From an uncultured Clostridia bacterium (GTDB lineage: Bacteria; Bacillota; Clostridia; Lachnospirales; Lachnospiraceae), in contig CAMWKO010000009.1 of the NCBI GenBank assembly GCA_947174885.1, forward strand, positions 1 to 64,000: 64,000 bases of DNA. Direction: 5' to 3'. A model generated the notes under the pieces. It saw only the letters and a list, made by a program, of their open reading frames with translations, had not been told where the DNA came from and did not search any database. Position numbers and translations under genes: made by a program. This document shows positions 1 through 64,000 of this stretch, piece by piece; position 1 is the first letter of the stretch; each line of letters starts with the position of its first letter.

Positions 1-529
1 TGTCAGACTCCCCGCCAACAACAACTAATTCTATATCGTGTAAATATTCAGAGAGAGTGATGTTTTCAATCAACGGTTGGCAAATGATATTTTTGTGTTT
101 AATGGGTAGTCTGGAAAAAATACCCAAGCGGTAATCTGCGTTTTCTTGATTTTCAATCGTGCAGCCAACCGTAACATTTTCGTACCCATCTTTCCAATCG
201 TGCGGAATACAATCCAAAAATCTTTCAATCCGCTTTGTTAGAAAAAGAAAATGTAAGTCGGAGCGTTCCCGTATCATTTCCCAACATTCAGTACGCCACT
301 TATCAGCGTCCTCTATTAAGAAATCTGATGAAAAGCACACATAAACCGTTTGACCGGATTTCATTTTATAAGCTCCATTTTTTGTTTTTTCAATAGGGGC
401 GTGAAATTTTTCTGTTTTCATAACAATATTTGTATCAATTCCCTTTTTATAATCCCCTTTATGTATATAGCAATATTTGCAGCCTGTACTGTATCTGTGG
501 CAACCACGCCAAGGGTTCCATGTTCCCAT
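1..529 (-). CDS. DUF5131 (phage Gp37/Gp68-type) protein, C-terminus cut by window edge
   Basis: I translated this by hand from the reverse strand because the ORF runs off the left edge and is absent from the track. It starts MGTWNPWRGCHRYSTGC and continues KYCYIHKGDYKKG. The clustered cysteines (GCKYCY) and the later VVVGGESD are typical of the DUF5131 family, which resembles radical SAM proteins and is common on phages and conjugative elements. The start is set by GGGAGG about 8 nt upstream. The function of the family is not established. The HTH gene at 546-725 lies just upstream on the same strand, 16 bp away, so the two are probably co-transcribed. About 176 residues are visible and the end is missing. 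Confidence 0.85.
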   Translation of the reverse strand, partial: MGTWNPWRGCHRYSTGCKYCYIHKGDYKKGIDTNIVMKTEKFHAPIEKTKNGAYKMKSGQTVYVCFSSDFLIEDADKWRTECWEMIRERSDLHFLFLTKRIERFLDCIPHDWKDGYENVTVGCTIENQENADYRLGIFSRLPIKHKNIICQPLIENITLSEYLHDIELVVVGGESD

Positions 530-545
530 AAATATACCTCCCGTT

Positions 546-725
546 TTAACTTCGTCTTTTACGTTTATCAATCGGCTTTTCCGCGTTCTTTGGTATCAGC
601 CACATACGACTAAACTTTGCTACACCTGGTATGCGGTTTTCCTCGCATAGCTTTTGTACCCGTCTTTCAGAAATGCCCCATTTTTTCGCCGCTTCCGGGG
701 CAGAAATATACTCTAACATTTTCAT
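546..725 (-). CDS. Excisionase-like helix-turn-helix protein
   Basis: This 59-residue reverse-strand ORF is too short for the track. It begins MKMLEYISAPEAAKKWGISE and contains RRVQKLCEENRIPG, the winged-helix pattern (APEAAKKWGIS..RRV..LCE) seen in MerR/excisionase-type small DNA-binding proteins of mobile elements. An AAAGGGTGA ribosome site precedes the start. It sits 16 bp upstream of the DUF5131 gene and probably shares its transcript. It may bind DNA as an excision factor or local regulator; the target cannot be seen here. Confidence 0.8.
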   Translation of the reverse strand: MKMLEYISAPEAAKKWGISERRVQKLCEENRIPGVAKFSRMWLIPKNAEKPIDKRKRRS

Positions 726-729
726 TCAC

Positions 730-868
730 CCTTTCTCAAAATTCTATCAGATATAATTATATACGGTCAGCCGAATAAATACAAGTTTTCTTCTGCAAAG
801 AGTTGTGAATTATTTGGACTAACCAATAGAACTGTGTAGACATACTCTGAAACCACATTACGGCTTAC
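730..868. other. Intergenic, nothing recognised
   Basis: AT-rich spacer between the HTH gene and the terminator of the decayed NYN gene. I see no ORF or structured RNA here. Confidence 0.5.
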
Positions 869-918
869 AAAACCTTACGGATTTTCAGAATTGAAAATCG
901 AATATCGGTAAGGTTTTT
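869..918 (-). terminator. Terminator of decayed NYN gene, copy 1
   Basis: The sequence aaaaccttacggattttcag pairs with the following cgaatatcggtaaggttttt, giving a long hairpin whose reverse-strand 3' side ends in a T-run. It lies directly after the stop of the 921-1567 pseudogene. A near-identical hairpin occurs at 18877-18925 beside the second copy of the same gene start. Confidence 0.75.
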
Positions 919-920
919 TG

Positions 921-1567
921 TTACAAACTTTTTTTAATATGGTTATAAATGTTGAGTCCTTGTTTTTGACCATATTTTAAAACTATGGCCTTGTAAATGG
1001 TTTGTTTAGCGTTTTTATCATTGTAGTGTTTGCAGATAAGAGAGGAAATATATCCAATAATTTTATTGTCAAAAGAGGCTTTAATTAATGTTTTCTGTAT
1101 TTCCGTATTAAGTTGGGAGATGTAAGATGCTTTAGGCGATGTATCGGGAGTATACTTTTTTATTATTGGTTTGACAATTTGATATAGCTCAATGTAATTG
1201 GCATAAGTTGACCTTAGTTCATTATGCACATTATTAGAAAAATATTCACTGCCATAATGTTTAGAAACAATGGAGGCAACTGAGTTGCTTACTGTTTCAT
1301 CGTATCCGGATGCACTGATATTACGCTGGATTTCAGTGTTAAGCTGTGTTTTTTGGGTAGAGGATGCTTTTTTTGTTGATGTCGATGATGCTTTAGTTTT
1401 AATAGTAGTTTTTTGAGGTGATGGATCAATTTTGAGTTGACGTGTAATTATTGAGGAACTGAGTCCTTTGAAAAATGAAATGATGTTGTCATAATCGTTA
1501 TCCTTACTAACGATTATGTATTTACATTTTCAAAATCTATTAAATAGTATGTTTCAATATTAGGCAT
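921..1567 (-). pseudogene. Decayed NYN/PIN-type protein with internal deletion and frameshift
   Basis: On the reverse strand, an AGGAG site is followed by ATG and MPNIETYYLIDFENVNT, then a stop. In another frame the sequence resumes with KCKYIIVSKDNDYDNIISFF and runs uninterrupted to the stop at 921. YLIDFENV is the N-terminal acidic motif of NYN/PIN-like nucleases, and VSKDNDYD is a central acidic motif of the same fold, so a segment of roughly 80-100 residues between them has been lost with a shift of frame. The C-terminal part contains two related domains of about 60 residues (TQLNTEIQRNISAS... and SQLNTEIQKTLIKA...). The ORF in the track (from 1229) is only the tail. The family probably acts on RNA (inference). 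A second, almost fully deleted copy is at 18926-18978. Confidence 0.75.
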
Positions 1568-1839
1568 GGTACATCTCCTACTCATATGCATGGGAATTGC
1601 TTATTATTTTTAACGTTTTCCAGTTTGATAAAGTATTTCTAACATATTTAGAGTATAGTGTCAATATATGAAAATATAGGGAATAGTGATTGCTATACCC
1701 ATATATTTTATAGTGATAAATGGAGTACAATAAGTTCAACATACAAATGGTATGGTTGGGTCTTGGACGTATTGGGAATTATCGTAATTAGGGGATGGAA
1801 CAAGCAAATAGAATTGGAGAAAAGTTAAAAGTATAGATA
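1568..1839. other. Spacer without recognisable gene
   Basis: AT-rich DNA upstream of the NYN pseudogene and before the RhuM relic. Multiple stops in all frames; nothing further recognised. Confidence 0.5.
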
Positions 1840-2006
1840 TATGAAAGAAAGTTTGCAATTGATGATGATTGTCTGAAGCAAGGCAAAACATCATTTGGTA
1901 AAGATTACTTTAAGGAATTACTTGAAAGAGTAGGTTCTATTATGTCAAGTGAAAGATGTATATTGTAGCAGGCTAACGCATTTGATATTGATAAAAATTT
2001 TTAAAA
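1840..2006 (+). pseudogene. Fragment of a RhuM-family gene
   Basis: The forward frame reads FAIDDDCLKQGKTSFGKDYF and then KELLERVGSIMSSER before a TAG stop; similarity may continue as QANAFDIDKNF. The FGKDYF.ELLERI..I..SE segment is characteristic of the C-terminal half of virulence RhuM-family proteins, which are usually about 300 residues. Only about 50 residues remain, so this is a relic. Confidence 0.6.
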
Positions 2007-2107
2007 TTTATACCACGAGTATAATGACAACTAAAGAAAAAGGTGTTATAGTACGATATGTAATAAAGATAAGCGGAGTAAAAAAGCTCCCGGAAAGGAA
2101 TAAAGAC

Positions 2108-2266
2108 ATGACAGCAATGAATCGTTTTAGTTATCTTCATAGTGAACAACATTATTCGGCATCGATCATAAGTTATGATGGAAGCTTTAGTTTTGTGAAC
2201 CTATTTAGAGATAAGCATAGGCGATTGAATTGTGTTAAAGAGTCTGCAGGCAATGAAAAGGCCTGA
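2108..2266 (+). CDS. Candidate microprotein (MNRFS family, member 1)
   Basis: The 52-residue ORF starts MTAMNRFSYLHSEQHYSASI and is preceded by GGAAAGGA at good spacing. It is the tail of the 105-residue track ORF, whose upstream part has no ribosome site. A hairpin with a T-run (2290-2326) follows. It can be aligned by eye with the ORF at 17540-17671: both have M-x-x-MNRFS, then HY, then [YF]DG, then [VL]xNL[FY]. The function is unknown. It is rich in aromatic and polar residues with no clear membrane segment or signal peptide. Confidence 0.4.
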   Translation: MTAMNRFSYLHSEQHYSASIISYDGSFSFVNLFRDKHRRLNCVKESAGNEKA

Positions 2267-2289
2267 CAGAATATATACATGCTTTATAC

Positions 2290-2326
2290 GTACCGCTTAC
2301 CTTTAGTAGGGTAGGTGGTATTTTTT
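2290..2326 (+). terminator. Hairpin with T-run just before tRNA-Ser
   Basis: taccgcttacc pairs with ggtaggtggta around a short loop and is followed by six T. It ends 2 nt before the tRNA-Ser(UGA). It probably ends the microprotein transcript, so the tRNA is either read through or starts from a promoter overlapping the hairpin. Confidence 0.6.
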
Positions 2327-2328
2327 AT

Positions 2329-2418
2329 GCAGATATAAGCCTAATTGGTAAGGCAGTGGTCTTGAAAACCACCAGTAATCGGGTAACCGGTGTTTCAGTT
2401 CGAGTCTGAATATCTGCG
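2329..2418 (+). tRNA. tRNA-Ser(UGA)
   Basis: GCAGATA at the 5' end pairs with TATCTGC at the 3' end. The anticodon stem GTGGT/ACCAC encloses CTTGAAA (anticodon TGA). A long variable arm (cggg-taa-ccgg) fits a class II serine tRNA, and the T-loop is TTCGAGT. The discriminator base is G, as expected for tRNA-Ser. CCA is not encoded. It is followed 68 bp downstream by rtcB. Confidence 0.85.
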
Positions 2419-2486
2419 TTAGCTTTTCAAATATTGTGAAAAGCAATGTCCAATGTAAGAAAGAAATAGGAAAAGAGGATTGGGAA

Positions 2487-3701
2487 ATGGATTTAATAGA
2501 AATAAAAGGAAAGGTAAATACAGCTCTCTGCTATGCAAAGGTAGTAGAGGATGAAGCGATAGAGCAGATCAGACGTATGTGTGATTATCCTATGACAGAA
2601 GGCTCGAAGATTAGAATTATGCCGGATGTCCATTCCGGTAAGGGATGCACTATAGGAACTACTATGACTATCATTGATAAGGCAGTACCTAATGTAGTTG
2701 GAGTGGATATTGGCTGTGGTATGTACACTGTTAATCTTGGAAAAATTGATATAGATTTTGAAAAGGTAGATGAGGCTGCACATTATATTCCATCAGGAAT
2801 GAATGTGTGGGAAGGTCGTCAGGAAAGGTTTAACCTTACAGAACTTGTATGCTATAGAGAACTTAAAGATACCAAAAGATTAGAGCGTTCTTTAGGTACT
2901 CTTGGAGGCGGTAATCATTTCATAGAAATAGATGAAGCTGATGATGGCACAAAGTATCTTGTAATACATTCGGGTAGCCGAAATCTTGGAAAACAGGTAG
3001 CAGAGCTTTATCAGAGACTTGCGATAAACCTGAATCGCGGTTATGGAGATTATCTTGAAAAAAGAGATGAAATCATAAGAACATATAAGGAACAGGGACG
3101 TAAAAGTGAGATTCAGGAAGCATTAAAACAGCTTCATTGGCAGGTATATGAGAGCGAAACAAGTATGCCGGAGGATTTATGTTTTCTAAGTGGAAATTAT
3201 CTTGAGGATTATCTTCACGATGTTGAAATATGTCAGGCGTTTGCTAAACGAAACAGAGAGAAGATGGCTGAAATTATTTTGGATAGAACCGGTATGACCG
3301 GCAGAGAGGCATTTCATACAATTCATAATTATATTGATACAGATGAAATGATTTTAAGAAAGGGCGCAATAGCAGCCCATAAGGGAGAAAAAGTGCTGAT
3401 TCCAATTAATATGAGAGATGGAAGTGTACTTGCTGTCGGTAAGGGTAATCCTGAATGGAATTATTCAGCTCCACATGGAGCAGGAAGAGTAATGTCCAGA
3501 ATAAAGGCGAAAAATTCTTTGAGTATGGAAGATTATAAAAAGACAATGGAAGGTGTTTATACAACTTCAGTAAATGAAAATACATTGGACGAAGCACCAA
3601 TGGCTTACAAATCACTTGAGGACATTATAGATGTAATCAAAGAGTCGGTAGAAGTTATTGATGTAATGAAACCTATATATAATTTTAAGGCATCAGAGTA
3701 G
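2487..3701 (+). CDS. rtcB: RtcB-type RNA ligase
   Basis: RtcB joins RNA ends carrying 2',3'-cyclic phosphate (or 3'-phosphate) to 5'-OH ends, using GTP and Mn2+. It repairs cleaved tRNAs and other RNAs in the cytoplasm. Visible family signatures are DVHSGKG (about residues 47-53), VGVDIGCGM (71-79, metal-binding Cys), GGGNHFIE (140-147), HSGSRNLGK (161-169) and, near 330, APHGAGR, which carries the histidine that is guanylylated. The track ORF starts at 2436, but family alignment and the GAGGAT site favour the ATG at 2487 (404 residues, normal for the family). It lies between a tRNA-Ser and a four-tRNA array, with an XRE regulator downstream, so its substrates may be these tRNAs (inference). 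No archease or RtcA gene is seen. Confidence 0.93.
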   Translation: MDLIEIKGKVNTALCYAKVVEDEAIEQIRRMCDYPMTEGSKIRIMPDVHSGKGCTIGTTMTIIDKAVPNVVGVDIGCGMYTVNLGKIDIDFEKVDEAAHYIPSGMNVWEGRQERFNLTELVCYRELKDTKRLERSLGTLGGGNHFIEIDEADDGTKYLVIHSGSRNLGKQVAELYQRLAINLNRGYGDYLEKRDEIIRTYKEQGRKSEIQEALKQLHWQVYESETSMPEDLCFLSGNYLEDYLHDVEICQAFAKRNREKMAEIILDRTGMTGREAFHTIHNYIDTDEMILRKGAIAAHKGEKVLIPINMRDGSVLAVGKGNPEWNYSAPHGAGRVMSRIKAKNSLSMEDYKKTMEGVYTTSVNENTLDEAPMAYKSLEDIIDVIKESVEVIDVMKPIYNFKASE

Positions 3702-3745
3702 AGATTTTTTTCTCTGCTCCGGTGATGCCGGAAACGGAGGAAGAA

Positions 3746-4000
3746 ATGTTTACAATGCCTACCATCGATATGGTAGCAACCGGAATAAATATCATGAGAT
3801 TAAGAGAGGCTGCGGGTTTAACTGTAAAAGACTTACAGGATATATTTGGATTTGCAACACCTCAGGCAATTTACAAGTGGCAGCATGGAACTGCATTGCC
3901 AACAATAGATAATTTGGTAGTATTGGCAGCAGTACTTGGAGTTCAAATGGATGAGATTATCGTTATCGATGCAGATGTTAAAGCACAGATTAGCGCATGA
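3746..4000 (+). CDS. XRE-family HTH regulator of the rtcB-tRNA locus
   Basis: The 84-residue protein contains MRLREAAGLTVKDLQDIFGF and PQAIYKWQHGTALPTIDNLV, a clear XRE/Cro-type helix-turn-helix with the recognition helix at QAIYKWQHG. The start at 3746 is chosen over 3722 because GGAGG lies 5 nt before it. It follows rtcB by 44 bp and precedes the tRNA-Glu by 34 bp. Because it sits inside the locus it may control rtcB and tRNA output; no operator could be identified. C-terminal residues after the HTH are few, so there is no sensing domain. Confidence 0.85.
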   Translation: MFTMPTIDMVATGINIMRLREAAGLTVKDLQDIFGFATPQAIYKWQHGTALPTIDNLVVLAAVLGVQMDEIIVIDADVKAQISA

Positions 4001-4010
4001 AAATTAAATA

Positions 4011-4029
4011 GGAGCTGAAAATCAGCTCC
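4011..4029 (+). promoter_or_regulatory. Perfect hairpin between HTH gene and tRNA array
   Basis: GGAGCTGA-AAA-TCAGCTCC forms an 8-bp perfect stem, ending 5 nt before the tRNA-Glu acceptor. There is no T-run, so it is more likely an mRNA 3'-end stabiliser or processing boundary than a terminator (inference). Confidence 0.5.
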
Positions 4030-4034
4030 CGGTT

Positions 4035-4107
4035 GGTCCCCTGGTCTAAAGGCTAGGACATAGCCCTTTCACGGCTAAAATGCTCGGTTCGAGTCCGGCG
4101 GGGATCA
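4035..4107 (+). tRNA. tRNA-Glu(UUC)
   Basis: The acceptor GGTCCCC pairs with GGGGATC (one G-T). The D-stem GTCT/GGAC and the anticodon stem TAGCC-CTTTCAC-GGCTA (anticodon TTC) are good. The T-arm has a C49-C65 mismatch, which is unusual. CCA is not encoded. Only 2 nt separate it from the next tRNA. Confidence 0.85.
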
Positions 4108-4109
4108 CT

Positions 4110-4184
4110 GTGGCTATAGAACAATGGCTAGTTCGGCAGATTGTGGATCTGCTCATCCGGGTTCGATTCCCGGTAGTCACCCCA
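4110..4184 (+). tRNA. tRNA-His(GUG), lacking encoded G-1
   Basis: The acceptor GTGGCTA pairs with TAGTCAC, the anticodon stem GCAGA-TTGTGGA-TCTGC carries GTG, and the T-arm CCGGG-TTCGATT-CCCGG is perfect. The discriminator is C and CCA is encoded. The base before G1 is T, whereas bacterial tRNA-His genes normally encode G-1 opposite C73, the main identity element for histidyl-tRNA synthetase. This may affect charging. Confidence 0.85.
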
Positions 4185-4185
4185 T

Positions 4186-4269
4186 GGGTAGGTATGCCTA
4201 GCGGCGAGGGCGGCGGACTGTAAATCCGTTACATAAGAAACACCGTTGGTTCGAGTCCAACCCTGCCCA
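4186..4269 (+). tRNA. tRNA-Tyr(GUA)
   Basis: The acceptor GGGTAGG pairs with CCTGCCC (one T-G), the anticodon stem GCGGA-CTGTAAA-TCCGT carries GTA, a long variable arm is present, and the T-arm is GTTGG-TTCGAGT-CCAAC. The D-arm pairing is imperfect. The discriminator is A. It starts 1 nt after the CCA of tRNA-His, so both must come from a common precursor. Confidence 0.85.
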
Positions 4270-4273
4270 CTTT

Positions 4274-4361
4274 GTTTGCGTGTCAGAGAGGCTGATTGAG
4301 CCACCCTGCTAAGGTGGTGTGCGGTAATACTGCACCGAAGGTTCGAATCCTTCCGCAAACG
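4274..4361 (+). tRNA. tRNA-Ser(GCU)
   Basis: The acceptor GTTTGCG pairs with CGCAAAC, the D-stem is TCAG/CTGA, the anticodon stem CCACC-CTGCTAA-GGTGG carries GCT, and the long variable arm and the G discriminator fit a class II serine tRNA. It is the last member of the packed array. Confidence 0.87.
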
Positions 4362-4826
4362 TTCTGTTTATTTAAGCTTAGGACCATTGTTGGAATGGTA
4401 AAGTTCATTAATTGTCTCTGAATAGAGTGAGCGTGATTTCTTATATGGATTATTATTGCTGTTCTTTATTGTAGTGAATATACTGTTGTCTTTTGGTACC
4501 ATGTTTATCAGTATAATTATATACAATGGCAAAATCACAGCTATGAATAATGCAGGAATTTCTATGGTCTATGATTTTTATATTTTATAACTAAATGAAT
4601 AATATTAAAGAACAGATAAAGGCGATATATAAAAAAAGGAGTTATACAATTTTGAAAGTTTTGCAGAGCAAATCACACAAATGATTTTCTCTGTCAGGAA
4701 GGCAGACGGGCTTTGTATTTCATTGGATGCTATGGTATAATTTTCTTGTGTTGAAAGCAACGGAGTTGATTTTATCAGGACATTGAAAAATTTCCTCTGG
4801 AGACGAAGAAAGGAAATGGTTATAAA
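4362..4826. other. Spacer after tRNA array; only short coding scraps
   Basis: No intact gene. A frame at about 4652-4740 (FESFAEQITQMIFSVRKADG) looks coding-like but stops quickly and lacks a start region, so it may be a relic of an unrecognised gene. I found no clear T-rich terminator after the last tRNA. Confidence 0.45.
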
Positions 4827-5528
4827 GTGAGCAAAAAAGTGACAGAGCTGCAACCTTGGGAATGCTTGATGAAAAGAATTGTATGGCAGCAATTAGGTAA
4901 CATAGAAGATAAGAAAATTCTTGATTTTGGAAGCGGTATTGGAGTGACAGCTGATTATTTGGCTAAAAATAATGATGTAACAGCAATTGAGCCGGATAGA
5001 GAAAGCGTAAATGAGAGGTGGAGAGATAATCAGTATAAGCAAATTACAGGCAGTACGGATGAATTGCGTAAATTTTCTGATGAAACTTTTGATATGATTA
5101 TTTGTCACAATGTCTTAGAATACGCTCGTGATAGAGAAGAGATTGTAAAGGAGTTTGCCAGAGTTCTTAAACCTAATGGAAAAATTTCAATTGTAAAGCA
5201 CAATCGTGCCGGAAGAGTTATGCAAATGGTTGTGCTTTTAAATAATTTTGATCATGCACATAGCTTGCTTGACGGAAATGACGGAGTGAGTACAAAGTAT
5301 GGGGTAATTCAATATTATGAAGATTCGGATATTGAAAAATGGTGTCCCCAACTTAAAATAACAAAAATACTTGGTATGAGAACTTTTTGGGATATGCAAC
5401 AGAATCAGGAAATTCATAAGAATACAAATTGGCAGGATAAAATGATTGAGATAGAAATGCGAGTGTCAGATATAGATGTATATAAGGACATTGCATTCCT
5501 TCATCATTTGTTAATTGAAAAACGATAG
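4827..5528 (+). CDS. Class I SAM-dependent methyltransferase
   Basis: The protein has 233 residues with the Rossmann SAM-binding motif ILDFGSGIGVTADYLA near residues 30-45, an acidic residue at the end of the second strand (AIEPD), and FDMIICHNVLEYARD followed by LKPNGKISIVKHNRAG, all as in the Methyltransf_11/25 family. The substrate is not predictable. The start is GTG at 4827 with AGGAAATGG upstream. It is monocistronic, between the tRNA array and fic. Confidence 0.85.
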   Translation: MSKKVTELQPWECLMKRIVWQQLGNIEDKKILDFGSGIGVTADYLAKNNDVTAIEPDRESVNERWRDNQYKQITGSTDELRKFSDETFDMIICHNVLEYARDREEIVKEFARVLKPNGKISIVKHNRAGRVMQMVVLLNNFDHAHSLLDGNDGVSTKYGVIQYYEDSDIEKWCPQLKITKILGMRTFWDMQQNQEIHKNTNWQDKMIEIEMRVSDIDVYKDIAFLHHLLIEKR

Positions 5529-5604
5529 GAATATTGTTATTGAAAAATACAAACGCTGGGATAATTACTGCTGTTATGATATAATTTGATTTTGGAGGTA
5601 CACT

Positions 5605-6210
5605 ATGGCACTTGAAAATAAACTGGGAATTACCAGTTCACCGGAGCTTGACAAAGCAGAAGAAAGAATAAGTAAGAAAAAAGCTCTTGAACTTTTTGAA
5701 AATGGCATACTCGATAAGCTTGAAGCAGGAAAGTTTTCTTCACTTAAAGCAATTCATAAATATCTTTTTGATGAGATTTATGATTTTGCCGGTGAAGTAA
5801 GAACTGTCAATATCTCAAAGGGCAATTTTCGTTTTGCACCTTTAATGTATCTGGAAGCAGCACTTGAGAATATAGATAAAATGCCACAGTCTACTTTTGA
5901 TGAAATTGTCGAAAAGTATGTAGAAATGAATATTGCTCATCCTTTTAGAGAAGGAAATGGGCGAAGCACCCGTATATGGTTAGATTTAATATTTAAAACC
6001 GAAATTCATAAGGTTGTAGACTGGAGCAGAGTTGATAAGGAAGATTATCTTCTTGCTATGGAGCGCAGCCCAATCAAAGATATAGAAATAAAACATGTCC
6101 TTAAGGCAGCACTTACTGATGAAATCAATAGTCGCAAGGTATATATGAAGGGTATTGACCATAGCTATTACTATGAAGGTTACACAACCTTTAAAACAGA
6201 AGAACTGTAA
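5605..6210 (+). CDS. fic: Fic-family AMP-transferase, class III (self-inhibited)
   Basis: Fic enzymes transfer AMP (or related groups) from nucleotides to protein side chains. The catalytic signature HPFREGNGRSTR is complete, with the catalytic His and the Gly/Asn/Arg loop. Near the C-terminus HSYYYEGY matches the inhibitory helix pattern [S/T]xxxE[G/N]; its position behind the Fic core and the length of 201 residues fit class III enzymes such as the Neisseria Fic, which are controlled by oligomerisation and need no separate antitoxin. Indeed no antitoxin ORF is adjacent. GGAGG precedes the ATG. Targets are unknown. Confidence 0.92.
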   Translation: MALENKLGITSSPELDKAEERISKKKALELFENGILDKLEAGKFSSLKAIHKYLFDEIYDFAGEVRTVNISKGNFRFAPLMYLEAALENIDKMPQSTFDEIVEKYVEMNIAHPFREGNGRSTRIWLDLIFKTEIHKVVDWSRVDKEDYLLAMERSPIKDIEIKHVLKAALTDEINSRKVYMKGIDHSYYYEGYTTFKTEEL

Positions 6211-6395
6211 GTTTTGTTTTCACACATATATCTTTTTTGCAAGGTAGCATTTATTAAGCTGCACATACAAATCAGAATTAAAAAATCAGATAAAACAGAG
6301 TTTGAATAAGGTAAAAAGGTTTTCTTGGTTTTATAAAAATTGATATACCTGAGAATGAGATTGTAGAGTACAGATTATAGAGATTGGAGTTTTTG

Positions 6396-6977
6396 ATGGA
6401 AAAAGAGCTTTCGGAAATGAGTTTAGAGGAATTATGGAAGTTGTTTCCTATATTTTTAACGGAACATAAGGATATTTGGATAAAGTGGTTTGAAGAGGAA
6501 AAAAGCAGTCTTGAAAATATATTACCGCAAAGTCAGATAACGAGGATAAGCCATATAGGAAGCACTTCAATTAGCACAATATGGGCAAAGCCTATTATTG
6601 ATATTCTTGTTGAAATATCTGTAAATTGCTGCATGGAAACGATAAAGTTGGTCCTGCTTGATAATGGGTACACTTGTATGAGTCAAAGTGAGGGCAGGAT
6701 TTCCTTTAATAAAGGATATACAAAAAATGGTTTTGATAAGAAGGTGTTTCATTTACATTTAAGATATGCAGGTGACAATGACGAATTGTATTTCAGAGAT
6801 TATCTTTTGCATAATAAAAAGATTGCTCTTGAATACGAAAAATTGAAATTGAAATTGTGGAAGAAATATGAGCATGACCGTGATGGATATACAAATGCAA
6901 AAACAGAATTTATTGAAAAGTATACACAGGAGGCAAAGAGAATACTTTTAACGACCGGTCATCATAATCAATGTTAG
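6396..6977 (+). CDS. GrpB-family (UPF0157) nucleotidyltransferase-like protein
   Basis: The 193-residue protein shows RISHIGSTSISTIWAKPIID, the GrpB hallmark (HIGSTSVxGLxAKPxID) that resembles a nucleotidyltransferase GS...D active site, and the later FHLHLRYAGD. The substrate is unknown. The ATG at 6396 is preferred over the TTG at 6384 because GGAG lies about 7 nt upstream. Its 3' end overlaps the convergent SDR gene by 30 bp. Confidence 0.88.
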   Translation: MEKELSEMSLEELWKLFPIFLTEHKDIWIKWFEEEKSSLENILPQSQITRISHIGSTSISTIWAKPIIDILVEISVNCCMETIKLVLLDNGYTCMSQSEGRISFNKGYTKNGFDKKVFHLHLRYAGDNDELYFRDYLLHNKKIALEYEKLKLKLWKKYEHDRDGYTNAKTEFIEKYTQEAKRILLTTGHHNQC

Positions 6978-7721
6978 TTTGTTTGTAATTCTGATAGGCA
7001 TCACTTTTGAAAAGAAAACAAGAAGTTTATTATACAATCCCGGAATGACTAAACGTTTTCCTTTTATCATTTTGGGGTAAGCTATTTTAACAACTTTATC
7101 GGGTTTCATCACGGCAAATCTGAAAAGCAGGGTATGTTCCATATTTGCTTTCTGTGCAAATTCGGTTTTGGTTGCTCCGGGGCAAAGCAAAGTGACTTTT
7201 ATTCCTGTATTTGCATATTCTCCATAAAGAGCATTTGAAAAAGACATGATATAGGCTTTTGTTGCTGAATAAACTGCATCAAAGGGAGAGGGGATGAAGG
7301 AACCTGTTGAGCCGATATTAAGTATGTGTCCGGAATTGTTCTTTTCCATAATTGGCAGAATACGTTTTGTAAGTTGGGTAATAAAACGTATATGCAGGTC
7401 AATCATTTTTATCTCTTTGTTAATATCCGTTTCGGAGAATAGGCCACATTCATTGAAGCCGGCATTATTGACAAGAAAATCAACAGATATATTCCAGTTG
7501 TATATTTTCTTCATAATAAAATCAACAGCATCTTCTTTTGTCAAATCATATGCAATAAAAAATACTGTCACATGATACTGATTCTGTAAAAATAATTTTT
7601 GCTGTTCTAATTTCTGTTTATCCCTTGAAACAAGTATTATATTATTTCCCATACAGGCAAATTTTTCCGCAAATGCTCTTCCAATCCCGCTTGTTGTCCC
7701 TGTAATTAAAACATTTTTCAT
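6948..7721 (-). CDS. Short-chain dehydrogenase/reductase
   Basis: Classical SDR of 257 residues. TGTTSGIG near the N-terminus binds NAD(P), the NNAG motif is present (VDFLVNNAGF), the catalytic serine is in NIGSTGSF, and YSATK supplies the catalytic Tyr and Lys. It probably reduces a carbonyl or oxidises an alcohol; the substrate is unknown. The start has only a weak ribosome site. It is the last gene of a reverse-strand unit, MerR - tautomerase - SDR, with gaps of about 30 bp. The shared transcript suggests a MerR-controlled detoxification unit (inference). Confidence 0.92.
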   Translation of the reverse strand: MKNVLITGTTSGIGRAFAEKFACMGNNIILVSRDKQKLEQQKLFLQNQYHVTVFFIAYDLTKEDAVDFIMKKIYNWNISVDFLVNNAGFNECGLFSETDINKEIKMIDLHIRFITQLTKRILPIMEKNNSGHILNIGSTGSFIPSPFDAVYSATKAYIMSFSNALYGEYANTGIKVTLLCPGATKTEFAQKANMEHTLLFRFAVMKPDKVVKIAYPKMIKGKRLVIPGLYNKLLVFFSKVMPIRITNKLTLIMMTGR

Positions 7722-7751
7722 TCTTTTTCCTCACTTAAACTTTGAAATTGC

Positions 7752-7970
7752 TTACATTTGTTTACTATGTGTCTGTATATATTCTGCTCTCACTTTATCA
7801 ATGGTTTTACCACCGATGCCAAAGTTTTTGTCAGACACTTCCTTAATGGTGGTCACAAAAAATTCCTGTGGTATTTTCATAATCTCAGAAGATATTTCTG
7901 TTAAGCGTTTAATCAGTTCCTCTTTTTGATTATCTGATAAACTACCGCTTTCTACTGTAATATAAGGCAT
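7752..7970 (-). CDS. 4-oxalocrotonate tautomerase-family protein
   Basis: 72 residues beginning MPYITVESG. After removal of Met, Pro1 acts as the general base in this family, which tautomerises or dehalogenates small keto acids. Length, Pro1 and the SDNQKEELIKRLTEI helix fit the 4-OT fold. GGAGG precedes the start. It lies between the MerR and SDR genes on one transcript. Confidence 0.88.
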   Translation of the reverse strand: MPYITVESGSLSDNQKEELIKRLTEISSEIMKIPQEFFVTTIKEVSDKNFGIGGKTIDKVRAEYIQTHSKQM

Positions 7971-7999
7971 TTTCTTTTTCCTCCTGGTATCTTTCTTCC

Positions 8000-8419
8000 T
8001 TAATTTTTTCCATGATTAAATAACTTCCATTCCTCGCTATATGATATATTTTTATATGAAGAATCCGCTAAAAGCTTTTCATAAAATGATAATTTTTTTT
8101 GTGTCAAAATAAATGCGTTTTGTAAATTAGTCATTTGATTTTTAATATCTTTCATGTGATTTTGTACCATAACATAACGCTGTTCAAGTGTTTGACTCCC
8201 CTGTATTAGCAACGAGACATATTCCCTAATGGAGTGAATGGGTATATTTGCCATGCGCATACACTGTATCATTTTTATCCACTCAATGTCCTCATCTGTA
8301 TATTGTCTGTATTTTTGGTTGTTGCGGGCTATCTGTGGCAATAATTTTTCTTTTTCATAATATCTCAAGGTTGCTGTTGATAACCTGGTTATTTCTGCTG
8401 TTTCTTTTGCTGAATACAT
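8000..8419 (-). CDS. MerR-family regulator
   Basis: 139 residues. The N-terminal winged helix MYSAKETAEITRLSTATLRYYEKEKLLP is typical of MerR proteins, followed by YRQYTDEDIEWIKMIQCMRM and a long dimerisation coiled coil. It resembles the AdhR/YyaN type that controls aldehyde-stress oxidoreductases. Being first in the MerR-tautomerase-SDR unit, it probably autoregulates it. The upstream gap to the CMD-like gene is only 29 bp. Confidence 0.9.
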   Translation of the reverse strand: MYSAKETAEITRLSTATLRYYEKEKLLPQIARNNQKYRQYTDEDIEWIKMIQCMRMANIPIHSIREYVSLLIQGSQTLEQRYVMVQNHMKDIKNQMTNLQNAFILTQKKLSFYEKLLADSSYKNISYSEEWKLFNHGKN

Positions 8420-8448
8420 ATAAAACCACCTTTCTTTTTTAGTATAAA

Positions 8449-8694
8449 CTATGAAGTGTGCTTCAAGTCAATCAGTTTTTCTTGTTGTCTTTCAGAAAAA
8501 ATTTTCTTGGCAACAAAAACAGCGTTAAGTACTCTTGGGAATCCGACATAAGGAATACATTGTATGAATGTTTCAATGATATATCTGCCTAAGTCAGGGG
8601 CAACATTTTCCAGAAAACGGATAACATGCTCACCACCTGCCCCGTCAATCATTTTTATCTGTTCTATACCTGTTTCATATCGTGTCTGTTTCAT
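8449..8694 (-). pseudogene. Carboxymuconolactone decarboxylase-family gene with middle deleted
   Basis: The 81-residue ORF starts MKQTRYETGIEQIKMIDGAG and FLENVAPDLGRYIIE, the usual N-terminus of CMD-family proteins (normally about 120-130 residues), then jumps to YVGFPRVLNAVFVAKKIFSE, the usual C-terminus. The missing middle includes the CxxxH redox/acid-base region, so the product should lack activity. The reading frame is retained, so a small protein may still be made. A CAGGAGGTAAAA site precedes the start. The divergent neighbour is a broken merR, and the shared intergenic region is duplicated at 23.9-24.1 kb. Confidence 0.7.
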
Positions 8695-8776
8695 TTGATT
8701 TTACCTCCTGTTTGATTTATAATGTGAGCATATTACTTGAACCATAGTTTAAGTCAAGACTTTTTTGAGGTATAAA

Positions 8777-8995
8777 ATGACAATCGGAGAAATAGCAAAA
8801 AAACGAATTTACAAGAAAGCACGTTGCGCTACTATGAGAAAAAGGGATTGGTAAAAGTACAATGCAGGAGAGGTTGTTAATACTACAGGAGCATAGGGAG
8901 TATGTACTGGAACAGCAAACAAAATGGAAAGAATATCTGCAAAATTTAGATGAAAAAATAGTTTTTTATCAGCAGTCCATAGAAAAGGAGAAATA
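8777..8995 (+). pseudogene. Broken merR regulator, copy 1
   Basis: ATG starts MTIGEIAKK, then one extra A in a run of seven shifts the frame. Reading past it gives TNLQESTLRYYEKKGLVKV, a MerR winged helix, then a stop; the middle is missing, and the coiled-coil end (LILQEHREYVLEQQTKWKEY) follows. It lies divergent to the truncated CMD gene, the usual MerR/target arrangement. Copy 2 is at 24009-24147. Confidence 0.75.
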
Positions 8996-9001
8996 GTTAT
9001 T

Positions 9002-9466
9002 TTGAATATGTTAGAGATAAATATGAAATATACATTTAGAAAATGCAAAAACGCAGATATTCAATTTATATATGAATTGAAAGAAAAGTGTTTTAAATGG
9101 TATGTAGAAAAAATATATGGTTGGGATAAAAAAACGCAGCTTAAACTAATACAGAACGAAATGGATGAACATTTGGATGATATGAACATCATTCAGCTTG
9201 GTGAGGTAGATATAGGTATATTCACATTTTATTATGATGATAAAGGTGAGGGATATATTGATATGTTCGCAATACTGCCGGAATACCAGGGAAAAGGAAT
9301 AGGAACACAAATCCTTACAAACATTTTGGAAAAAAATAAAGATGTAAGAATATATTTAAAAACATATAAAGAAAATCCTGCAAGAAATCTTTATCAGAGA
9401 GTAGGGTTTAGGAAGTATGAAGAGACTGAAACTCATTGGTTGATGGAGTGGAAAATTCGAGCTTGA
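9002..9466 (+). CDS. GNAT N-acetyltransferase
   Basis: About 154 residues. The acetyl-CoA pyrophosphate loop LPEYQGKGIGTQILTNIL (motif A, Q/RxxGxG/A) is intact, and NPARNLYQRVGFRKYEE is the usual C-terminal motif B. The substrate is unknown. The start is uncertain: TTG 9002 has AAGGAG 12 nt upstream, while ATG 9008 or 9023 are alternatives. It follows the merR relic by 6 bp, so that relic's promoter may now drive it. Confidence 0.88.
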   Translation: MNMLEINMKYTFRKCKNADIQFIYELKEKCFKWYVEKIYGWDKKTQLKLIQNEMDEHLDDMNIIQLGEVDIGIFTFYYDDKGEGYIDMFAILPEYQGKGIGTQILTNILEKNKDVRIYLKTYKENPARNLYQRVGFRKYEETETHWLMEWKIRA

Positions 9467-9479
9467 AAGGATGAAATTT

Positions 9480-10001
9480 ATGGAAATCAGGCATATCAGA
9501 CAAAGTGATGACAGATTTGCAATTAGCCGTATCTATGAGGAAAGCTGGAAATTTGCATATAAGGATATTATTCCGCAAAACTATCTTGAAAGCATTCCTG
9601 TCGGTCATTGGGTTTCTAATTTAGATAAAGAGGGGATGAATACTCTTGTGATGATTGAAGATGATATATTCATCGGTACCTCCAGTTATTGCAAATCCAG
9701 ATTTTCTGACTTTAGCAATTTTGGTGAGATTGTGTCGATTTACTTACTGCCTCAATACATAGGTAAAGGATATGGTAAGTTACTGCTGGATGCTGTTGTT
9801 GGAGAATTAGCACATCTTGGATTTTATGATATATTTTTGTGGGTTCTTGAAGATAATTTAAGAGCCAGAAAATTTTATGAAAAAGCCGGCTTTACCTTAA
9901 GTGAAAACTATTTGGATGATAATATTGGCGGAAAAGAGTTGAGAGAGATTCAGTATTGCTTTCAAATATGTTCAAATCTAAGGAATATCGAAGACAGATA
10001 A
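9480..10001 (+). CDS. GNAT N-acetyltransferase
   Basis: 174 residues. Motif A is LLPQYIGKGYGKLLLDAV, and NLRARKFYEKAGF is motif B. EESWKFAYKDIIPQNYLES near the N-terminus is common in RimI-like small-molecule GNATs. The track starts at 9471, but GAAAGG would then touch the start codon; ATG 9480 gives 9 nt spacing and is preferred. It follows the previous GNAT by 13 bp, probably one transcript. Confidence 0.9.
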   Translation: MEIRHIRQSDDRFAISRIYEESWKFAYKDIIPQNYLESIPVGHWVSNLDKEGMNTLVMIEDDIFIGTSSYCKSRFSDFSNFGEIVSIYLLPQYIGKGYGKLLLDAVVGELAHLGFYDIFLWVLEDNLRARKFYEKAGFTLSENYLDDNIGGKELREIQYCFQICSNLRNIEDR

Positions 10002-10031
10002 TTGCAAAAGAATTATTAAACAAAGTTATGA

Positions 10032-10667
10032 ATGAAGCGAGAGAATATGCAAAACAACATTATGTATTATCGAAAAAACAATAATATAGAGTGCATTTAT
10101 TATAAGAACTCAATACAGTCTTATCCTACACATACACATACGAATCATGTTATATTCGGATACATTTTGGAGGGAGAGGTGTGTATTATTTGTGATGGAG
10201 AAGAGTGTTTATATCATGCAGGGGAGCATTTTTGTATCCTGCCTGATACTCCCCATGCAGTAGAACCGATAAATGATAGCATCTATTCCATGGTAAGTAT
10301 ATGTGCATTTGTCGATGAAATGTCAGATAAATCAGGGAATGAAATCAGTTATACAAAGAGGTTAAAAGAATTGATTTTGGAAGAACCGGAGAATACATTT
10401 TTAATTGAAGATATGGCACAAAAGATAGGCGTGAGTCCATATCACATGATTCGACAGTTTAAGGAAGCTTGTGGCTTGACACCTCATCAGTTTCAAATAC
10501 AATCCAGAGTTAGAAAAGCACAGAAATTATTAGAAGAAGGAAAAAGCGTGACCGAAGTAGCTTATGCCACAGGATTCTGCGACCAAAGCCACTTTGATCG
10601 GTGCTTTAATAAAATTGTCAGACTGACTCCAAGCGAATATAAGAAGTCCGTAAAACGATTAATTTAG
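10032..10667 (+). CDS. AraC-family regulator with cupin sensor
   Basis: 211 residues. The N-terminal half (THTHTNHVIFGYILEGEVCI, HAGEHFCILPDTPHAVEP) is a cupin-like effector domain. The C-terminal half has two helix-turn-helix units, IEDMAQKIGVSPYHMIRQFK and SVTEVAYATGFCDQSHFDRCF, with the usual F.....LTPSEYKK ending. It faces the cupin gene tail to tail with a 4-bp overlap. Its ligand and target are not evident. Confidence 0.92.
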   Translation: MKRENMQNNIMYYRKNNNIECIYYKNSIQSYPTHTHTNHVIFGYILEGEVCIICDGEECLYHAGEHFCILPDTPHAVEPINDSIYSMVSICAFVDEMSDKSGNEISYTKRLKELILEEPENTFLIEDMAQKIGVSPYHMIRQFKEACGLTPHQFQIQSRVRKAQKLLEEGKSVTEVAYATGFCDQSHFDRCFNKIVRLTPSEYKKSVKRLI

Positions 10668-11053
10668 CATAGTGCCGGAATAAATTTAGCAAATAGGTAG
10701 AGTCCGTCCTTTCCTGCATTAACTTCGTGAGGGATACCAATCGGCATGATTGAAATGGTGCCGGTTTCATAAGGAATTGAAACACCATCATTGATACATA
10801 CACCATAACCGGCAATTACCTCATGTGTTTCTAATTGTGTTTCGTGGATATGATTTTTAATGCTTTTGTTAGGGGCAATGCGGACAAGATGGTAACTGAA
10901 CATGCCGTCTGTATCTTTGGCGGTAACGATATGTTTGAGCTCTACACCGTCAAAGGTGGGGTGCTTTGACCAGGAAATGTTCACAAATTCAACTGTGGTA
11001 GTTGATAGTTTGAGAGAACCGTTGTTAAATGCTTCAAATAAATTGTTGTTCAT
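10664..11053 (-). CDS. Cupin-domain protein
   Basis: 129 residues of single-cupin type: the IKNHIHETQLETHEVIAGYG and TGTISIMPIGIPHEVNAG segments carry the His/Glu pattern of cupin motifs 1 and 2 and could bind a metal. Homologues of this size are small-molecule sensors or enzymes of unknown substrate. AAAGGAGA precedes the ATG. It is convergent with the AraC gene. Confidence 0.83.
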   Translation of the reverse strand: MNNNLFEAFNNGSLKLSTTTVEFVNISWSKHPTFDGVELKHIVTAKDTDGMFSYHLVRIAPNKSIKNHIHETQLETHEVIAGYGVCINDGVSIPYETGTISIMPIGIPHEVNAGKDGLYLFAKFIPALC

Positions 11054-11372
11054 AAATGTTTGTCTCCTTTGTTTTTTATGTGTATTATAAGAGTAAGAAG
11101 ATGTTAAGGGATTGGATAAAATTGCGGTATTCTAATTTTTACATATGTAATAATGGATTTTGCATAATTTTGGATAGAGATAAACGAAAAATGTCTTGAT
11201 ATAATCTGATTTGCAACACAATCAGACAAGAAGATAATAAAAATAAAAGGACATAGGATTTAAGGAAGCAGAGTGGGAACAGAAACTTTTGTAACAGGCA
11301 ATTATAATTATAGTTAATGAGATGATGATTAAATAAATGTGTTATACATTTTTTACAGATTGGAGATTTAAA
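11054..11372. other. Intergenic, nothing recognised
   Basis: Divergent promoter region between the cupin gene and the EFR1 gene. AT-rich with no ORF of note. The 131-residue reverse ORF in the track has no ribosome site or recognisable domain. Confidence 0.5.
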
Positions 11373-12134
11373 ATGATTGGAATATATTTTAGTGGAACGG
11401 GAAATTCCAGATATGCTTTGGAGGTTTTTCTTAGAAAATATGATGAGACAGCGAAAGCCTTTTCGATAGAGGATAAAAATATAGTCAGTTACATAAAAGA
11501 CAATGAGGAGATTATATTCAGCTATTCCGTACAATATAGCAATATTCCTAAAATGTTAAAAGACTTTATAGACAAAAATAAAGATTTATGGCAGGGTAAA
11601 AAAATCTTTGTAATTGCAACAATGGGATTGTTTAGTGGAGACGGGGCAGGCATTCTGGCTCGCAGATTGCATAAATACGGGGCTTGTATTACAGGTGGAT
11701 TACATTTGAGAATGCCGGACAGTATAGCAGATGAAAAAGCATTGAAACGCCCGTTAGAAAAAAATAAGGAACTTGTCAGAGTGGCAGAAAAGAAGATAGA
11801 TAATGCAGTTTTAGACATGAAAAAAGGAAAAACACCAAAAGAAGGAATTGGTTTTCTGTATCGTATGGCAGGATTATTTGGACAAAGGCTGTATTTTTAC
11901 AATAAAACAAAGCAATATACAAATAGAGTGAAAATTGATAGAGACAAGTGTATTGGGTGCGGTAAATGTGTGAGGTTATGTCCGATGAAAAATTTGAGTG
12001 TTGAAAGTAGTCTGGCTAAGGCAGAGGATAGATGTACAATGTGCTATCGTTGCATCAATACCTGTCCGAAGCAGGCAATTACATTGCTGGGAAAAAACGT
12101 AGTAGAGCAGGGAACGATAGAGAAATATTTGTGA
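11373..12134 (+). CDS. EFR1-family flavodoxin/ferredoxin fusion
   Basis: 253 residues. The N-terminal flavodoxin-like domain begins MIGIYFSGTGNSRYALEVFL with the FMN-phosphate loop SGTGNS. Two 4Fe-4S motifs follow near the C-terminus, CIGCGKCVRLCP and CTMCYRCINTCP. It probably carries electrons between a flavin and two iron-sulfur clusters in an anaerobe. The start is moved from 11337 to 11373, where GGAGA and the family N-terminus agree. Single gene. Confidence 0.93.
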   Translation: MIGIYFSGTGNSRYALEVFLRKYDETAKAFSIEDKNIVSYIKDNEEIIFSYSVQYSNIPKMLKDFIDKNKDLWQGKKIFVIATMGLFSGDGAGILARRLHKYGACITGGLHLRMPDSIADEKALKRPLEKNKELVRVAEKKIDNAVLDMKKGKTPKEGIGFLYRMAGLFGQRLYFYNKTKQYTNRVKIDRDKCIGCGKCVRLCPMKNLSVESSLAKAEDRCTMCYRCINTCPKQAITLLGKNVVEQGTIEKYL

Positions 12135-12243
12135 ACTTCCCTGTTTTATTTTTCTGCTAAAAATCATATTGTACATAACAAATAATGTTAGTTTCTATAA
12201 TTGATGAAGTGATTGAAAACATGTTTTTAATGTATAATAAAAA

Positions 12244-12263
12244 CATGACATACAGTTGACGTG
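12244..12263 (+). promoter_or_regulatory. Putative operator of the WYL regulator
   Basis: catgacatacagttgacgtg lies 39 bp upstream of the WYL gene start. The 14-mer ATGACATACAGTTG recurs on the reverse strand at the end of the second WYL gene (32956-32975), where the dyad GACA-N6-TGTC is complete. A shared site at both WYL loci suggests a regulator binding site. Confidence 0.5.
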
Positions 12264-12301
12264 TTTTTCACAGTATAATGAGAATTGTTAAAGGAGCAGT
12301 C

Positions 12302-13216
12302 ATGAAGATAGACAGACAGATTGGAATTTTGTCAATTCTGTTACAAAAGGATATGGTTACAGCGCCTTATCTTATGGATTTGTTTGAAGTTTCCAGACGA
12401 ACCATAAACAGGGATATTGAGGATTTGTGCAAAGCAGGAATTCCTATTGTGACGAAACAGGGAGTGAATGGCGGTATCTCAATTATGGAGAACTATAAAT
12501 TGGATAAAACACTGTTTACGTATGGGGAAATGCAGGATATACTTGCGGGACTTCGCAGTCTTGACAGTGTAAATGGAACAAATCGCTATGGGAAACTGAT
12601 GGAAAAGCTGTCAGCAGGTTCTTCTGATTTTATGGTTGGCAATCAATCGGTATTGATTGATTTATCCTCGTGGTATAAAGATTCTCTTGCCCCTAAAATT
12701 GAGATTATACGAATGGCTATTGAACAATGCAGAAAGCTGGAATTTGTATACTATTCTCCGAAGGAAGAGTCGGTTCGCTGTATAGAGCCCTATTATCTGA
12801 TATTTCGATGGACAAGCTGGTATGTATGGGGGTGGTGTAAAAATCGCAGAGATTTTCGATTGTTCAAATTAAACCGCATGGATAATCCTCAAATATCAGA
12901 GCAGGTGTTTGTGAAAAGACAGGTACCAATGCCGGATTTAAGCAACCAAAGAATCTTTCCGGGTGGAATAAAGGTGAAGGCTTTGTTTGAACCGGAATGT
13001 AAATGGAGATTAGTGGAGGAATTTGGAAGAGGAAGTTTTAAAGAGCAGGAAGACGGAAAACTTTTATTTCAGGCAGATTATACAGACAGTGAAAATCTGA
13101 TTACATGGCTGATGTCTTTTCGAGATAAGGTGGAATTACTGGAACCTGAGGAAATACGGAAGGAGATTAGAAATAGTATTGAAAATATGAAAAGGAAATA
13201 TGAGGGTTACATTTAG
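12302..13216 (+). CDS. YafY-type HTH-WYL transcriptional regulator
   Basis: 304 residues. An N-terminal winged helix (LFEVSRRTINRDIEDLCKAGIPIV, then NGGISI) is followed by a WYL domain (IEPYYLIFRWTSWYVWGWCKNRRDFRLFKLNRM), a ligand- or nucleic-acid-sensing fold, and a C-terminal WCX extension. ATG 12302 is chosen because AAAGGAG precedes it. The next two genes, YjbR-DUF3795 and GyrI-like, follow closely and are common partners of such regulators, so it probably controls the three-gene operon. A paralogue is at 32970-33884. Confidence 0.92.
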   Translation: MKIDRQIGILSILLQKDMVTAPYLMDLFEVSRRTINRDIEDLCKAGIPIVTKQGVNGGISIMENYKLDKTLFTYGEMQDILAGLRSLDSVNGTNRYGKLMEKLSAGSSDFMVGNQSVLIDLSSWYKDSLAPKIEIIRMAIEQCRKLEFVYYSPKEESVRCIEPYYLIFRWTSWYVWGWCKNRRDFRLFKLNRMDNPQISEQVFVKRQVPMPDLSNQRIFPGGIKVKALFEPECKWRLVEEFGRGSFKEQEDGKLLFQADYTDSENLITWLMSFRDKVELLEPEEIRKEIRNSIENMKRKYEGYI

Positions 13217-13258
13217 ATTATAAAATTGTGGATAGTGAAGGAGATTGAGGGTTACCAT

Positions 13259-13927
13259 ATGAGATACGAATGGATTTATGAATATTTACTGGATAAGACG
13301 GGAGTGACAAAGGATCTTCAGAAGGATTGGAATTGGATTCGCTTTTCAATCGGAGGCAAGATGTTTGCAGCGATTTGTTTGGGGGAGAATGATGAACCTT
13401 ATTATATTACATTAAAGCTGGAGCCGACAGAAGGGGATTTTCTACGGCAGCAGTATGAGGATATCATTCCCGGCTATTATATGAATAAAATGCATTGGAA
13501 TTCCATTAAACCCGATGGAAAAGTGCCTGATGATTTATTAAAAGACCTGTTGGACAAATCGTACCGGCTTGTGCTTGGCAGCTTCAGCAAGAAGAAGCAG
13601 CGGGAAATTTTGGAGAGTTCACCTCAGGATAAGCCACTAAGCTGTTGTGGTACGGAATGTATAAAATGTGAATATTATGGAAATATGTGCAGGGGGTGTA
13701 ATGAAAGTTTAGGAAAGGTATTTTTTATGCCGGAAGGACAGGCATGTCCGATTTATGAATGTACTATCAACCGGAAAAAACTGAAAGGGTGTGGGGAATG
13801 TTGTGATGTTCCGTGTGATATCTGGAGAAGCACAAAAGACCCTTCTTATTCTGAAGAATATTTTAAACAAAACATAAAAGAACGTGTAGAGAGATTAAAG
13901 AAAGCGAGAAAGAACGATGGCATTTGA
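13259..13927 (+). CDS. MmcQ/YjbR - DUF3795 fusion protein
   Basis: 222 residues. Residues 1-120 (YEWIYEYLLDKTGVTKDLQK, then KMFAAICLGE and SYRLVLGSFSKKKQREIL) form a YjbR/MmcQ fold. The rest (CCGTECIKCEYYGNMCRGCN, CPIYECTINRK, CGECCDVPCDIW) is a cysteine-rich DUF3795 domain, probably metal-binding. ATG 13259 fits the family N-terminus. The last 11 bp overlap the GyrI-like gene, so translation is coupled. The role is unknown, but the co-regulation with a WYL protein suggests a stress-response cassette (inference). Confidence 0.87.
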   Translation: MRYEWIYEYLLDKTGVTKDLQKDWNWIRFSIGGKMFAAICLGENDEPYYITLKLEPTEGDFLRQQYEDIIPGYYMNKMHWNSIKPDGKVPDDLLKDLLDKSYRLVLGSFSKKKQREILESSPQDKPLSCCGTECIKCEYYGNMCRGCNESLGKVFFMPEGQACPIYECTINRKKLKGCGECCDVPCDIWRSTKDPSYSEEYFKQNIKERVERLKKARKNDGI

Positions 13928-14549
13928 TTATAAAAAAGAGTACAAAGAATTTTATATGCCGAAGAATAAACCGGAAATAGTGGAAGTGCCACCTATGAAC
14001 TATATTGCAGTTCGTGGCAAAGGAAATCCTAACACAGAAGGAAGCGAGTATAAAAAATCTATAGGGTTACTTTATGGAATTGCATTCACGATTAAGATGA
14101 GTAAAAAAGGCAATCATCAAATTGACGGATATTTCGATTATGTTGTGCCACCGCTTGAAGGCTTTTGGTGGCAGGAGAATGTAAAGGGGATTGATTATAG
14201 CAGAAAAGAGGATTTTCATTTTATTTCAATAATCAGGCTGCCGGATTTTGTGACAAAGGAAGACTTTGACTGGGCAGTGGAGGAAGCAACAAAGAAAAAG
14301 AAAGAAGATTTTTCAAAGGTAGAATTTCTGACATATGACGAGGGCTTATGCGTTCAATGTATGCATATCGGCTCCTATGATGATGAGCCGGCAACAGTTC
14401 AAAGGATGCATGATTTTATGGCTGATGAGGGTTATGAGCTGGATATTACGGATAAAAGGTTTCATCATGAGATTTATTTAAGTGATGCGAGACGGGTGGC
14501 ACCTGAAAAATTGAAGACGGTAATAAGACATCCTATAAAAATTCGATGA
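13917..14549 (+). CDS. GyrI-like small-molecule-binding protein
   Basis: 210 residues. KPEIVEVPPMNYIAVRGKGNPNT is the characteristic opening of GyrI-like (SOUL/AraC effector-binding fold) stand-alone proteins, and the repeated pattern resumes as ...FLTYDEGLCVQCMHIGSYDDEP. Family members bind or hydrolyse hydrophobic cations or drugs. It is the third gene of the WYL operon. Its final bases merge with a VOC-family relic that supplies the stop codon, so the natural C-terminus may be slightly altered. Confidence 0.9.
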   Translation: MAFDYKKEYKEFYMPKNKPEIVEVPPMNYIAVRGKGNPNTEGSEYKKSIGLLYGIAFTIKMSKKGNHQIDGYFDYVVPPLEGFWWQENVKGIDYSRKEDFHFISIIRLPDFVTKEDFDWAVEEATKKKKEDFSKVEFLTYDEGLCVQCMHIGSYDDEPATVQRMHDFMADEGYELDITDKRFHHEIYLSDARRVAPEKLKTVIRHPIKIR

Positions 14550-14664
14550 TGGTGCAAGACTTGAGATTATGAATAAACCCGATATGAAGGATAATAAAAA
14601 ATTGATTTAAAGAACGTGTTTTGCACATATTGCATTTAGTGTGGGAAGTAAAGAAAAGGTTGAT
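14545..14664 (+). pseudogene. Relic of a VOC (glyoxalase-like) gene
   Basis: gatgatggtgcaagacttga and the following bases match the intact VOC gene at about 59203-59325 at nearly every position. The translation DDGARLEIMNKPDMKDNKK is in frame, then stops; after a small lesion [13 protein letters not shown] resumes. Both ends of the gene are missing. The relic begins at the end of the gyrI-like gene. Confidence 0.8.
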
Positions 14665-14689
14665 GGAATTGCAGGAATAATAAAACTCA

Positions 14690-14800
14690 ATGTACTGGCG
14701 ACTGGCGGTGTTCTTTCGCTTGTCGCCGTACTCGTTCCATAATTTTAAATTTTCTGTGAGATTTCTCAATTACCTCTTGACTTCGTCTGGTTGGTTTCTA
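14690..14800 (-). pseudogene. GC-richer mobile-element scrap
   Basis: ctggcgactggcggtgttct and neighbours are clearly richer in G+C than their surroundings. On the reverse strand one frame reads KIMERVRRQAKEHRQSPVH, which looks coding but belongs to no family I can name. With the ICE relic at 15.9-16.4 kb it is probably a remnant of the same kind of element. Confidence 0.35.
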
Positions 14801-14813
14801 TTCTGTTACAGAT

Positions 14814-15194
14814 TTATTGTATGGTATCGTTGACTATATTTTGCAAAATATTATTCAAATCATTCAGATAATTATCGCGCGCTTTTTTGAAATCTTCCAC
14901 ACGTTGTTTCGATTTTTCAGGCTCCTTAACATAGTTTAATCTGGCATACCTTTTATGAATTTTATGACACTCTTCCTCAAATTTCTGTTGACATCTAATT
15001 ACAGCTTCATACGTACTTTTTTCTTTAAGCAGGAAAAATTCTATCCTTGCCTCATTTACACTCAAATGATTTGCCCCTCCTGCATAGTTGTGGTCATCTG
15101 CTTGCACACCATCATTTTCCCAACCGCAAATAGGGCAAATATCAAAAGAATTTTCTTCCGGGAATTCATGTTTCCCGCATACAGGACATTCCAT
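14814..15194 (-). CDS. CPCC-family cysteine-rich protein
   Basis: 126 residues starting MECPVCGKHEFPEENSFDICPICGWENDG, the double zinc-ribbon of the CPCC family, followed by an NHLSVNEAR segment and a charged helical tail. These proteins are widespread, small and of unknown function, sometimes found near toxin immunity genes. It stands alone on the reverse strand with a GGAGGCG-type site before the ATG. Confidence 0.85.
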   Translation of the reverse strand: MECPVCGKHEFPEENSFDICPICGWENDGVQADDHNYAGGANHLSVNEARIEFFLLKEKSTYEAVIRCQQKFEEECHKIHKRYARLNYVKEPEKSKQRVEDFKKARDNYLNDLNNILQNIVNDTIQ

Positions 15195-15352
15195 AAAAAC
15201 GCCTCCCTTCGTATGTTGGAAATTGTAAAAAACATTATATCTATTTATTTAATGTTTAGCAAGCGTCTTTATGAATAAATCATCGAAATAGCAGGAAGGC
15301 TGTCTGTTTGACAAAGTTTTCCTGTAAAATTTTGCAGCACATTAGAATTTAT

Positions 15353-15886
15353 TTACATGTTATCATTTAATTTTGCATATACATATGTATCTTTCCAAAT
15401 AGCTTTTTCAGTTTCATCTTTCCAGAAATATACATTTTTTCTAAAATGGGCTTCACGCTGAAATCCTAACGCTTCAAGTAATTTCCATGAGTTCTCATTG
15501 TTGGGGTCACATTCTGCATATATCCTATGCACGCCATTTGAAAATGCCTGTTGAATTAAAGCTTTGCAGCTCTCAGCAGCATAACCATTTCCCCAATAAT
15601 TCCTATTAAATACATATCCTATTTCCAGTGCTTCAAAGTCACGTTTTCCCATATATACATTTCCAATCATTTTGTGAGAATTTTTCAATTCAACAGCAAT
15701 CATTTCATCTGTACCTATGCGCCATTTAAGATTTTCTTTTGCTTCATCAAAAGATAGCGGTTTATATGGTTCGTATTTCACAACTTCTTTATCAGATAAA
15801 TATTCAAATAAGTCCTGTATATCTTCTTTTTTGTATCTTCTTAAAATCAACCTTTCTGATTCTGCTATGATTATTTTGTTCTCCAT
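15353..15886 (-). CDS. GNAT acetyltransferase, RimJ/RimL type
   Basis: 177 residues. SERLILRRYKKEDIQDLFEYL is the typical start of the Acetyltransf_3 group. IGYVFNRNYWGNGYAAESCKALIQQAF holds the acetyl-CoA loop, and NENSWKLLEALGFQREAHFRKN is the conserved end. Such enzymes acetylate protein N-termini or small amines. Single gene. Confidence 0.92.
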   Translation of the reverse strand: MENKIIIAESERLILRRYKKEDIQDLFEYLSDKEVVKYEPYKPLSFDEAKENLKWRIGTDEMIAVELKNSHKMIGNVYMGKRDFEALEIGYVFNRNYWGNGYAAESCKALIQQAFSNGVHRIYAECDPNNENSWKLLEALGFQREAHFRKNVYFWKDETEKAIWKDTYVYAKLNDNM

Positions 15887-15947
15887 GTCATTCTCTCCTT
15901 CTTACATAAATCATTTTAATCTGTAAAGTCTTTTATACTTCTTACTC

Positions 15948-16145
15948 ATCAAAGCGAAACCGGAACAGTGTAGCGATAAGTCGCCGCTTTATGTTGTCCT
16001 CGTTGTCCTTGTTGGCGTGACCGTTTTCAAGGGAAGCAAGCCGGATTCGTTTAATGTAATGCTATAAAACCTCGTTCATGGCTTCCGGCTTCCCGATGGT
16101 TGCTCGGACAATGGTTTCATAAGGCACAAGGTTAGGGTTCATCAT
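15948..16145 (-). pseudogene. ICE-type helix-turn-helix protein, interrupted by stop
   Basis: After GGAGGTG the reverse strand reads MMNPNLVPYETIVRATIGKPEAM, then VL and a TAG, then HYIKRIRLASLENGHANKDNED and KRRLIATLFRFR. This is the small HTH protein of Tn916-like and related integrative elements, normally read straight through. The in-frame amber codon and missing tail mark it as a relic. It overlaps the sigma-factor relic upstream, as in intact elements. Confidence 0.75.
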
Positions 16146-16440
16146 GTAAAAACACCTCCATTTCTTTATGTAGCGTTTGCAAGGCACTGTGTATATAATG
16201 CCACGCCGTACTCCAGAAGCGTCCGTACATTTCCCCGATTTCCTGCTGGGTATAATGCCCGAAAAAGTAAAGGTAGATGATTTCTCTCTTTTTCTCCGGC
16301 AAAGAAAACAATGTGGCGGCAAGTTCCCCGATGGTAAGGATAACTGTATGACCGCATATCTTAATGGAATATTGCTCATAAAGGGCTATGAAATATTTGT
16401 TTGACGTACTGAACGGGTAAAACTTTTCTTGTTCCCCTTT
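16132..16440 (-). pseudogene. ICE-type sigma-70-like factor, N-terminally truncated
   Basis: The reverse strand reads TIGELAATLFSLPEKKREII, YLYFFGHYTQQEIGEMYGRF and LHKEMEVFLHDEP*, the region-4 part of the short sigma-70-like regulators found in Tn916-related elements. No start with ribosome site is visible and the 5' part is uncertain. G+C is above the local average. With the HTH relic it documents a lost integrative element. Confidence 0.7.
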
Positions 16441-16551
16441 ACTCCAGATGAAAATGTAATTCTTTTTATTCTTCTAACAAAGATAACGCTTCTACGAAAT
16501 AGTATAATCTATATTAATGTTGATAGGGGAACACTTTGAATTTATAATAAA

Positions 16552-16581
16552 AGATGTGCCACATTTTTACATGGCACATCT
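16552..16581 (-). terminator. Terminator of the CD3324-family gene
   Basis: AGATGTGCCA pairs perfectly with TGGCACATCT around a 10-nt loop, and on the reverse strand it is followed by TTTTATT. It lies just after the stop of the gene at 16587. Confidence 0.75.
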
Positions 16582-16586
16582 CGTTA

Positions 16587-16865
16587 TTATAAGTTCTTTG
16601 TTTTTTCCTGCCTTATAATTCTTTGAATACTTTTTTCCACAAGAAAATATTTTTGGGAGAGTTGCTTAATTGAAATTCCACTAATATATTCCATGTAGAT
16701 ATTTGTATTTCGTATAGATAGTTCTCTTTTTGCCAAAGTATCAACTTTTCGTCCTTTCTTCTTAGGTTCCGATTTAGGGATATAGATAATCTGACCATCT
16801 ACATAGCATTGTATCTGCTTAATTATCTCTATTGGCAATACATCTTTTGCACTAATATAGTTCAT
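16587..16865 (-). CDS. CD3324-family (Mor-like) regulator
   Basis: 92 residues. It starts MNYISAKDVLPIEIIKQIQCYVDGQIIYIP and ends ISIKQLSQKYFLVEKSIQRIIRQEK. The N-terminal part plus C-terminal helix-turn-helix fits the CD3324 family, which is related to the Mor transcription activator. AGGAGGTTCA precedes the ATG. Its target is unknown; it is an isolated gene with its own terminator. Confidence 0.85.
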   Translation of the reverse strand: MNYISAKDVLPIEIIKQIQCYVDGQIIYIPKSEPKKKGRKVDTLAKRELSIRNTNIYMEYISGISIKQLSQKYFLVEKSIQRIIRQEKTKNL

Positions 16866-17166
16866 GTGTTGAACCTCCTAAAGAAATTATTTAGGATAAG
16901 CATGAACTATTACTTTTTAGATTTTTTAGATTTTTGCAATAGCTCATGCTATGCAACTTTTGTTCTACTCATAAATCAATCCTACCTTTCATCTTCTAAA
17001 AAGTATTATATATTGAAAGTCAGTTAAAATCAATGCTCAATTTGTTTGTTATTCTATCTATTAACATCTGATTTTCTTATATATAAAGAATGAGGGTGAT
17101 TTCGCCGCTGGCGGTCTATCTCTTGTTTTAGGTTTCTTGATTTTTTACCATACATGAGTAATTAAT
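16866..17166. other. Spacer with a GC-richer scrap
   Basis: No gene. ggtgatttcgccgctggcgg near 17095-17115 stands out in composition and may be another mobile-element relic; I could not identify it. Confidence 0.4.
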
Positions 17167-17391
17167 ATGGTGCGTGAAGCAAATGAAAAGGATTTAAAAG
17201 AAATAGTAGAACTATACTTATATTTTCATGAGAAGTCTGTTCCGGAAATGTTGTTACACATTATGATTACAGAGGAAAGGGATATGCTACAGAATGTTTG
17301 AACTATACAAAAGAAATTGCAGAAAAACAAAATTGCTATAAGATAATGTTATTAACCGTCTCAAAGGAACAAAAGACAGTGAATTGATATA
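17167..17391 (+). pseudogene. GNAT gene with middle deleted, copy 1
   Basis: ATG starts MVREANEKDLKEIVELYLYFHEKSVPE, the N-terminus of a GNAT. The centre is gone, and in another frame HYDYRGKGYATECLNYTKEI and AEKQNCYKIMLL give the acetyl-CoA loop and following strand. The relic at 63331 has ATECLNYAKRIAEKENCY and begins with PESTPEILELW, so both derive from the same family and lost different parts. Confidence 0.75.
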
Positions 17392-17461
17392 TGATTTAAA
17401 AAGAATTATTAAGGAATGGTAAAAAAGGCAAGAAAAAAATTATAAATAAATAAAAAACAGT

Positions 17462-17490
17462 TTGACATTTCCATTCCTAAATAGTATCAT
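17462..17490 (+). promoter_or_regulatory. Strong sigma-A-type promoter of microprotein 2
   Basis: TTGACA, 17 nt, TATCAT: one of the best promoter matches in the window. It lies 50 bp before the microprotein start. Confidence 0.7.
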
Positions 17491-17539
17491 AGTTCACAAT
17501 TATATCGATATAAGAAAAAAACAGAAAGGATTTAATGCA

Positions 17540-17671
17540 ATGCAGAATATGAATAGATTTTCACATCATATATATTCAGTCGTGCCTGTGAATCATTATA
17601 ATCAGAGGCTTATGTTTGATGGAATCTATATAGTGTTGCAAAATCTTTATAATCCCGAAGAAATTATTTAA
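17540..17671 (+). CDS. Candidate microprotein (MNRFS family, member 2)
   Basis: 43 residues starting MQNMNRFSHHIYSVVPVNHY and ending YNPEEII. AGAAAGGA lies 10 nt upstream of ATG 17540, a strong promoter precedes it and a hairpin terminator follows, so a dedicated transcript is likely. It shares M-x-x-MNRFS, HY, [YF]DG and NL[FY] with the ORF at 2108. No signal peptide, no transmembrane segment and no cysteines. Unknown function; a signalling peptide, small regulator or toxin-like peptide are all possible. Confidence 0.5.
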   Translation: MQNMNRFSHHIYSVVPVNHYNQRLMFDGIYIVLQNLYNPEEII

Positions 17672-17720
17672 AATGGGATTAGATCTTTTAATATTTTCAA
17701 ATTTGTAATACAAAAAATGT

Positions 17721-17758
17721 ACCATCAAACGATAGGAATGTTGTTTGGTGGTGTTTTT
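17721..17758 (+). terminator. Terminator of microprotein 2
   Basis: ACCATCAAACGA pairs with TTGTTTGGTGGT with small internal bulges, followed by a T-run. Confidence 0.7.
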
Positions 17759-17869
17759 ATTTATACCGGTAATACTAATTTAAAGCGTCGACATTAGATT
17801 ATACAAAATAATCAGAAAGGAAAAAGTGTAGTGAATTTTATTATAAGTTCATTATGCAAGGTGGATATA

Positions 17870-18853
17870 ATGGAATACAGATTAGCAAAACCAGAGGATG
17901 CAAAATACATATATAAGATAGTGCAGGAAACAATTAAAGAAGTTTATCCAAAGTATTATCTTGCAGAAATAGTAGATATGTTTTGTGAATTCCACAATGA
18001 AGAAAACATAAGTAAAGACATTGAGAACGGAAATGTTTATGTTCTGTTTAAAAGTGATGAAATAATCGGAACAGGAACGATTAATGGGAATCACATTACA
18101 AGAGTATATGTATTGCCCGAATACCAGGGAAATGGATTTGGAACATACATTATGGAACAGTTAGAAAACGTAATAGAGAAGAAGTATGCCAAGGCAGAAA
18201 TTGATGCTTCCCTGCCTGCATGTAAAATGTATTACAACAGAGGATACAGAACAATAGATCATGGTATATGGAAATGTGCTGGAGATGTAATACAGATTTA
18301 TGAAATAATGGAAAAAGTTTTTCCTGCAAAAAGATTAAGATTACGTCCATATAAAAGCTGCGATGCAAAAACGATAATAAGCTGGATTAAGGATGAAATC
18401 AGTCTCAGAAAATGGAGCTCGGACAGGTATGAGTCTTTTCCGATTACAGAAGATGATATGAACAGGAAATATATGGATTGTAACGGAGATTGTATTGATA
18501 GGGATAATTTTTATCCAATGACAGCATTTGATGACAGCGGAATTGTAGGACATCTGATTATGAGATTTACAGATGAAGAAAAACAGACTTTACGATTTGG
18601 ATTTGTAATTGTAGATGATTCCAAGCGTGGTAAGGGATATGGAAAGGAGATGCTTTTACTTGCCACAAAATATGCCTTTGAAATTTTAAAGGCTCAGAAA
18701 GTGACGTTAGGCGTATTTGAGAATAATTCCTCTGCATGGTATTGTTATAAATCGGCAGGATTTAAAGATGTGTCTTCGGAAAGTGAAGTATACTATGATG
18801 TATCAGGTGAAAAATGGAAATGTATTGAAATGGTCCAATACAACTGTAAATAA
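17870..18853 (+). CDS. Two-domain GNAT acetyltransferase fusion
   Basis: 327 residues comprising two complete GNAT domains. The first (about 1-150) has VYVLPEYQGNGFGTYIMEQL and ASLPACKMYYNRGYRT. The second (about 160-327) begins RLRLRPYKSCDAKTIISWIK and has IVDDSKRGKGYGKEMLLLAT and NNSSAWYCYKSAGFKD. The two halves belong to different GNAT subfamilies that normally occur as separate proteins of about 150-170 residues. ATG 17870 is preferred over 17831 because AAGGTGG precedes it and the family N-terminus fits. Substrates are unknown. Either a genuine fusion or two genes joined by loss of a stop codon. Confidence 0.88.
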   Translation: MEYRLAKPEDAKYIYKIVQETIKEVYPKYYLAEIVDMFCEFHNEENISKDIENGNVYVLFKSDEIIGTGTINGNHITRVYVLPEYQGNGFGTYIMEQLENVIEKKYAKAEIDASLPACKMYYNRGYRTIDHGIWKCAGDVIQIYEIMEKVFPAKRLRLRPYKSCDAKTIISWIKDEISLRKWSSDRYESFPITEDDMNRKYMDCNGDCIDRDNFYPMTAFDDSGIVGHLIMRFTDEEKQTLRFGFVIVDDSKRGKGYGKEMLLLATKYAFEILKAQKVTLGVFENNSSAWYCYKSAGFKDVSSESEVYYDVSGEKWKCIEMVQYNCK

Positions 18854-18876
18854 TCAATTTACCTCCAGAACATAAT

Positions 18877-18925
18877 AAAACCTTACTGATTTTCAGGATA
18901 AAAGCTGAATATCAGTAAGGTTTTT
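18877..18925 (-). terminator. Terminator of decayed NYN gene, copy 2
   Basis: AAAACCTTACTGAT pairs with ATCAGTAAGGTTTTT. It matches the hairpin at 869-918 in sequence and in position relative to the NYN relic. Confidence 0.7.
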
Positions 18926-18978
18926 ATTAACATTTTCAAAATAAAATCAATTAAATAATATGTTTCAATGACAGACAT
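18926..18978 (-). pseudogene. NYN/PIN-type gene reduced to its first codons, copy 2
   Basis: The reverse strand reads ATG then MSVIETYYLIDF and at once runs into the terminator. This matches MPNIETYYLIDFENV of the copy at 921-1567, so practically the whole coding region has been deleted while start and terminator remain. Confidence 0.65.
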
Positions 18979-19134
18979 AGCTTTTACTGCTTTGCCATTT
19001 GAATTTTCGCAACAAGACTTTTTGAAGCTAAAAATAAAAAATACGGAAACTCTAATATACTATAAAATAGTTTTTTATTACAATATATGATAAAATATTT
19101 TTATGTCTGACTGAAATTTGAAAGGTAGTAAGAT

Positions 19135-19584
19135 ATGGAATCAGAAGAAATATTAAAGTATTGTCTTGAAAATTTAGAAGGTACAATTTTAGTAGAAAGC
19201 TGGGGAGAAAAAGGAATATTTTATAATCCTAATAATGTTTTAAAAAGAGGAGTATATGTACTTACAATAAAAGAAAAAGATGGAGATAATGATAAAGGCT
19301 CAAATCTTAATAGAGAAAATGTTTATAGAGTTAATTTAGGTATTCGCAAAAAAACTTTTATAGAATTATTCAATGAAGTACCCAAAAGACCAAATGCAGG
19401 TGGAATAGTAGATATGAATTATAATTTTACAGAATTAGATAAGATAATTCCTCATCCTGTATATGCCTGGATGGGATGGATTTCTGTATTAAATCCGTCA
19501 GATAAAACTTTTGAAGAATTAAAAACATTTATTGGGGAGTCTTATGAATATGCAGTAGAAAAATTTAAGAAAAGAAAAGTATAA
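19135..19584 (+). CDS. DUF6194-family protein
   Basis: 149 residues. KRGVYVLTIKEKDGDNDKGS, ENVYRVNLGIRKKTFIELFN and the ending PHPVYAWMGWISVLNPSDKTFEELK fit the DUF6194 family of small proteins of unknown role. GAAAGGTAG precedes the ATG. Single gene with its own promoter region. Confidence 0.8.
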   Translation: MESEEILKYCLENLEGTILVESWGEKGIFYNPNNVLKRGVYVLTIKEKDGDNDKGSNLNRENVYRVNLGIRKKTFIELFNEVPKRPNAGGIVDMNYNFTELDKIIPHPVYAWMGWISVLNPSDKTFEELKTFIGESYEYAVEKFKKRKV

Positions 19585-19699
19585 ATAGTAATTCTGCTGA
19601 ACTGATGAAAAACCAAGAAAAGAGAGACTTTATTGATAAAAGAAAGAATGAAAGCATGGAAACAAATTTACAAAAATGGCTTTCAAAGGAGAAAAATAA

Positions 19700-20767
19700 G
19701 TGGTAAAGAATAATCTAAAATCTGAAAGAAAGTATTATATAGATAATTTAAGATGGGCATGCATTCTGTTATTAGTTCCATTCCATGCAGCAATGGCATG
19801 GAATTGTTGGGGAGAGGGAAATTATATCTGGTTTCAGGAAAATAAAGGATTGAGTTCGTTTATAACATTGATTTCACCATGGTATATGCCATTGCTTTTT
19901 GTACTTGCCGGAATGAGTGCCAGATATTCTTTGAAGAAGAGAACAATGAAAGATTTTGCAAAAGAGAGAATAAAAAAGTTGTTGTTACCATTTTTTATTG
20001 GAGAGGTGACAATAGTGGCTGCCATAACTTATTATGCAGATCGGTTTCATAATAATTATGAAGGGAGCTTTTTTAATCATTATGGGACGTTTTTTACAAA
20101 ATTTACGGATTTAACAGGATATGATGGCGGATGGACACCCGCACATTTGTGGTTTCTGTTATATTTGTTTATCATATCATTTGTGGCATTAGGTATTATT
20201 CGGATACAAAAAAGATTCTTTCGTGGTTTTTCATGTAAAAATATAAAAATGTATGGAATTTATCTGCTAGGAGTTTTTCCGGCAGTTGGAAGTTATTTCT
20301 TAGATATTGGGGGAAAAAGCATAGGTATGTATATGGTATTGTATTTGATAGGGTATTATGTACTGGCAGAAGATATTATTGTTGAAAAAGTTGCAAAGTA
20401 TCGTGTATGGAATTTGGCTATTATGATAGTAGCAGATATACTGGATGTTTATATGTTTGTATGGAAGGAAAATGCCAATGGTGCAGTCAATACCATTATG
20501 ATGTATATAACACTTTGGTTTGGAATACTGACAATAATCGGATTTGCACAAAAAGAATTTAATTTTGTAAATGGTGTCACAAGGTATCTTACATCGCATT
20601 CATTTCAAATATACATAATACATTTTGTGTGGGTCGTAGCATTTCAGTTTTATTTTGATAAAGCAACGGATAATATATGGATATTGTATGTTGTACCGAT
20701 TATATTATCCTATGTTATGACTATTGTGACTTGCGAAATATTAGAAAAGGGAAAAACTATAGTTTAG
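19700..20767 (+). CDS. Membrane acyltransferase (acyltransferase 3 family)
   Basis: 355 residues with about ten hydrophobic segments. The start YYIDNLRWACILLLVPFHAAMAWN contains the near-invariant R and H of acyltransferase-3 proteins, which O-acetylate or succinylate cell-surface glycans or lipids. The start is GTG 19700, with AAAGGAG upstream. A short coding-like tail (METNLQKWLSKEKNKW) precedes it and may be the end of a lost gene. The stop is followed 15 bp later by the next gene. Confidence 0.9.
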   Translation: MVKNNLKSERKYYIDNLRWACILLLVPFHAAMAWNCWGEGNYIWFQENKGLSSFITLISPWYMPLLFVLAGMSARYSLKKRTMKDFAKERIKKLLLPFFIGEVTIVAAITYYADRFHNNYEGSFFNHYGTFFTKFTDLTGYDGGWTPAHLWFLLYLFIISFVALGIIRIQKRFFRGFSCKNIKMYGIYLLGVFPAVGSYFLDIGGKSIGMYMVLYLIGYYVLAEDIIVEKVAKYRVWNLAIMIVADILDVYMFVWKENANGAVNTIMMYITLWFGILTIIGFAQKEFNFVNGVTRYLTSHSFQIYIIHFVWVVAFQFYFDKATDNIWILYVVPIILSYVMTIVTCEILEKGKTIV

Positions 20768-20782
20768 AACTTGGAGGTAACT

Positions 20783-21535
20783 ATGAATAAAGATGAAATA
20801 TTAAGAAAAGTAGATATTTTATATATAATGTGGAAACAAGGTAGTCTTGGCGGAGAGTTTATGCCGGAAGATGAAAATCCTCATTTAGAAAAAGATTCGA
20901 TAGAGAATTATTTATATTTTACATTACCTATGGCTCTAAACTATCAAAGAAACTCTTATACATTATGGGAAAGTGCTAATAAAACATATAATGATGAAGA
21001 AACAGGATTTGTATTTAATCCTAAATTATGTTTAGAAAAAAGTTTTGAAGAAGTACAATATGCACTTACTAAATATAAAGTATCTTTACAAAAACAAAAA
21101 CAAACTGAAATATGGTTATCACTTTGTAATACATTTGTAGAATTATTTGATGGTGATATAAGGAGACTATTTGATACATTAGATAATGATGTAGATAAGA
21201 TCAGAAATTTTATACAAAAGGATAATAAAAAGAAATTTCCATATTTATCTGGTACAAAAATATGTAATTATTGGCTATACGTTATTTGGCAATATACAGA
21301 TAGAGAATATAAAAACATGGAAAATCTGACAGTAGCCCCTGATACACATGTTATTAAAGCAACTCATAAATTAGGCCTTATTAACGATAAAGAATTAGAA
21401 AGTTCTGATGTCCAATTAATAGTAATAGATAGATGGAATAATCTATTTAAAGGAACAAAGTATAAACCTATTGATATCCATACTGCATTATGGTTATGGA
21501 GCAGAAATGGATTTATAGATTTAATAACAAAATAA
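20783..21535 (+). CDS. Unrecognised protein with helix-hairpin-helix-like tail
   Basis: 250 residues. The ATG at 20783 is used because TTGGAGG (the track start) is the ribosome site itself. The C-terminal third reads LTVAPDTHVIKATHKLGLIN, then DIHTALWLWSRNGF, a pattern reminiscent of the helical folds of DNA glycosylases or queuosine-salvage proteins, but I cannot assign it. Codon use is very AT-rich. It follows the acyltransferase by 15 bp and may be co-transcribed. Confidence 0.6.
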   Translation: MNKDEILRKVDILYIMWKQGSLGGEFMPEDENPHLEKDSIENYLYFTLPMALNYQRNSYTLWESANKTYNDEETGFVFNPKLCLEKSFEEVQYALTKYKVSLQKQKQTEIWLSLCNTFVELFDGDIRRLFDTLDNDVDKIRNFIQKDNKKKFPYLSGTKICNYWLYVIWQYTDREYKNMENLTVAPDTHVIKATHKLGLINDKELESSDVQLIVIDRWNNLFKGTKYKPIDIHTALWLWSRNGFIDLITK

Positions 21536-21750
21536 AGAGAAAATAGACGATTTTAATTGGAGATAAATTTCAGGTTGTTTTACCGGGAGAAAAAATGGAA
21601 GCTTCTGTTACATTTTATTAAATATAAAAGTGATGCTTCATAAATAATTCTGTGCAACTGTTAGTTGCAAAGTCTTTATCAATAGCAACATCAGGTTGGT
21701 TTAATAATTTTTTTATTATTGATAAAATAATGAAAAAGGAGGTAATCAGC
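21536..21750. other. Spacer with a short coding-like tail
   Basis: The frame GDKFQVVLPGEKMEASVTFY* near 21560-21621 looks like the end of a lost gene, family unknown. The rest is leader of the XRE gene. Confidence 0.35.
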
Positions 21751-22491
21751 ATGACTTTAGGAGACAATATACAATGGTTACGCAAGATGAATAATATCAC
21801 ACAGGAAGAACTGGCAGAAAGATTATCTGTCTCAAGACAAACAATTTCTAAATGGGAAATGAATCAGACATATCCTGAAATTCCAAAACTTATTGAAATA
21901 GGAAATCTGTTTAATTGTAAGGTTGATGAGTTACTAAAAAAAGATTTGTGTAAGAATCAGGAAGTTTATTCAGAGATAACAATTAAAGAAGTCACAGGCT
22001 TTAGAATGGGACGATATGTTATGATTTCTCCAAATCCGGAAGACGATGTAAATTCTTATATGGATAGGTGGGCAGAATCAAGCGGACTTAATGATATTCC
22101 GGGTTATAAAGCAAAACGAATAGGATGGGATTTTCCATTTGTATCAGCAGAACAGCAGAGCCGCTTTGGATTAAGAGGGTATGTGGCAGCATATATATTG
22201 CCTGATGATTTCGAACCAAGGTGTGAAGGAGTAGAAATTGTAAGTCAAAATACAACAACCTATGCCTGCATTACAATATGTGACCCGTTTTCAAGAGCAT
22301 TTGAATATATTCCGGGTGGATATAAAAAGATTCTGGATTATTTAAATGCAAATGGATTTAAAGAAAATGTAAGTGGCGAATATTTATCATGTTTTGAATA
22401 CGTGTATGAAAAAGAAGATATTACTTACATGGAAGTATATATTCATGTTGATTCTGTAGGACATGCCAATTTATTTACACCATTAAGATAA
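21751..22491 (+). CDS. XRE HTH regulator with GyrI-like effector domain
   Basis: 246 residues. The N-terminal HTH (NITQEELAERLSVSRQTISKWEM) is followed from about residue 75 by a GyrI/AraC-type effector-binding domain (TGFRMGRYVMISPNPEDDVN ... IPGGYKKILDYLNANGF). AAAAGGAGG precedes ATG 21751, so the track start (21652) is too early. It probably senses a small molecule and regulates itself or the C39-like gene 38 bp downstream. Confidence 0.88.
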   Translation: MTLGDNIQWLRKMNNITQEELAERLSVSRQTISKWEMNQTYPEIPKLIEIGNLFNCKVDELLKKDLCKNQEVYSEITIKEVTGFRMGRYVMISPNPEDDVNSYMDRWAESSGLNDIPGYKAKRIGWDFPFVSAEQQSRFGLRGYVAAYILPDDFEPRCEGVEIVSQNTTTYACITICDPFSRAFEYIPGGYKKILDYLNANGFKENVSGEYLSCFEYVYEKEDITYMEVYIHVDSVGHANLFTPLR

Positions 22492-22529
22492 AAAATTATA
22501 AATATATTATAATGGAATGGAGAGATATT

Positions 22530-22886
22530 ATGAGACTCGTTATGCAGCCAACATATACAACCTGTGGTCAAGCGTGTATCGCCATGATTACGGGAAAAGA
22601 TGTTGAAGAAGTTATAAAAGATATGAAAACAGATGGACAAACAAGTATTGGTCAGCTGATTGAAGCATTAGATTTTTATGGAATAAGTCATGCCGAAAAG
22701 AATACACGCATTTCAAAGAAAAATCCTGTTCCGTATGAATACTCTATATTAACTGTTCATACAAATGCAGGCTATTCACATTGGATATTATTGTTTGATG
22801 GCAAATACTACGACCCTGAATTTGGATTAATTGAAGGTGAGTACACACATGGGAAAATAACCTCTTTTTTAGGAATATATAATTAG
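22530..22886 (+). CDS. C39-like papain-fold cysteine protease/transglutaminase-like protein
   Basis: 118 residues. QPTYTTCGQACIAMITGKDV contains the Q...C pattern of peptidase C39-type domains, and YSHWILLFDGKYYDPEFG supplies the His and Asp. It is intracellular: no signal peptide. The start at 22530 has GGAGAG upstream. The small size resembles stand-alone C39-like proteins of unknown substrate. Confidence 0.75.
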   Translation: MRLVMQPTYTTCGQACIAMITGKDVEEVIKDMKTDGQTSIGQLIEALDFYGISHAEKNTRISKKNPVPYEYSILTVHTNAGYSHWILLFDGKYYDPEFGLIEGEYTHGKITSFLGIYN

Positions 22887-22940
22887 TATTTTGTCAAACA
22901 GAAACACACATACAACTAGGAATTTGCAAAGGAGGACAAT

Positions 22941-23396
22941 ATGGAACAGAAAGCAAGTGACATTCAGAAACAAAGAATTAAAGAAATAGAAACAAAGGCA
23001 GATGAATTAGTAGGTAAATGTGAAATTATGTTTGTTTCCTCTGTTAATGAAAAAGGTTATCCAAGAACCTGTTGTGTTAGTAAATTAAGTGATGAGGGAT
23101 TTAGGGATATTTATTTTGTAACTTCAAAGAGAAGTGAAAAGCAGGGAAAGGCAAAACACTTTGAAACGAATACAAAATCAAGTATTTGTTTTCAACACGA
23201 AGGGGATTCCTTAACCTTGGTGGGTGAAGTTGAAATAATAACTGATAGAGAAGAAATGCAGAGATTATGGAACGAGCAGGACAGAGCCTTTTTTTCTAAA
23301 GGAATTGATGACCCTAAAATAAGATTTATACATTTTCATACATTAGAGGCAACTTTCTGGATTGAATGTAAATTTAGAACTGTAAAATATAAATAA
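22941..23396 (+). CDS. Pyridoxamine 5'-phosphate oxidase-family FMN protein
   Basis: 151 residues with the split-barrel pattern CEIMFVSSVNEKGYPRTCCVSKL, then IYFVTSKRSEKQGKAKHFETN and LVGEVEIITDREEMQRLWNE, typical of the general-stress/PNPOx-like group. It probably binds FMN. AAAGGAGGA precedes the ATG. Single gene. Confidence 0.88.
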   Translation: MEQKASDIQKQRIKEIETKADELVGKCEIMFVSSVNEKGYPRTCCVSKLSDEGFRDIYFVTSKRSEKQGKAKHFETNTKSSICFQHEGDSLTLVGEVEIITDREEMQRLWNEQDRAFFSKGIDDPKIRFIHFHTLEATFWIECKFRTVKYK

Positions 23397-23424
23397 AAGA
23401 TAAATCTCGGTTTATCAGGAGATG

Positions 23425-23586
23425 CACTAAGCACTTGTATTACCAAGTGATACTGCATTGCTTAAGGCATTATATCTGGCTATACTTGAAGCTATCAGCT
23501 ATCAAGAAGTGGACACAGACCATACGAAATTGGTGTGCTATATATGGTGAGTTTTGTATCATGTACGAAGGCAGGCTGCCATAATA
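23425..23586 (+). pseudogene. IS256-type transposase C-terminal relic
   Basis: One frame reads VLPSDTALLKALYLAILEA, then after a shift AIKKWTQTIRNWCAIYGEF and CIMYEGRLP*, the C-terminal helices of Mutator/IS256-family transposases. Everything upstream is missing. Confidence 0.7.
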
Positions 23587-23606
23587 GAGTCAGGAAGTAT
23601 ATTATT

Positions 23607-23632
23607 ACAGGCGGTATTCCCGCCTGTTTTTT
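23607..23632. terminator. Strong hairpin with T-run
   Basis: ACAGGCGG pairs with CCGCCTGT around a short loop, followed by six T on the forward strand. It lies between the IS256 relic and the DUF6034-like relic. Confidence 0.75.
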
Positions 23633-23639
23633 ATATGCT

Positions 23640-23880
23640 CTTAGAGCAGTGATATATAAAGCAGGGCAGAATGCTCCAGATTCAGAGCAATCTGCTAAAT
23701 CATTATTATAGACATAGTATACGCCAAAGGTTGTCGGACCGTTCTCTTTCGGCATGTAATCAGGCGACTCCACATAGAAGCGGTAATAAGGCATCAGCAT
23801 CTTTTCCAAAGCACTGCTTCGGTAGACAAGCTCCACTTTTCGGATTAGCGTTTCGTCCTCAATCTCATATGGAATACTGA
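23640..23880 (-). pseudogene. Relic of a lipoprotein-type gene (DUF6034-like)
   Basis: The reverse strand reads KVELVYRSSALEKMLMPYYR, FYVESPDYMPKENGPTTFGV and YYV. VYRSSALEKLFMPYYRFYVE...YYVPAV is a pattern I associate with DUF6034-type proteins of Lachnospiraceae. Both ends are missing and G+C is higher than nearby. The track ORF continues into unrelated sequence. Confidence 0.45.
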
Positions 23881-23921
23881 TGATATGCTCTCATTCAGAA
23901 GACAGTCACGAGACATAATAG

Positions 23922-24147
23922 TTTCATTTGCTTTTACCTCCTGATTGATTTATAATGTGAGCATGTTACTTAAAACGTAGTCTGAGTCAGAACTTTTTTG
24001 AGGTGTAAAATAGCAGTCGTGAAATAGCAAAAAACAAATTTACCGGAAAGTACATTGCGATATTATGAGAAAAAGGAACTGATAAAGGTTGCAAGGAATA
24101 ATTGTTGTTTTATCAGCAACACATATAACAGGAAACAAAACAGGTAT
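23922..24147 (+). pseudogene. Duplicate of the CMD/merR promoter region with broken merR, copy 2
   Basis: The sequence from the reverse-strand CAGGAGGTAAAA...ATGAAAC through gatttataatgtgagcat and cttttttgaggtgtaaaa matches 8690-8780 closely. It then continues as LRYYEKKELIKVARNN, the MerR winged helix, with the start codon mutated. The CMD coding region itself is replaced after its first codons. The track ORF 24055-25161 begins inside this relic. Confidence 0.75.
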
Positions 24148-24150
24148 GTG

Positions 24151-25161
24151 ATGATGATTATTAAAGAGAAGATGAGATATAAAAAAATACTGTTAATATT
24201 TTTTTGCCTAATACTTTTATGTCAGGGGTGCAGTATTGAAAACAGTGAAAATAATGATAACAGTATTTCATATACACAGGAAAACGAAGAAGCGTTAAGC
24301 CATATACAAACAGACAGCGATAATAGCAATGTCGGTTATGTAGTAGAGACAACAGAGAATATTTTATCGGTTGTCCCACCGTTTTTTGGGAAGCCATATG
24401 TGGAGCTTAATAATAATGTTCCCAATTTTACACCTGAAGAAAAAGGAAGCAAAGTAATATTTGAAAGTTATAGCGAATTAGATGAGTTAGGTCGTTGTGG
24501 TGTCGCATATGCAAACATATGTCAGGATATAATGCCAACGGAGGAACGTGGTGAAATAGGTCAGATTAAACCCTCCGGATGGCAGCTGATAAAATATGAT
24601 ATTGTTGATGGAAAATATCTTTATAACAGATGTCATTTGATTGCTTATCAGCTAGCAGGTGAAAATGCAAATGAGAAAAATCTGATTACCGGTACAAGAT
24701 ATTTAAATGTTTCAGGTATGCTGCCATTTGAGAATGAAGTGGCTGATTATGTTAAATCAACTGGAAACCATGTGTTATATAGAGTAACACCCATTTATAA
24801 GGACACCGATTTAGTTGCAACCGGTGTTCAAATGGAAGCATATTCTATTGAAGATGACGGAGTCGGCGTATGCTATAATGTGTTTGTGTACAATATTCAA
24901 CCGGGAATAAGTATTGATTATGCAACAGGAGAGAGCCGGATTATCGACGGGGACAATCATTTAAACGCAGAGACGGGAAATGCTTCAAAGGACAATCCGG
25001 ATAAGCAGGATTATGTTGTGAATACAAATACAAAAAGATTTCATTCACCTATATGCACAAGTGTTGATGATATAAAAGAAAAAAATAAGATAGAAGTAAA
25101 CTGTAGCAGGGAAGAGCTGATTGATGCAGGATATATTCCCTGCAAGAGATGTAATCCGTAG
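24151..25161 (+). CDS. Secreted lipoprotein DNA/RNA non-specific endonuclease
   Basis: About 336 residues from ATG 24151 (24172 is also possible; both have poor ribosome sites, and the track start lies in a merR relic). KKILLIFFCLILLCQGC is a lipoprotein signal with a lipobox, so the protein is anchored outside the membrane. LYNRCHLIAYQLAGENANEK and NLITGTRYLNVSGM match the NucA/EndA-like nuclease core (xRGHL replaced by NRCHL). The tail ends FHSPICTSVDDIKE and GYIPCKRCNP, a small Cys-rich domain resembling the Ada-like metal-binding repeats found in such nucleases. Likely role: degrading external DNA, or DNA uptake. Confidence 0.88.
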   Translation: MMIIKEKMRYKKILLIFFCLILLCQGCSIENSENNDNSISYTQENEEALSHIQTDSDNSNVGYVVETTENILSVVPPFFGKPYVELNNNVPNFTPEEKGSKVIFESYSELDELGRCGVAYANICQDIMPTEERGEIGQIKPSGWQLIKYDIVDGKYLYNRCHLIAYQLAGENANEKNLITGTRYLNVSGMLPFENEVADYVKSTGNHVLYRVTPIYKDTDLVATGVQMEAYSIEDDGVGVCYNVFVYNIQPGISIDYATGESRIIDGDNHLNAETGNASKDNPDKQDYVVNTNTKRFHSPICTSVDDIKEKNKIEVNCSREELIDAGYIPCKRCNP

Positions 25162-25262
25162 TAATAATTTGATTTTATGAGATTGCAGCCTGCTTGAAAA
25201 GCCGGCTATATTAAGTATGTTTTTCAGATTGATAAATAGTAGTTTTTTGAGGTGCTAATACT

Positions 25263-25682
25263 ATGGAATTAGTTGATTATACAGGAAAATTAAATAATCA
25301 TAGTGAATATTTACAAGTAATAAAACAATTAGAAAATAAATGCAAATATATTGAGTATGTTTTAGTAAATGAATATGAAACAAGATTTATAGAGAAATTC
25401 AAAAGTCTTATCATATTGTCAGAGTTAAAAAATAAATGGTGGGGAACAAAATCCAGTCAAAAAAATAAGGTATATAAAATAAAATCATCAAAAGAAGTTT
25501 TTAACTATCTAAAACAATTTGAAACTTTTTGTAAATATACTATTTCAAATGATGGCGATATTGTAGAAGATACTGATTTTGGAATAAATGATATTGCGTT
25601 TTTTGATGATGAAGATATGCCATTATTATTTACAACTACACACGAAGGCTATATTACAATTAGAGATGATTTATTTAGATAA
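25263..25682 (+). CDS. Hypothetical protein
   Basis: 139 residues, acidic, no membrane segment, no recognised family. A beta-strand-rich ending (PLLFTTTHEGYITIRDDLFR) is reminiscent of small immunity-like proteins, but this is only an impression. GAGGTG precedes the ATG. It lies 27 bp before the SAP-domain gene. Confidence 0.65.
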   Translation: MELVDYTGKLNNHSEYLQVIKQLENKCKYIEYVLVNEYETRFIEKFKSLIILSELKNKWWGTKSSQKNKVYKIKSSKEVFNYLKQFETFCKYTISNDGDIVEDTDFGINDIAFFDDEDMPLLFTTTHEGYITIRDDLFR

Positions 25683-25709
25683 ATTTACAATTTAAAGAGG
25701 TGTTTAAGT

Positions 25710-26285
25710 ATGAGCGAAAGACCTGATTTAGGTATAAAATTAGATAGCAAAACATTTAAGGAATACTATTATTTAAAAGAGGAACTAATTGATTTTTGCA
25801 GAAAAAATGATTTGCAAACAACCGGCGGGAAGTTAGAACTAACCGAAAGAATTGTTGACTTTTTAGATACAGGCAAAAGAACATTTAAAACTCATACGAC
25901 TAGAAAAACTACAATTATTGGTGAAATAACACTTGATACAATTATAGAAGAAAATTTTGTATGTTCCGAAAAACACAGAGCATTTTACAAAGAACAAATA
26001 GGAAATAGTTTTTCTTTTAATGTTGCTTTTCAAAAATGGTTAAAAAGCAATTCCGGAAAAACATACCAAGATTCGATAACTGCGTATTATCAGATATTAG
26101 AAGATAAAAAGAAAAATAAAACAACTATTGATAAACAGTTTGAGTATAATACCTATATTAGAGATTTCTTTATTGATAATAAAGGTAAAAGTTTAGAGCA
26201 GGCGATTAAATGTTGGAAATACAAAAAGAGTTTAAAAGGTAATAATAAATATGAAAGGGAAGATTTAGAAATATTAAATAGTTAA
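25710..26285 (+). CDS. SAP-domain - DUF6434 protein
   Basis: 191 residues. Residues 15-55 (YYLKEELIDFCRKNDLQTTG, GKLELTERIVDFL) form a SAP-type helix-linker-helix, which often binds DNA. The remainder (ITLDTIIEENFVCSEKHRAF, FQKWLKSNSGKTYQDSITAY) fits DUF6434. GAGGTG precedes the ATG. Role unknown, possibly DNA-associated. Confidence 0.82.
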   Translation: MSERPDLGIKLDSKTFKEYYYLKEELIDFCRKNDLQTTGGKLELTERIVDFLDTGKRTFKTHTTRKTTIIGEITLDTIIEENFVCSEKHRAFYKEQIGNSFSFNVAFQKWLKSNSGKTYQDSITAYYQILEDKKKNKTTIDKQFEYNTYIRDFFIDNKGKSLEQAIKCWKYKKSLKGNNKYEREDLEILNS

Positions 26286-26571
26286 ATACAAATTACAATA
26301 AATTCGGCAGGTAGTCCGGTTGTGCCAATCAACAATTGGTTAAATCCAGAAGGTGCAACGACAGGAAATGTCGCCAATAAAAGCATTTGCATATAGAAAT
26401 ATTGGAAGACATTTGATGAATAGAAATGTAAAGAAAATCAGAACGGCAAAATAAATTTGTCCAAACATGTGAGTTTTAAGACGGATTATAAGTATATGTT
26501 ATAAATTATGTAAAGTCAAAACGACATTTCTTAGAGTATATTTCATTGTAAATATAGGTTTTAGGTGAATT
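26286..26571. other. Spacer with possible relic
   Basis: The frame NSAGSPVVPINNWLNPEGAT near 26298-26360 looks coding but stops; I recognise no family. Otherwise AT-rich leader of the next gene. Confidence 0.35.
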
Positions 26572-26940
26572 ATGTTATTAGAAGATATTAAAAAATTTTG
26601 TATGAGCAAGCACAAAGCATATGAAGAATATCCGTTTGGCGATGTTCCGATATGCTATAAGCTGAATAATAAAATATTTGCACAGATTTATCCTTATCCG
26701 GAGGATTACAAAATTACACTTAAGTGTACTGCGGATGCCGGTCAGTTTTATCGAATGGTGTATCCGGGAAAAGTGGTCAGAGGTTATCATTGTCCGCCTG
26801 TACAGCAGCCATATTGGAACACTATTTATTTGGAGGATTTTCCGGATGAAGAGTTGTTAAATATGATTGATCATGCGTATGAAACGGTTTTTAACAGTTT
26901 TAGCAAAAAAGTGCAGAAACAGATTTTAGAGGATGAATGA
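26572..26940 (+). CDS. MmcQ/YjbR-family protein
   Basis: 122 residues with YEEYPFGDVPICYKLNNKIF, AQIYPYPEDYKITLKCTAD and DHAYETVFNSFSKKVQKQIL, the YjbR fold (CyaY-like). It is a single-domain relative of the first half of the protein at 13259. DNA binding has been suggested for the family. It precedes a GNAT gene by 39 bp. Confidence 0.87.
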   Translation: MLLEDIKKFCMSKHKAYEEYPFGDVPICYKLNNKIFAQIYPYPEDYKITLKCTADAGQFYRMVYPGKVVRGYHCPPVQQPYWNTIYLEDFPDEELLNMIDHAYETVFNSFSKKVQKQILEDE

Positions 26941-26979
26941 AAGGTACTGAGTCAGCATTTAAAATCAGGAGAAATGAAA

Positions 26980-27432
26980 ATGGCAGTAGAATATAGAAGA
27001 TTAACAGAAAAAGAACTGGAAGTATTTATTGATATGAGGATTAGTCAGCTGAGGGAAGAAGGTGCAAAAGAAGATATAGACCTGAAACCTGCTTTGAGAG
27101 ATTATTATAGTCGGCATATGGCAGATGGTACATTTATATCATGGTTAGCTGTTGATAAAGATAAAATTGTTGCAACAAGTGGAATATCGTTTGTTGAAAA
27201 ACCACCTTATTTTGGCTGTACAAGTGGAAAAATGGGTTTGTTATCAAGTATGTTTGTGTCTAAGGAATATCGCAGACAGGGAATTGCAAAGGAATTATTG
27301 GCCAGAGTTGTAAATGCAGCAAAAGATTATGGTTGCGGTACTGTTCAAATTACGGCTTCAGATATGGGTGTGCTGCTGTATAGCAATTTCGGGTTTGTAA
27401 AGAACGGAAATTTTATGCAGTATAAATTGTAA
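26980..27432 (+). CDS. GNAT N-acetyltransferase
   Basis: 150 residues. SSMFVSKEYRRQGIAKELLARV is the acetyl-CoA loop, and TASDMGVLLYSNFGFVKN is the C-terminal motif. ATG 26980 is preferred because GGAG lies 8 nt upstream, whereas 26974 would leave 2 nt. Substrate unknown. Confidence 0.9.
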   Translation: MAVEYRRLTEKELEVFIDMRISQLREEGAKEDIDLKPALRDYYSRHMADGTFISWLAVDKDKIVATSGISFVEKPPYFGCTSGKMGLLSSMFVSKEYRRQGIAKELLARVVNAAKDYGCGTVQITASDMGVLLYSNFGFVKNGNFMQYKL

Positions 27433-27466
27433 TTAGAATGTAGTATGTAGAGAGAAGGTGTTGTGT

Positions 27467-28138
27467 TTGACAGATAATAACTCGGCATTTGATTCCAAAG
27501 AATATGATAGAAAAGTTTTGCAGACAATTCCATATTATGAGGAAATTTACAAACAGATTATTGATTTGATTAAAGTGCATAAATCAGATGGGTTATCATT
27601 TTTAGATTTAGGATGTGGAACAGGCAAAATTGCAGAGGTGGCATTTCCTAATCTGGATATTAGAAGATTTGTTTTTGTTGATTCATCGGAAAATATGATA
27701 AAGATAGTAAAGGAAAGATTTGCCGACATAAAATCTGAGTTTAATGTCTGTAATATCATAAATACTTCTTATACGGAAGAATTTGATGTAGTTACTGCAA
27801 TTTTGGTAAACCATTATTTTCATAAGGAAGAGAAGACAGATGTGTTGAAAAAATGTTATTCTGCATTAAGGTCTGGTGGAATTTATATAGGATTTGAGAA
27901 TTTTATGCCTTATACCGAGTATGGAAAGCATCTTGCTTTAGAAAGATGGAAAGCATATCAGTTATGTAAGGGAAAGAATTTTAAAGAGTGTCAGGAACAT
28001 ATTAACAGATTTGGAGTTGATTATTTTCCGATTACAATATCAGAACATTTGGAAATTATGAAACAGTCCGGATTTGATGTGGCAGAGATATTTTGGATAT
28101 CAAATATGCAGGTTGGCATATATGGGATAAAGCATTAA
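27467..28138 (+). CDS. Class I SAM-dependent methyltransferase
   Basis: About 223 residues. FLDLGCGTGKIAEVA is the SAM-binding motif I, FVDSSENMIKIVKERF motif post-I, and TAILVNHYFHKEEKTDVLKK with SGGIYIGFENF the central strands. The TTG at 27467 gives 9 nt from AGAAGG, while the GTG at 27458 would touch it. Substrate unknown. It lies 34 bp after the GNAT, probably on the same transcript. Confidence 0.85.
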   Translation: MTDNNSAFDSKEYDRKVLQTIPYYEEIYKQIIDLIKVHKSDGLSFLDLGCGTGKIAEVAFPNLDIRRFVFVDSSENMIKIVKERFADIKSEFNVCNIINTSYTEEFDVVTAILVNHYFHKEEKTDVLKKCYSALRSGGIYIGFENFMPYTEYGKHLALERWKAYQLCKGKNFKECQEHINRFGVDYFPITISEHLEIMKQSGFDVAEIFWISNMQVGIYGIKH

Positions 28139-28170
28139 TAAAACCTGCCTTCCATTCTATAATTAAAAAT

Positions 28171-28938
28171 TCAATATCCCCAAATCTCAATTGCCGTATA
28201 TGTATGGCTATAGTGGTAGCCAAGTTTTTCTGCCAGAGCAACAGAGCTTTTATTCTGTGCATCCCAACTAGGATATAAATTTCGTTTTAAGCACTCCAAT
28301 ATCAGCTTTGCTCCACATGTATATGCTAAGCCCTTTCGGCGATATTCTTCTTTGGTATCAATCTCTATTTCAATGCCATCTTTGTATCTGGAATAAGATG
28401 AAGCACCGGACACAATCGCATGGTTTTTTAGTATTACTGTACCTAATCCGAGTCTGCGATAATCTTCATAAGTTTGAAACTGTGATACCAAATCAGCACT
28501 CCATGTTTGGGACTTACACATTTGATAAAGCTGTTTGTCAATCATACGAATTTCATATTCACCCGGTAAAGAGGAAATTACGTTTTCAAGTTTCTCCCTA
28601 TTGAAAATATCAGCTTCTTTTTTTATAGCGTAGCGAGAAACGATTTTCGCCTTATTACCATAAAATTGTGTGATTGTATTTTTCCAGTCATCATTTTGCG
28701 GAATCATAATCATAAAATCCTGTATACACCAATTAGGTTTGTAAGACACTAATTCTATACTGGGGTTTCCGGCAAAAAAGATAAAATCTCCAAGTATAGC
28801 CATTGCTGCTGTTGGATTGTGTAAGTCGTCTGCATATATTTTCCCCATAATTCCCTGTAAACAGGACAAAATAATGGTATCTTCCCATTTGTCAAATAGT
28901 GCTGCAACTTTTTCACTGTTTGTAACTTCGTATACCAT
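28171..28938 (-). CDS. GNAT-fold acetyltransferase (GNAT_acetyltr_2-like)
   Basis: 255 residues with an N-terminal GNAT-like half (AILGDFIFFAGNPSIELVSY) and a C-terminal GNAT domain containing IEIDTKEEYRRKGLAYTCGA, KLILECLKRNLYPSWDAQN and SVALAEKLGYH. This layout is common in Clostridia. Convergent with the methyltransferase gene; the gap is 32 bp. Confidence 0.87.
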   Translation of the reverse strand: MVYEVTNSEKVAALFDKWEDTIILSCLQGIMGKIYADDLHNPTAAMAILGDFIFFAGNPSIELVSYKPNWCIQDFMIMIPQNDDWKNTITQFYGNKAKIVSRYAIKKEADIFNREKLENVISSLPGEYEIRMIDKQLYQMCKSQTWSADLVSQFQTYEDYRRLGLGTVILKNHAIVSGASSYSRYKDGIEIEIDTKEEYRRKGLAYTCGAKLILECLKRNLYPSWDAQNKSSVALAEKLGYHYSHTYTAIEIWGY

Positions 28939-29313
28939 TCAAATACCTCCGTTAAATTATTGTTCGGAATACATAATATAATGTCATTGGCATATAAATT
29001 TCTTTGCCATATTTTTAGATTTTGCTTATCTGCGTAATTATTAATCAAATTTATTTTAAAGGTTAATGCTTATTATAACATAAGGAAGCCGGTAATTCAT
29101 TAAAACTTTTAAGGTTATTTAGTATGATAAGAGATTATGTAAAAAACAGAATTATTTAGTCTCATAAGAAATTGTAAATATTGTCTTTTTGCACATTAAG
29201 GTACTTAAAAATGCTATAAATTTTAATGATTTGGTGCGTAAATAAAGCCCGTTTATCTTGAATGTTGATGAGGGTGGTTTGTTCTGCTATTCCGGAAACA
29301 GAGTTGAGAAAAG
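28939..29313. other. Intergenic, nothing recognised
   Basis: Leader of the reverse GNAT gene and upstream region of the HAD gene. Short coding-like scraps (NVDEGGLFCYSGNRV near 29258) are not assignable. Confidence 0.4.
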
Positions 29314-29343
29314 TTGGAACGATTTATATATGAGTGATATAAT
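29314..29343 (+). promoter_or_regulatory. Promoter reading into repeat A1
   Basis: TTGGAA, 18 nt, TATAAT. The expected start of transcription falls at the first bases of the double-hairpin repeat (GCAACGAGCC). Confidence 0.5.
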
Positions 29344-29347
29344 ATAA

Positions 29348-29425
29348 GCAACGAGCCAAGTGTAAGAGTTTACGCTTACAATTGGCGACTGCAGATATTC
29401 ATAAGCTGTGCTTATGAATAATGTG
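29348..29425 (+). repeat. Double-hairpin repeat A, copy 1
   Basis: gcaacgagccaagtgtaaga starts the unit. Hairpin 1 is GCCAAGTGTAAG/CTTACAATTGGC with one mismatch. Hairpin 2 is a perfect ATTCATAAGC-TGT-GCTTATGAAT. Two further copies lie inverted at 32771-32933. In every copy TATAAT lies 4 nt before GCAACGAG. Confidence 0.8.
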
Positions 29426-29471
29426 AATATCAAAGAAATCAAATAATTTAGATTAAAAGGTTGAATATAAG

Positions 29472-30140
29472 ATGGTTAAAGCAGTTTTTCTGGATTTTTA
29501 TGGAACGGTTGTACATGAAGATGGAGAAGTGATCAGTAAAGTATCACAAGAAATATTTAATACCGGAAAAGTAAAGGATAAATCGGAAATCGGATCCTAT
29601 TGGTGGAATGAGTTTCAAACAGCTTTTATTTCCGCTTATGGTGATGATTTTGAAACACAGAGAAAATTAGAATATCAGTCACTTAGTAAAACGATACAAC
29701 ATTTTAATTCATCTGCTGATGCAGAGTCATTAAGCAGCCTGATGTTTGAACATTGGATAAAACCACCTATCTTTGAAGAAGCAAAACGATTTTTTGAAAT
29801 TTGTCCAGTATCTATTTATATCGTATCTAATATTGATAGAGATGATATATTGAAAGCTATAGAATTTCACGGATTAAAACCAATGGGAGTGTTCACAAGT
29901 GAAGATGCAAAATCATATAAACCTAGAAAAGAATTATTTGAATTTGCATTAAATAGTACCGGGTTGTCTGCTGAATGTGTTGTACATATTGGAGATTCTT
30001 TGAGTAGTGATATTAAAGGAGCCTTGTCTGTTGGAATAAATGCAATATGGGTAAATCGAAGCAGCAAAGAAATACCAGAGGGTGTTAGTGCTGTTGGAAA
30101 TTTATTAGAAGTATATGATACAGATTTCTTTAAAATATAA
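29472..30140 (+). CDS. HAD-superfamily hydrolase
   Basis: 222 residues. Motif I is FLDFYGTV (nucleophile Asp), motif II ISIVSNIDR-like (YIVSNIDRDD), Lys in AKSYKPRKELFE, and motif IV VHIGDSLSSDIKGA. Cap type C1, like phosphoglycolate phosphatase or haloacid dehalogenase relatives. Substrate unknown. It lies 47 bp after repeat A1, whose promoter may drive it. Confidence 0.9.
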   Translation: MVKAVFLDFYGTVVHEDGEVISKVSQEIFNTGKVKDKSEIGSYWWNEFQTAFISAYGDDFETQRKLEYQSLSKTIQHFNSSADAESLSSLMFEHWIKPPIFEEAKRFFEICPVSIYIVSNIDRDDILKAIEFHGLKPMGVFTSEDAKSYKPRKELFEFALNSTGLSAECVVHIGDSLSSDIKGALSVGINAIWVNRSSKEIPEGVSAVGNLLEVYDTDFFKI

Positions 30141-30280
30141 ATTAAAATTAAATTTTAGATGGAGGAAAACAATGGTGGCATTTTTGAAATTAAGAAATAT
30201 CTAATGACATAGAGCTATTTTGAATAGTTTTATGCTTGTTTAGCTACAACATAAATTATTTGAAGTTAGGAGAATGCAAA

Positions 30281-30925
30281 ATGATATTTCAAGATAATGT
30301 AATTAAAGAATATTTGAAAAATGTATATTTTATAACTGGCACTCCGTGCGGGGGAAAAACAACCATTTCACGTGCCTTAGCAAAAAGATATGGTTTAATG
30401 GTATATGATGTTGACGAACAATTCTCAAAACATCAGAAAATCTCAAATAAAAATTGGCAACCTGCAATGAATAAAACATTTAAAGGGGCGGATGAGTTTT
30501 TTGACAGAACAATAGAGGAATATTCTCAGTGGTTATTAGACAATACCAGAGAGCAATTAGATTTTGTGATAATGGATTTGATTTGTATATCTCAAAGTCA
30601 AAAAGTAATATGCGATTTACATTTAACTATTGATGAGGCATCAGTATTGACAGAATCCGAAAGGATAGTCTTCTTAATCAAAGAACCTTCTAATATTGTA
30701 GATGAATACTGTAACCGAAAAGACCATGATGTATTTAAGCTGTTTATAAATAGTGCATCAAATCCAATAAAGGCAAAAGCAACCTGCAATGCAACGCTGG
30801 AACGTATAAATAAAAAAAGATATTGCCAGATAAAAGAAAGTGATTATTTTTGGCTTGAAAGAAATTTTGGTAGTACGGTTGAAGAAACAATGTTAACAGT
30901 TGCAAAGCACTTTGGTTTAGAATAA
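30281..30925 (+). CDS. P-loop ATPase, kinase-like
   Basis: 214 residues. YFITGTPCGGKTTISRALAK is a Walker A loop of the shikimate/gluconate-kinase style, followed by VYDVDEQFSKH. The remaining helices resemble small nucleotide or metabolite kinases, but the substrate cannot be named. ATG 30281 has AGGAG upstream. A 10-codon scrap with a perfect ribosome site (30172, MVAFLKLRNI) precedes it and may be the start of a lost gene. Confidence 0.82.
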   Translation: MIFQDNVIKEYLKNVYFITGTPCGGKTTISRALAKRYGLMVYDVDEQFSKHQKISNKNWQPAMNKTFKGADEFFDRTIEEYSQWLLDNTREQLDFVIMDLICISQSQKVICDLHLTIDEASVLTESERIVFLIKEPSNIVDEYCNRKDHDVFKLFINSASNPIKAKATCNATLERINKKRYCQIKESDYFWLERNFGSTVEETMLTVAKHFGLE

Positions 30926-30989
30926 GTGGTTAATTCAAAATGAGAGAATTATCTCGCTTTCAAGATTTCAAATTATGGAGGTAAATGTA

Positions 30990-31316
30990 ATGAATGATTT
31001 TAGTATAAATGAAATGCAGGAAATGCAAAGAACCCTTCAAGATAAGTATAAAGATAAATGGGAACCTATTTGTCCGGAAACAGGAAAAAACAAGATGCTT
31101 TGGATGATTGGTGAAATAGGTGAAGTAATTGATATTGTTAAAAAGCATGGAGGAACAAAGGTTGCTACCGATATTGATTTAAGAAAAGAACTTGTTGAGG
31201 AATTAGCAGATGTTCTTATGTATTATAACGATATAATGTTATGCTACAACATAACTGCGGATGAACTAAAACAAGTATATATTGAAAAATTTCAAAAAAA
31301 TATGAATCGCTGGTAA
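30990..31316 (+). CDS. MazG-like nucleotide pyrophosphohydrolase
   Basis: 108 residues. MLWMIGEIGEVIDIVKKHGG and LRKELVEELADVLMYYNDIM carry the EExxE...ExxD pattern of the all-alpha NTP-PPase family; one helix has EIGE rather than EExxE. Likely removes non-canonical NTPs. GGAGG precedes ATG 30990. Confidence 0.85.
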   Translation: MNDFSINEMQEMQRTLQDKYKDKWEPICPETGKNKMLWMIGEIGEVIDIVKKHGGTKVATDIDLRKELVEELADVLMYYNDIMLCYNITADELKQVYIEKFQKNMNRW

Positions 31317-31332
31317 ATTTTGGACTGCCAAA

Positions 31333-31372
31333 GGTGTTGGGATATTCCAAAAAGGTTGGGATATTCTAAAAA
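31333..31372 (+). repeat. 19-bp tandem repeat
   Basis: GTTGGGATATTCCAAAAAG is followed immediately by GTTGGGATATTCTAAAAAG, and a third unit begins GTTATAAC. It lies in the spacer after the MazG-like gene. Confidence 0.7.
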
Positions 31373-31517
31373 GGTTATAACATTTTGTCCATTGAATTGG
31401 GTGTTCACAAGGTATTTACTTTATAAGAATTTACATAAATAACTATAAAGATTTATAAGACGAATTACATCTATATAATCAAAAAAATATGTAGCAAAAA
31501 TGAAGTTGAGGTGACAT

Positions 31518-32096
31518 ATGAGGAGAATATTAATGTTAGGCAACAGCTATACGTTTTGTAATAACATGCCGGATATGCTGGCAGAGATACTTGATTGTGA
31601 GGTGGTTGCACATACCAGAGGCGGGGCCAGACTTGCAGAGCAGTTAAATCCAAATACGAAAATGGGAGCAGAGACACAGAGGGCTTTGAAAGAGGAAAAA
31701 TGGGATTACGTTGTTCTTCAGGAAATGAGTAATGGACCGATTACTGCTAAGAAAAGCTTCTTGAAGAGTGTTTCAGAGCTTTGTAATCAAATCAGACAGA
31801 ACGGAGCAGTTCCGGTCTTATATGCTACATGGGCTTATAAGAGAGGTGGAAAACAGATGGAAACTATGGACTGCGATTATGAGCAAATGTACAGGATGAT
31901 ATATGATGCTTATCATGAAGCCGCCAAGGAAAATCACGCCCTGATAGCTAATGTGGGTAAGAGATTTTATGAATTATCAGAAACTACAGATTTGTATATA
32001 CATGACGGAAGTCATCCGACAAAACATGGTTCTATGATTATTGCAGAAACAATTGCAAAGACAATCAGGAAACATATTGAAACTGAGAAGCTTTAA
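31518..32096 (+). CDS. SGNH/GDSL-type hydrolase
   Basis: 192 residues, cytoplasmic. MLGNSYTFCNNMP places the nucleophile Ser in the block I motif; WDYVVLQEMSNGP is block III-like; and LYIHDGSHPTKHGSMIIAE holds the Asp-x-x-His of block V. It resembles DUF4886-type esterases. Substrate unknown. A strong bidirectional terminator follows. Confidence 0.87.
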   Translation: MRRILMLGNSYTFCNNMPDMLAEILDCEVVAHTRGGARLAEQLNPNTKMGAETQRALKEEKWDYVVLQEMSNGPITAKKSFLKSVSELCNQIRQNGAVPVLYATWAYKRGGKQMETMDCDYEQMYRMIYDAYHEAAKENHALIANVGKRFYELSETTDLYIHDGSHPTKHGSMIIAETIAKTIRKHIETEKL

Positions 32097-32105
32097 AAAC
32101 AATAT

Positions 32106-32147
32106 AAAAAGGACAGATGCAGATTACTCCTGCATCTGTCCCTTTTA
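32106..32147. terminator. Bidirectional terminator
   Basis: AAAAAGGACAGATGCAG pairs with CTGCATCTGTCCCTTTT: 12-bp stem with A-run and T-run on the two sides. It serves the convergent SGNH and GNAT genes. Confidence 0.88.
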
Positions 32148-32167
32148 TACTTTCAGAATTTACAATA

Positions 32168-32731
32168 TTATTTTTTCAGGACATAATAATCCGTATAAGC
32201 TTTTTGATCATGGCTGCCTATCAGCTTTTCATCACTGGCTGTAAAACCCAAATGCTCTACTGCAGATTTTCGCTCCAAAGCAGAAGGTACGACCTTTGTG
32301 GCAACTATCTCACAGTCAAACAATTCAAATGTTTGTGGAGTGATTAAGGACAGTATTTCAAGGATATTTTCCCTGTACTCATAATCGCTTCTCAAATCCA
32401 GTCTCAGCAGACCGCAGTTATTAAAATAATCATCTGCGTGGCGGTTAAACAATTCAATTGTTCCGATTACATGATTAATATCTTTGTCAATAATTGACCA
32501 GCGAACAAATCCCTTTCTGTCATATTCCCATTTCCATGCCTCTATCATCCCTTGCACATGTTCTAATAATGTACAATGGAAATCTCCGTCACAATTATCA
32601 CTGTTAAAAATCGGTAAAGCTTTTTCATCAGAATACACCAGAAGCAAATCGGGTGCATCTTCGGCTTCAATAAACCTTAGAAGATACTTTTCGTTTTCAT
32701 ATACGGGACATTTTTCATATGGACTAACCAT
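32168..32731 (-). CDS. GNAT acetyltransferase
   Basis: 187 residues. YLLRFIEAEDAPDLLLVYSD is the N-terminus of the Acetyltransf_3 group; IIDKDINHVIGTIELFNRH and IVATKVVPSALERKSAVEHLGF are the later strands and helix. Motif A is degenerate, with RLDLRSDYEYRENILEILSL lacking the usual RxxGxG loop, so acetyl-CoA binding may differ. Repeats A2 and A3 lie directly upstream. Confidence 0.82.
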   Translation of the reverse strand: MVSPYEKCPVYENEKYLLRFIEAEDAPDLLLVYSDEKALPIFNSDNCDGDFHCTLLEHVQGMIEAWKWEYDRKGFVRWSIIDKDINHVIGTIELFNRHADDYFNNCGLLRLDLRSDYEYRENILEILSLITPQTFELFDCEIVATKVVPSALERKSAVEHLGFTASDEKLIGSHDQKAYTDYYVLKK

Positions 32732-32770
32732 TATGACACCTCCAATTTTATTTTTATAATACTATGTAAG

Positions 32771-32933
32771 TGCGGATATTATATAATAAGCACAGCTTAT
32801 GATTATCTGCAGTCGCCAAATGTAAGTGTAAACCCTTACACTTGGCTCGTTGCGGATATTATATCATAAGCACAGCTTATGATTATCCGCAGTCGCCAAA
32901 TGAGTGCGTAAACACTCTCACTTGGCTCGTTGC
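32771..32933 (-). repeat. Double-hairpin repeat A, copies 2 and 3
   Basis: Two tandem units of about 80 bp, inverted relative to copy 1. On the reverse strand each reads GCAACGAGCCAAGTG...TTTGGCGACTGC, then a CATAAGC-TGT-GCTTATG hairpin and TATAAT. Hairpin 1 stems differ between the copies by changes on both sides (CAAGTGTAAG/TTACACTT versus CAAGTGAGAG/ACACTC), suggesting the stem is conserved as structure. Confidence 0.8.
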
Positions 32934-32955
32934 CTACATTATATCATAACCATAT

Positions 32956-32975
32956 ACGACAACTGTATGTCATAG
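32956..32975 (-). promoter_or_regulatory. Putative WYL operator and promoter, overlapping a stop codon
   Basis: Read on the reverse strand, CTATGACATACAGTTGTCGT contains GACA-N6-TGTC and shares ATGACATACAGTTG with the site before the first WYL gene. Seventeen nt downstream of ACAGTT is TATAAT, then the repeat start GCAACGAG. The site overlaps the last codons of the second WYL gene. Confidence 0.5.
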
Positions 32976-33884
32976 TTTTTTATATAGAGAAATAATTTTT
33001 TCGGCTGATTCCAACAGTCGCATACGGATTTTTTTCGGTTTGATTACCTCGACATTATCGCCCAATGATAACAGTGTTCCAATCCATAACTGCTCATTTT
33101 CAACCACGGTTGCTTCCATTAAGATATCACCATTTGGGAATTCCTGTTTTACAGTTCCGTTAAGATATTCAATAACCCGTGATTTTGCTTTCTCTTTGCA
33201 TTTTATAAGTATTTTGGTATATTGGCGGGAATCTGTTTTGTCGTTTTTTTTCAAAATAGTGTTCGCAGATTCATGTTCCTTTTTAAAAGGCTTATCTGTA
33301 ATTTTTAAATTGTTCATCCGTATAAGCTTATATGTACGGTAATCATTTTTTACGTTAGAATAAGCAAGAAGATACCAGGCATACCATCTATATATGACAG
33401 CAATCGGCTCTACAATATGTGTACGTGTTTCGTTGTTATTGTTTGTATATGTGAAAGAAACTGCATGTTTTTCAAGTACAGCATTTTGCAGCAGATTCAG
33501 AGTAACCTGATCACCTTCACGCAAAACGGAAAAATCTAAGATTATACCATTATCGTTTGGTTTCGACACATGGGATATTTTTTCCAGTGTAAGTTTTGCT
33601 TTTGGATCTCTGATGGCTGATACTAACCCTTCAAGTGCTGTCATAATATATGAATAGTCGTCCATAGTGGCAAATTCGCTATCAAGCTTAAATCCGTCAG
33701 ATATTTCATATCCTCCTGTTGCTCCGGTAGCTGAAATAATCGGGATTCCTGCAAGACACAGAGAATCAATATCCCTTTGGATTGTTCTGGGTGATACCTC
33801 GAAATAATTTGCCAGTTCACTTGCGGAGGTTCTTCCGTGATTCATAAGATATAATGTGATAGCCAAAAGTCGTTCAGTTTTCAT
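32970..33884 (-). CDS. YafY-type HTH-WYL transcriptional regulator
   Basis: 304 residues, the same length and order as the protein at 12302: HTH (LANYFEVSPRTIQRDIDSLCLAGIPIISA, GGYEI), WYL domain (IVEPIAVIYRWYAWYLLAYS, YRTYKLIRMNNLKI) and WCX tail. ATG after AGGAG. The following genes on its strand are a repeat pair and a GNAT. A putative operator overlaps its stop codon, so regulation of something downstream is likely. Confidence 0.92.
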   Translation of the reverse strand: MKTERLLAITLYLMNHGRTSASELANYFEVSPRTIQRDIDSLCLAGIPIISATGATGGYEISDGFKLDSEFATMDDYSYIMTALEGLVSAIRDPKAKLTLEKISHVSKPNDNGIILDFSVLREGDQVTLNLLQNAVLEKHAVSFTYTNNNNETRTHIVEPIAVIYRWYAWYLLAYSNVKNDYRTYKLIRMNNLKITDKPFKKEHESANTILKKNDKTDSRQYTKILIKCKEKAKSRVIEYLNGTVKQEFPNGDILMEATVVENEQLWIGTLLSLGDNVEVIKPKKIRMRLLESAEKIISLYKKL

Positions 33885-33915
33885 TTGTTTCTCCTAATGT
33901 TTAAATTGGAATTTG

Positions 33916-34353
33916 TTAATCATTTACACGAACCATACATACTACCTTACATTCTTCAAATCCATATTTTTTATATAGGTTTACTGCATCTTTTGTTTTC
34001 AACAAACCATTTATTCCCGATAATTTATCTTCATGTAAAACAATCCACTCCACTATTTTTTTACCAAGACCTTTTCCGCGAAATTCTTCATCAATGTAAA
34101 CATCGCTCAAATAATAAACCGTAGAATAATCTGTTATAACTCTGGCAAATCCAACCAGTCGTTCAGAATTTACTTCAAAAATTGCATAATTTAATGAATG
34201 GCTGATTGCCTTCTGAGTGGCTAACTCACTTCTATCTTTTGCCCAATATGCCTTTTTTAGCAATTCATGTATATCATGACATTTATTCCTTATAATTGTT
34301 TGATCATCAGTCATATAAAACTCATTAAAATATTGTAACATATTTCTCTCCAT
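33916..34353 (-). CDS. GNAT N-acetyltransferase
   Basis: 145 residues. LSDVYIDEEFRGKGLGKKIVEWIV holds the acetyl-CoA loop, and LLKTKDAVNLYKKYGFEECK is the C-terminal motif; close in style to small GNATs with a C-terminal ...MVR ending. It lies 31 bp upstream of the WYL gene on the same strand, perhaps co-transcribed. Confidence 0.9.
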   Translation of the reverse strand: MERNMLQYFNEFYMTDDQTIIRNKCHDIHELLKKAYWAKDRSELATQKAISHSLNYAIFEVNSERLVGFARVITDYSTVYYLSDVYIDEEFRGKGLGKKIVEWIVLHEDKLSGINGLLKTKDAVNLYKKYGFEECKVVCMVRVND

Positions 34354-34476
34354 TAAATTTAATATTTATAGTATAAATTATGGTCTATAAAGATTCAACG
34401 GAAAATGCTGAATATTAACAAGAATCCATATCGTTGTTATAAAAATTATTAAAATATGACAAAATAAAATTTGCTA

Positions 34477-34507
34477 TTGACTCCTACGTTGCGTAATAGT
34501 TTATTGT
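34477..34507 (+). promoter_or_regulatory. MerR-type promoter with 19-nt spacer
   Basis: TTGACT, 19 nt, TATTGT. The spacer contains the imperfect dyad CTCCTACGTTGCGTAATAG. Long spacers with a central dyad are the mark of MerR-activated promoters; it lies 28 bp before the MerR gene, so autoregulation is likely. Confidence 0.65.
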
Positions 34508-34534
34508 ATAATTACACGGAAGGAGGAACCGACA

Positions 34535-35278
34535 ATGATGACTGTAAATGAAGTAAGTAAATTGACAGGAGTGAGTATACGCACTCTGCAATATTATGAC
34601 AAAATCGGACTGCTGAAACCAACCGAATATTCACAGTCCGGATACCGCCTGTATGACGATACGGCTTTGGAAATACTACAGCAGATTTTACTGTTTAAAG
34701 AATTAGAGTTTCCTCTAAAAGAAATCAAAGAAATTATATCAGGACCGGATTTTAACCAAGATAAGGCATTGGAACAGCAGATTACACTGCTGACCATGAA
34801 AAAAGAACATCTGGAGAACCTGATTAACTTTGCCCGTGGAATAAAGCTTATAGGAGTGAAAGGAGTGAAGAAAATGGATTTTTCTGTATTTGATACTAAA
34901 AAAATTGATGAGTATGCAAAGCAGGCAAAGGAACAGTGGGGAAAGACGCCTGAACATAAAGAATTTGAAGAAAAAGCCCAAAACAGAACCAAAGAAGAAG
35001 AACAGGTTATTTTGGAAAGGTTTTGGCAGATATTCCTTGACTTTGGAAAATTAAAGGCTCTTAAACCGGAAGCTACCGATGTCCAAAACAATGTTAAAAA
35101 ATTACAGGATTATATCACGGATAATTTTTATAAATGCTCGAAGGATACTCTTTTGGGACTTGGTCAGATGTATGCAAGTGGCGGGGATTTTACAACTAAT
35201 ATTGATAATGCTGCCGGAAAGGGAACAGCGGAGTTTGTAGCTGAAGCCATTAGGATTTATTGTGGCAGGACAAATTGA
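34535..35278 (+). CDS. MerR-family regulator with TipAS antibiotic-binding domain
   Basis: 247 residues. Residues 1-70 are a MerR winged helix (TVNEVSKLTGVSIRTLQYYDKIGLLKP), followed by a coiled coil and, from about 115, a TipAS domain (YAKQAKEQWGKTPEHKEFEE ... GLGQMYASGGDFTTNIDNAA). TipAS folds around hydrophobic peptides or drugs. AGGAGGAA precedes the ATG. No efflux gene is adjacent, so the target may be itself or elsewhere. Confidence 0.93.
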   Translation: MMTVNEVSKLTGVSIRTLQYYDKIGLLKPTEYSQSGYRLYDDTALEILQQILLFKELEFPLKEIKEIISGPDFNQDKALEQQITLLTMKKEHLENLINFARGIKLIGVKGVKKMDFSVFDTKKIDEYAKQAKEQWGKTPEHKEFEEKAQNRTKEEEQVILERFWQIFLDFGKLKALKPEATDVQNNVKKLQDYITDNFYKCSKDTLLGLGQMYASGGDFTTNIDNAAGKGTAEFVAEAIRIYCGRTN

Positions 35279-35334
35279 GTGATTAAAGAAAATTTTAAAA
35301 TTATTAGCAGAATCAGAAATAATTTATAATGTGA

Positions 35335-35370
35335 ACAGGCATTGGGATAATTTATCCTGATGCCTTTAAA
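35335..35370 (+). terminator. Terminator of the TipAS regulator
   Basis: AGGCATTGGGATAA pairs with TTATCCTGATGCCT, followed by a short T/A-rich tail. Confidence 0.6.
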
Positions 35371-35564
35371 TGATAAAAATAATGAAGCTTAAGTTTTAAT
35401 ATTTATTGAAAAACAGTAACAAATAATGTTAGAATATCAGATATAATTCTTGAAACTGTTGAAAATAGACGAAGAAAGCAATTATATCCTGAGACAGTAA
35501 CAGATATTTAAGAAAATTAATCAGTGCCTCATAAGAAAAAGAATCGGCAGAAAGGAAACAGTCA
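35371..35564. other. Intergenic, nothing recognised
   Basis: AT-rich upstream region of the nucleotidyltransferase pair. No clear structure seen. Confidence 0.4.
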
Positions 35565-36584
35565 ATGGATTTTGTTAAAATCATGAATTCGGGTGAATAT
35601 GATTTTTTAAGGAATAATAAAAGACTTGGAAAACGGATAATTCTTATGGGACTTGGCGGAAGCTATGCCTATGGAACTAATAATGAAAATAGCGATATTG
35701 ATTTTAGGGGAATTACGCTAAATCTGCCATCTGACCTGTTGGGACTGACGGAATTTGAGCAATATGAGGATGAAAATACAGATACTGTTATTTACTCTTT
35801 TAATAAGATTGTAAGGCTTCTCTTGGAGTGTAATCCAAATACAATAGAGCTGTTAGGTTTGGATGAGGAGCAGTACCTGATAAAAACAGTACTGGGGCAG
35901 GAACTGCTTAATAATAAAAGTTTGTTTTTGTCAAAGAGAGCTGCAAAGTCCTTTGGCGGATATGCAAGTGCCCAGCTTAGACGATTACAGAATGCTATTG
36001 CCAGAGATTCTATGCCACAGCAGGAGCGGGAGCAGCATATTTATAATTCAGTGAAGAATACTTTAGAGGATTTCAGACGAAAGAATGAAATGTTTGACAA
36101 AGGTAATATAAATATATACATAGATGAATCGGATAATCCGAATTTCAAGACAGAAATATTTATAGATGCGGAATATAAACATTTGCCATTAAGAGATTAC
36201 GAAAAAATGTTAGGCGCCATGAATAATGTTATTAGAGAGTATGACAGGATTGGTAAGCGCAATAAGAAGAAAGATGATAATCATTTAAATAAACATGCAA
36301 TGCACCTGATACGACTATTTATGATGGCGATTGATATACTGGAAAAAGGTGAAATAAGAACTCACAGAACTGATGATTTGGAATTGTTAAAAAGCATAAG
36401 ACGCGGTGATTTTCAAAAAGAAGATAAAACATTTTCAAAGGAATTTTATGATATGCTGTCTGATTATGAGAACAGATTGGAGATTGCAACACGGAATACA
36501 GAATTACAGGACAATCCCGATATGCAAAAGGTCGGGGAATTTGTTGAATATGTGAACAGAAGAGCGATAGAAGGTGATTTTTAG
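35565..36584 (+). CDS. Nucleotidyltransferase-superfamily protein A
   Basis: 339 residues. LMGLGGSYAYGTNNENSDIDFRG carries the GS...DxD active-site pattern of pol-beta-type nucleotidyltransferases; the long helical C-terminus (KKDDNHLNKHAMHLIRLFMM) is typical of the YcgL-like group often carried by phages. AGAAAGGAAA precedes the ATG. Its TAG overlaps the GTG of the next gene by one base, so the two are translationally coupled. Confidence 0.85.
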   Translation: MDFVKIMNSGEYDFLRNNKRLGKRIILMGLGGSYAYGTNNENSDIDFRGITLNLPSDLLGLTEFEQYEDENTDTVIYSFNKIVRLLLECNPNTIELLGLDEEQYLIKTVLGQELLNNKSLFLSKRAAKSFGGYASAQLRRLQNAIARDSMPQQEREQHIYNSVKNTLEDFRRKNEMFDKGNINIYIDESDNPNFKTEIFIDAEYKHLPLRDYEKMLGAMNNVIREYDRIGKRNKKKDDNHLNKHAMHLIRLFMMAIDILEKGEIRTHRTDDLELLKSIRRGDFQKEDKTFSKEFYDMLSDYENRLEIATRNTELQDNPDMQKVGEFVEYVNRRAIEGDF

Positions 36585-37351
36585 TGAAGGATATGAAAAA
36601 GGAAATATTAGACAGACTTGAAGAAATAGAGAAGAAGGAAAATGTTAAAATTATTTATGCAGTTGAGTCAGGAAGCAGAGCATGGGGTGTTGAATCGCCG
36701 GATAGTGATTATGATGTAAGATTTGTTTATGTAAGAAAAAAAGAGGACTATTTAAAAATTAATGAAATGAGAGATGTTATTGAGTGGCAGCTTGACGAAA
36801 TATTGGACATTAATGGCTGGGATTTGAAAAAAACGCTTGTCCAGTTTCATAAAGGAAATGCAACTCTTTTTGAGTGGGCGAATTCACCCGTTGTTTACAG
36901 GACAACAACTGAATGGGAGGAAATATATAAGAGCTGTAAACAGTTTTTTTCCGTAAAAACATCACTTTATCATTACTATGGAACAGCAAACAGTACTTTC
37001 AGGCAGTATTTACAAGGGGATGAGGTAAAGTATAAAAAATACATTTATGCACTCAGACCAATTCTGGCGTGTAAGTATATTGAAAATAACCGCACTGTTC
37101 CACCGGTGAAATTCAGTGATTTGCTTAAGCAAAATCTTCCAAAAGAGCTATCGGAGGAGATAGAGGAGATGCTTGCAATAAAGTTAAAAAGTGATGAAAA
37201 AGACATGAATCCGAAAATGCCTGTAATTCAAAAGTACATAGAGGATGAAATTGTAAGATACGAGCAGATTTCAAAGAATATGGAGGATGACAGAAATCCG
37301 GATTGGGAAGTACTGAATAAAACATTCTTAAAGGTGTTGCTGGTAGAATAA
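36584..37351 (+). CDS. Nucleotidyltransferase-superfamily protein B
   Basis: 255 residues. IYAVESGSRAWGVESPDSDYDVRFVYV has GS..W...SDYD, the same active-site pattern as protein A but from a different branch (YcgL-like), followed by LVQFHKGNATLFEWANSPVV. The start is GTG 36584, inside the stop of A. The two may form a heteromer or act on a common substrate (inference). The stop codon is inside the first base pairs of repeat B1. Confidence 0.87.
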   Translation: MKDMKKEILDRLEEIEKKENVKIIYAVESGSRAWGVESPDSDYDVRFVYVRKKEDYLKINEMRDVIEWQLDEILDINGWDLKKTLVQFHKGNATLFEWANSPVVYRTTTEWEEIYKSCKQFFSVKTSLYHYYGTANSTFRQYLQGDEVKYKKYIYALRPILACKYIENNRTVPPVKFSDLLKQNLPKELSEEIEEMLAIKLKSDEKDMNPKMPVIQKYIEDEIVRYEQISKNMEDDRNPDWEVLNKTFLKVLLVE

Positions 37352-37600
37352 CACCGAGTTGGGAAACAACTCGGTGTGCCTCGTGCATAAAATCTGCGAT
37401 TTTATCCATGAGGCTGTAGTGATAGAGGGAATTTAACACCGAGTTGGGAAGCAACTCGGTGTGCCTCGTGCATAAAATCCGTGATTTTATCCATGAGGCT
37501 GTAGTGATAGAGAAATTTAACACCGAGTTGAGAAACAACTCGGTGTGTCTCGTGCATAAAATCCGTGATTTTATCCATGAGACTGTAGTGATAGAGGGGG
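37350..37600 (+). repeat. Double-hairpin repeat B, three tandem copies
   Basis: Three units of 84-85 bp start at 37350, 37435 and 37519. Each has hairpin 1 CACCGAGTTG-GGAAA-CAACTCGGTG, then CCTCGTG, hairpin 2 CATAAAATC-TGC-GATTTTATCC, and a constant GCTGTAGTGATAGAG tail. They fill the gap between two convergent genes. The several short ORFs in the track here are translations of the repeat. A damaged fourth copy is at 41748-41784. Confidence 0.9.
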
Positions 37601-37618
37601 TACATCCATGGAAAACGA

Positions 37619-39601
37619 TTATATGTTGAAATCGTTGATAGTTTCTCTCAGATTTTTAATACTGTCTAAAACCTCTTCGGTTTCCTTTGATACAGCCTCT
37701 CCGTTATATGAAATTTCCTGCAAATTAGCATTTATTGTATTGATAACGGTATTTAATTCATGTTGTGTTTTTGTGACATTTTCCAACACGTCATTAATTT
37801 CCTGAACAGATACGCGTAATTCTTCTGCTTCTGCACCTAAATCATTGCTTACATCTGAATAATAAACAGCATCTGACTGATAGCTGCTGCCCAATTCCTC
37901 AAGCTTATCATAATCAGGCATGACAGACTGTTCAAGAAACTGTACAACACTGTTGCTTTCATCAGAAAGTATCTGCACGCTTTCCAAAACGCTTTCAGTA
38001 AGGTCGTTTACTTTATTAATTTCAGCACTTGTAGTCTGGCTTAGTGATTTTATTTCATCAGCTACTATTGAGAATCCTCTTCCGGCTTCGCCTGCTCTTG
38101 CTGCCTCAATAGAAGCATTTAATGCAAGCAGATTTGTCTGTGAGGCTATTTCCTGTATAGCATTTGACACCTCGGTAATCTTATTAATTACCTGTACACC
38201 TGTAATGGCGGCTTCAATTTTTTCACGACTTTCATTTGTAATTGAAATTGCATTTTTCCTGTTAATGAGCAGTGCATTAACAAATTCTTTAACTGATTCA
38301 GTGATTTCACTTGCTCTTGTTGACATATTTTGTGCCTGACCGGCAAGCCCATCTACCGATTCCATAATTGCTCGGCAGTTTTCACTGATTTTACCGATAC
38401 TTTCCGTTTGTGAATTGACAGTTTCTACTGTATCTATCATTGTAGAATTAATTTCCGTAATATTATCACTGATACCTGTGACTCCATCTTTTGTACTTGC
38501 CATCTTTTCCTTAATAAGTGCAGATTCTTTTTGAGTCTGTTGGATTGTTGCAATAAAGCGTTCCTCTAACTGACCTATAAGATAGTCAATTTCCTTTACC
38601 TCTGATTTTGTTGAAGAAGCAGTATCAGTGCATATGATTTTATCTTTAATAAATTTCTTCATCGTATTCATAGGTTTTAGCATTTTGCTTATTGATAAAT
38701 TTAATATCAGTATAGAAAGGAAAAGAAGAAAAACTGCCAACAAGACAGGAAATATCAGCTTTTTATGTATTTCACTTTCAATCACACTTTTATTTTCACT
38801 TATACCCAATGTCCAGCCTGTTGTATTAATGGTGCTGACAACACCATATTTTGATATTCCGTCATAATCTGTAAAAGAAGTAACTTCTTTGCTTTTAAGG
38901 TCAATATCTACCTTGTCGGTAAGTATTGTATTTCCCTTTTTATTAGGGAGAAAATCATCATTTATATGTGTAATAACACTATTATCATCTGCCAGAAGAA
39001 ATGATTGTATATCTGTATCTGTGCTGATTTCTTTTGTGATTTCAATTAATCTGTCTATAGTAATGTCAGCGAGTACAACCGCCTGTTCGCCATCAATAGT
39101 AAGTGGCTCGGCAATACTTACAATCATCTGTCCCGTTGCAAAATCCACATATGGAGCAGTATAAATTATATCATTATTACTAATAGCCTGTTTCCACCAG
39201 TCACGTGTTGTAGGATCAAGATCAAGTGAAGAATGGTTAGCCGGAAATACACCACCGTCATATCCGAAACAGCAATAATACATAAGAGCATTTTCATTAT
39301 CTGCAAGGTTCTTTTCAAGATAATTCATAATTTTGTCTTTATCATCAGCCTTCATATCTGATAATGCAATCTTTATTGTATGGACAATGCTGCCCTCACG
39401 TAACAGCCAGCTGTCAATTATCTCTGCATTTTCCTGTACTTTTTCGGTAAGAAGCTCCTTTGCATTTTGAGTCGTTACCATACTTAATGAAAAGCCGGCG
39501 CTTAATGTTATAAAGAGAATAATTAGAATTGTGCATATTGAAACAAATGTAAGTATATTCCCTTTTATTGTGCGGTTGAATTTTTTTCTTTTAGAGTCCA
39601 T
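37619..39601 (-). CDS. Methyl-accepting chemotaxis protein with dCache sensor
   Basis: 660 residues. TM1 at about 13-36; an extracellular dCache domain ([44 protein letters not shown]) to about 285; TM2 at about 287-308; then HAMP-like linker and a signalling domain with the hairpin tip [20 protein letters not shown] near residue 485. It senses an amino acid or small ligand and signals to CheA. AGAGGAGG precedes the ATG. No other chemotaxis gene is nearby. Confidence 0.94.
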
Positions 39602-40260
39602 GATATATCCTCCTCTTTATTAATGTTTAGAAATTTATTACCTCAAGCGACATGCCAAAGTCAAACTTGATTGTCCCGGCTACTGCTGTGAGGGTCAAAT
39701 GCCCCAAAGCTATGCCGTGGTGCGGGATTGATGCTTTGTAGCTTGCTACTAGGACTTTGTATTAGATAAATTAATTACTTACACTTAAAGATTATATTTA
39801 ATAGCATAATAAAAGTAGTAAGGCATAAAAGAGTGTAGTATCGTTGGATATACTTTTTGCCATATATCGCTTATCATATCATAAAAACGTTGCTTTTTCT
39901 ATATGTATTTACTTTTAAATTTATGCATTTGATTTGAATTTTCTGATTTTTATAATACTTATATTCTGATGCTTTAAAGTATTCAGACTCAGATTATTTT
40001 AACAAATATATGATATTCTGTTTGTTGTGTGCTATAATATTCTGTATAATTTAGATTTCGTTATTTTTTCTGTCAGAGTCCATAATGTAATATGGAAATA
40101 TACAACAAAAGAGAAGATTTGATGCGAAACCTATTTAGAATAGTTACAGCTTAAAAAATAATATACTATTCCGGAGAGTATAGATTTATAAGGAAGATAT
40201 AGAATTATATGTGGAAAGGAACATATTACAGGACAATCTGTTATGTAAGGAAAGAGGATA
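39602..40260. other. Long intergenic region with a GC-richer segment
   Basis: Around 39640-39770 composition rises. The reverse strand has an open frame, YKVLVASYKASIPHHGIALG then HLTLTAVAGTIKFDFGMSLE and VINF*, without a start codon or ribosome site. AAAGTC...GACTTT can pair across the segment. It may be a relic or a structured leader of the chemoreceptor mRNA. The rest (39780-40200) is AT-rich promoter-like DNA. Confidence 0.4.
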
Positions 40261-41739
40261 ATGAACTGGTCTGTTTTTATTTCCCATTCAACGAAAGATG
40301 GAAAAATAGCAAAAGAGCTATGCAGCTATTTAGAGAGAAATGGGAAAAAATGCTTTATTGCACCACGGGATATACAGGGTGGAAGAGAATATGCAGGAGA
40401 AATATTAAAAGGTATTGAAAACTCCGAAACAATGGTTCTGCTGTTGTCTGCAAATTCCAATGAATCTCCACACGTTCTGCGTGAAGTAGAGCGTGCAGTA
40501 AGCAAATCCATCCCCATTATTATTTACAAGCTGGAAGATGTGGAATTATCAAAATCAATGGAATATTTTCTTATGGCACATCAGTGGATGGATGCAAAAA
40601 AGACAGGAGATTTTGAAAATGTACTAAAGGTTGTAAATGGTATTACCAATCCGAATTTAACGGATGACAGTAATGCCAAAACTAAAGAGGTAGAAAACAA
40701 CAACACTTCAAATGTTAAAAGTAATAATAAAAAAATAATTGCAGCAATAGCAGTGTTACTTTTTAGCGTAGCCGTGATTGGAAGTTTCCTTTTATTCATT
40801 AATAATAATGATAACGGAAATGTAGCTGCAGAAAATCAGACATCTGATGAGAAGCATACATCAGAGGATAATCGCACATTGGAGGAAAATCAAACTTCTG
40901 GGGAAAATAATACATCGGAGGAAAATCAACCTTCAGTCACAGTAGAGGTCGGAGATATAGTAAAGCTTGGAACATATAACGATGAAAAAATAGAATGGAT
41001 GGTGCTAAGGCTGTCAGAAGACGGAAAAGAAGCCGTTCTTATCTCGAAAAACATTTTGTCCATGAAACCATATGATGTGGCAGAGAGCGGAAGATTTAAT
41101 TATGATAAAGACGGAAACAGCTATGTGGAGGATCCGAGGGTAGATGAAAATCAGGAGCTGCAGATACAGGTACGTGGTAACAGCGATTGGAGTGTTTCTA
41201 ATATAAGGACGTGGCTTAATTCTTCGCAGGAGTTTGTAAAGTATCAGGATCAGGCACCTGATAACAGTGCCATAGCAGAGAAAGTGAATGGCTATGTACA
41301 TGAGCCGGGATTTCTGTATGGATTTGGTAAAGAGGAAATGGCGGCAATCAAAGAAGTGGAAAATACGACCCCCGGAAATGCTTCGTCAGGTAAGGATTTT
41401 ATTGTCACAAAAGATAAAGTATACCTGCTTTCCTTAGATGAACTTCAGTGGTTTGAAGATGCAGGAATGAGTATTCTTGCAAAACCGACACAGGCTGCAA
41501 TCGATAGGGATGGCACCACATGGTATGAGGATGATATGGAAATATTTTTGGTAACGGCACATTATTGGTGGCTGCGTGAACCTGTAAAGGAAGCCTCAGG
41601 AAGATGCTATATAGTCGGAAACGGAAATCCTAAGTATCCTGATCAGCTGATTTATGATAAAGATGTAGGATTGGAGGGATTTGGAATCAGACCTGCGATT
41701 ACGGTTTATGTGGATAAGCTTGCAGATATACAGGATTAG
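40261..41739 (+). CDS. Membrane-anchored TIR-domain protein with extracellular DUF6273 domain
   Basis: 492 residues. Residues 1-130 are a TIR domain (WSVFISHSTKDGKIAKELCS, APRDIQGGREYAGEILKGIE, and LREVERAV with the candidate catalytic Glu). A transmembrane helix lies at about 159-180 (IIAAIAVLLFSVAVIGSFLL), followed by a Ser/Thr/Glu-rich linker with repeated ENQTS/ENNTS units and a C-terminal DUF6273 domain (VEVGDIVKLGTYNDEKIEWM ... WWLREP). Topology predicts TIR inside and DUF6273 outside. TIR domains can cleave NAD+ or make signalling nucleotides. The design suggests an outside sensor controlling an inside TIR (inference). AGGAAAGAGG precedes the ATG. Confidence 0.9.
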   Translation: MNWSVFISHSTKDGKIAKELCSYLERNGKKCFIAPRDIQGGREYAGEILKGIENSETMVLLLSANSNESPHVLREVERAVSKSIPIIIYKLEDVELSKSMEYFLMAHQWMDAKKTGDFENVLKVVNGITNPNLTDDSNAKTKEVENNNTSNVKSNNKKIIAAIAVLLFSVAVIGSFLLFINNNDNGNVAAENQTSDEKHTSEDNRTLEENQTSGENNTSEENQPSVTVEVGDIVKLGTYNDEKIEWMVLRLSEDGKEAVLISKNILSMKPYDVAESGRFNYDKDGNSYVEDPRVDENQELQIQVRGNSDWSVSNIRTWLNSSQEFVKYQDQAPDNSAIAEKVNGYVHEPGFLYGFGKEEMAAIKEVENTTPGNASSGKDFIVTKDKVYLLSLDELQWFEDAGMSILAKPTQAAIDRDGTTWYEDDMEIFLVTAHYWWLREPVKEASGRCYIVGNGNPKYPDQLIYDKDVGLEGFGIRPAITVYVDKLADIQD

Positions 41740-41747
41740 TTAATATT

Positions 41748-41784
41748 AACACCAAGTTGTAAAGCAACCGGGTGTGTTTCGTGT
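41748..41784 (+). repeat. Damaged copy of repeat B
   Basis: AACACCAAGTTGTAAAGCAAC then CGGGTGTGTTTCGTG matches the first half of repeat B with several changes. It starts right after the TIR gene and joins a truncated reductase gene. Confidence 0.7.
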
Positions 41785-42190
41785 CTGTATGAAAACAAAG
41801 GATTGTGTACAGCAGGATGATATTATGGAGATTGCCGGATTACTTAGAAAATGTGATGTTGTTGTTCTGGCAGCTCCTGTTTATTGGGCAAATGTACCGG
41901 CAATAGTTAAAAATATGTTTGACAGACTTTTGGGAGTGGTAATGGAAGAAACAAAAACTTTTCCAAAATCAAGACTTTCTAATGAGCAAAAGTATATTCT
42001 TTTGACAGCATGTAACACGCCTGCTCCGTTTTCCTATATTTTTGGACAAAGCAGGGGAGCAATTAGAAGCATGAAAGAATTTTTTAAAACATCAGGTATG
42101 AGATATGCCGGGAAATGTGTATGGGCAGGGCAAAACAAAAAAGCAATTCCACATAATGTTAAGAGCAGAATTGAAAAGCTTATAAAGTGA
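41774..42190 (+). pseudogene. NADPH-dependent FMN reductase/flavodoxin-fold gene lacking its N-terminus
   Basis: From VCMKTKDCVQQDDIMEIAGL the sequence follows the second half of this family: VVVLAAPVYWANVPAIVKNM, FDRLLGVV and the tail. The FMN-binding N-terminus (GSPRxxGNT) is missing; the gene begins in the middle of the CxxC-KTKDC segment exactly where the repeat B fragment ends. It is probably inactive even if translated. Confidence 0.8.
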
Positions 42191-42284
42191 AATGAAATGT
42201 AATGTGATGTTTAGATTAGCAGTGATCTAATAGCCTGTCAGGTGCATTAACAATAAATATATTGTAGTAGAAAGGAACAGATAT

Positions 42285-42980
42285 ATGGGAATTGTTTTAG
42301 GTTTTTTAAGTCTTATATGCTTTTGTCTGTTGTCAGTAAAAGTCATAACCCGTATCTGCCGTTTAAAGAAAGCAGACAGATTTTTTATGAAAATTCATAA
42401 ACTAATCAGTGCGGTTCTGCTTATATGTGTATTTCTACATATAGCGTTCGTTTTTCGGGTATTGAAAAGTCGAAACGGATTTGTGACTATATCAGGTATA
42501 ATAAGCAGCCTTTTGATGATATTATTAATATTCTTATGCCATGTGATAAAGGATAAAAGAAAAAGAATATACCTGCATAGAGTTTTGACTGTTATTACCG
42601 CATTGTTTATCGCAGGACATATAGCAGTATATTATATAGACTTTTACGGGTATCAGCAGAAGATTAAGAACATGGTTTTCGAGGATATAGATGTGACAGA
42701 AGCAGAGGACGGAATATATGAGGGAGAATATGACGCAGGTTATATATATGCCAAAGTAAGGGTTGAAGTAAGGGATGGTATGATTGTTTCAGTAGAGCTT
42801 TTAGAGTATGAAAATGAAAGAGGACAGATTGCAGAAAACATTATTGATGATGTGGTATTAAATCAGAAAATTGATGTCGATGCAGTGAGTGGTGCAACTA
42901 ATTCCAGTAAGGTTATAAAGAAGGCTGTTGAAAATGCCTTGAAAAATGCTCTTAAATTCAATACCGATAACGGAAACTGA
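42285..42980 (+). CDS. Membrane protein with FMN-binding domain
   Basis: 231 residues. Four transmembrane helices occupy about 1-125 with H residues in HKLISAVLLICVFLHIAFV and HRVLTVITALFIAGHIAVYY that could ligate haem. Then a C-terminal FMN_bind domain (about 145-225) contains DAVSGATNSSKVIKKAVENA, the SGAT(T/N)S site where FMN is covalently attached. Likely an extracytoplasmic electron-transfer protein. AGAAAGGAA precedes the ATG. Confidence 0.9.
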   Translation: MGIVLGFLSLICFCLLSVKVITRICRLKKADRFFMKIHKLISAVLLICVFLHIAFVFRVLKSRNGFVTISGIISSLLMILLIFLCHVIKDKRKRIYLHRVLTVITALFIAGHIAVYYIDFYGYQQKIKNMVFEDIDVTEAEDGIYEGEYDAGYIYAKVRVEVRDGMIVSVELLEYENERGQIAENIIDDVVLNQKIDVDAVSGATNSSKVIKKAVENALKNALKFNTDNGN

Positions 42981-43091
42981 AAACATCTTATTGACTTTTA
43001 AGAAATTTATGATTATAGTATAGCTCATTATACTGAAAACAGGTTTTATATATAAGGTATAGCCAACGAATGTATGAAAGGCAAAAGGATG

Positions 43092-43862
43092 ATGTACAAA
43101 CTCATTTTATTAGATTTAGACGGGACATTGCTACATACGGATAAAACCATATCAGATTACACGGTATCAGTTCTTGAACAATGTAAAAGAAAAGGATTTA
43201 TTGTAGGGGTGTCAACTGCACGTGGAGAATCCAATGCAGTGCAGTATATAAAGCGTATCAGTCCTGATTTAATTATATCAAGTGGAGGAGCATTAGTCAG
43301 ATACAAGGATGAAGTTTTATATTCCTGTAACTTTGATGAGGATGAAACGAGGAAAATTATTGATGCAGGCTTTGAACTGACAGACAGCAAATGTGAAATA
43401 ACCGTAGATACGTTGGAGGCACACTATTGGAATTACAAGGAAGATCCGCATATTATGTCACCTGATTGGGGAGAAGTGGAATACACGGATTATAGTGACT
43501 TTAATCAATCATCATTAAAGATTAGTATAGAATTGCAGGATGAAGACATAGCTAGAAAAATTGCCGACCGGTTTGATTGTGATTATGCCCGATTTTCTGA
43601 CGGGAACTGGTATAAGTTTTCAAAAAGAAATGCGACAAAAGAAAGGGCAATAAAGGAGATTATATATAAATTAGGTATATCGGAAAAGGAAATTATAGCC
43701 TTTGGGGATGATTATGTTGATATAGAAATGCTCAGCATTAGTGGTTTGGGAGTTGCCATGGGTAATGCAATTAAGGAGGTTAAGGAAATAGCAGATGATG
43801 TAACGAAGTCAAATGATGAGGACGGAGTTGCTGTATATCTGGAGGAGAATATCTTAAAATAA
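43092..43862 (+). CDS. Cof-type HAD-IIB phosphatase
   Basis: About 256 residues. LILLDLDGTLLHTDKTIS is motif I, SSGGALVRYKDEV is motif II region, the Lys is in KRNATKERAI, and IAFGDDYVDIEMLSISGLGV with AMGNAIKEVKEIAD is motif III/IV. These enzymes dephosphorylate sugar phosphates or nucleotides. ATG 43092 is preferred, but the track start 43074 is possible. Single gene. Confidence 0.92.
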   Translation: MYKLILLDLDGTLLHTDKTISDYTVSVLEQCKRKGFIVGVSTARGESNAVQYIKRISPDLIISSGGALVRYKDEVLYSCNFDEDETRKIIDAGFELTDSKCEITVDTLEAHYWNYKEDPHIMSPDWGEVEYTDYSDFNQSSLKISIELQDEDIARKIADRFDCDYARFSDGNWYKFSKRNATKERAIKEIIYKLGISEKEIIAFGDDYVDIEMLSISGLGVAMGNAIKEVKEIADDVTKSNDEDGVAVYLEENILK

Positions 43863-43871
43863 AGTTTCAAG

Positions 43872-43975
43872 GTAGTATATTTAAATGTTATATACAAACT
43901 GCAAAAAAAGATAGAGTCGGCAGTAAAAACATGAATTATCTGAAAAAAGTGTTAGGTATTGGTTACAAATTCAGT
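43872..43975 (+). pseudogene. Relic of a response-regulator C-terminus
   Basis: KKIESAVKT, then after a frameshift MNYLKKVLGIGYKFS, fits the end of an OmpR/PhoB-type winged helix (RKKIE...YIKTVWGIGYKF). Only about 35 residues remain. Confidence 0.6.
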
Positions 43976-44337
43976 GCTGACAGTGCGGGGAATGACAATT
44001 TATATATGGATTGACTGTCTGCTTTTGGTAAAAAAATAGCAGTAAATTATGTAATAGATTTACTGGAAGTTACAGAATTATACCTTAATTTCTTTCCAAA
44101 TTTTTGGATACATACTGCCCAAACTGTAAAAGGCGAAGAACGAAAGCTAATGCCACGTAAGGCACTAATTTGAAAACAACAGTCAAATACAACTTAATAG
44201 GCATTAGAAAAGGCAAAAGACAGCATAGAAGGCAGAAATGCTTTTTATGCGGTCTTTATTTTTGACTGAAAATTAAATCGCACATTCGTCAAATGAAAAT
44301 CTCTTTGCTACAATGAGGATAAAGGAGGTCAGATGAT
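43976..44337. other. Left flank of the mobile-element/RM island
   Basis: No gene. A short coding-like frame (NYVIDLLEVTELYLNFFPNF) with stops lies at about 44050-44110. TACAAT and AAAGGAGG precede the next gene. Confidence 0.4.
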
Positions 44338-44523
44338 ATGCGAGAGCCAAAATACTACATAGCAATGGATGAATATGAACGAGGGATTATCACCAACAGT
44401 TTAAACAGCCTGCGAAACAAGCTGATTACAGATGGAAAGTACACCGACGCCATGGATGATATTCTTGTGAAAGTTGCTTACGCACCAATTAAAAAATTCA
44501 AAGTGAAACACAAGGAGACTTGA
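44338..44523 (+). CDS. Small mobile-element protein
   Basis: 61 residues: MREPKYYIAMDEYERGIITN, SLNSLRNKLITDGKYTDAMD. It resembles the short proteins that precede tnpV in Tn4451-like and other clostridial mobile elements. AAAGGAGG precedes the ATG. Its stop overlaps the next start (ATGA-type junction). Role unknown. Confidence 0.7.
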   Translation: MREPKYYIAMDEYERGIITNSLNSLRNKLITDGKYTDAMDDILVKVAYAPIKKFKVKHKET

Positions 44524-44768
44524 TGATGGAGAAGAGTTTGTTTGAGCAAATGGGCGGCAGTTATACACAACAAGGTGATTATTTTTTTCCCGACCTGAAA
44601 CTTCCCGAAGATGAAAACAAGTCTATCGGCGTATGGGGACAACGACATCTAAGGTATATACGGCGATACAAGCGACGGCAGCCTTTTTGTTATAAAGCAG
44701 TAAGTATCAATATTGCAAAAATGATAGGTTTATGCTATGATAATAGCAATCTTTTGAAAGGAGAATGA
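44523..44768 (+). CDS. TnpV-like protein, C-terminally altered
   Basis: 81 residues. SLFEQMGGSYTQQGDYFFPD, LKLPEDENKSIGVWGQRHLR is the TnpV hallmark, but after RYIRRYKR the sequence no longer matches and the protein ends early (normal length about 120). Probably a truncated relic that still has a reading frame. AAGGAG precedes the ATG at 44523/44526. Marks a former mobile element at the left edge of the RM operon. Confidence 0.7.
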   Translation: MMEKSLFEQMGGSYTQQGDYFFPDLKLPEDENKSIGVWGQRHLRYIRRYKRRQPFCYKAVSINIAKMIGLCYDNSNLLKGE

Positions 44769-44775
44769 CTGAATA

Positions 44776-44997
44776 ATGTCATTGTGTGAGTTAGTACGGA
44801 ATATGCGCAAAAGGGCGCTTCTATCTCAAGAGGATTTTGCTAAGCTGCTGAATGTATCCGTAGGTACGATAAATCGCTGGGAAAATGGAAAAACCAAGCC
44901 GAATATTACGGCTATGAAGAAAATCAAGGCTTATTGCGAGGATAAGTCTATCCCCTTTGAAGAGATTGAGTCAGAATGGCTCAAAGATAAGGAGTAA
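44776..44997 (+). CDS. XRE HTH regulator leading the type I RM operon
   Basis: 73 residues with NMRKRALLSQEDFAKLLNVSVGTINRWENGKTKPN, a full XRE helix-turn-helix. AAAGGAG precedes the ATG. It lies 4 bp before hsdM and probably controls the operon, as small controller proteins do in other RM systems (inference). Confidence 0.88.
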   Translation: MSLCELVRNMRKRALLSQEDFAKLLNVSVGTINRWENGKTKPNITAMKKIKAYCEDKSIPFEEIESEWLKDKE

Positions 44998-45001
44998 TAT
45001 C

Positions 45002-46576
45002 ATGGCTGACATAAAGAAAGATCAGGAGCGGGACGAGCTGTTCCGCACTATATATAAAATTGCTACCGACCTTGTTCACGCAGGTCATGTATCCGAATGG
45101 GATTTCAAATCTTATGTTCTCGGAACAATGTTCTACCGCTATATTTCCGAGAATTTTGCCACCTATATCAATGCAGGCGAACACGCAGCAGGCAATACCG
45201 ATTTTGATTATGCAAAGATTTCTGACGAGATAGCAGAAACGATACGTGAGGATATGATTCAAACCAAGGGCTTTTTTATCCTTCCGAGCGAGCTGTTTTG
45301 TAATGTCCGTGCCCGTGCGGATAAGGACGAAAACCTTAACGAAACCTTAGAGCGTGTTTTTAACCATATTGAAAGTAGTGCTGCCAGTGGGGATGCGGAA
45401 AATGATTTTGCCGGACTGTTTGACGATTTCGATGTAAACAGTAAATCTATCGGCGAAACGGTCGCTAAGAGGAACAAGGTGCTTGCAGAGCTTTTGAACG
45501 GCGTAGATAAAATGCCGTTGTTTCAGGCGGATGGTATCAATCCCGATCTGTTCGGCGACGCATATGAATATCTGATGGGTATGTACGCCGCCAACGCAGG
45601 CAAAAAAGGCGGTCAGTATTTTACTCCGGCAGATGTTTCCGAACTGCTTGCCCGTCTTGGCACGATTGGAAAGACGAGAATCAACAAGGTATATGACCCA
45701 GCCTGCGGTTCTGGCTCGCTTCTGTTGAAAGTTGAAAAGGTTTTAGGTAAGGACAATATTGAACAGGGATTTTTCGGACAGGAGATCGACCTGACTACAT
45801 ATAACCTTTGCCGTATCAATATGTTTCTGCACAATATCGACTTTGATAAATTCAGTATCGTGCGTGAAGATACGCTGCTCAGCCCACATCACTGGGATGA
45901 CCAACCTTTTGAACTGATCGTTTCCAATCCGCCTTTCTCTGTTCCGTGGGAGGGGGATAAAAATCCGCTGCTGATCAATGATATTCGCTTTTCTCCTGCC
46001 GGAGTGCTTGCGCCTGCATCAAAAGGCGATATGGCGTTTATTATGCATAGCCTTTCTTGGCTTGCAAATAACGGAGCTGCTGCAATCGTCTGTTTCCCCG
46101 GCATTATGTACCGTGGCGGCGTAGAGCAGAAGATTCGTAAATACCTTGTGGATAACAACTATGTGGATGCTGTTATTCAGCTTCCGTCCAATCTTTTCCT
46201 CAATGTCACCATATCCGTTGATATTATGCTCTTTAAAAAGAACAAAACGGATAATGCTATTTTGTTTGTAGACGCTTCACGGGAATTTGTTAAGATGACG
46301 AAAAACAACCGACTTTCCGAAGCGAACATTCAGCGTATCGTTTCTGCCGCCACGGAGCGGAAGGACGAGCAGTATTTTACCCGTCTTGTATCAAACGACG
46401 AGGTTGGCAATGAGCAGAATGCCTATAATCTTTCGGTTTCAACCTATGTGGAGGCGGAGGACACACGGGAAAAGATTGATATTGCAAAGCTGAATGCGGA
46501 AATCGCAAAAATCGTAGCACGGGAACAAGTGCTGAGGGATGAGATTGATAAAATTATTAGGGAGATTGAGAGATAA
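45002..46576 (+). CDS. hsdM: Type I restriction-modification DNA methyltransferase subunit
   Basis: 524 residues. HsdM N6-methylates adenine within the site recognised by HsdS and is required for both modification and restriction. An N-terminal helical domain (LFRTIYKIATDLVHAGHVSE) precedes the methyltransferase domain with GGQYFTPADVSELLAR, motif I DPACGSGSLLLKVEK and catalytic motif IV NPPF (ELIVSNPPFSVPWEG). The start at 45002 has AAGGAG upstream. G+C is markedly higher than in flanking genes, indicating separate origin. It is followed by an unrelated membrane gene, not directly by hsdS. Confidence 0.95.
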   Translation: MADIKKDQERDELFRTIYKIATDLVHAGHVSEWDFKSYVLGTMFYRYISENFATYINAGEHAAGNTDFDYAKISDEIAETIREDMIQTKGFFILPSELFCNVRARADKDENLNETLERVFNHIESSAASGDAENDFAGLFDDFDVNSKSIGETVAKRNKVLAELLNGVDKMPLFQADGINPDLFGDAYEYLMGMYAANAGKKGGQYFTPADVSELLARLGTIGKTRINKVYDPACGSGSLLLKVEKVLGKDNIEQGFFGQEIDLTTYNLCRINMFLHNIDFDKFSIVREDTLLSPHHWDDQPFELIVSNPPFSVPWEGDKNPLLINDIRFSPAGVLAPASKGDMAFIMHSLSWLANNGAAAIVCFPGIMYRGGVEQKIRKYLVDNNYVDAVIQLPSNLFLNVTISVDIMLFKKNKTDNAILFVDASREFVKMTKNNRLSEANIQRIVSAATERKDEQYFTRLVSNDEVGNEQNAYNLSVSTYVEAEDTREKIDIAKLNAEIAKIVAREQVLRDEIDKIIREIER

Positions 46577-46580
46577 TACT

Positions 46581-47465
46581 ATGGAAATATACGGATGGAT
46601 AATTGAACATACTGATATTTTAGGACTGATAATTGATTTTCTTTCACTATTGGCAACCATCTTTCTTACTATTGCTATTTATTTGCTGGAGAGGCATCAT
46701 GAAAAAGAAAGAGAAAAAGCTGAAGAAAAAGCACAAAAATCAGCCGTAATCGAGAGTGCAAAAAATTTTCTTATTAATAACGATAATGAGATTGAATATA
46801 TTCCGTTAGCAGAAATTGCAGCAAAACTTAAAATAAGAAGAAAACATTGTCGCCACTTAATAAACCGATATTTACGTTGCAGTGAACAGCAACAACAGGA
46901 AATTCTATGTCAAGCAAATATTCCAGATATTCAAGTATCGATGGATTCTGTGCAAACTGCATTGAAATATCTGCAAGCCGATTTGAACAAATATAAATTT
47001 GGTAGAAACATACTCTACGATGAAGCAAAATACCTGCACCGTGCTTTTGAAAGATGGTCAGAAGTTGCAGTTGATGATGTTAATCCTTATATATTTGAAG
47101 ATTTGCTAAAAAGTGAATGGCATGGTGAACAATCAGGAGTTTCGTGGCGATCCTCAAATTGTAGCACTACACTTTCCTCATATATGTGGGACTATCTGCA
47201 TCCAACGGAAATCAATATTGATAGGAATAGAATCAAACCGCCTATTGATATGGTATTTCAGAAATGTAATTTAGGATATTGTGAAGAAAGCACTATGACA
47301 TTCTGGACAATGCGGATTATTATTGATGCCTGCCACACTATTAAAAACGAACAGTACGAAGATATATTTGATGAATATCTCATTCAAACACAGGAAGATA
47401 TGTATTACTATACTTTAGCTGTGCTGTGCAAAACATATGCCGCTGGAGGGGATAAACAGAAATGA
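46581..47465 (+). CDS. Unrecognised membrane protein X inside the RM operon
   Basis: 294 residues from ATG 46581 (the track start is in hsdM). A single N-terminal transmembrane helix (LGLIIDFLSLLATIFLTIAI) is followed by a Lys/Glu-rich coil (HHEKEREKAEEKAQKSAV) and a large cytoplasmic, mostly helical domain rich in C, W and Y (SEWHGEQSGVSWRSSNCSTT). I recognise no family. Its G+C is far lower than hsdM and hsdR. The last 4 bp overlap hsdS, so it is translated as part of the operon. It could be a defence effector, a regulator or an inhibitor of restriction. Confidence 0.8.
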   Translation: MEIYGWIIEHTDILGLIIDFLSLLATIFLTIAIYLLERHHEKEREKAEEKAQKSAVIESAKNFLINNDNEIEYIPLAEIAAKLKIRRKHCRHLINRYLRCSEQQQQEILCQANIPDIQVSMDSVQTALKYLQADLNKYKFGRNILYDEAKYLHRAFERWSEVAVDDVNPYIFEDLLKSEWHGEQSGVSWRSSNCSTTLSSYMWDYLHPTEINIDRNRIKPPIDMVFQKCNLGYCEESTMTFWTMRIIIDACHTIKNEQYEDIFDEYLIQTQEDMYYYTLAVLCKTYAAGGDKQK

Positions 47466-48556
47466 GCAAACTTGAAGAAGCGATACAAGAGTTTTGCCAA
47501 AATGGTGTTATATACAAGGAGCTAAAAGAAATCCTTACGATAAAAAACGGCAGTGATTATAAACATCTCGGAACTGGAAATATTCCAGTTTACGGTTCCG
47601 GCGGTATTATGACATATGTTGACCATTATGCCTACGATAAACCGTCAGTTTTAATTCCGAGAAAAGGGTCTGTTGATAAACTTTATTATGTAGAAGAACC
47701 ATTTTGGAATGTGGATACTATTTTTTATACGGATATTGATATCGGTCAGGCAATACCAAAGTATGTGTATTATTGCTTACAGATGGAACATTTGGAACAG
47801 TATAATACTGCTGGGGGTGTTCCAAGTTTAACTCAGGCTGTATTAAATAAAGTTAAAATTCCCGTCCCCCCTCTCCCTGTTCAACGCGAAATTGTTCGTA
47901 TTTTGGACAATTTCACAGAGCTTACGGCAGAGCTTACGGCAGAGCTTACGGCGAGAAAAAAACAGTATGAGTATTATAGGGATAAACTGTTGGACAATAC
48001 AAATTCCCCTATGAAAACTATTGCTAATTTATGTCATGTATTCGCTGGTGGAGACGCACCAAAAGATGCTATATCTAACGAAAAAACTGACAAGTATTAT
48101 ATTCCAATTATTAGTAACGGAATTGGTGAAAATGCTTTTTATGGATACACTACAACTGCAAAAATAACCAATCCGGCTGTCACTATTGCTGCAAGAGGAA
48201 CTATTGGATATGCAGAATATAGAGATTATCCATATTTCCCAATTGTTAGATTGCTTTCAGCGATACCTAAAGATTTCAAGGAATTGAACACAAAATATCT
48301 ATACTATTGCTTACAGGATAAGTCATATAAAGTGCCTATTAGTGGTATTCAACAACTTACTGCTCCCGAAATAAAAAAAGTGTCAATTTATGTTCCACCC
48401 CTTGAAGAACAAGAACGCATCGTTGCCATTCTTGACCGCTTTGATACCCTCTGCAACGACATTACAAGTGGCTTGCCCGCCGAAATCGAGGCACGGCAAA
48501 AACAATACGAATATTACAGGGACAAGCTATTAACATTTAAGGAGAAAACAAGCTGA
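47462..48556 (+). CDS. hsdS: Type I restriction-modification specificity subunit
   Basis: 364 residues with two target-recognition domains (about 15-150 and 180-335). Between them sits LTAELTAELTARKKQYEYYR, three TAEL units encoded by a 12-bp tandem repeat; the same repeat sets the spacing between half-sites in EcoR124I/EcoR124II. The sequence ends with the second conserved helix (ARQKQYEYYRDKLL). The ATG overlaps gene X and the end overlaps gene Y by one base. The central part of TRD2 is lower in G+C, as expected for a swapped domain. Confidence 0.94.
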   Translation: MSKLEEAIQEFCQNGVIYKELKEILTIKNGSDYKHLGTGNIPVYGSGGIMTYVDHYAYDKPSVLIPRKGSVDKLYYVEEPFWNVDTIFYTDIDIGQAIPKYVYYCLQMEHLEQYNTAGGVPSLTQAVLNKVKIPVPPLPVQREIVRILDNFTELTAELTAELTARKKQYEYYRDKLLDNTNSPMKTIANLCHVFAGGDAPKDAISNEKTDKYYIPIISNGIGENAFYGYTTTAKITNPAVTIAARGTIGYAEYRDYPYFPIVRLLSAIPKDFKELNTKYLYYCLQDKSYKVPISGIQQLTAPEIKKVSIYVPPLEEQERIVAILDRFDTLCNDITSGLPAEIEARQKQYEYYRDKLLTFKEKTS

Positions 48557-49185
48557 TGGGAAAAGGAAGAAACAAGAAAAAAGCAAAACAGAATATTGCT
48601 TCAAAACCTTTACAAACCGCCAATATCAATCTACCGGAAAATATGAGTGCGGAAGCAATACAACACATCATTGCTTGTGCTATTGTAGAAGCCGAGGAAA
48701 TAAAAACACAAAAAGCAGAAGAACAACGTAAAGCTACTCTTATAGAATGGCGTGATAAAATAGGATACAGGGAATATAAAAACAAGTTCAAACAGTTTTT
48801 CAATGAGGTAAAGGTATTCATAAAAGTATTGTTTCTGCCTAAAAAACATATTGAAGGAAATCGAGCTTCTGAAATACTGTTGAAATTGTTCATAGCATTA
48901 TTCTTTTGGATTATGAAGTGTTGTTCGCTGATTTTGTCTATATTGTTGATTGCGCTTGTTCCCGCTCAATATATAATGCAAAATATCACTGTATTGCCAT
49001 GGTATCAAAATATGCTTTATATTTTTTATGGAGTATTAGCATTTGTATTTTCCCGTTTATTCCGAATGGCAGGTATCGAAATAGATAATCTCGATGATCG
49101 TAATTATCTTTTCGGTCTGTTTGCTTCCATTACTTCTTTTGTTTCAATTATTATTGCGGTTATCGCTATTGTAAAGGGGGCTTAA
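48556..49185 (+). CDS. Unrecognised membrane protein Y inside the RM operon
   Basis: 209 residues. A basic, charged N-terminal third (GRNKKKAKQNIASKPLQTAN) is followed by a helix with NMSAEAIQHIIACAIVEAEE and then hydrophobic segments at about 112-132, 150-168 and 187-206. No family recognised. It overlaps hsdS by one base and lies 3 bp before hsdR. AT-rich like gene X and unlike hsdR. It may partner gene X. Confidence 0.78.
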   Translation: MGKGRNKKKAKQNIASKPLQTANINLPENMSAEAIQHIIACAIVEAEEIKTQKAEEQRKATLIEWRDKIGYREYKNKFKQFFNEVKVFIKVLFLPKKHIEGNRASEILLKLFIALFFWIMKCCSLILSILLIALVPAQYIMQNITVLPWYQNMLYIFYGVLAFVFSRLFRMAGIEIDNLDDRNYLFGLFASITSFVSIIIAVIAIVKGA

Positions 49186-49188
49186 CCA

Positions 49189-52100
49189 ATGCCGTATTTC
49201 AATATTGTTGCTCGATCCAGCGAAAGCACGGTTGTAACCGAATACAAGCCGCAGTCAAAACGCTCGGAGGCTTACCAAAGCGAAGCGGAACTTGAAAAAG
49301 AATTTATCCGCCTGATGAAAGATTTAGGCTATGAATATCTGACCATACATAAAGAAAAAGACCTTATCGACAACCTACGCACACAGCTTGAAAAGCTGAA
49401 CGATTATCGGTTTTCTGATGATGAGTGGAATCGATTTTTTCATGAGGTTCTTGCCAATTCCAAAGACAGCATTGTAGAAAAGACGCGCCTTATTCAGGAA
49501 GATCATGTGCAGGTATTGAAGCGTGATAACGGAGAAAGTAAGAATATCACGCTTATTGACAAAAAGAACATTCATAACAATACGCTTCAGGTCATCAATC
49601 AATACGCAGTTTCTGCCGACGAAGGCGCTGCGCACGCTAACCGTTACGATGTGACAATTATTGTGAACGGTCTGCCGCTTATACATATTGAGCTAAAGCG
49701 TAGGGGTGTGCCGATCCGTGAGGCGTTTAATCAGATCGACCGTTATCAGCGTGATAGCTTTTGGGCGGCAAGTGGGCTTTATGAATTTGTGCAGATATTT
49801 GTAATATCCAACGGCACGAATACCAAGTATTATTCAAATACCACCCGCTTCAACCATATTAAGGACGCCAATTCTCATAAGGCGAAAAAAGAAAAGACAA
49901 GCCACAGCTTTGAGTTTACATCCTTTTGGGCAGATGCAAATAACCGCATTATTCCCGACCTTGTGGACTTTACAAAGACATTTTTCTGCAAGCATACTAT
50001 TCTGAACATATTGACTCGTTACTGCGTTTTTACGGCGGAAAATATGCTGCTTGTTATGCGTCCCTATCAGATTGTTGCCACCGAGCGTATTTTGAACCGT
50101 ATTGAGATCGCAGAGAATTATAAGAAGTACGGCAGTGTTGCCGGCGGCGGTTATATTTGGCATACAACAGGCAGCGGTAAAACGCTGACATCATTTAAGA
50201 CGGCGCAGCTTACATCAAAGCTAAATTATATTGACAAGGTTCTGTTTGTTGTTGACCGAAAAGACCTTGACTATCAGACGATGAAGGAGTATGACCGTTT
50301 TGAAAAAGGAGCTGCCAACAGCAATTCCTCTACTACCATACTGAAAAAACAGCTTGAGGACGACAACGCAAAAATTATTATTACTACCATTCAAAAACTT
50401 GCTACCTTCATCAAAAAGAATGCTGGTCACAGCGTTTTTGACAAGCGTGTGGTCATTATCTTTGACGAATGCCACCGCAGCCAATTCGGTGATATGCACT
50501 TGGCAATTACGAAGTATTTCAAAAAATATCACTTATTTGGATTTACAGGAACGCCGATCTTTGCAGTCAATGCCGGAGTAAGCAAAAATCCCACGCTTCG
50601 CACGACTGAGCAGGCTTTCGGAGATCAATTGCACACCTATACTATCGTGGACGCCATCAATGATAAGAATGTACTGCCATTCCGTGTGGATTATATTAAA
50701 ACAATGGATAAGGAACCGGATATCGACGATAAAGAGGTATGGGATATCAACCGTGAAAAAGCGTTTCAGGCTCCCGAACGCATTCGCTTGGTAACAGAAT
50801 ATATCCTCACGCATTTTGATCAGAAAACTTATCGTGGAGATAAAACTTATACATTCAATGTTTTGCAGAATATCGCTGATGTGGCATCTGCAGGTGGCAG
50901 AGCCGCTATTGAGGAAATAAAACAAAAGCAGCGTGTCAGCGGCTTCAACTCAATTTTTGCAGTTTCATCTGTGGATGCTGCAAAGTTGTATTATGCCGAA
51001 TTTAAGCGTCAAATGGCTGAAAATCCGCAGCGGCGGCTAAAGGTCGCTCTTATTTACAGCTACGGTGCAAACGAAGCAGAAACAGACGGACTTCTTGATG
51101 AAGAAAACCCGGAAGATACTTCTGCACTTGACGCAACCTCCCGTGATTTTCTTGACACAGCTATTGCCGATTACAACGAGATGTTCCATACCAATTATTC
51201 CACAGACGGCGATAAATTTCAGAACTACTATAAAGATGTGTCGCTCAGAATGAAGAATAAGGAGCTTGATTTGCTCATTGTGGTCAATATGTTCCTGACA
51301 GGCTTTGACGCAACTACGCTTAACACGCTGTGGGTAGATAAAAATCTGAAAATGCACGGATTGATTCAGGCGTATTCTCGTACCAACCGAATACTCAATT
51401 CGATCAAAACATTTGGGAATATCGTTTGCTTCCGCAATCTGCAAAAACGCACAGATGACGCTATTTCACTCTTCGGTGACAAGGAAGCAGGCGGCATTGT
51501 GCTGATGCGCGGTTATAAGGACTATTATTTTGGCTACGAGGACTCTGACGGAAAATATCATCCCGGCTATGCCGATATGATAGAAGAACTGACAACAAAG
51601 TTTCCTCTTTCTGATGAACGTATCATCGGAGAACAAAAACAGAAGGAATTTATCGTCCTGCTCGGCGCTATCCTTCGTATGCGTAATCTGCTGACATCAT
51701 TTGATGAGTTCGCAGGGAACGGAATCCTTTCCGAGCGTGATTTTCAGGATTATCTCGGCAGATATCAGGATCTTCGTGACGAATGGAAGAATCGTAAACC
51801 TAGCGGAGAAAAAGAGGATATCACAGACGATATTGTTTTTGAAATCGAGCTTATTAAGCAAATTGAAATCAATATTGATTATATCCTGATGCTGGTTAAA
51901 AAGTATCATGATTCACACTGTGATGATAAGGAAGTGCTTATCACGATCCGTAAAACTGTAGACGCCAGCCCTGAGCTTCGCAGCAAAAAGGCACTTATCG
52001 AGAACTTCATTGCCGGCATTAACGATGTTTCCGATGTTATGATCGAGTGGCGAAACTATGTGGCTGAGGAAAAAGAAAGAGAGCTTGTTACTATTATCAA

Positions 52101-52302
52101 GGAAGAAAATCTCAAAGAAGAGGAAACAAGAAAATTTATTGATGTGGCTTTTCGTGACGGTTCGATAAAGACAAGCGGTACGACGATTGATAAACTTATG
52201 CCGCCGATGTCCCGCTTTGGCGGTGGAAACCGTGCTGAAAAGAAGCAGGGCGTGATCCAAAAGCTGCAAGCATTTTTTGAGAGGTTCTTCGGAATTGGAT
52301 AA
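49189..52302 (+). CDS. hsdR: Type I restriction-modification motor/endonuclease subunit
   Basis: 1037 residues. The N-terminal nuclease domain has RYDVTIIVNGLPLIHIELKR (PD-(D/E)xK site, about 155-170). Walker A is HTTGSGKTLTS (about 325), Walker B IIFDECHRSQFG (about 425), FGFTGTPIF is motif III, and MFLTGFDATT and AYSRTNRI are helicase motifs V and VI. Length and order match EcoR124-type HsdR. It translocates DNA and cuts unmodified foreign DNA. Complete, with no frameshift, so the system should be functional. Confidence 0.95.
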   Translation: MPYFNIVARSSESTVVTEYKPQSKRSEAYQSEAELEKEFIRLMKDLGYEYLTIHKEKDLIDNLRTQLEKLNDYRFSDDEWNRFFHEVLANSKDSIVEKTRLIQEDHVQVLKRDNGESKNITLIDKKNIHNNTLQVINQYAVSADEGAAHANRYDVTIIVNGLPLIHIELKRRGVPIREAFNQIDRYQRDSFWAASGLYEFVQIFVISNGTNTKYYSNTTRFNHIKDANSHKAKKEKTSHSFEFTSFWADANNRIIPDLVDFTKTFFCKHTILNILTRYCVFTAENMLLVMRPYQIVATERILNRIEIAENYKKYGSVAGGGYIWHTTGSGKTLTSFKTAQLTSKLNYIDKVLFVVDRKDLDYQTMKEYDRFEKGAANSNSSTTILKKQLEDDNAKIIITTIQKLATFIKKNAGHSVFDKRVVIIFDECHRSQFGDMHLAITKYFKKYHLFGFTGTPIFAVNAGVSKNPTLRTTEQAFGDQLHTYTIVDAINDKNVLPFRVDYIKTMDKEPDIDDKEVWDINREKAFQAPERIRLVTEYILTHFDQKTYRGDKTYTFNVLQNIADVASAGGRAAIEEIKQKQRVSGFNSIFAVSSVDAAKLYYAEFKRQMAENPQRRLKVALIYSYGANEAETDGLLDEENPEDTSALDATSRDFLDTAIADYNEMFHTNYSTDGDKFQNYYKDVSLRMKNKELDLLIVVNMFLTGFDATTLNTLWVDKNLKMHGLIQAYSRTNRILNSIKTFGNIVCFRNLQKRTDDAISLFGDKEAGGIVLMRGYKDYYFGYEDSDGKYHPGYADMIEELTTKFPLSDERIIGEQKQKEFIVLLGAILRMRNLLTSFDEFAGNGILSERDFQDYLGRYQDLRDEWKNRKPSGEKEDITDDIVFEIELIKQIEINIDYILMLVKKYHDSHCDDKEVLITIRKTVDASPELRSKKALIENFIAGINDVSDVMIEWRNYVAEEKERELVTIIKEENLKEEETRKFIDVAFRDGSIKTSGTTIDKLMPPMSRFGGGNRAEKKQGVIQKLQAFFERFFGIG

Positions 52303-52471
52303 GCAGTTCTTCCTAAAAAGTAAAAGTGTATGTTAAATAATAATGGCAAACTACAAGACAAGGGCGGCGGAGCAATAATGCACCACCGCTCTTACTTGTG
52401 GAAAGATATAAAAAAAATCATATAGTATGCCCAACTTTCCGAAAAATGTCAGGACAGAACAAATCTTTTTG
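52303..52471. other. End of the RM island
   Basis: A GC-richer stretch (gggcggcggagcaataatgc ... accaccgctcttacttg) can form an imperfect hairpin and may be the terminator of hsdR or the right scar of the island. AT-rich DNA follows. Confidence 0.4.
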
Positions 52472-52499
52472 TTGACATCTAAGAGTTTCGAATTATAAT
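52472..52499 (+). promoter_or_regulatory. Promoter of the TetR-ABC operon
   Basis: TTGACA, 16 nt, TATAAT. Directly downstream, TATATAATAACTGTTATATA is an imperfect palindrome (about 52511-52530) in the right place for a TetR operator. Confidence 0.7.
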
Positions 52500-52557
52500 A
52501 AAACACATGATATATAATAACTGTTATATAACGAATGGTTTATAAAAGGAGATAAAT

Positions 52558-53145
52558 ATGCCACCTAAAGCAAAGTTTACAAAGGATGAAATTTTACAGG
52601 CAGCCATGCAAATTGTACGGGAACAGGGATTAGAGGCCGTAACCTCCCGTGAACTGGGAAGAAAACTTGGAAGCTCTACATGTCCGGTTTTTACGGTGTT
52701 TGAAAATATGGAGGAAGTAAATTCAGAGATTATTAAAACAGCTAAAGAATTGTATAAAGAATATATAAATGAGGGACTAAAACAGGAGCTGGCTTTTAGA
52801 GGTGTTGGAATGGCATATATAAAATTTGCGATGGAAGAGCCTAAATTATTTCATATTTTATTTATGAAAGAACATTCAGAGCCAATAGATATAGAACATA
52901 CACTTATGCTGATTGATGAAAGCTATATTGACATTTTGAAATCTGTCAGAGAGCCTTATGATTTACAGGAAGAGGAAGCTAAAAATCTATATCAGCATCT
53001 TTGGATATATACACATGGAATTGCCTCGTTATGTGCTACAAAGGTATGTACTTTTACCAATGCGGAAATTCAGTTAATGATGACAGAGGTTTTTACGAGC
53101 TTACTTGAAAAAATTAAAAGGAGTAAATCAGATGATAAAAATTAA
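52558..53145 (+). CDS. TetR/AcrR-family regulator
   Basis: 195 residues. FTKDEILQAAMQIVREQGLEAVTSRELGRKLGSSTCPVFTVF is the TetR DNA-binding domain; the ligand domain that follows is TetR_C-like. AAAGGAG precedes the ATG. It overlaps the ABC gene by 14 bp, so the three-gene unit TetR-ATPase-permease is coupled, and the regulator probably represses the transporter. Confidence 0.92.
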   Translation: MPPKAKFTKDEILQAAMQIVREQGLEAVTSRELGRKLGSSTCPVFTVFENMEEVNSEIIKTAKELYKEYINEGLKQELAFRGVGMAYIKFAMEEPKLFHILFMKEHSEPIDIEHTLMLIDESYIDILKSVREPYDLQEEEAKNLYQHLWIYTHGIASLCATKVCTFTNAEIQLMMTEVFTSLLEKIKRSKSDDKN

Positions 53146-53824
53146 TAATATACATAAATCATATGGAGAAAAGAACAATCAGTTTGAAGTGCTTAAAGGA
53201 ATATCTTTAAGCATTGAAGAAGGGGATTTTGTAGTGCTGCTAGGGGCATCCGGCTCAGGCAAGTCAACTCTTTTAAATGTAGTTTCGGGTCTGGAGAAAC
53301 CTGATAGTGGTGAAGTTTTTTATAACAATGAAAATATTACGGTTTTATCAGATAAACAGCTGACGGAATTCAGAAAGAAAAATATCGGGTTTATTTTTCA
53401 GCAATACTATTTATTACCTAATCTTAATGTAGAAAAAAACGTAAAAATGGGAGCAGATTTAACAAACAATAAAGAATATGAAAAGATTATTGAGGCTGTT
53501 GGATTAAAAGAAAAACGTTTAAAGTATCCACATGAGCTTAGTGGTGGGGAACAGCAAAGAGTTTGCGTGGCAAGGGCATTAGCAAAGAAGCCTGCCGTAT
53601 TATTTCTGGATGAGCCTACAGGTGCGTTGGATGAAGAAACAGGTCGTCTGGTGCTTGATTATATATGCAGTTTACAAAAGAAGCTGAATTTTACAATAAT
53701 AATGGTAACACATAATGCAAATATTGCGGATATGGCAAAAACCGTTATCCGAATGAACAGTGGCAGAATAGTATCAACACATCAGAATCAAATACAAAAA
53801 AGTGCATATGAGATAGGATGGTAA
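53132..53824 (+). CDS. ABC transporter ATPase, MacB/LolD type
   Basis: 230 residues. Walker A LLGASGSGKSTLL, Q-loop IFQQYYLLPNL, signature LSGGEQQR, Walker B VLFLDEPTGALDE and H-loop VTHNANIA are all present. AAAGGAG precedes ATG 53132. It energises the FtsX-type permease encoded 4 bp downstream. Confidence 0.95.
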   Translation: MIKINNIHKSYGEKNNQFEVLKGISLSIEEGDFVVLLGASGSGKSTLLNVVSGLEKPDSGEVFYNNENITVLSDKQLTEFRKKNIGFIFQQYYLLPNLNVEKNVKMGADLTNNKEYEKIIEAVGLKEKRLKYPHELSGGEQQRVCVARALAKKPAVLFLDEPTGALDEETGRLVLDYICSLQKKLNFTIIMVTHNANIADMAKTVIRMNSGRIVSTHQNQIQKSAYEIGW

Positions 53825-53828
53825 AGAG

Positions 53829-54974
53829 ATGATAGTAGGAATTAAGGATATATTTAAAATGCTTGGAATCATTATTATTTCAGCATGTGCAGTGTTTGTA
53901 TGTACACTTTTTCTTAATTACAATATAGACTTAAAGAATATTGAAGGTTTAATTAATACAGCTTCAATGCAGGTATTTTATGATGCACAAATCATGACAG
54001 GAAAAATGGTTAGTACATTAAGTGGAGGCTGCCTGCTTCTGACTTCTGTTGTTATGCTTCTGTTTTATATTAAACATTATATAGATACACATAGGAAAGA
54101 ATTAGGTATTTTAAAGGCAATGGGATATTCTAATCTGAAAATTGCCGGAAGCTTTTGGGTATTTGGCATTAGTATATTGCTGGGGACATCATTAGGATAT
54201 ATTTGTGCGTATTGTATTATGCCTGAATTTTATTCGGTTCAGAATGAAGATAAATTATTACCGGAGGTTATCGTACATTTTCAACCTGTACTGCTGATTT
54301 GTCTGGTTGTATTACCGTCGCTGGTTTTTGCATTTTTATCCGTGGTATACAGCTGTATAAAGCTTGAAATACCGGTAATGGAACTGCTAAGAGGCAAAAG
54401 TATACAAAAGGTAAGAACCGCAAAATCAATTAACGATATGCCTTTTTTAAAGGAACTGAAAAAAAGCACTGTACGACAGCGTAAATCCTTAGTTTTTTTC
54501 ATTGCCTTTGCTACATTCTGCTATGCTGCAATGGTGCAGATGTCATTTAGTATGAAAGAATTAGCAAGTGTAATGATGGCGGTCATGATTTTTTCTATTG
54601 GTATTATTTTAGCATTTGTTACATTATTTCTGGCGATTACAACTGTTGTAAAATCAAATATGAAAACCTTAGCGATGATGCAGGTGTTTGGATATTCAAG
54701 GGATGAGTGCAGGAAAGCAGTTTTAAGCGGTTACAGAAAAATAGCCTATATCGGATTTGCCATTGGAACAATATATCAGTATGTACTATTAAAAATAGCA
54801 GTTTATGTCATATTTAGAGATATCGATAGTGTGCCTGATTATAATTTTGATATACCGGCATTTATAATTACACTGATTTCATTTGTGATTCTTTATGAGC
54901 TAATAATGTATTGGTATAGCAGGAAGATTAGTAAAGTATCAGTTAAAGAAATTATGCTGAATACGGAATTGTAG
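53829..54974 (+). CDS. Compact FtsX-type ABC permease
   Basis: 381 residues with about eight hydrophobic segments arranged as two FtsX units (HRKELGILKAMGYSNLKIAG ... and NMKTLAMMQVFGYSRDECRK ...), but without the large extracellular domain of full-length BceB/MacB-type permeases (600-800 residues). It looks like a minimal version formed by two adjacent FtsX cores. Likely exports or releases a peptide or lipid-active compound. Confidence 0.87.
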   Translation: MIVGIKDIFKMLGIIIISACAVFVCTLFLNYNIDLKNIEGLINTASMQVFYDAQIMTGKMVSTLSGGCLLLTSVVMLLFYIKHYIDTHRKELGILKAMGYSNLKIAGSFWVFGISILLGTSLGYICAYCIMPEFYSVQNEDKLLPEVIVHFQPVLLICLVVLPSLVFAFLSVVYSCIKLEIPVMELLRGKSIQKVRTAKSINDMPFLKELKKSTVRQRKSLVFFIAFATFCYAAMVQMSFSMKELASVMMAVMIFSIGIILAFVTLFLAITTVVKSNMKTLAMMQVFGYSRDECRKAVLSGYRKIAYIGFAIGTIYQYVLLKIAVYVIFRDIDSVPDYNFDIPAFIITLISFVILYELIMYWYSRKISKVSVKEIMLNTEL

Positions 54975-55057
54975 ACAATCCGGTAAAAGCTAAACTCCAA
55001 ACTATTCAGGCTTCTTCATTAATTTTAACAGTAGTAAGTTAAAAAAAATTACAAAAT

Positions 55058-55230
55058 CCTTAGAGGTTTTGCATATTACACAGCCGACACTATTCCGATA
55101 GCTTGCGCAGATGAAGGAAGAAGTCGGCGTAAAACTATTTGACAGAGGTACTCGTAAAATAAAATTAACTAACGATGGCATTCTGCTTCGCAATCATACA
55201 GAAGAAATTTTGCAGATTTTATGTGTTTAA
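55058..55230 (+). pseudogene. Relic of a LysR-family regulator
   Basis: SLEVLHITQPTLFR, TAG, LAQMKEEVGVKLFDRGTRKI, KLTNDGILLRNHTEEILQI. This is the LysR helix-turn-helix and wing, interrupted by an in-frame stop; the N-terminal start and the effector domain are missing. It is a different branch from the intact neighbour. Confidence 0.75.
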
Positions 55231-55295
55231 CTTGGTCTCTCTCTGAGTTTATTTTGAACTTCATAAAAACATGTCAAAAAGTATACACTATGTTT

Positions 55296-56189
55296 TTAGG
55301 TTGGTTTTGGCAATTCCTTTATTTCTTGTATAAACTTTTCAGAAGCCTTAGAAAATACCTGATATTTCTTCCAGACAATGCTCATGCCTTCTTCTCTTTT
55401 TGGGGAAAGGGGGCGGAAGCATAGATTGCTGTTACCAGAAGTATTGATGATTTTATCAAATCCGATTGCATATCCCAAGCCTTCTGCTACCATAAGTGAA
55501 GCATTGAAAAGCAAATTGTAGGTTGCAACAATTTCCAATTCGGACAAATCTCTTTCTGTCCATATAGATAATGCCCCGTTGTTATTATCTTGTCTTGATA
55601 TAATCAGTGGTTTGTCCAATAAGTCTTCTGGAGAGATAGTTTCCTTTACAGCCAGTGGTGAATCCTTTCGCATCAGTACACCCCAGATATCTTTATAAGG
55701 TAATGGTATCGAATTATATTTTGAATGGTCTACAGAGCCAAACACAATTCCAAAATCAATCAGTCCTTTATCTAATTGTTCCAGCACAAATTCAGCATTT
55801 CCGCTGGTGATATGGTAATGGATGCCGGGATAAGATTTGTAAAGTTCCTTTGCTGCTTTTGCAATAAAGCGGACAGCGTCGGTTTCTCCTGCTCCTATAT
55901 ATACATCGCCAAAAATAACCTGATTTGAAAGTGAAATCTCCTTCTCAGTTTTATGTACCAAATTCAGGATTTCCTCTGCCCGCTTTCTCAGAATCATTCC
56001 TTCATCGGTGAGAGTAACTTTTCTGGAACCTTTCGTTCCACGGATCAAAAGCTGTTTCCCTAATTCTTCTTCCATAGCTTTTATCTGGGTGGAAAGAGTG
56101 GGCTGGGAAAGGTGCAGTGATTCTGCTGCCCGTACAATGCTCTGCTCTCTTGCCACAGCAAGAAAATATTGAAGTACACGTAATTCCAT
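55296..56189 (-). CDS. LysR-family regulator
   Basis: 297 residues. MELRVLQYFLAVAREQSIVRAAESLHLSQPTLSTQIKAMEEELG is the DNA-binding domain; an effector domain of normal size follows (GDVYIGAGETDAVRFIAKAA ... GLGYAIGFDKIINTSGN). It is divergent from the small-gene/DUF3737/cyclophilin-like set, a common LysR/target arrangement. A dyad-like ATGCATGTGCAT at about 56257 in the divergent gap may be part of its site. Confidence 0.93.
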   Translation of the reverse strand: MELRVLQYFLAVAREQSIVRAAESLHLSQPTLSTQIKAMEEELGKQLLIRGTKGSRKVTLTDEGMILRKRAEEILNLVHKTEKEISLSNQVIFGDVYIGAGETDAVRFIAKAAKELYKSYPGIHYHITSGNAEFVLEQLDKGLIDFGIVFGSVDHSKYNSIPLPYKDIWGVLMRKDSPLAVKETISPEDLLDKPLIISRQDNNNGALSIWTERDLSELEIVATYNLLFNASLMVAEGLGYAIGFDKIINTSGNSNLCFRPLSPKREEGMSIVWKKYQVFSKASEKFIQEIKELPKPT

Positions 56190-56340
56190 ATTCTCGTTTC
56201 CTTTATTTTCATATTTTGATGTCTACAGTATAGCATGTCGTTGAATAGGCTTCAACTATGCATGTGCATTTATCACAAGTATTTACTATTCTATTTTCTT
56301 TTCACTATACTTAAAGAAAATTTTGTAAGGAGGTTTGCTT

Positions 56341-56475
56341 ATGAAAAAAATAGATAGGAAATTCCTATGCAAATGGATTAATTATAAGTATTTGCTATTG
56401 ATGGTGGAGGAAAGTATAATAAAAACAGAAAGGCAAAAGAACTTTTTAGAGAATAAGAATAGGGAGCGATGTGAG
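56341..56475 (+). pseudogene. Start region of a lost gene
   Basis: AAGGAGG with ATG at 56341 opens MKKIDRKFLCKWINYKYLLL and continues in frame to the next start. It does not look like a complete protein, and GGGAG with ATG 56476 inside suggests that a gene start was joined to the next small gene by deletion. Confidence 0.4.
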
Positions 56476-56631
56476 ATGAAAAAAAATATTTTTACAATGT
56501 ACCTTTACGATAATAATACCCCAACAGCCATTGCAAGATGTGTGGGAGCCGGTGACCGGCGGCTTCCTGTTTATACCCCGGTGCCGGAAGGATGGGGAAA
56601 CAAAATTGTTCAGATTAGCGAGGGTGAGTAA
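56476..56631 (+). CDS. Small hypothetical protein
   Basis: 51 residues: MKKNIFTMYLYDNNTPTAIA, RCVGAGDRRLPVYTPVPEGW. No family recognised; the composition looks like a real small protein. It may instead be read from 56341 as one 97-residue protein. It lies 2 bp before the next ORF, so both are probably in one operon with DUF3737. Confidence 0.55.
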   Translation: MKKNIFTMYLYDNNTPTAIARCVGAGDRRLPVYTPVPEGWGNKIVQISEGE

Positions 56632-56633
56632 AG

Positions 56634-56888
56634 ATGGATAACAAAGAGATTAAGCTTGAGAAACTGACCCCGTATGGGTCAAAAGAAGCAGTCATTCAAA
56701 ATCTGGAAGATGCAGGGTGTACCGGGGACATCATTGAGTGTTGTATAACCTGTATGGAACAGGGAAAAAAGAATGAATTGCTGAAACGGCTGGAAGAACA
56801 CAGAACAGGTCTTCTGAACAAGGTACATGAAGAAGAAAAACATATAGACTGCCTGGATTATTTGGTTTATCAGATTAAGCGCTATTAG
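56634..56888 (+). CDS. Small hypothetical protein
   Basis: 84 residues, charged and helical: GSKEAVIQNLEDAGCTGDII, ECCITCMEQGKKNELLKRLE. It contains four cysteines. The pattern resembles small Lachnospiraceae proteins found with DUF3737 and oxidoreductase genes, but I cannot name a family. Start codon ATG with GAGGGTGAG upstream. Confidence 0.6.
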   Translation: MDNKEIKLEKLTPYGSKEAVIQNLEDAGCTGDIIECCITCMEQGKKNELLKRLEEHRTGLLNKVHEEEKHIDCLDYLVYQIKRY

Positions 56889-56926
56889 TACAAATTTGAA
56901 TGAATATTGATATGGAGGAAGATATC

Positions 56927-57805
56927 ATGAAAATAATTGAAAATCAGACATTTGACATGGAACGTGCACTTTACGGAAGTAATGGTGTATTAGTAAAAAA
57001 TTGTTCTTTTGACGGACCGGCAGACGGTGAAAGTGCATTTAAAGAGGGAAGGGATATTGTGACGGAGCATTGTTTTTTCAATCTGCGTTACCCTTTCTGG
57101 CATGACCATGGATTGAAAATCACAGATTCGGAAATGACAGAACTTTGCCGGGCAGCATTGTGGTATTCTGACAATGTGGAGATTTTGGACAGTAAGCTGC
57201 ATGGAATCAAAGCACTGAGGGAGTGCAGTAATGTCCTTATAAAGAATTGTGATATTATTTCACCGGAATTCGGTTGGTCTGTGCGGGAAATCCGTATGGA
57301 AGATACCACGGCAATCAGCGAGTATTTCATGATGCGCTCGGAGAATCTGACATTTAAAGGCGTAAGTTTTAAGGGTAAATACTCTTTCCAATACATCAGG
57401 AATGCAACATTTGAAAATTGTGTATTTGATACAAAAGATGCTTTTTGGCATGGTGAAAACATAACAGTAAAAAACAGTGTGGTAAAGGGCGAATATTTGG
57501 CATGGTATTCAGATGGCCTTACTTTGATAGGCTGTAAGATCATCGGAACACAGCCGCTGTGTTACTGTAAAAATCTGAAACTGCTTGACTGTGAGATGAT
57601 CGGTACGGATCTTGCCTTTGAAAAATCCGAAGTAGAGGCAGTCATCACAACAAAGGTTGACAGTATTAAAAATCCGATGTCCGGACGGATTGAGGTGCCG
57701 GAAGTGGGAGAGCTGATCATGGATGATGAAAATGCGAAAGGCGAGGTTCTGATCTGCGGGAAAAAAAATAGAGATATAATCTGCAAAATGTGCAGCTGTG
57801 CCTGA
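56927..57805 (+). CDS. DUF3737-family right-handed repeat protein
   Basis: 292 residues of tandem short repeats (VLVKNCSFDGPADGESAFKE, NLTFKGVSFKGKYSFQYIRN, NITVKNSVVKGEYLAWYSDG), each rich in F, W and C, as in the DUF3737 family; the pattern suggests a right-handed beta-helix. GGAGG precedes ATG 56927. No signal peptide. Function unknown, often next to LysR-controlled oxidoreductases. Confidence 0.9.
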   Translation: MKIIENQTFDMERALYGSNGVLVKNCSFDGPADGESAFKEGRDIVTEHCFFNLRYPFWHDHGLKITDSEMTELCRAALWYSDNVEILDSKLHGIKALRECSNVLIKNCDIISPEFGWSVREIRMEDTTAISEYFMMRSENLTFKGVSFKGKYSFQYIRNATFENCVFDTKDAFWHGENITVKNSVVKGEYLAWYSDGLTLIGCKIIGTQPLCYCKNLKLLDCEMIGTDLAFEKSEVEAVITTKVDSIKNPMSGRIEVPEVGELIMDDENAKGEVLICGKKNRDIICKMCSCA

Positions 57806-57975
57806 TTTTTTTAGGAAGTGATACTATGATGGCAAGTTTCTCTTTGCAAGTAGAATTTTCAATGGACTTCTTTTGGTGCTACGGTTGGTCGTGGGAACAT
57901 TGACGGTGTAGAGAACTTATCGTTATGGTTTCACAGCAGGATTAAAAACAGGTCTGGGATCTTTGGTTGAGGATT

Positions 57976-58096
57976 GTCTGCATGACAAAGCAGTTGCTTT
58001 CTGTAAAGGATGCCTTGCCTGTCTGAAATTCCAACACGGTGTGAACCGTGATGATGCGGATAATATCGCACAGAAAATGAAGGAGGCAGATATATG
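57976..58096 (+). pseudogene. Relic of a flavodoxin-family FMN reductase
   Basis: LHDKAVAFCKGCLACLKFQH, GVNRDDADNIAQKMKEADI* fits the CxGCxxC...DD segment of this family (normally about 180 residues). Its TGA overlaps the ATG of the lipoprotein gene. Both ends are lost. Before it, 57826-57950 holds another unassignable scrap. Confidence 0.65.
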
Positions 58097-58618
58097 AAAA
58101 AACTGATTTGTACGATGCTGGTTTTTACAGTGTTATTTATGACAACTGCCTGTAGAAACAGCAAAGAGGAACAAAATGTTAATATGGAATCGGAAATCAG
58201 TACGGCTCTGCCGGATCAGTCGGCAGAATCTATCGGGGAAAATACAAAACAGGAGGTAACAGAGATGAAGATGAAAGTTCAAGTCGGGGATACCGTTTTT
58301 ATAGCGACAATGGCAGAGAATTCTTCTGTAGATGCGCTGAAGGAATTAATGGCAGATGGCTCTCTCACCCTGAATATGAGTGATTATGCAGGCATGGAAA
58401 AGAATGCAGATTTGGGAATTACGTTGCCACAGAACAATGAACAGATGAATACGCAGGCTGGTGATATTATTTTGTATCAGGGCAGGACGTTTGTTATCTA
58501 CTATGATACAAATTCATGGAGTCTGACACCAATTGGGAAAATTGACAATGTGGATGCAGAGGAACTGAGAGAGGCGTTGGGATCTGGAGATGTTAAGGTG
58601 ACCTTATCTCTTGAATAA
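58094..58618 (+). CDS. Lipoprotein with cyclophilin-like domain
   Basis: 174 residues. LICTMLVFTVLFMTTAC is a lipoprotein signal (lipobox TTAC). From about residue 55, MKMKVQVGDTVFIATMAENS, DIILYQGRTFVIYYDTNSWS and ending GKIDNVDAEELREALGSGDV match the cyclophilin-like fold protein family (DUF369-type). Outside the membrane; ligand or activity unknown. AAGGAGG precedes the ATG. It usually travels with aldo/keto reductase and flavodoxin genes, both of which survive here only as relics. Confidence 0.88.
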   Translation: MKKLICTMLVFTVLFMTTACRNSKEEQNVNMESEISTALPDQSAESIGENTKQEVTEMKMKVQVGDTVFIATMAENSSVDALKELMADGSLTLNMSDYAGMEKNADLGITLPQNNEQMNTQAGDIILYQGRTFVIYYDTNSWSLTPIGKIDNVDAEELREALGSGDVKVTLSLE

Positions 58619-58750
58619 CTGAATCAGGTTGTACTGCCTAAGACTGCCAATCCTGAGCATATGCGAGATAACACAGAGATGAATTTTACAATCAGTGATG
58701 GTGATATGGAAATATTAAATAACATGGAACATATTAGGTTTAATATTTAA
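58619..58750 (+). pseudogene. Relic of an aldo/keto reductase C-terminus
   Basis: LNQVVLPKTANPEHMRDNTE, MNFTISDGDMEILNNMEHIR is the NADP-binding loop and end of an aldo/keto reductase (V(L/I)PK(S/T)..P.R..EN). It begins immediately after the stop of the lipoprotein gene. Confidence 0.75.
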
Positions 58751-58760
58751 TAACACTATG

Positions 58761-58787
58761 CGCTCTGCTTAAGCAGGGCGTTTTTTT
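58761..58787 (+). terminator. Terminator of the DUF3737-lipoprotein operon
   Basis: CGCTCTGCTT pairs with AAGCAGGGCG, followed by seven T. Confidence 0.85.
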
Positions 58788-58947
58788 GTATTCCTTATCC
58801 ATGCTTTGCGAGGAGCAAAAAAATGCTCTTTAGCGTTTGGTTGTGCGAAGAATAGAAGACAAAGAGCATAATCAACTTTTAAACTGTATTTTATGTATCT
58901 GTGATTATTTAAAGTTTGTAGAAAAGAGGAGATGTGTGGTAAAATGT

Positions 58948-59012
58948 CATCGTGAATAAACCTGCGGTTTATTCCCTCGCCCCATAAAATTGACAAGCAA
59001 TTTTATGGTAAA
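58948..59012 (+). repeat. Double-hairpin repeat C
   Basis: Hairpin 1 GAATAAACC-TGC-GGTTTATTC, linker CCTCGC, hairpin 2 CCATAAAATTG-ACAAG-CAATTTTATGG. Same plan as repeats A and B, with a CTCG linker. It lies in the upstream region of the VOC gene. Confidence 0.7.
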
Positions 59013-59065
59013 ATAACAGTGATTTAGTATTTAGTAAAAGATAGACAAAAAAGGAGTCGGCTTGT

Positions 59066-59449
59066 ATGAAAATAGAACATATTGCTATGTATGTTAATGA
59101 TTTAGAATTGGCAAAACAGTTTTTTGAAAAGTATATGGGTGGGAAATCAAATGATATGTATCATAATGAAAAGACCGGATTTAAGTCGTATTTTCTGACA
59201 TTTGATGATGGTGCAAGATTAGAGCTTATGAATAAACCGGATATGGAGGATACTTACAAATCACTTAAAAGAACAGGCTTTATACATATTGCATTTAGTG
59301 TGGGAAGCAAAGAAAAGGTTGACTTATTGACAGAGGAGATGAAGAAAGACGGATATGAAGTTATCAGTGGACCAAGAACAACAGGTGACGGATATTATGA
59401 GAGCTGTATTGTAGCCATTGAGGGAAATCAGATTGAGATAACCATATAA
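59066..59449 (+). CDS. VOC (glyoxalase/bleomycin resistance fold) protein
   Basis: 127 residues. [20 protein letters not shown] is the first beta-alpha unit; LELMNKPDM...[15 protein letters not shown] is the second. Candidate metal ligands are H5, E in ARLELMN, H in HIAF and the E of QIEITI, as in glyoxalase I-like enzymes. AAAGGAG precedes the ATG. A relic of the same family lies at 14545-14664. Confidence 0.92.
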
Positions 59450-59473
59450 TAGCATGTAGAAAATAATAGGTAT

Positions 59474-59524
59474 GAACCGACCTCCAATCGTTAGATTTTA
59501 GGTCTGACTTTTAAGGGTCGGTTC
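59474..59524 (+). promoter_or_regulatory. Long-range hairpin before the GNAT gene
   Basis: GAACCGACC pairs with GGTCGGTTC across 33 nt, which include a smaller pairing (ttagattttaggtctgac). There is no T-run. It could be a leader structure or a damaged terminator. Confidence 0.4.
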
Positions 59525-59537
59525 AGTAATCAGGGAG

Positions 59538-60044
59538 GTGGTTTTTATAAATTATATTATTAGAGAAATGAAAAAACAGGAATATACGCTTTTAAAGGAT
59601 TTCCTGTATGAGGCAATATTTATTCCCGCAGGGCACGAGCAGGAGGGAATGAAAGCACCTGACAGAAGTATAATAAATCAGCCTGAATTGCAGGTATATA
59701 TTTCGGATTTTGGCAATAAAAAAGATGATTTATGTTTTGTAGCTTTGGTGGAGGAAAATATTATAGGTGCAGTATGGGTTAGAGATATGAATGACTATGG
59801 TCATATAGGTGAGGGTATTCCATCGTTTGCTGTTTCATTATATAAGGAATATCGTGGGTATGGAATCGGAACAGAGCTTATGAAAAGAATGCTTGCAGAG
59901 TTGAAAATCAGAGGATATGAACAGGCATCGCTTTCAGTTCAAAAGGAAAACTATGCAGTGGGGATGTATAGGAAGCTTGGTTTTGAAATTTTTGATGAAA
60001 ATGAAGAGGAATATATTATGGCGATTAGATTCATTAAAAAATGA
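59538..60044 (+). CDS. GNAT N-acetyltransferase
   Basis: 168 residues. SFAVSLYKEYRGYGIGTELMKRML is the acetyl-CoA loop and QKENYAVGMYRKLGFEIFDE the C-terminal motif. The start is unusual: GGAGG touches the GTG at 59538, while the first ATG (59568) would remove the first strand (NYIIREM). An ATA or ATT near 59547-59556 may be used. Otherwise intact. Confidence 0.88.
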   Translation: MVFINYIIREMKKQEYTLLKDFLYEAIFIPAGHEQEGMKAPDRSIINQPELQVYISDFGNKKDDLCFVALVEENIIGAVWVRDMNDYGHIGEGIPSFAVSLYKEYRGYGIGTELMKRMLAELKIRGYEQASLSVQKENYAVGMYRKLGFEIFDENEEEYIMAIRFIKK

Positions 60045-60150
60045 TGTTGACATAAGTGAAATATTATGAAAAACATTGTAAGCCTATTGAACAAATATTT
60101 ATTAAGGAACATTTATGTATCTGAAAAATATTATACGAGGAGAAATTAGA

Positions 60151-60897
60151 ATGAACAGAAATGAAGTTATTACAGATCCTGTAAAATTAGTCCGTCTTGA
60201 ACTTAAAAATGCTGGATTTGATATTGATAATATGAATGTACCAAAAAGAGTATATCTGCTTGCAGACAATCTTTATGATATTATGCTCCAAAGGAATTGC
60301 GGAAAATATAAATATCCGTTAGGCGGAGAACTTTATGTATTTAATGATAATGAGAACGTAGGCTTTATAAAAGGAAATATGTGTTCTCCTGCAATAGCGA
60401 CACAGGCAGAAGATTTAATTGCCGGAGGAGTAAAGGAACTGATACATATAGGATATGCAGGTGGGTTACAAACGAATATGAAGGTAGGAGATATCGTACT
60501 TACGGATGGAGCATACAACGATACGGCTGTTGCAGGATTATATGGATTTGATTATGAAATTATTGAAGCTTCTATAGAGTTGACAAATGAGTTGGAGGAG
60601 CTTTTAAAAGAAAATAAAATCAGATACAAAAGAGGTATACATTGGACAACCGATGCAGGATACAGAGAAACCTGGGGACAGCTAATAGATCACAGGGAAA
60701 AGGGGGCTCTTTGTGTTGAAATGGAGGGTGTAGGTCTGTTTACCATAGCCAAATACAGAGATTGTGTTGCGACAGCAATATATATTGTTTCGGATGTACC
60801 TGAAGATAGCTGGAATTTGGGATGGGGTGAAGATGTATTTGAAAAATCAGAACAGCAGGTGATTGATTTGATTATTAATTCAATTCGCAATTTTTAA
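60151..60897 (+). CDS. Nucleoside phosphorylase-family protein
   Basis: 248 residues. IHIGYAGGLQTNMKVGDIVL is the phosphate/ribose region and ALCVEMEGVGLFTIAKYRDC contains the E-M-E motif of NP-I family enzymes such as uridine phosphorylase or MTA/SAH nucleosidases. The substrate cannot be fixed. ATG 60151 is chosen because GAGGAGA precedes it. It lies 24 bp before folA. Confidence 0.9.
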   Translation: MNRNEVITDPVKLVRLELKNAGFDIDNMNVPKRVYLLADNLYDIMLQRNCGKYKYPLGGELYVFNDNENVGFIKGNMCSPAIATQAEDLIAGGVKELIHIGYAGGLQTNMKVGDIVLTDGAYNDTAVAGLYGFDYEIIEASIELTNELEELLKENKIRYKRGIHWTTDAGYRETWGQLIDHREKGALCVEMEGVGLFTIAKYRDCVATAIYIVSDVPEDSWNLGWGEDVFEKSEQQVIDLIINSIRNF

Positions 60898-60921
60898 TAT
60901 AAACAGAAATGGAGATTTGAG

Positions 60922-61389
60922 ATGATTGGATTAATTGTTGCATATTCCAAGAATCGTGTAATTGGAAATTCAGGATGTATTCCTTGGAAAATAAAAGGTG
61001 AACAGAAAAGATTTAAAGAACTGACAACAGGAAATGTTGTTATTATGGGACGACGTTCTTATGAAGAAATAGGACATCCGCTTCCAAACAGAACAACAAT
61101 TGTTGTATCAGGAACTAAGAATTATGATGCAGATAATTGTATAACTGTGAAGTCGTTGGGGGAGGCTGTTAAAATTGCCGGAGACAGAAATGTATATATA
61201 TCCGGTGGAGAAAGTCTTTATAAGGAAGCGTTGTCTATTGCTGAAAAAATGTATATTACGGAAATTGAACTTGAAGTAGAAGGAGATACTTATTTTCCTG
61301 AATTTGATGAAGCTTTGTTCGACAAAGAGATTAATCAGCATTTTGATGGCGATATACCATATACTTATGTTACATACACAAGAAAATAG
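60922..61389 (+). CDS. folA: Dihydrofolate reductase
   Basis: 155 residues. MIGLIVAYSKNRVIGNSGCIPWKIKGEQKRFKELT holds the substrate pocket; VVIMGRRSYEEIGHPLPNRTTIVVS and VYISGGESLYKEAL are the NADPH-binding motifs. The usual Asp/Glu of the pocket appears as E in KGEQKRF. Reduces dihydrofolate to tetrahydrofolate. It may be a second, acquired DHFR (it is not beside thyA). AAATGGAG precedes the ATG. Confidence 0.93.
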   Translation: MIGLIVAYSKNRVIGNSGCIPWKIKGEQKRFKELTTGNVVIMGRRSYEEIGHPLPNRTTIVVSGTKNYDADNCITVKSLGEAVKIAGDRNVYISGGESLYKEALSIAEKMYITEIELEVEGDTYFPEFDEALFDKEINQHFDGDIPYTYVTYTRK

Positions 61390-61412
61390 ATTGCCCAAAA
61401 AGGAGATTTGAT

Positions 61413-61859
61413 ATGAAATACATTATTGCAGGAAAAGATGATATGGAACTACTCATGGAGAGCAGGTTAGAGATGTTAAGCGTAGTTAATAACTTACCCA
61501 AGGAATATGTATTCAGTGACGAACTGCTTAAATACAGCAGGGAATATTTTAGCAATGGAAATCAGACAACTGTTTTAGCCATTGATGAAAAAGTAATAGG
61601 ATGTGCCTCGATATGTTATATTGAAATTATGCCGACATTTTCACATCCAACCGGCAAAAGAGCACATCTGATGAATGTATATGTAAACAGCAGTTATCGC
61701 AGACAGGGAATTGCTTATGAAATGGTTAATATGCTGATAAAGGAAGCAAAGGATAAAGGCGTTACGGAAATAAGTCTGGATGCCACAAAAGCCGGCAGAC
61801 CATTATACAAAAAACTTGGATTTACTGAATCCGACGAGTGCATGGTATTATGTCTGTAA
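61413..61859 (+). CDS. GNAT N-acetyltransferase
   Basis: 148 residues. MNVYVNSSYRRQGIAYEMVNML is the acetyl-CoA loop, and DATKAGRPLYKKLGFTESDE the C-terminal motif. SICYIEIMPTFSHPTGKRAH is common to a group of small GNATs in Clostridia. AAAGGAG precedes the ATG. It follows folA by 23 bp. Confidence 0.92.
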   Translation: MKYIIAGKDDMELLMESRLEMLSVVNNLPKEYVFSDELLKYSREYFSNGNQTTVLAIDEKVIGCASICYIEIMPTFSHPTGKRAHLMNVYVNSSYRRQGIAYEMVNMLIKEAKDKGVTEISLDATKAGRPLYKKLGFTESDECMVLCL

Positions 61860-61951
61860 GGAATTCAAAAGTTTTAACAAAATCAGGACATTAAAAACCG
61901 CTTATGACAAAATATTATTGGAGACCCGAAGGTTAAAGGAGCTTAAGAGAT

Positions 61952-62581
61952 ATGCAACAGGAGAAATTTTACAGCTTATCACATGATTTAAGGAGAAAAT
62001 ATAAATATTTAGAAAAAATAGTAGGTGGAAATCTTGAGATAAGAAAGCGATGTCATGTATGCGGACAATATGTAGAGTTTGATGAAAGGGCATATAAGGA
62101 CTTAATATTTGAAGTTTCTGATAATCCTGAGTATCCGGATAATATAATGTTTGGGGGCTCACCAAATTTTATTATTATTTCCCAGAGGGCATTAGAGGTA
62201 TTTAATAAGGAATCAATTACAGGCTTTCAGGCATATCCGATTACAATTCTTCATAAAGGACAAAAGATTGAAAGACAATATTACATTTTAAGAGTATATG
62301 GAAAAGCAGAATATAATTATAAAAAGATGGGGAAAAAGCCGGCATTTTACTGTGAAAATTGTGGATATACAGAATATTCAGGGAAAAGACCATTGAATTA
62401 TGAGTTTACATATTTAAAGGAAAACAGCTGGGATGGTTCGGATTTATTTTCACTTTCAGCTAAGTATTGCACAGAAAAAGTTATTAACATCATAAAGAAA
62501 AATAAATTAACCGGATTTGATGCGGAAGATATTATACATTCTTTAAATCCACATGAACAAAGCTATTGGAAACATTTATAA
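61952..62581 (+). CDS. Double-CXXCG-motif protein
   Basis: 209 residues with two zinc-ribbon halves, RKRCHVCGQYVEF (about 30-40) and YCENCGYTEYSG (about 137-148). Between them is NFIIISQRALEVFNKESITG, which recalls double-CXXCG and Imm11-like proteins, some of which are immunity proteins. No toxin gene is adjacent. AAAGGAG precedes the ATG. Confidence 0.65.
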   Translation: MQQEKFYSLSHDLRRKYKYLEKIVGGNLEIRKRCHVCGQYVEFDERAYKDLIFEVSDNPEYPDNIMFGGSPNFIIISQRALEVFNKESITGFQAYPITILHKGQKIERQYYILRVYGKAEYNYKKMGKKPAFYCENCGYTEYSGKRPLNYEFTYLKENSWDGSDLFSLSAKYCTEKVINIIKKNKLTGFDAEDIIHSLNPHEQSYWKHL

Positions 62582-62733
62582 TTCAATAGGTGGAGAAGCT
62601 TTTTCCTCCATATGAGCATTAATTCCGTACATTTGACAACTCTGATTAAGCAAGAGTATAATGAGAACCAGTAAAGTTGAGCGGAATTGAGAATACTTCT
62701 TTTTTACACTGATAGCAGTTGGAGTGAAAAGAA

Positions 62734-62823
62734 GTTGGTATTGTCATTGCCCATGTGTATGCAGTGGAGGGTGCAAAGGTCATAGTTTGCGGTCGCAGAG
62801 TGGAAAGGGTCAGGCAGTTGTAG
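62734..62823 (+). pseudogene. Relic of a short-chain dehydrogenase
   Basis: VGIVIAHVYAVEGAKVIVCG, RRVERVRQL* is the first beta-alpha-beta of an SDR (GIGLAIA..YA.EGAKVIVCGRR). Only about 30 codons survive. The reverse ORF in the track here is a shadow. Confidence 0.65.
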
Positions 62824-62903
62824 ATTTTTATCTTAATGTGGCATCCTCTTTTTGAAACCATAGAAGTCTAAGGGCAGAATTACAGACGATTGGAGATAAT
62901 AAA

Positions 62904-63326
62904 ATGGCAGTAAATTTTTATGAAGAAGTGGAGGATGAATTATTAAAATTTGCAGTTATTATAGCAAAACAACAGGATAAATATGTTTTTTGTAAGCATA
63001 AGGACAGGAATACCTGGGAGGCTCCGGGAGGACACAGAGAGCCGGGTGAGCTGATATTAGAAACTGCAAAGAGAGAGCTGTATGAAGAAACGGGAGCAGT
63101 TGATTTTGATATTAAGCAAATCTGTGTATATTCAGTTATTGCAAAAGATAATTTTAACGGACAGGAAAGCTTTGGAATGCTTTACTATGCCGAGATAAGG
63201 TCTTTTGAAAATGAATTGCATAGTGAGATTGAAAGGATTATAATAACTGACAGATTACCTGATGAATGGACATATCCTCAGATACAGCCAAGACTGATGG
63301 AGGAAGCAAAGAAAAGAGGTTTTTAA
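62904..63326 (+). CDS. Nudix hydrolase
   Basis: 140 residues. The Nudix box GGHREPGELILETAKRELYEETGA is complete (GX5EX7REUXEEXGU). The rest (KYVFCKHKDRNTWEAPGGHR, FGMLYYAEI) fits MutT-like 8-oxo-dGTP pyrophosphatases or related enzymes. GGAG-type site at TTGGAGATAATAAA before the ATG. Confidence 0.93.
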   Translation: MAVNFYEEVEDELLKFAVIIAKQQDKYVFCKHKDRNTWEAPGGHREPGELILETAKRELYEETGAVDFDIKQICVYSVIAKDNFNGQESFGMLYYAEIRSFENELHSEIERIIITDRLPDEWTYPQIQPRLMEEAKKRGF

Positions 63327-63330
63327 TCCA

Positions 63331-63621
63331 ATGCCGGAAAGTACACCGGAAATTTTAGAGTTATGGAATAGAATTGTAGAGGATAAAGACCATCATATTA
63401 TCGTGGCAGAAATAGATGGAAGAATTGTTTCTTCCTGTGTATGTGTAATTATTCCGAATCTTACACATAATCAACAGCCGTATGCCTTTGTTGAGAATGT
63501 AATTACAGATGAAAAATATCGTAAGCAGGACTTGGCTACAGAATGTTTAAATTATGCAAAGAGAATAGCTGAAAAAGAGAATTGCTATAGTAATTTTATA
63601 AACAAAAAGGAGTCTGATAAA
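63331..63621 (+). pseudogene. GNAT gene lacking both ends, fused in frame to the next gene, copy 2
   Basis: MPESTPEILELWNRIVEDKD, HHIIVAEIDGRIVSSCVCVI, IPNLTHNQQPYAFVENVITD, EKYRKQDLATECLNYAKRIA is the central part of a GNAT. The acetyl-CoA loop has RKQDLA instead of RxxGxA, so it is damaged, and the C-terminal motif is missing. The frame continues without stop into the epimerase ATG at 63622. The track omits it because it runs off the window. Confidence 0.75.
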
Positions 63622-64000
63622 ATGAGAAAGATATTAGTTACCGGTGGTACAGTATTTGTAAGTAAATTTGTAGCAGAATATTATGTGAATGCAGGAGACG
63701 AAGTCTATGTATTAAATAGAAATAATCATTCACAGCCTGAGGGAACAATTCTTATAGAGGCAAACAGAAATAATCTTGGAGATGTGTTAAAGCAGTATGA
63801 GTTTGATGTGGTATTGGATGTTACTGCATACACAGGAGCGGATATAATAAATTTGGTTAAGGCTTTGGGTAATTTCAGGGATTACATATTTATCAGCTCC
63901 AGTGCGGTGTATCCTGAATCCTTACCACAGCCTTTTAGTGAGGAACAGCAGGTAGGGGAAAATAAGTATTGGGGTGTATATGGTACAAATAAGATTGATG
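63622..64000 (+). CDS. NAD-dependent epimerase/dehydratase, cut by window edge
   Basis: At least 126 residues. MRKILVTGGTVFVSKFVAEY is the Rossmann motif, with TGGTVFVS in place of TGGxGFIG. VLDVTAYTGADIINLVKALG and FISSSAVYPE match the extended SDR family. AAGGAG precedes ATG 63622. The catalytic YxxxK would be just at the edge (VYGTNK is seen). Substrate unknown. Confidence 0.85.
   Translation, partial: MRKILVTGGTVFVSKFVAEYYVNAGDEVYVLNRNNHSQPEGTILIEANRNNLGDVLKQYEFDVVLDVTAYTGADIINLVKALGNFRDYIFISSSAVYPESLPQPFSEEQQVGENKYWGVYGTNKID

What the first reader, a model, noticed from the sequence alone, without database searches (positions are those of the whole stretch)
40261..41739. Membrane TIR protein with an external DUF6273 domain
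The TIR domain lies inside, the DUF6273 domain outside, joined by one helix and a low-complexity linker. Known bacterial TIR defence proteins mostly sense intracellular signals; here the sensor appears to be outside the cell, which suggests control by an envelope ligand.
Basis: partly seen in the sequence, partly recalled or inferred. Interest (0 to 1): 0.65.

Follow-up and report, generated by a model that had tools for sequence, protein, structure and literature searches.

The report
Membrane TIR receptor with DHH partner
A gut bacterium carries a receptor-like protein with a Toll-type TIR signalling domain inside the cell and a probable lectin-fold sensor domain outside; some 80 related species carry it too, usually together with one particular DHH phosphoesterase, which suggests a bacterial Toll-like signalling pathway whose ligand and output are still unknown.

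Summary
Window 40261-41739 encodes a 492-aa protein: cytoplasmic TIR (5-118), one TM helix (~160-178), a tandem-repeat polar linker, and an extracytoplasmic DUF6273 domain (226-484). However, the Trp that binds ligand in SARM1 is here a near-invariant His (H71), so NADase activity is unproven. The ectodomain models at pLDDT 96. Its only strong structural match is the DUF6273 domain of an IgA protease (9qa6), and it is homologous to phage DGR-target proteins reported to have a C-type-lectin fold. The family is chromosomal in Lachnospiraceae and Oscillospiraceae.

The new finding is a partner: a ~500-aa DHH-DHHA1 phosphoesterase with an unnamed C-terminal domain (CTD). It lies near the TIR gene in 24 of 78 loci and is present in 40 of 48 further carrier genomes, against 32/200 background. 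The same partner lies beside other membrane TIRs (TIR-TM-beta-propeller). The CTD alone accompanies cytosolic TIRs in operons with GGDEF and class III cyclase genes. Best reading: an external-ligand receptor whose TIR signals through this partner. Ligand, chemistry and output are not shown.

The parts
40247..40257 (+). Shine-Dalgarno AAGGAAAGAGG
   Evidence: read directly from the sequence
40261..41739 (+). CDS, 492 aa, TIR-TM-DUF6273 protein
   Evidence: ORF; 85-sequence family
40273..40614 (+). TIR domain, residues 5-118, cytoplasmic
   Evidence: Pfam TIR_2 E 8.6e-19; the full-length model matches SARM1, TLR and plant TIR structures
40471..40485 (+). HVLRE motif, H71 to E75; E75 is the catalytic-position Glu, H71 replaces the usual Trp
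   Evidence: E75 in 85/85 sequences, H71 rounds to 100%; aligned with the Glu of RPV1 and other TIRs
40738..40794 (+). transmembrane helix, residues 160-178
   Evidence: AlphaFold2 helix and hydropathy; one TM between TIR and ectodomain in all homologues; positive-inside bias p 1.6e-14
40801..40935 (+). flexible polar linker, residues 181-225; 18-bp tandem repeat at 40831-40934
   Evidence: low pLDDT; tandem repeat
40936..41712 (+). extracytoplasmic DUF6273 domain, residues 226-484
   Evidence: pLDDT 96.3; Pfam match 295-482; 9qa6 match

Best explanation
It is a single-pass, N-in membrane receptor. The extracytoplasmic DUF6273 domain, held on a flexible linker, binds a ligand at or beyond the cell envelope. 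Binding changes the clustering of the cytoplasmic TIR domains. The TIR then passes the signal, most likely by making or breaking a nucleotide from NAD, to its genetic partner, a cytosolic DHH-DHHA1 phosphoesterase with a two-repeat C-terminal domain (CTD), which in this genome is encoded on contig C7 beside the paralogue. Shown by computation: architecture, topology bias, conserved Glu, domain homologies, and genetic linkage to DHH-CTD. Inferred: ligand binding, TIR clustering, TIR chemistry, and the direction of signalling to DHH-CTD.
For: One TM and positive-inside charge in 79 of 85 sequences. E75 in 85/85. The ectodomain diverges faster than the TIR: mean pairwise identity 49% against 66%, and 46% against 75% between the two copies in this genome, as expected of receptors. 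DUF6273 also caps a Ser/Thr kinase-TM protein and a TIR-TPR-TM protein, so it behaves as an exchangeable ectodomain. DHH-CTD lies near the gene in 24 of 78 loci, directly downstream with a gap of at most 46 bp in 20 of 21 such loci; 6 of 6 carriers against 0 of 2 non-carriers in the genus; 40 of 48 further carrier genomes against 32 of 200 background. DHH-CTD also lies beside TIR-TM-beta-propeller genes, with a TIR nearby in 18 of 32 genomes.
Against: No ligand, enzyme product or interaction is shown. H71 replaces the SARM1 ligand-binding Trp, so the TIR may not be an NADase. The window copy itself is not next to a DHH gene. About a sixth of carrier genomes lack a detected DHH-CTD (some are incomplete drafts). 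Co-occurrence counts are not fully corrected for relatedness.
Confidence: 0.55

Rival explanations
1. It is an anti-phage abortive-infection receptor: DUF6273 detects phage particles, envelope damage or phage-borne binding proteins at the surface, and the TIR then depletes NAD and stops or kills the cell.
For: Characterised bacterial TIRs are mostly defence effectors (established knowledge). The ectodomain is homologous to phage binding proteins (phage nd4; Hoc-like PHROG). The window copy lies 3.2 kb from a type I restriction system.
Against: No relatives of those restriction genes near 78 homologous loci; no plasmid hits; only weak PADLOC matches, in the TIR alone; the recurrent associate is a phosphoesterase, not a known defence gene.
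Confidence: 0.2
2. The TIR is a non-enzymatic docking domain: ligand-induced clustering recruits DHH-CTD or another protein by contact, as in animal Toll-like receptors.
For: H71 instead of the ligand-binding Trp. E75 is also frequent in non-enzymatic TLR TIRs (PMC7075850). DHH-CTD follows TIRs of different architecture, which would fit a docking partner.
Against: E75 is invariant in 85/85 and neighbouring residues are strongly conserved, more than docking alone requires.
Confidence: 0.2
3. The link to DHH-CTD is only inherited neighbourhood and has no function; the receptor works alone or through unlinked partners.
For: DHH lies near the gene in only 24 of 78 loci, and adjacency is clustered on the tree.
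Against: DHH-CTD is present in most carrier genomes even when unlinked and lies beside unrelated TIR architectures elsewhere. Upstream genes vary while the pair stays together. At least 6 changes of adjacency are forced on the tree.
Confidence: 0.05

Closest known systems
Animal Toll-like and IL-1 receptors
   Same: One TM helix, ligand-binding ectodomain outside, TIR inside
   Different: TIR is N-terminal (reversed order), the ectodomain is DUF6273 rather than leucine-rich repeats or Ig domains, and E75 is invariant; similarity is of design, not shown to be common descent as a receptor
DGR variable proteins that join C-type-lectin domains to TIR, kinase or STAND domains in cyanobacteria and multicellular bacteria (PMC7517822, PMC10907252)
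   Same: Lectin-fold sensor combined with a TIR or kinase
   Different: Those are mostly predicted cytosolic and hypermutated by a reverse transcriptase; here the domain is outside and no reverse transcriptase is in the genome
Tentaclins and other DUF6273 phage proteins (PMC10743442)
   Same: Homologous DUF6273 domain
   Different: Phage structural or binding proteins without TIR or TM anchor
ThomasA IgA protease N-terminal domain (PDB 9qa6, PMC12402451)
   Same: Closest solved structure of the ectodomain
   Different: Fused to a peptidase; that paper assigns IgA recognition to the catalytic domain, so it gives no ligand for DUF6273
Thoeris ThsB and other defence TIRs
   Same: TIR fold and conserved Glu
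   Different: Only weak profile matches; membrane-anchored with an outside sensor; DHH-CTD instead of ThsA

Membership tests
TIR domain (Pfam TIR_2) | Profile match above the curated cut-off | tested here: met
   68.7 bits against 28
DUF6273 | Profile match above the curated cut-off | tested here: met
   60.3 bits against 23.5; homology to 9qa6 over nearly the whole domain
NAD-cleaving TIR | Catalytic Glu | tested here: met
   E75 in 85/85
NAD-cleaving TIR | Trp four residues before the Glu, which binds ligand in SARM1 | tested here: not met
   H71 across this family; Trp in beta-propeller and zinc-ribbon TIRs; role from PMC7075850
NAD-cleaving TIR | Enzyme activity | not testable with these tools
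   needs assay
C-type-lectin fold | Structural match to known lectin folds | tested here: inconclusive
   Foldseek gives 9qa6 strongly and Lcl C-terminal domain only weakly, E 0.24; the fold name comes from PMC10743442
Toll-like receptor (membership) | Leucine-rich-repeat ectodomain and C-terminal TIR | tested here: not met
   N-terminal TIR and DUF6273 ectodomain
Thoeris ThsB | Family-level profile match and neighbouring ThsA | tested here: not met
   PADLOC ThsB match 28.6 bits in the TIR only; NCBIfam Thoeris match 24 bits against cut-off 220; no ThsA-like recurrent neighbour
DGR variable protein | Reverse transcriptase in the genome | tested here: not met
   No RVT_1 match in the own genome (the assembly is 97.5% complete)
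DHH phosphoesterase (partner) | DHH and DHHA1 domains with metal-binding and GGGH motifs | tested here: met
   DHH E 1.1e-15, DHHA1 3.8e-6; HDNPDxDA in all 11 homologues checked, DHH and GGGH motifs in nearly all

The most novel reading that the evidence does not exclude
A Toll-like two-protein signalling system in gut Firmicutes: membrane TIR receptors with exchangeable extracytoplasmic sensors (DUF6273 or beta-propeller) signal to a dedicated DHH-CTD phosphoesterase. The CTD reads or relays the TIR output; in other TIR operons the same CTD is attached to a class III nucleotide cyclase.
Probability: 0.4. Interest if true: 0.85.

Novelty: new variant of a known kind. Interest (0 to 1): 0.66.

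Why it matters
Characterised bacterial TIRs mostly sense intracellular cues and act in phage defence or cell death. Here is a widespread, chromosomal, receptor-shaped TIR family with an outside sensor and a recurrent enzymatic associate unrelated to known TIR effectors. If it works as proposed, bacteria have Toll-like transmembrane TIR signalling, and the DHH-CTD protein gives a concrete, testable downstream step. It also offers a route to what the unnamed CTD, weakly related to several phage protein families, does. I found no paper in the searched open-access library that describes the TIR-DUF6273 architecture or the TIR-DHH pair; subscription literature was not searchable.

Tried and rejected
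Defence-island membership: the window copy is 3.2 kb from a type I restriction system, but no relatives of those genes lie near 78 homologues. DGR hypermutation of the ectodomain: no reverse transcriptase in the genome. Mobile carriage: no plasmid match; the one full-length 'phage' match is an unannotated 8.3-kb faecal scaffold marked UNVERIFIED, more likely bacterial. IgA binding by analogy with ThomasA: that paper maps IgA recognition to the catalytic domain. GGDEF/EAL as a conserved associate: seen upstream of the own paralogue, but upstream genes vary in homologues. DHH as a universal housekeeping neighbour: the full-length DHH-CTD form occurs in only 32 of 200 family genomes.

Full report
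OBSERVATION. The ORF at 40261-41739 (+) encodes 492 aa with a good ribosome-binding site. Pfam finds TIR_2 at 5-118 (E 8.6e-19) and DUF6273 at 295-482 (E 2.8e-16), both far above cut-off. AlphaFold2 with 73 aligned sequences models the TIR confidently, one helix at 160-178, a disordered linker, and a compact ectodomain that begins near residue 230; modelled alone, the ectodomain has pLDDT 96.3 and pTM 0.93. The linker DNA is an 18-bp tandem repeat.

FAMILY. The genome holds a second copy, C7:73342-74721. A scan of one genome per bacterial species found 109 relatives; the best 80 loci come almost entirely from Lachnospiraceae and Oscillospiraceae, mostly from animal guts. One locus labelled Bacteroides nests inside Oscillospiraceae and is probably mis-binned. 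All 85 full-length sequences have one TM between TIR and ectodomain (one, L113, shows a further weak peak inside the TIR). E75, E77, R36, S8, G41 and H71 are invariant or nearly so in the TIR. Many ectodomain residues are invariant or nearly so too, such as W246, W310, R316, W318, N320, Y328, N343, G350, F351, L438, R439, G475, R477 and P478.

TOPOLOGY. Lys+Arg in the 12 residues before the TM average 4.2 and after it 1.7 (79 of 85 in the expected direction, p 1.6e-14; related sequences are not independent, so the p value is nominal). There is no signal peptide before the TIR. DUF6273 occurs in many proteins with signal peptides or N-terminal anchors, and in a Ser/Thr kinase-TM-DUF6273 protein and a TIR-TPR-TM-DUF6273 protein, so it behaves as an interchangeable ectodomain. 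Some DUF6273 proteins lack any TM, so the domain alone does not prove an outside location; the TM and charge pattern carry that inference.

ECTODOMAIN. The only strong PDB match is the N-terminal DUF6273 domain of the Thomasclavelia ramosa IgA protease, 9qa6: E 9.4e-23 by sequence over nearly the whole length, and E 6.9e-17 with TMq 0.70 by fold. It also matches phage nd4 and the Hoc-like decoration PHROG. For nd4, published modelling with DALI likens DUF6273 to the C-type-lectin fold, with the DGR-variable hairpin on the surface (PMC10743442). My own fold search gave only a weak hit of that kind, so the fold name rests on that paper. No ligand is known for DUF6273 in what I read.

TIR CHEMISTRY. 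E75 aligns with the Glu of plant RPV1 and of the bacterial TIR 4c7m and with the WVxKE Glu of other TIRs near DHH-CTD. The Toshchakov and Neuwald survey says this Glu is critical for NADase activity but is also frequent in TIRs without reported activity, and that W71 and E75 bind ligand in SARM1 (PMC7075850). In this family position 71 is a near-invariant His. I therefore call NADase activity plausible but unproven.

NEIGHBOURHOOD AND PARTNER. No relatives of the window's restriction genes lie near the 78 loci; the type I system at 44957-52302 is a local feature. The most recurrent neighbour by far is a ~500-aa protein with DHH and DHHA1 domains and a ~200-aa C-terminal domain without a Pfam name, with two GE-Y / GDY-type repeats and weak similarity to phage families of unknown function. 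It lies within four genes in 24 of 78 loci; in the 21 loci that read TIR then DHH the gap is at most 46 bp in 20, while upstream genes vary.

In the genus, the six genomes with the TIR have the long DHH-CTD protein and the two without it lack it. Of 51 further carrier genomes, mostly chosen because the genes are not adjacent, 43 (40 of 48 after removing duplicates, my count) still carry it. The background is 32 of 200 genomes drawn about one per genus. In those 200, the four carriers I recognise by TIR score (G000, G132, G189, G122) all have it. The tree needs 10 changes of adjacency, at least 6 of them forced by well-supported branches, against 23 when labels are shuffled.

Seen from the partner's side, a TIR gene lies beside or within a few kb of DHH-CTD in 18 of 32 genomes that have it (my count; about 0.2 expected, binomial P 2e-32 under a simple random-placement model). 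Those TIRs include three architectures: TIR-TM-DUF6273, TIR-TM-beta-propeller of about 1000 aa (Pfam WD40-like), and a short TIR with C-terminal TM helices. In a fourth kind of locus (L232-L236) cytosolic TIRs, several with zinc-ribbon-like tails, sit in operons with receiver-class III cyclase genes, mostly with GAF/GGDEF-like genes, and with proteins that end in the same CTD; in L233 the CTD is fused to the cyclase. So the CTD is shared between a predicted nucleotide-degrading and a nucleotide-making enzyme, each beside a TIR. That makes it a good candidate for the element that reads or relays the TIR signal. This step is inference from association.

MECHANISM. Best reading: an external ligand binds DUF6273, TIR domains cluster, and a TIR-made nucleotide or TIR contact controls the DHH-CTD phosphoesterase. 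The faster divergence of the ectodomain (49% against 66% mean identity; 46% against 75% between the two copies in this genome) fits receptors tuned to different ligands with one conserved output. Rivals are a surface-triggered anti-phage suicide receptor and a non-enzymatic docking TIR.

VERDICT. The ligand and defence parts are open. The TIR-DHH-CTD linkage is, as far as the searched literature shows, undescribed.

Noticed in passing
37349-37598: Three tandem 84-bp units, each with a perfect hairpin (ACACCGAGTTG-NGAAN-CAACTCGGTGT). The hairpin occurs 20 times in the genome with up to 3 mismatches and never in the reversed control: a REP-like repeat family. A degenerate copy seems to follow the TIR gene stop near 41747.
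   Followed up: partly
41774-42190: Flavodoxin-fold gene that lacks its N-terminal third (Pfam match starts at profile position 65 of 198), probably a truncated pseudogene beside the TIR gene.
   Followed up: no
44957-52302: Complete type I restriction system (HsdM, HsdS, HsdR) with two extra membrane or unknown genes between the subunits (46539-47465 and 48556-49185).
   Followed up: no
35565-37351: Two adjacent RlaP-type nucleotidyltransferase genes (RNA repair pathway polymerase-beta family) in tandem.
   Followed up: no
L232-L236: Operons with a GAF/GGDEF-like gene, a cytosolic TIR, a receiver-class III cyclase and a CTD protein; apparently an undescribed TIR-linked nucleotide-signalling locus.
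   Followed up: partly
L040 (1492-3474), L041 (1441-3282), L048 (3-1910): DUF6273 fused to Ser/Thr kinases (with a TM in L040, none found in L041) and to a TIR-TPR-TM protein in other Lachnospiraceae.
   Followed up: partly
L007 (own genome C3:111050-111298): Degenerate TIR remnant with an internal stop.
   Followed up: no
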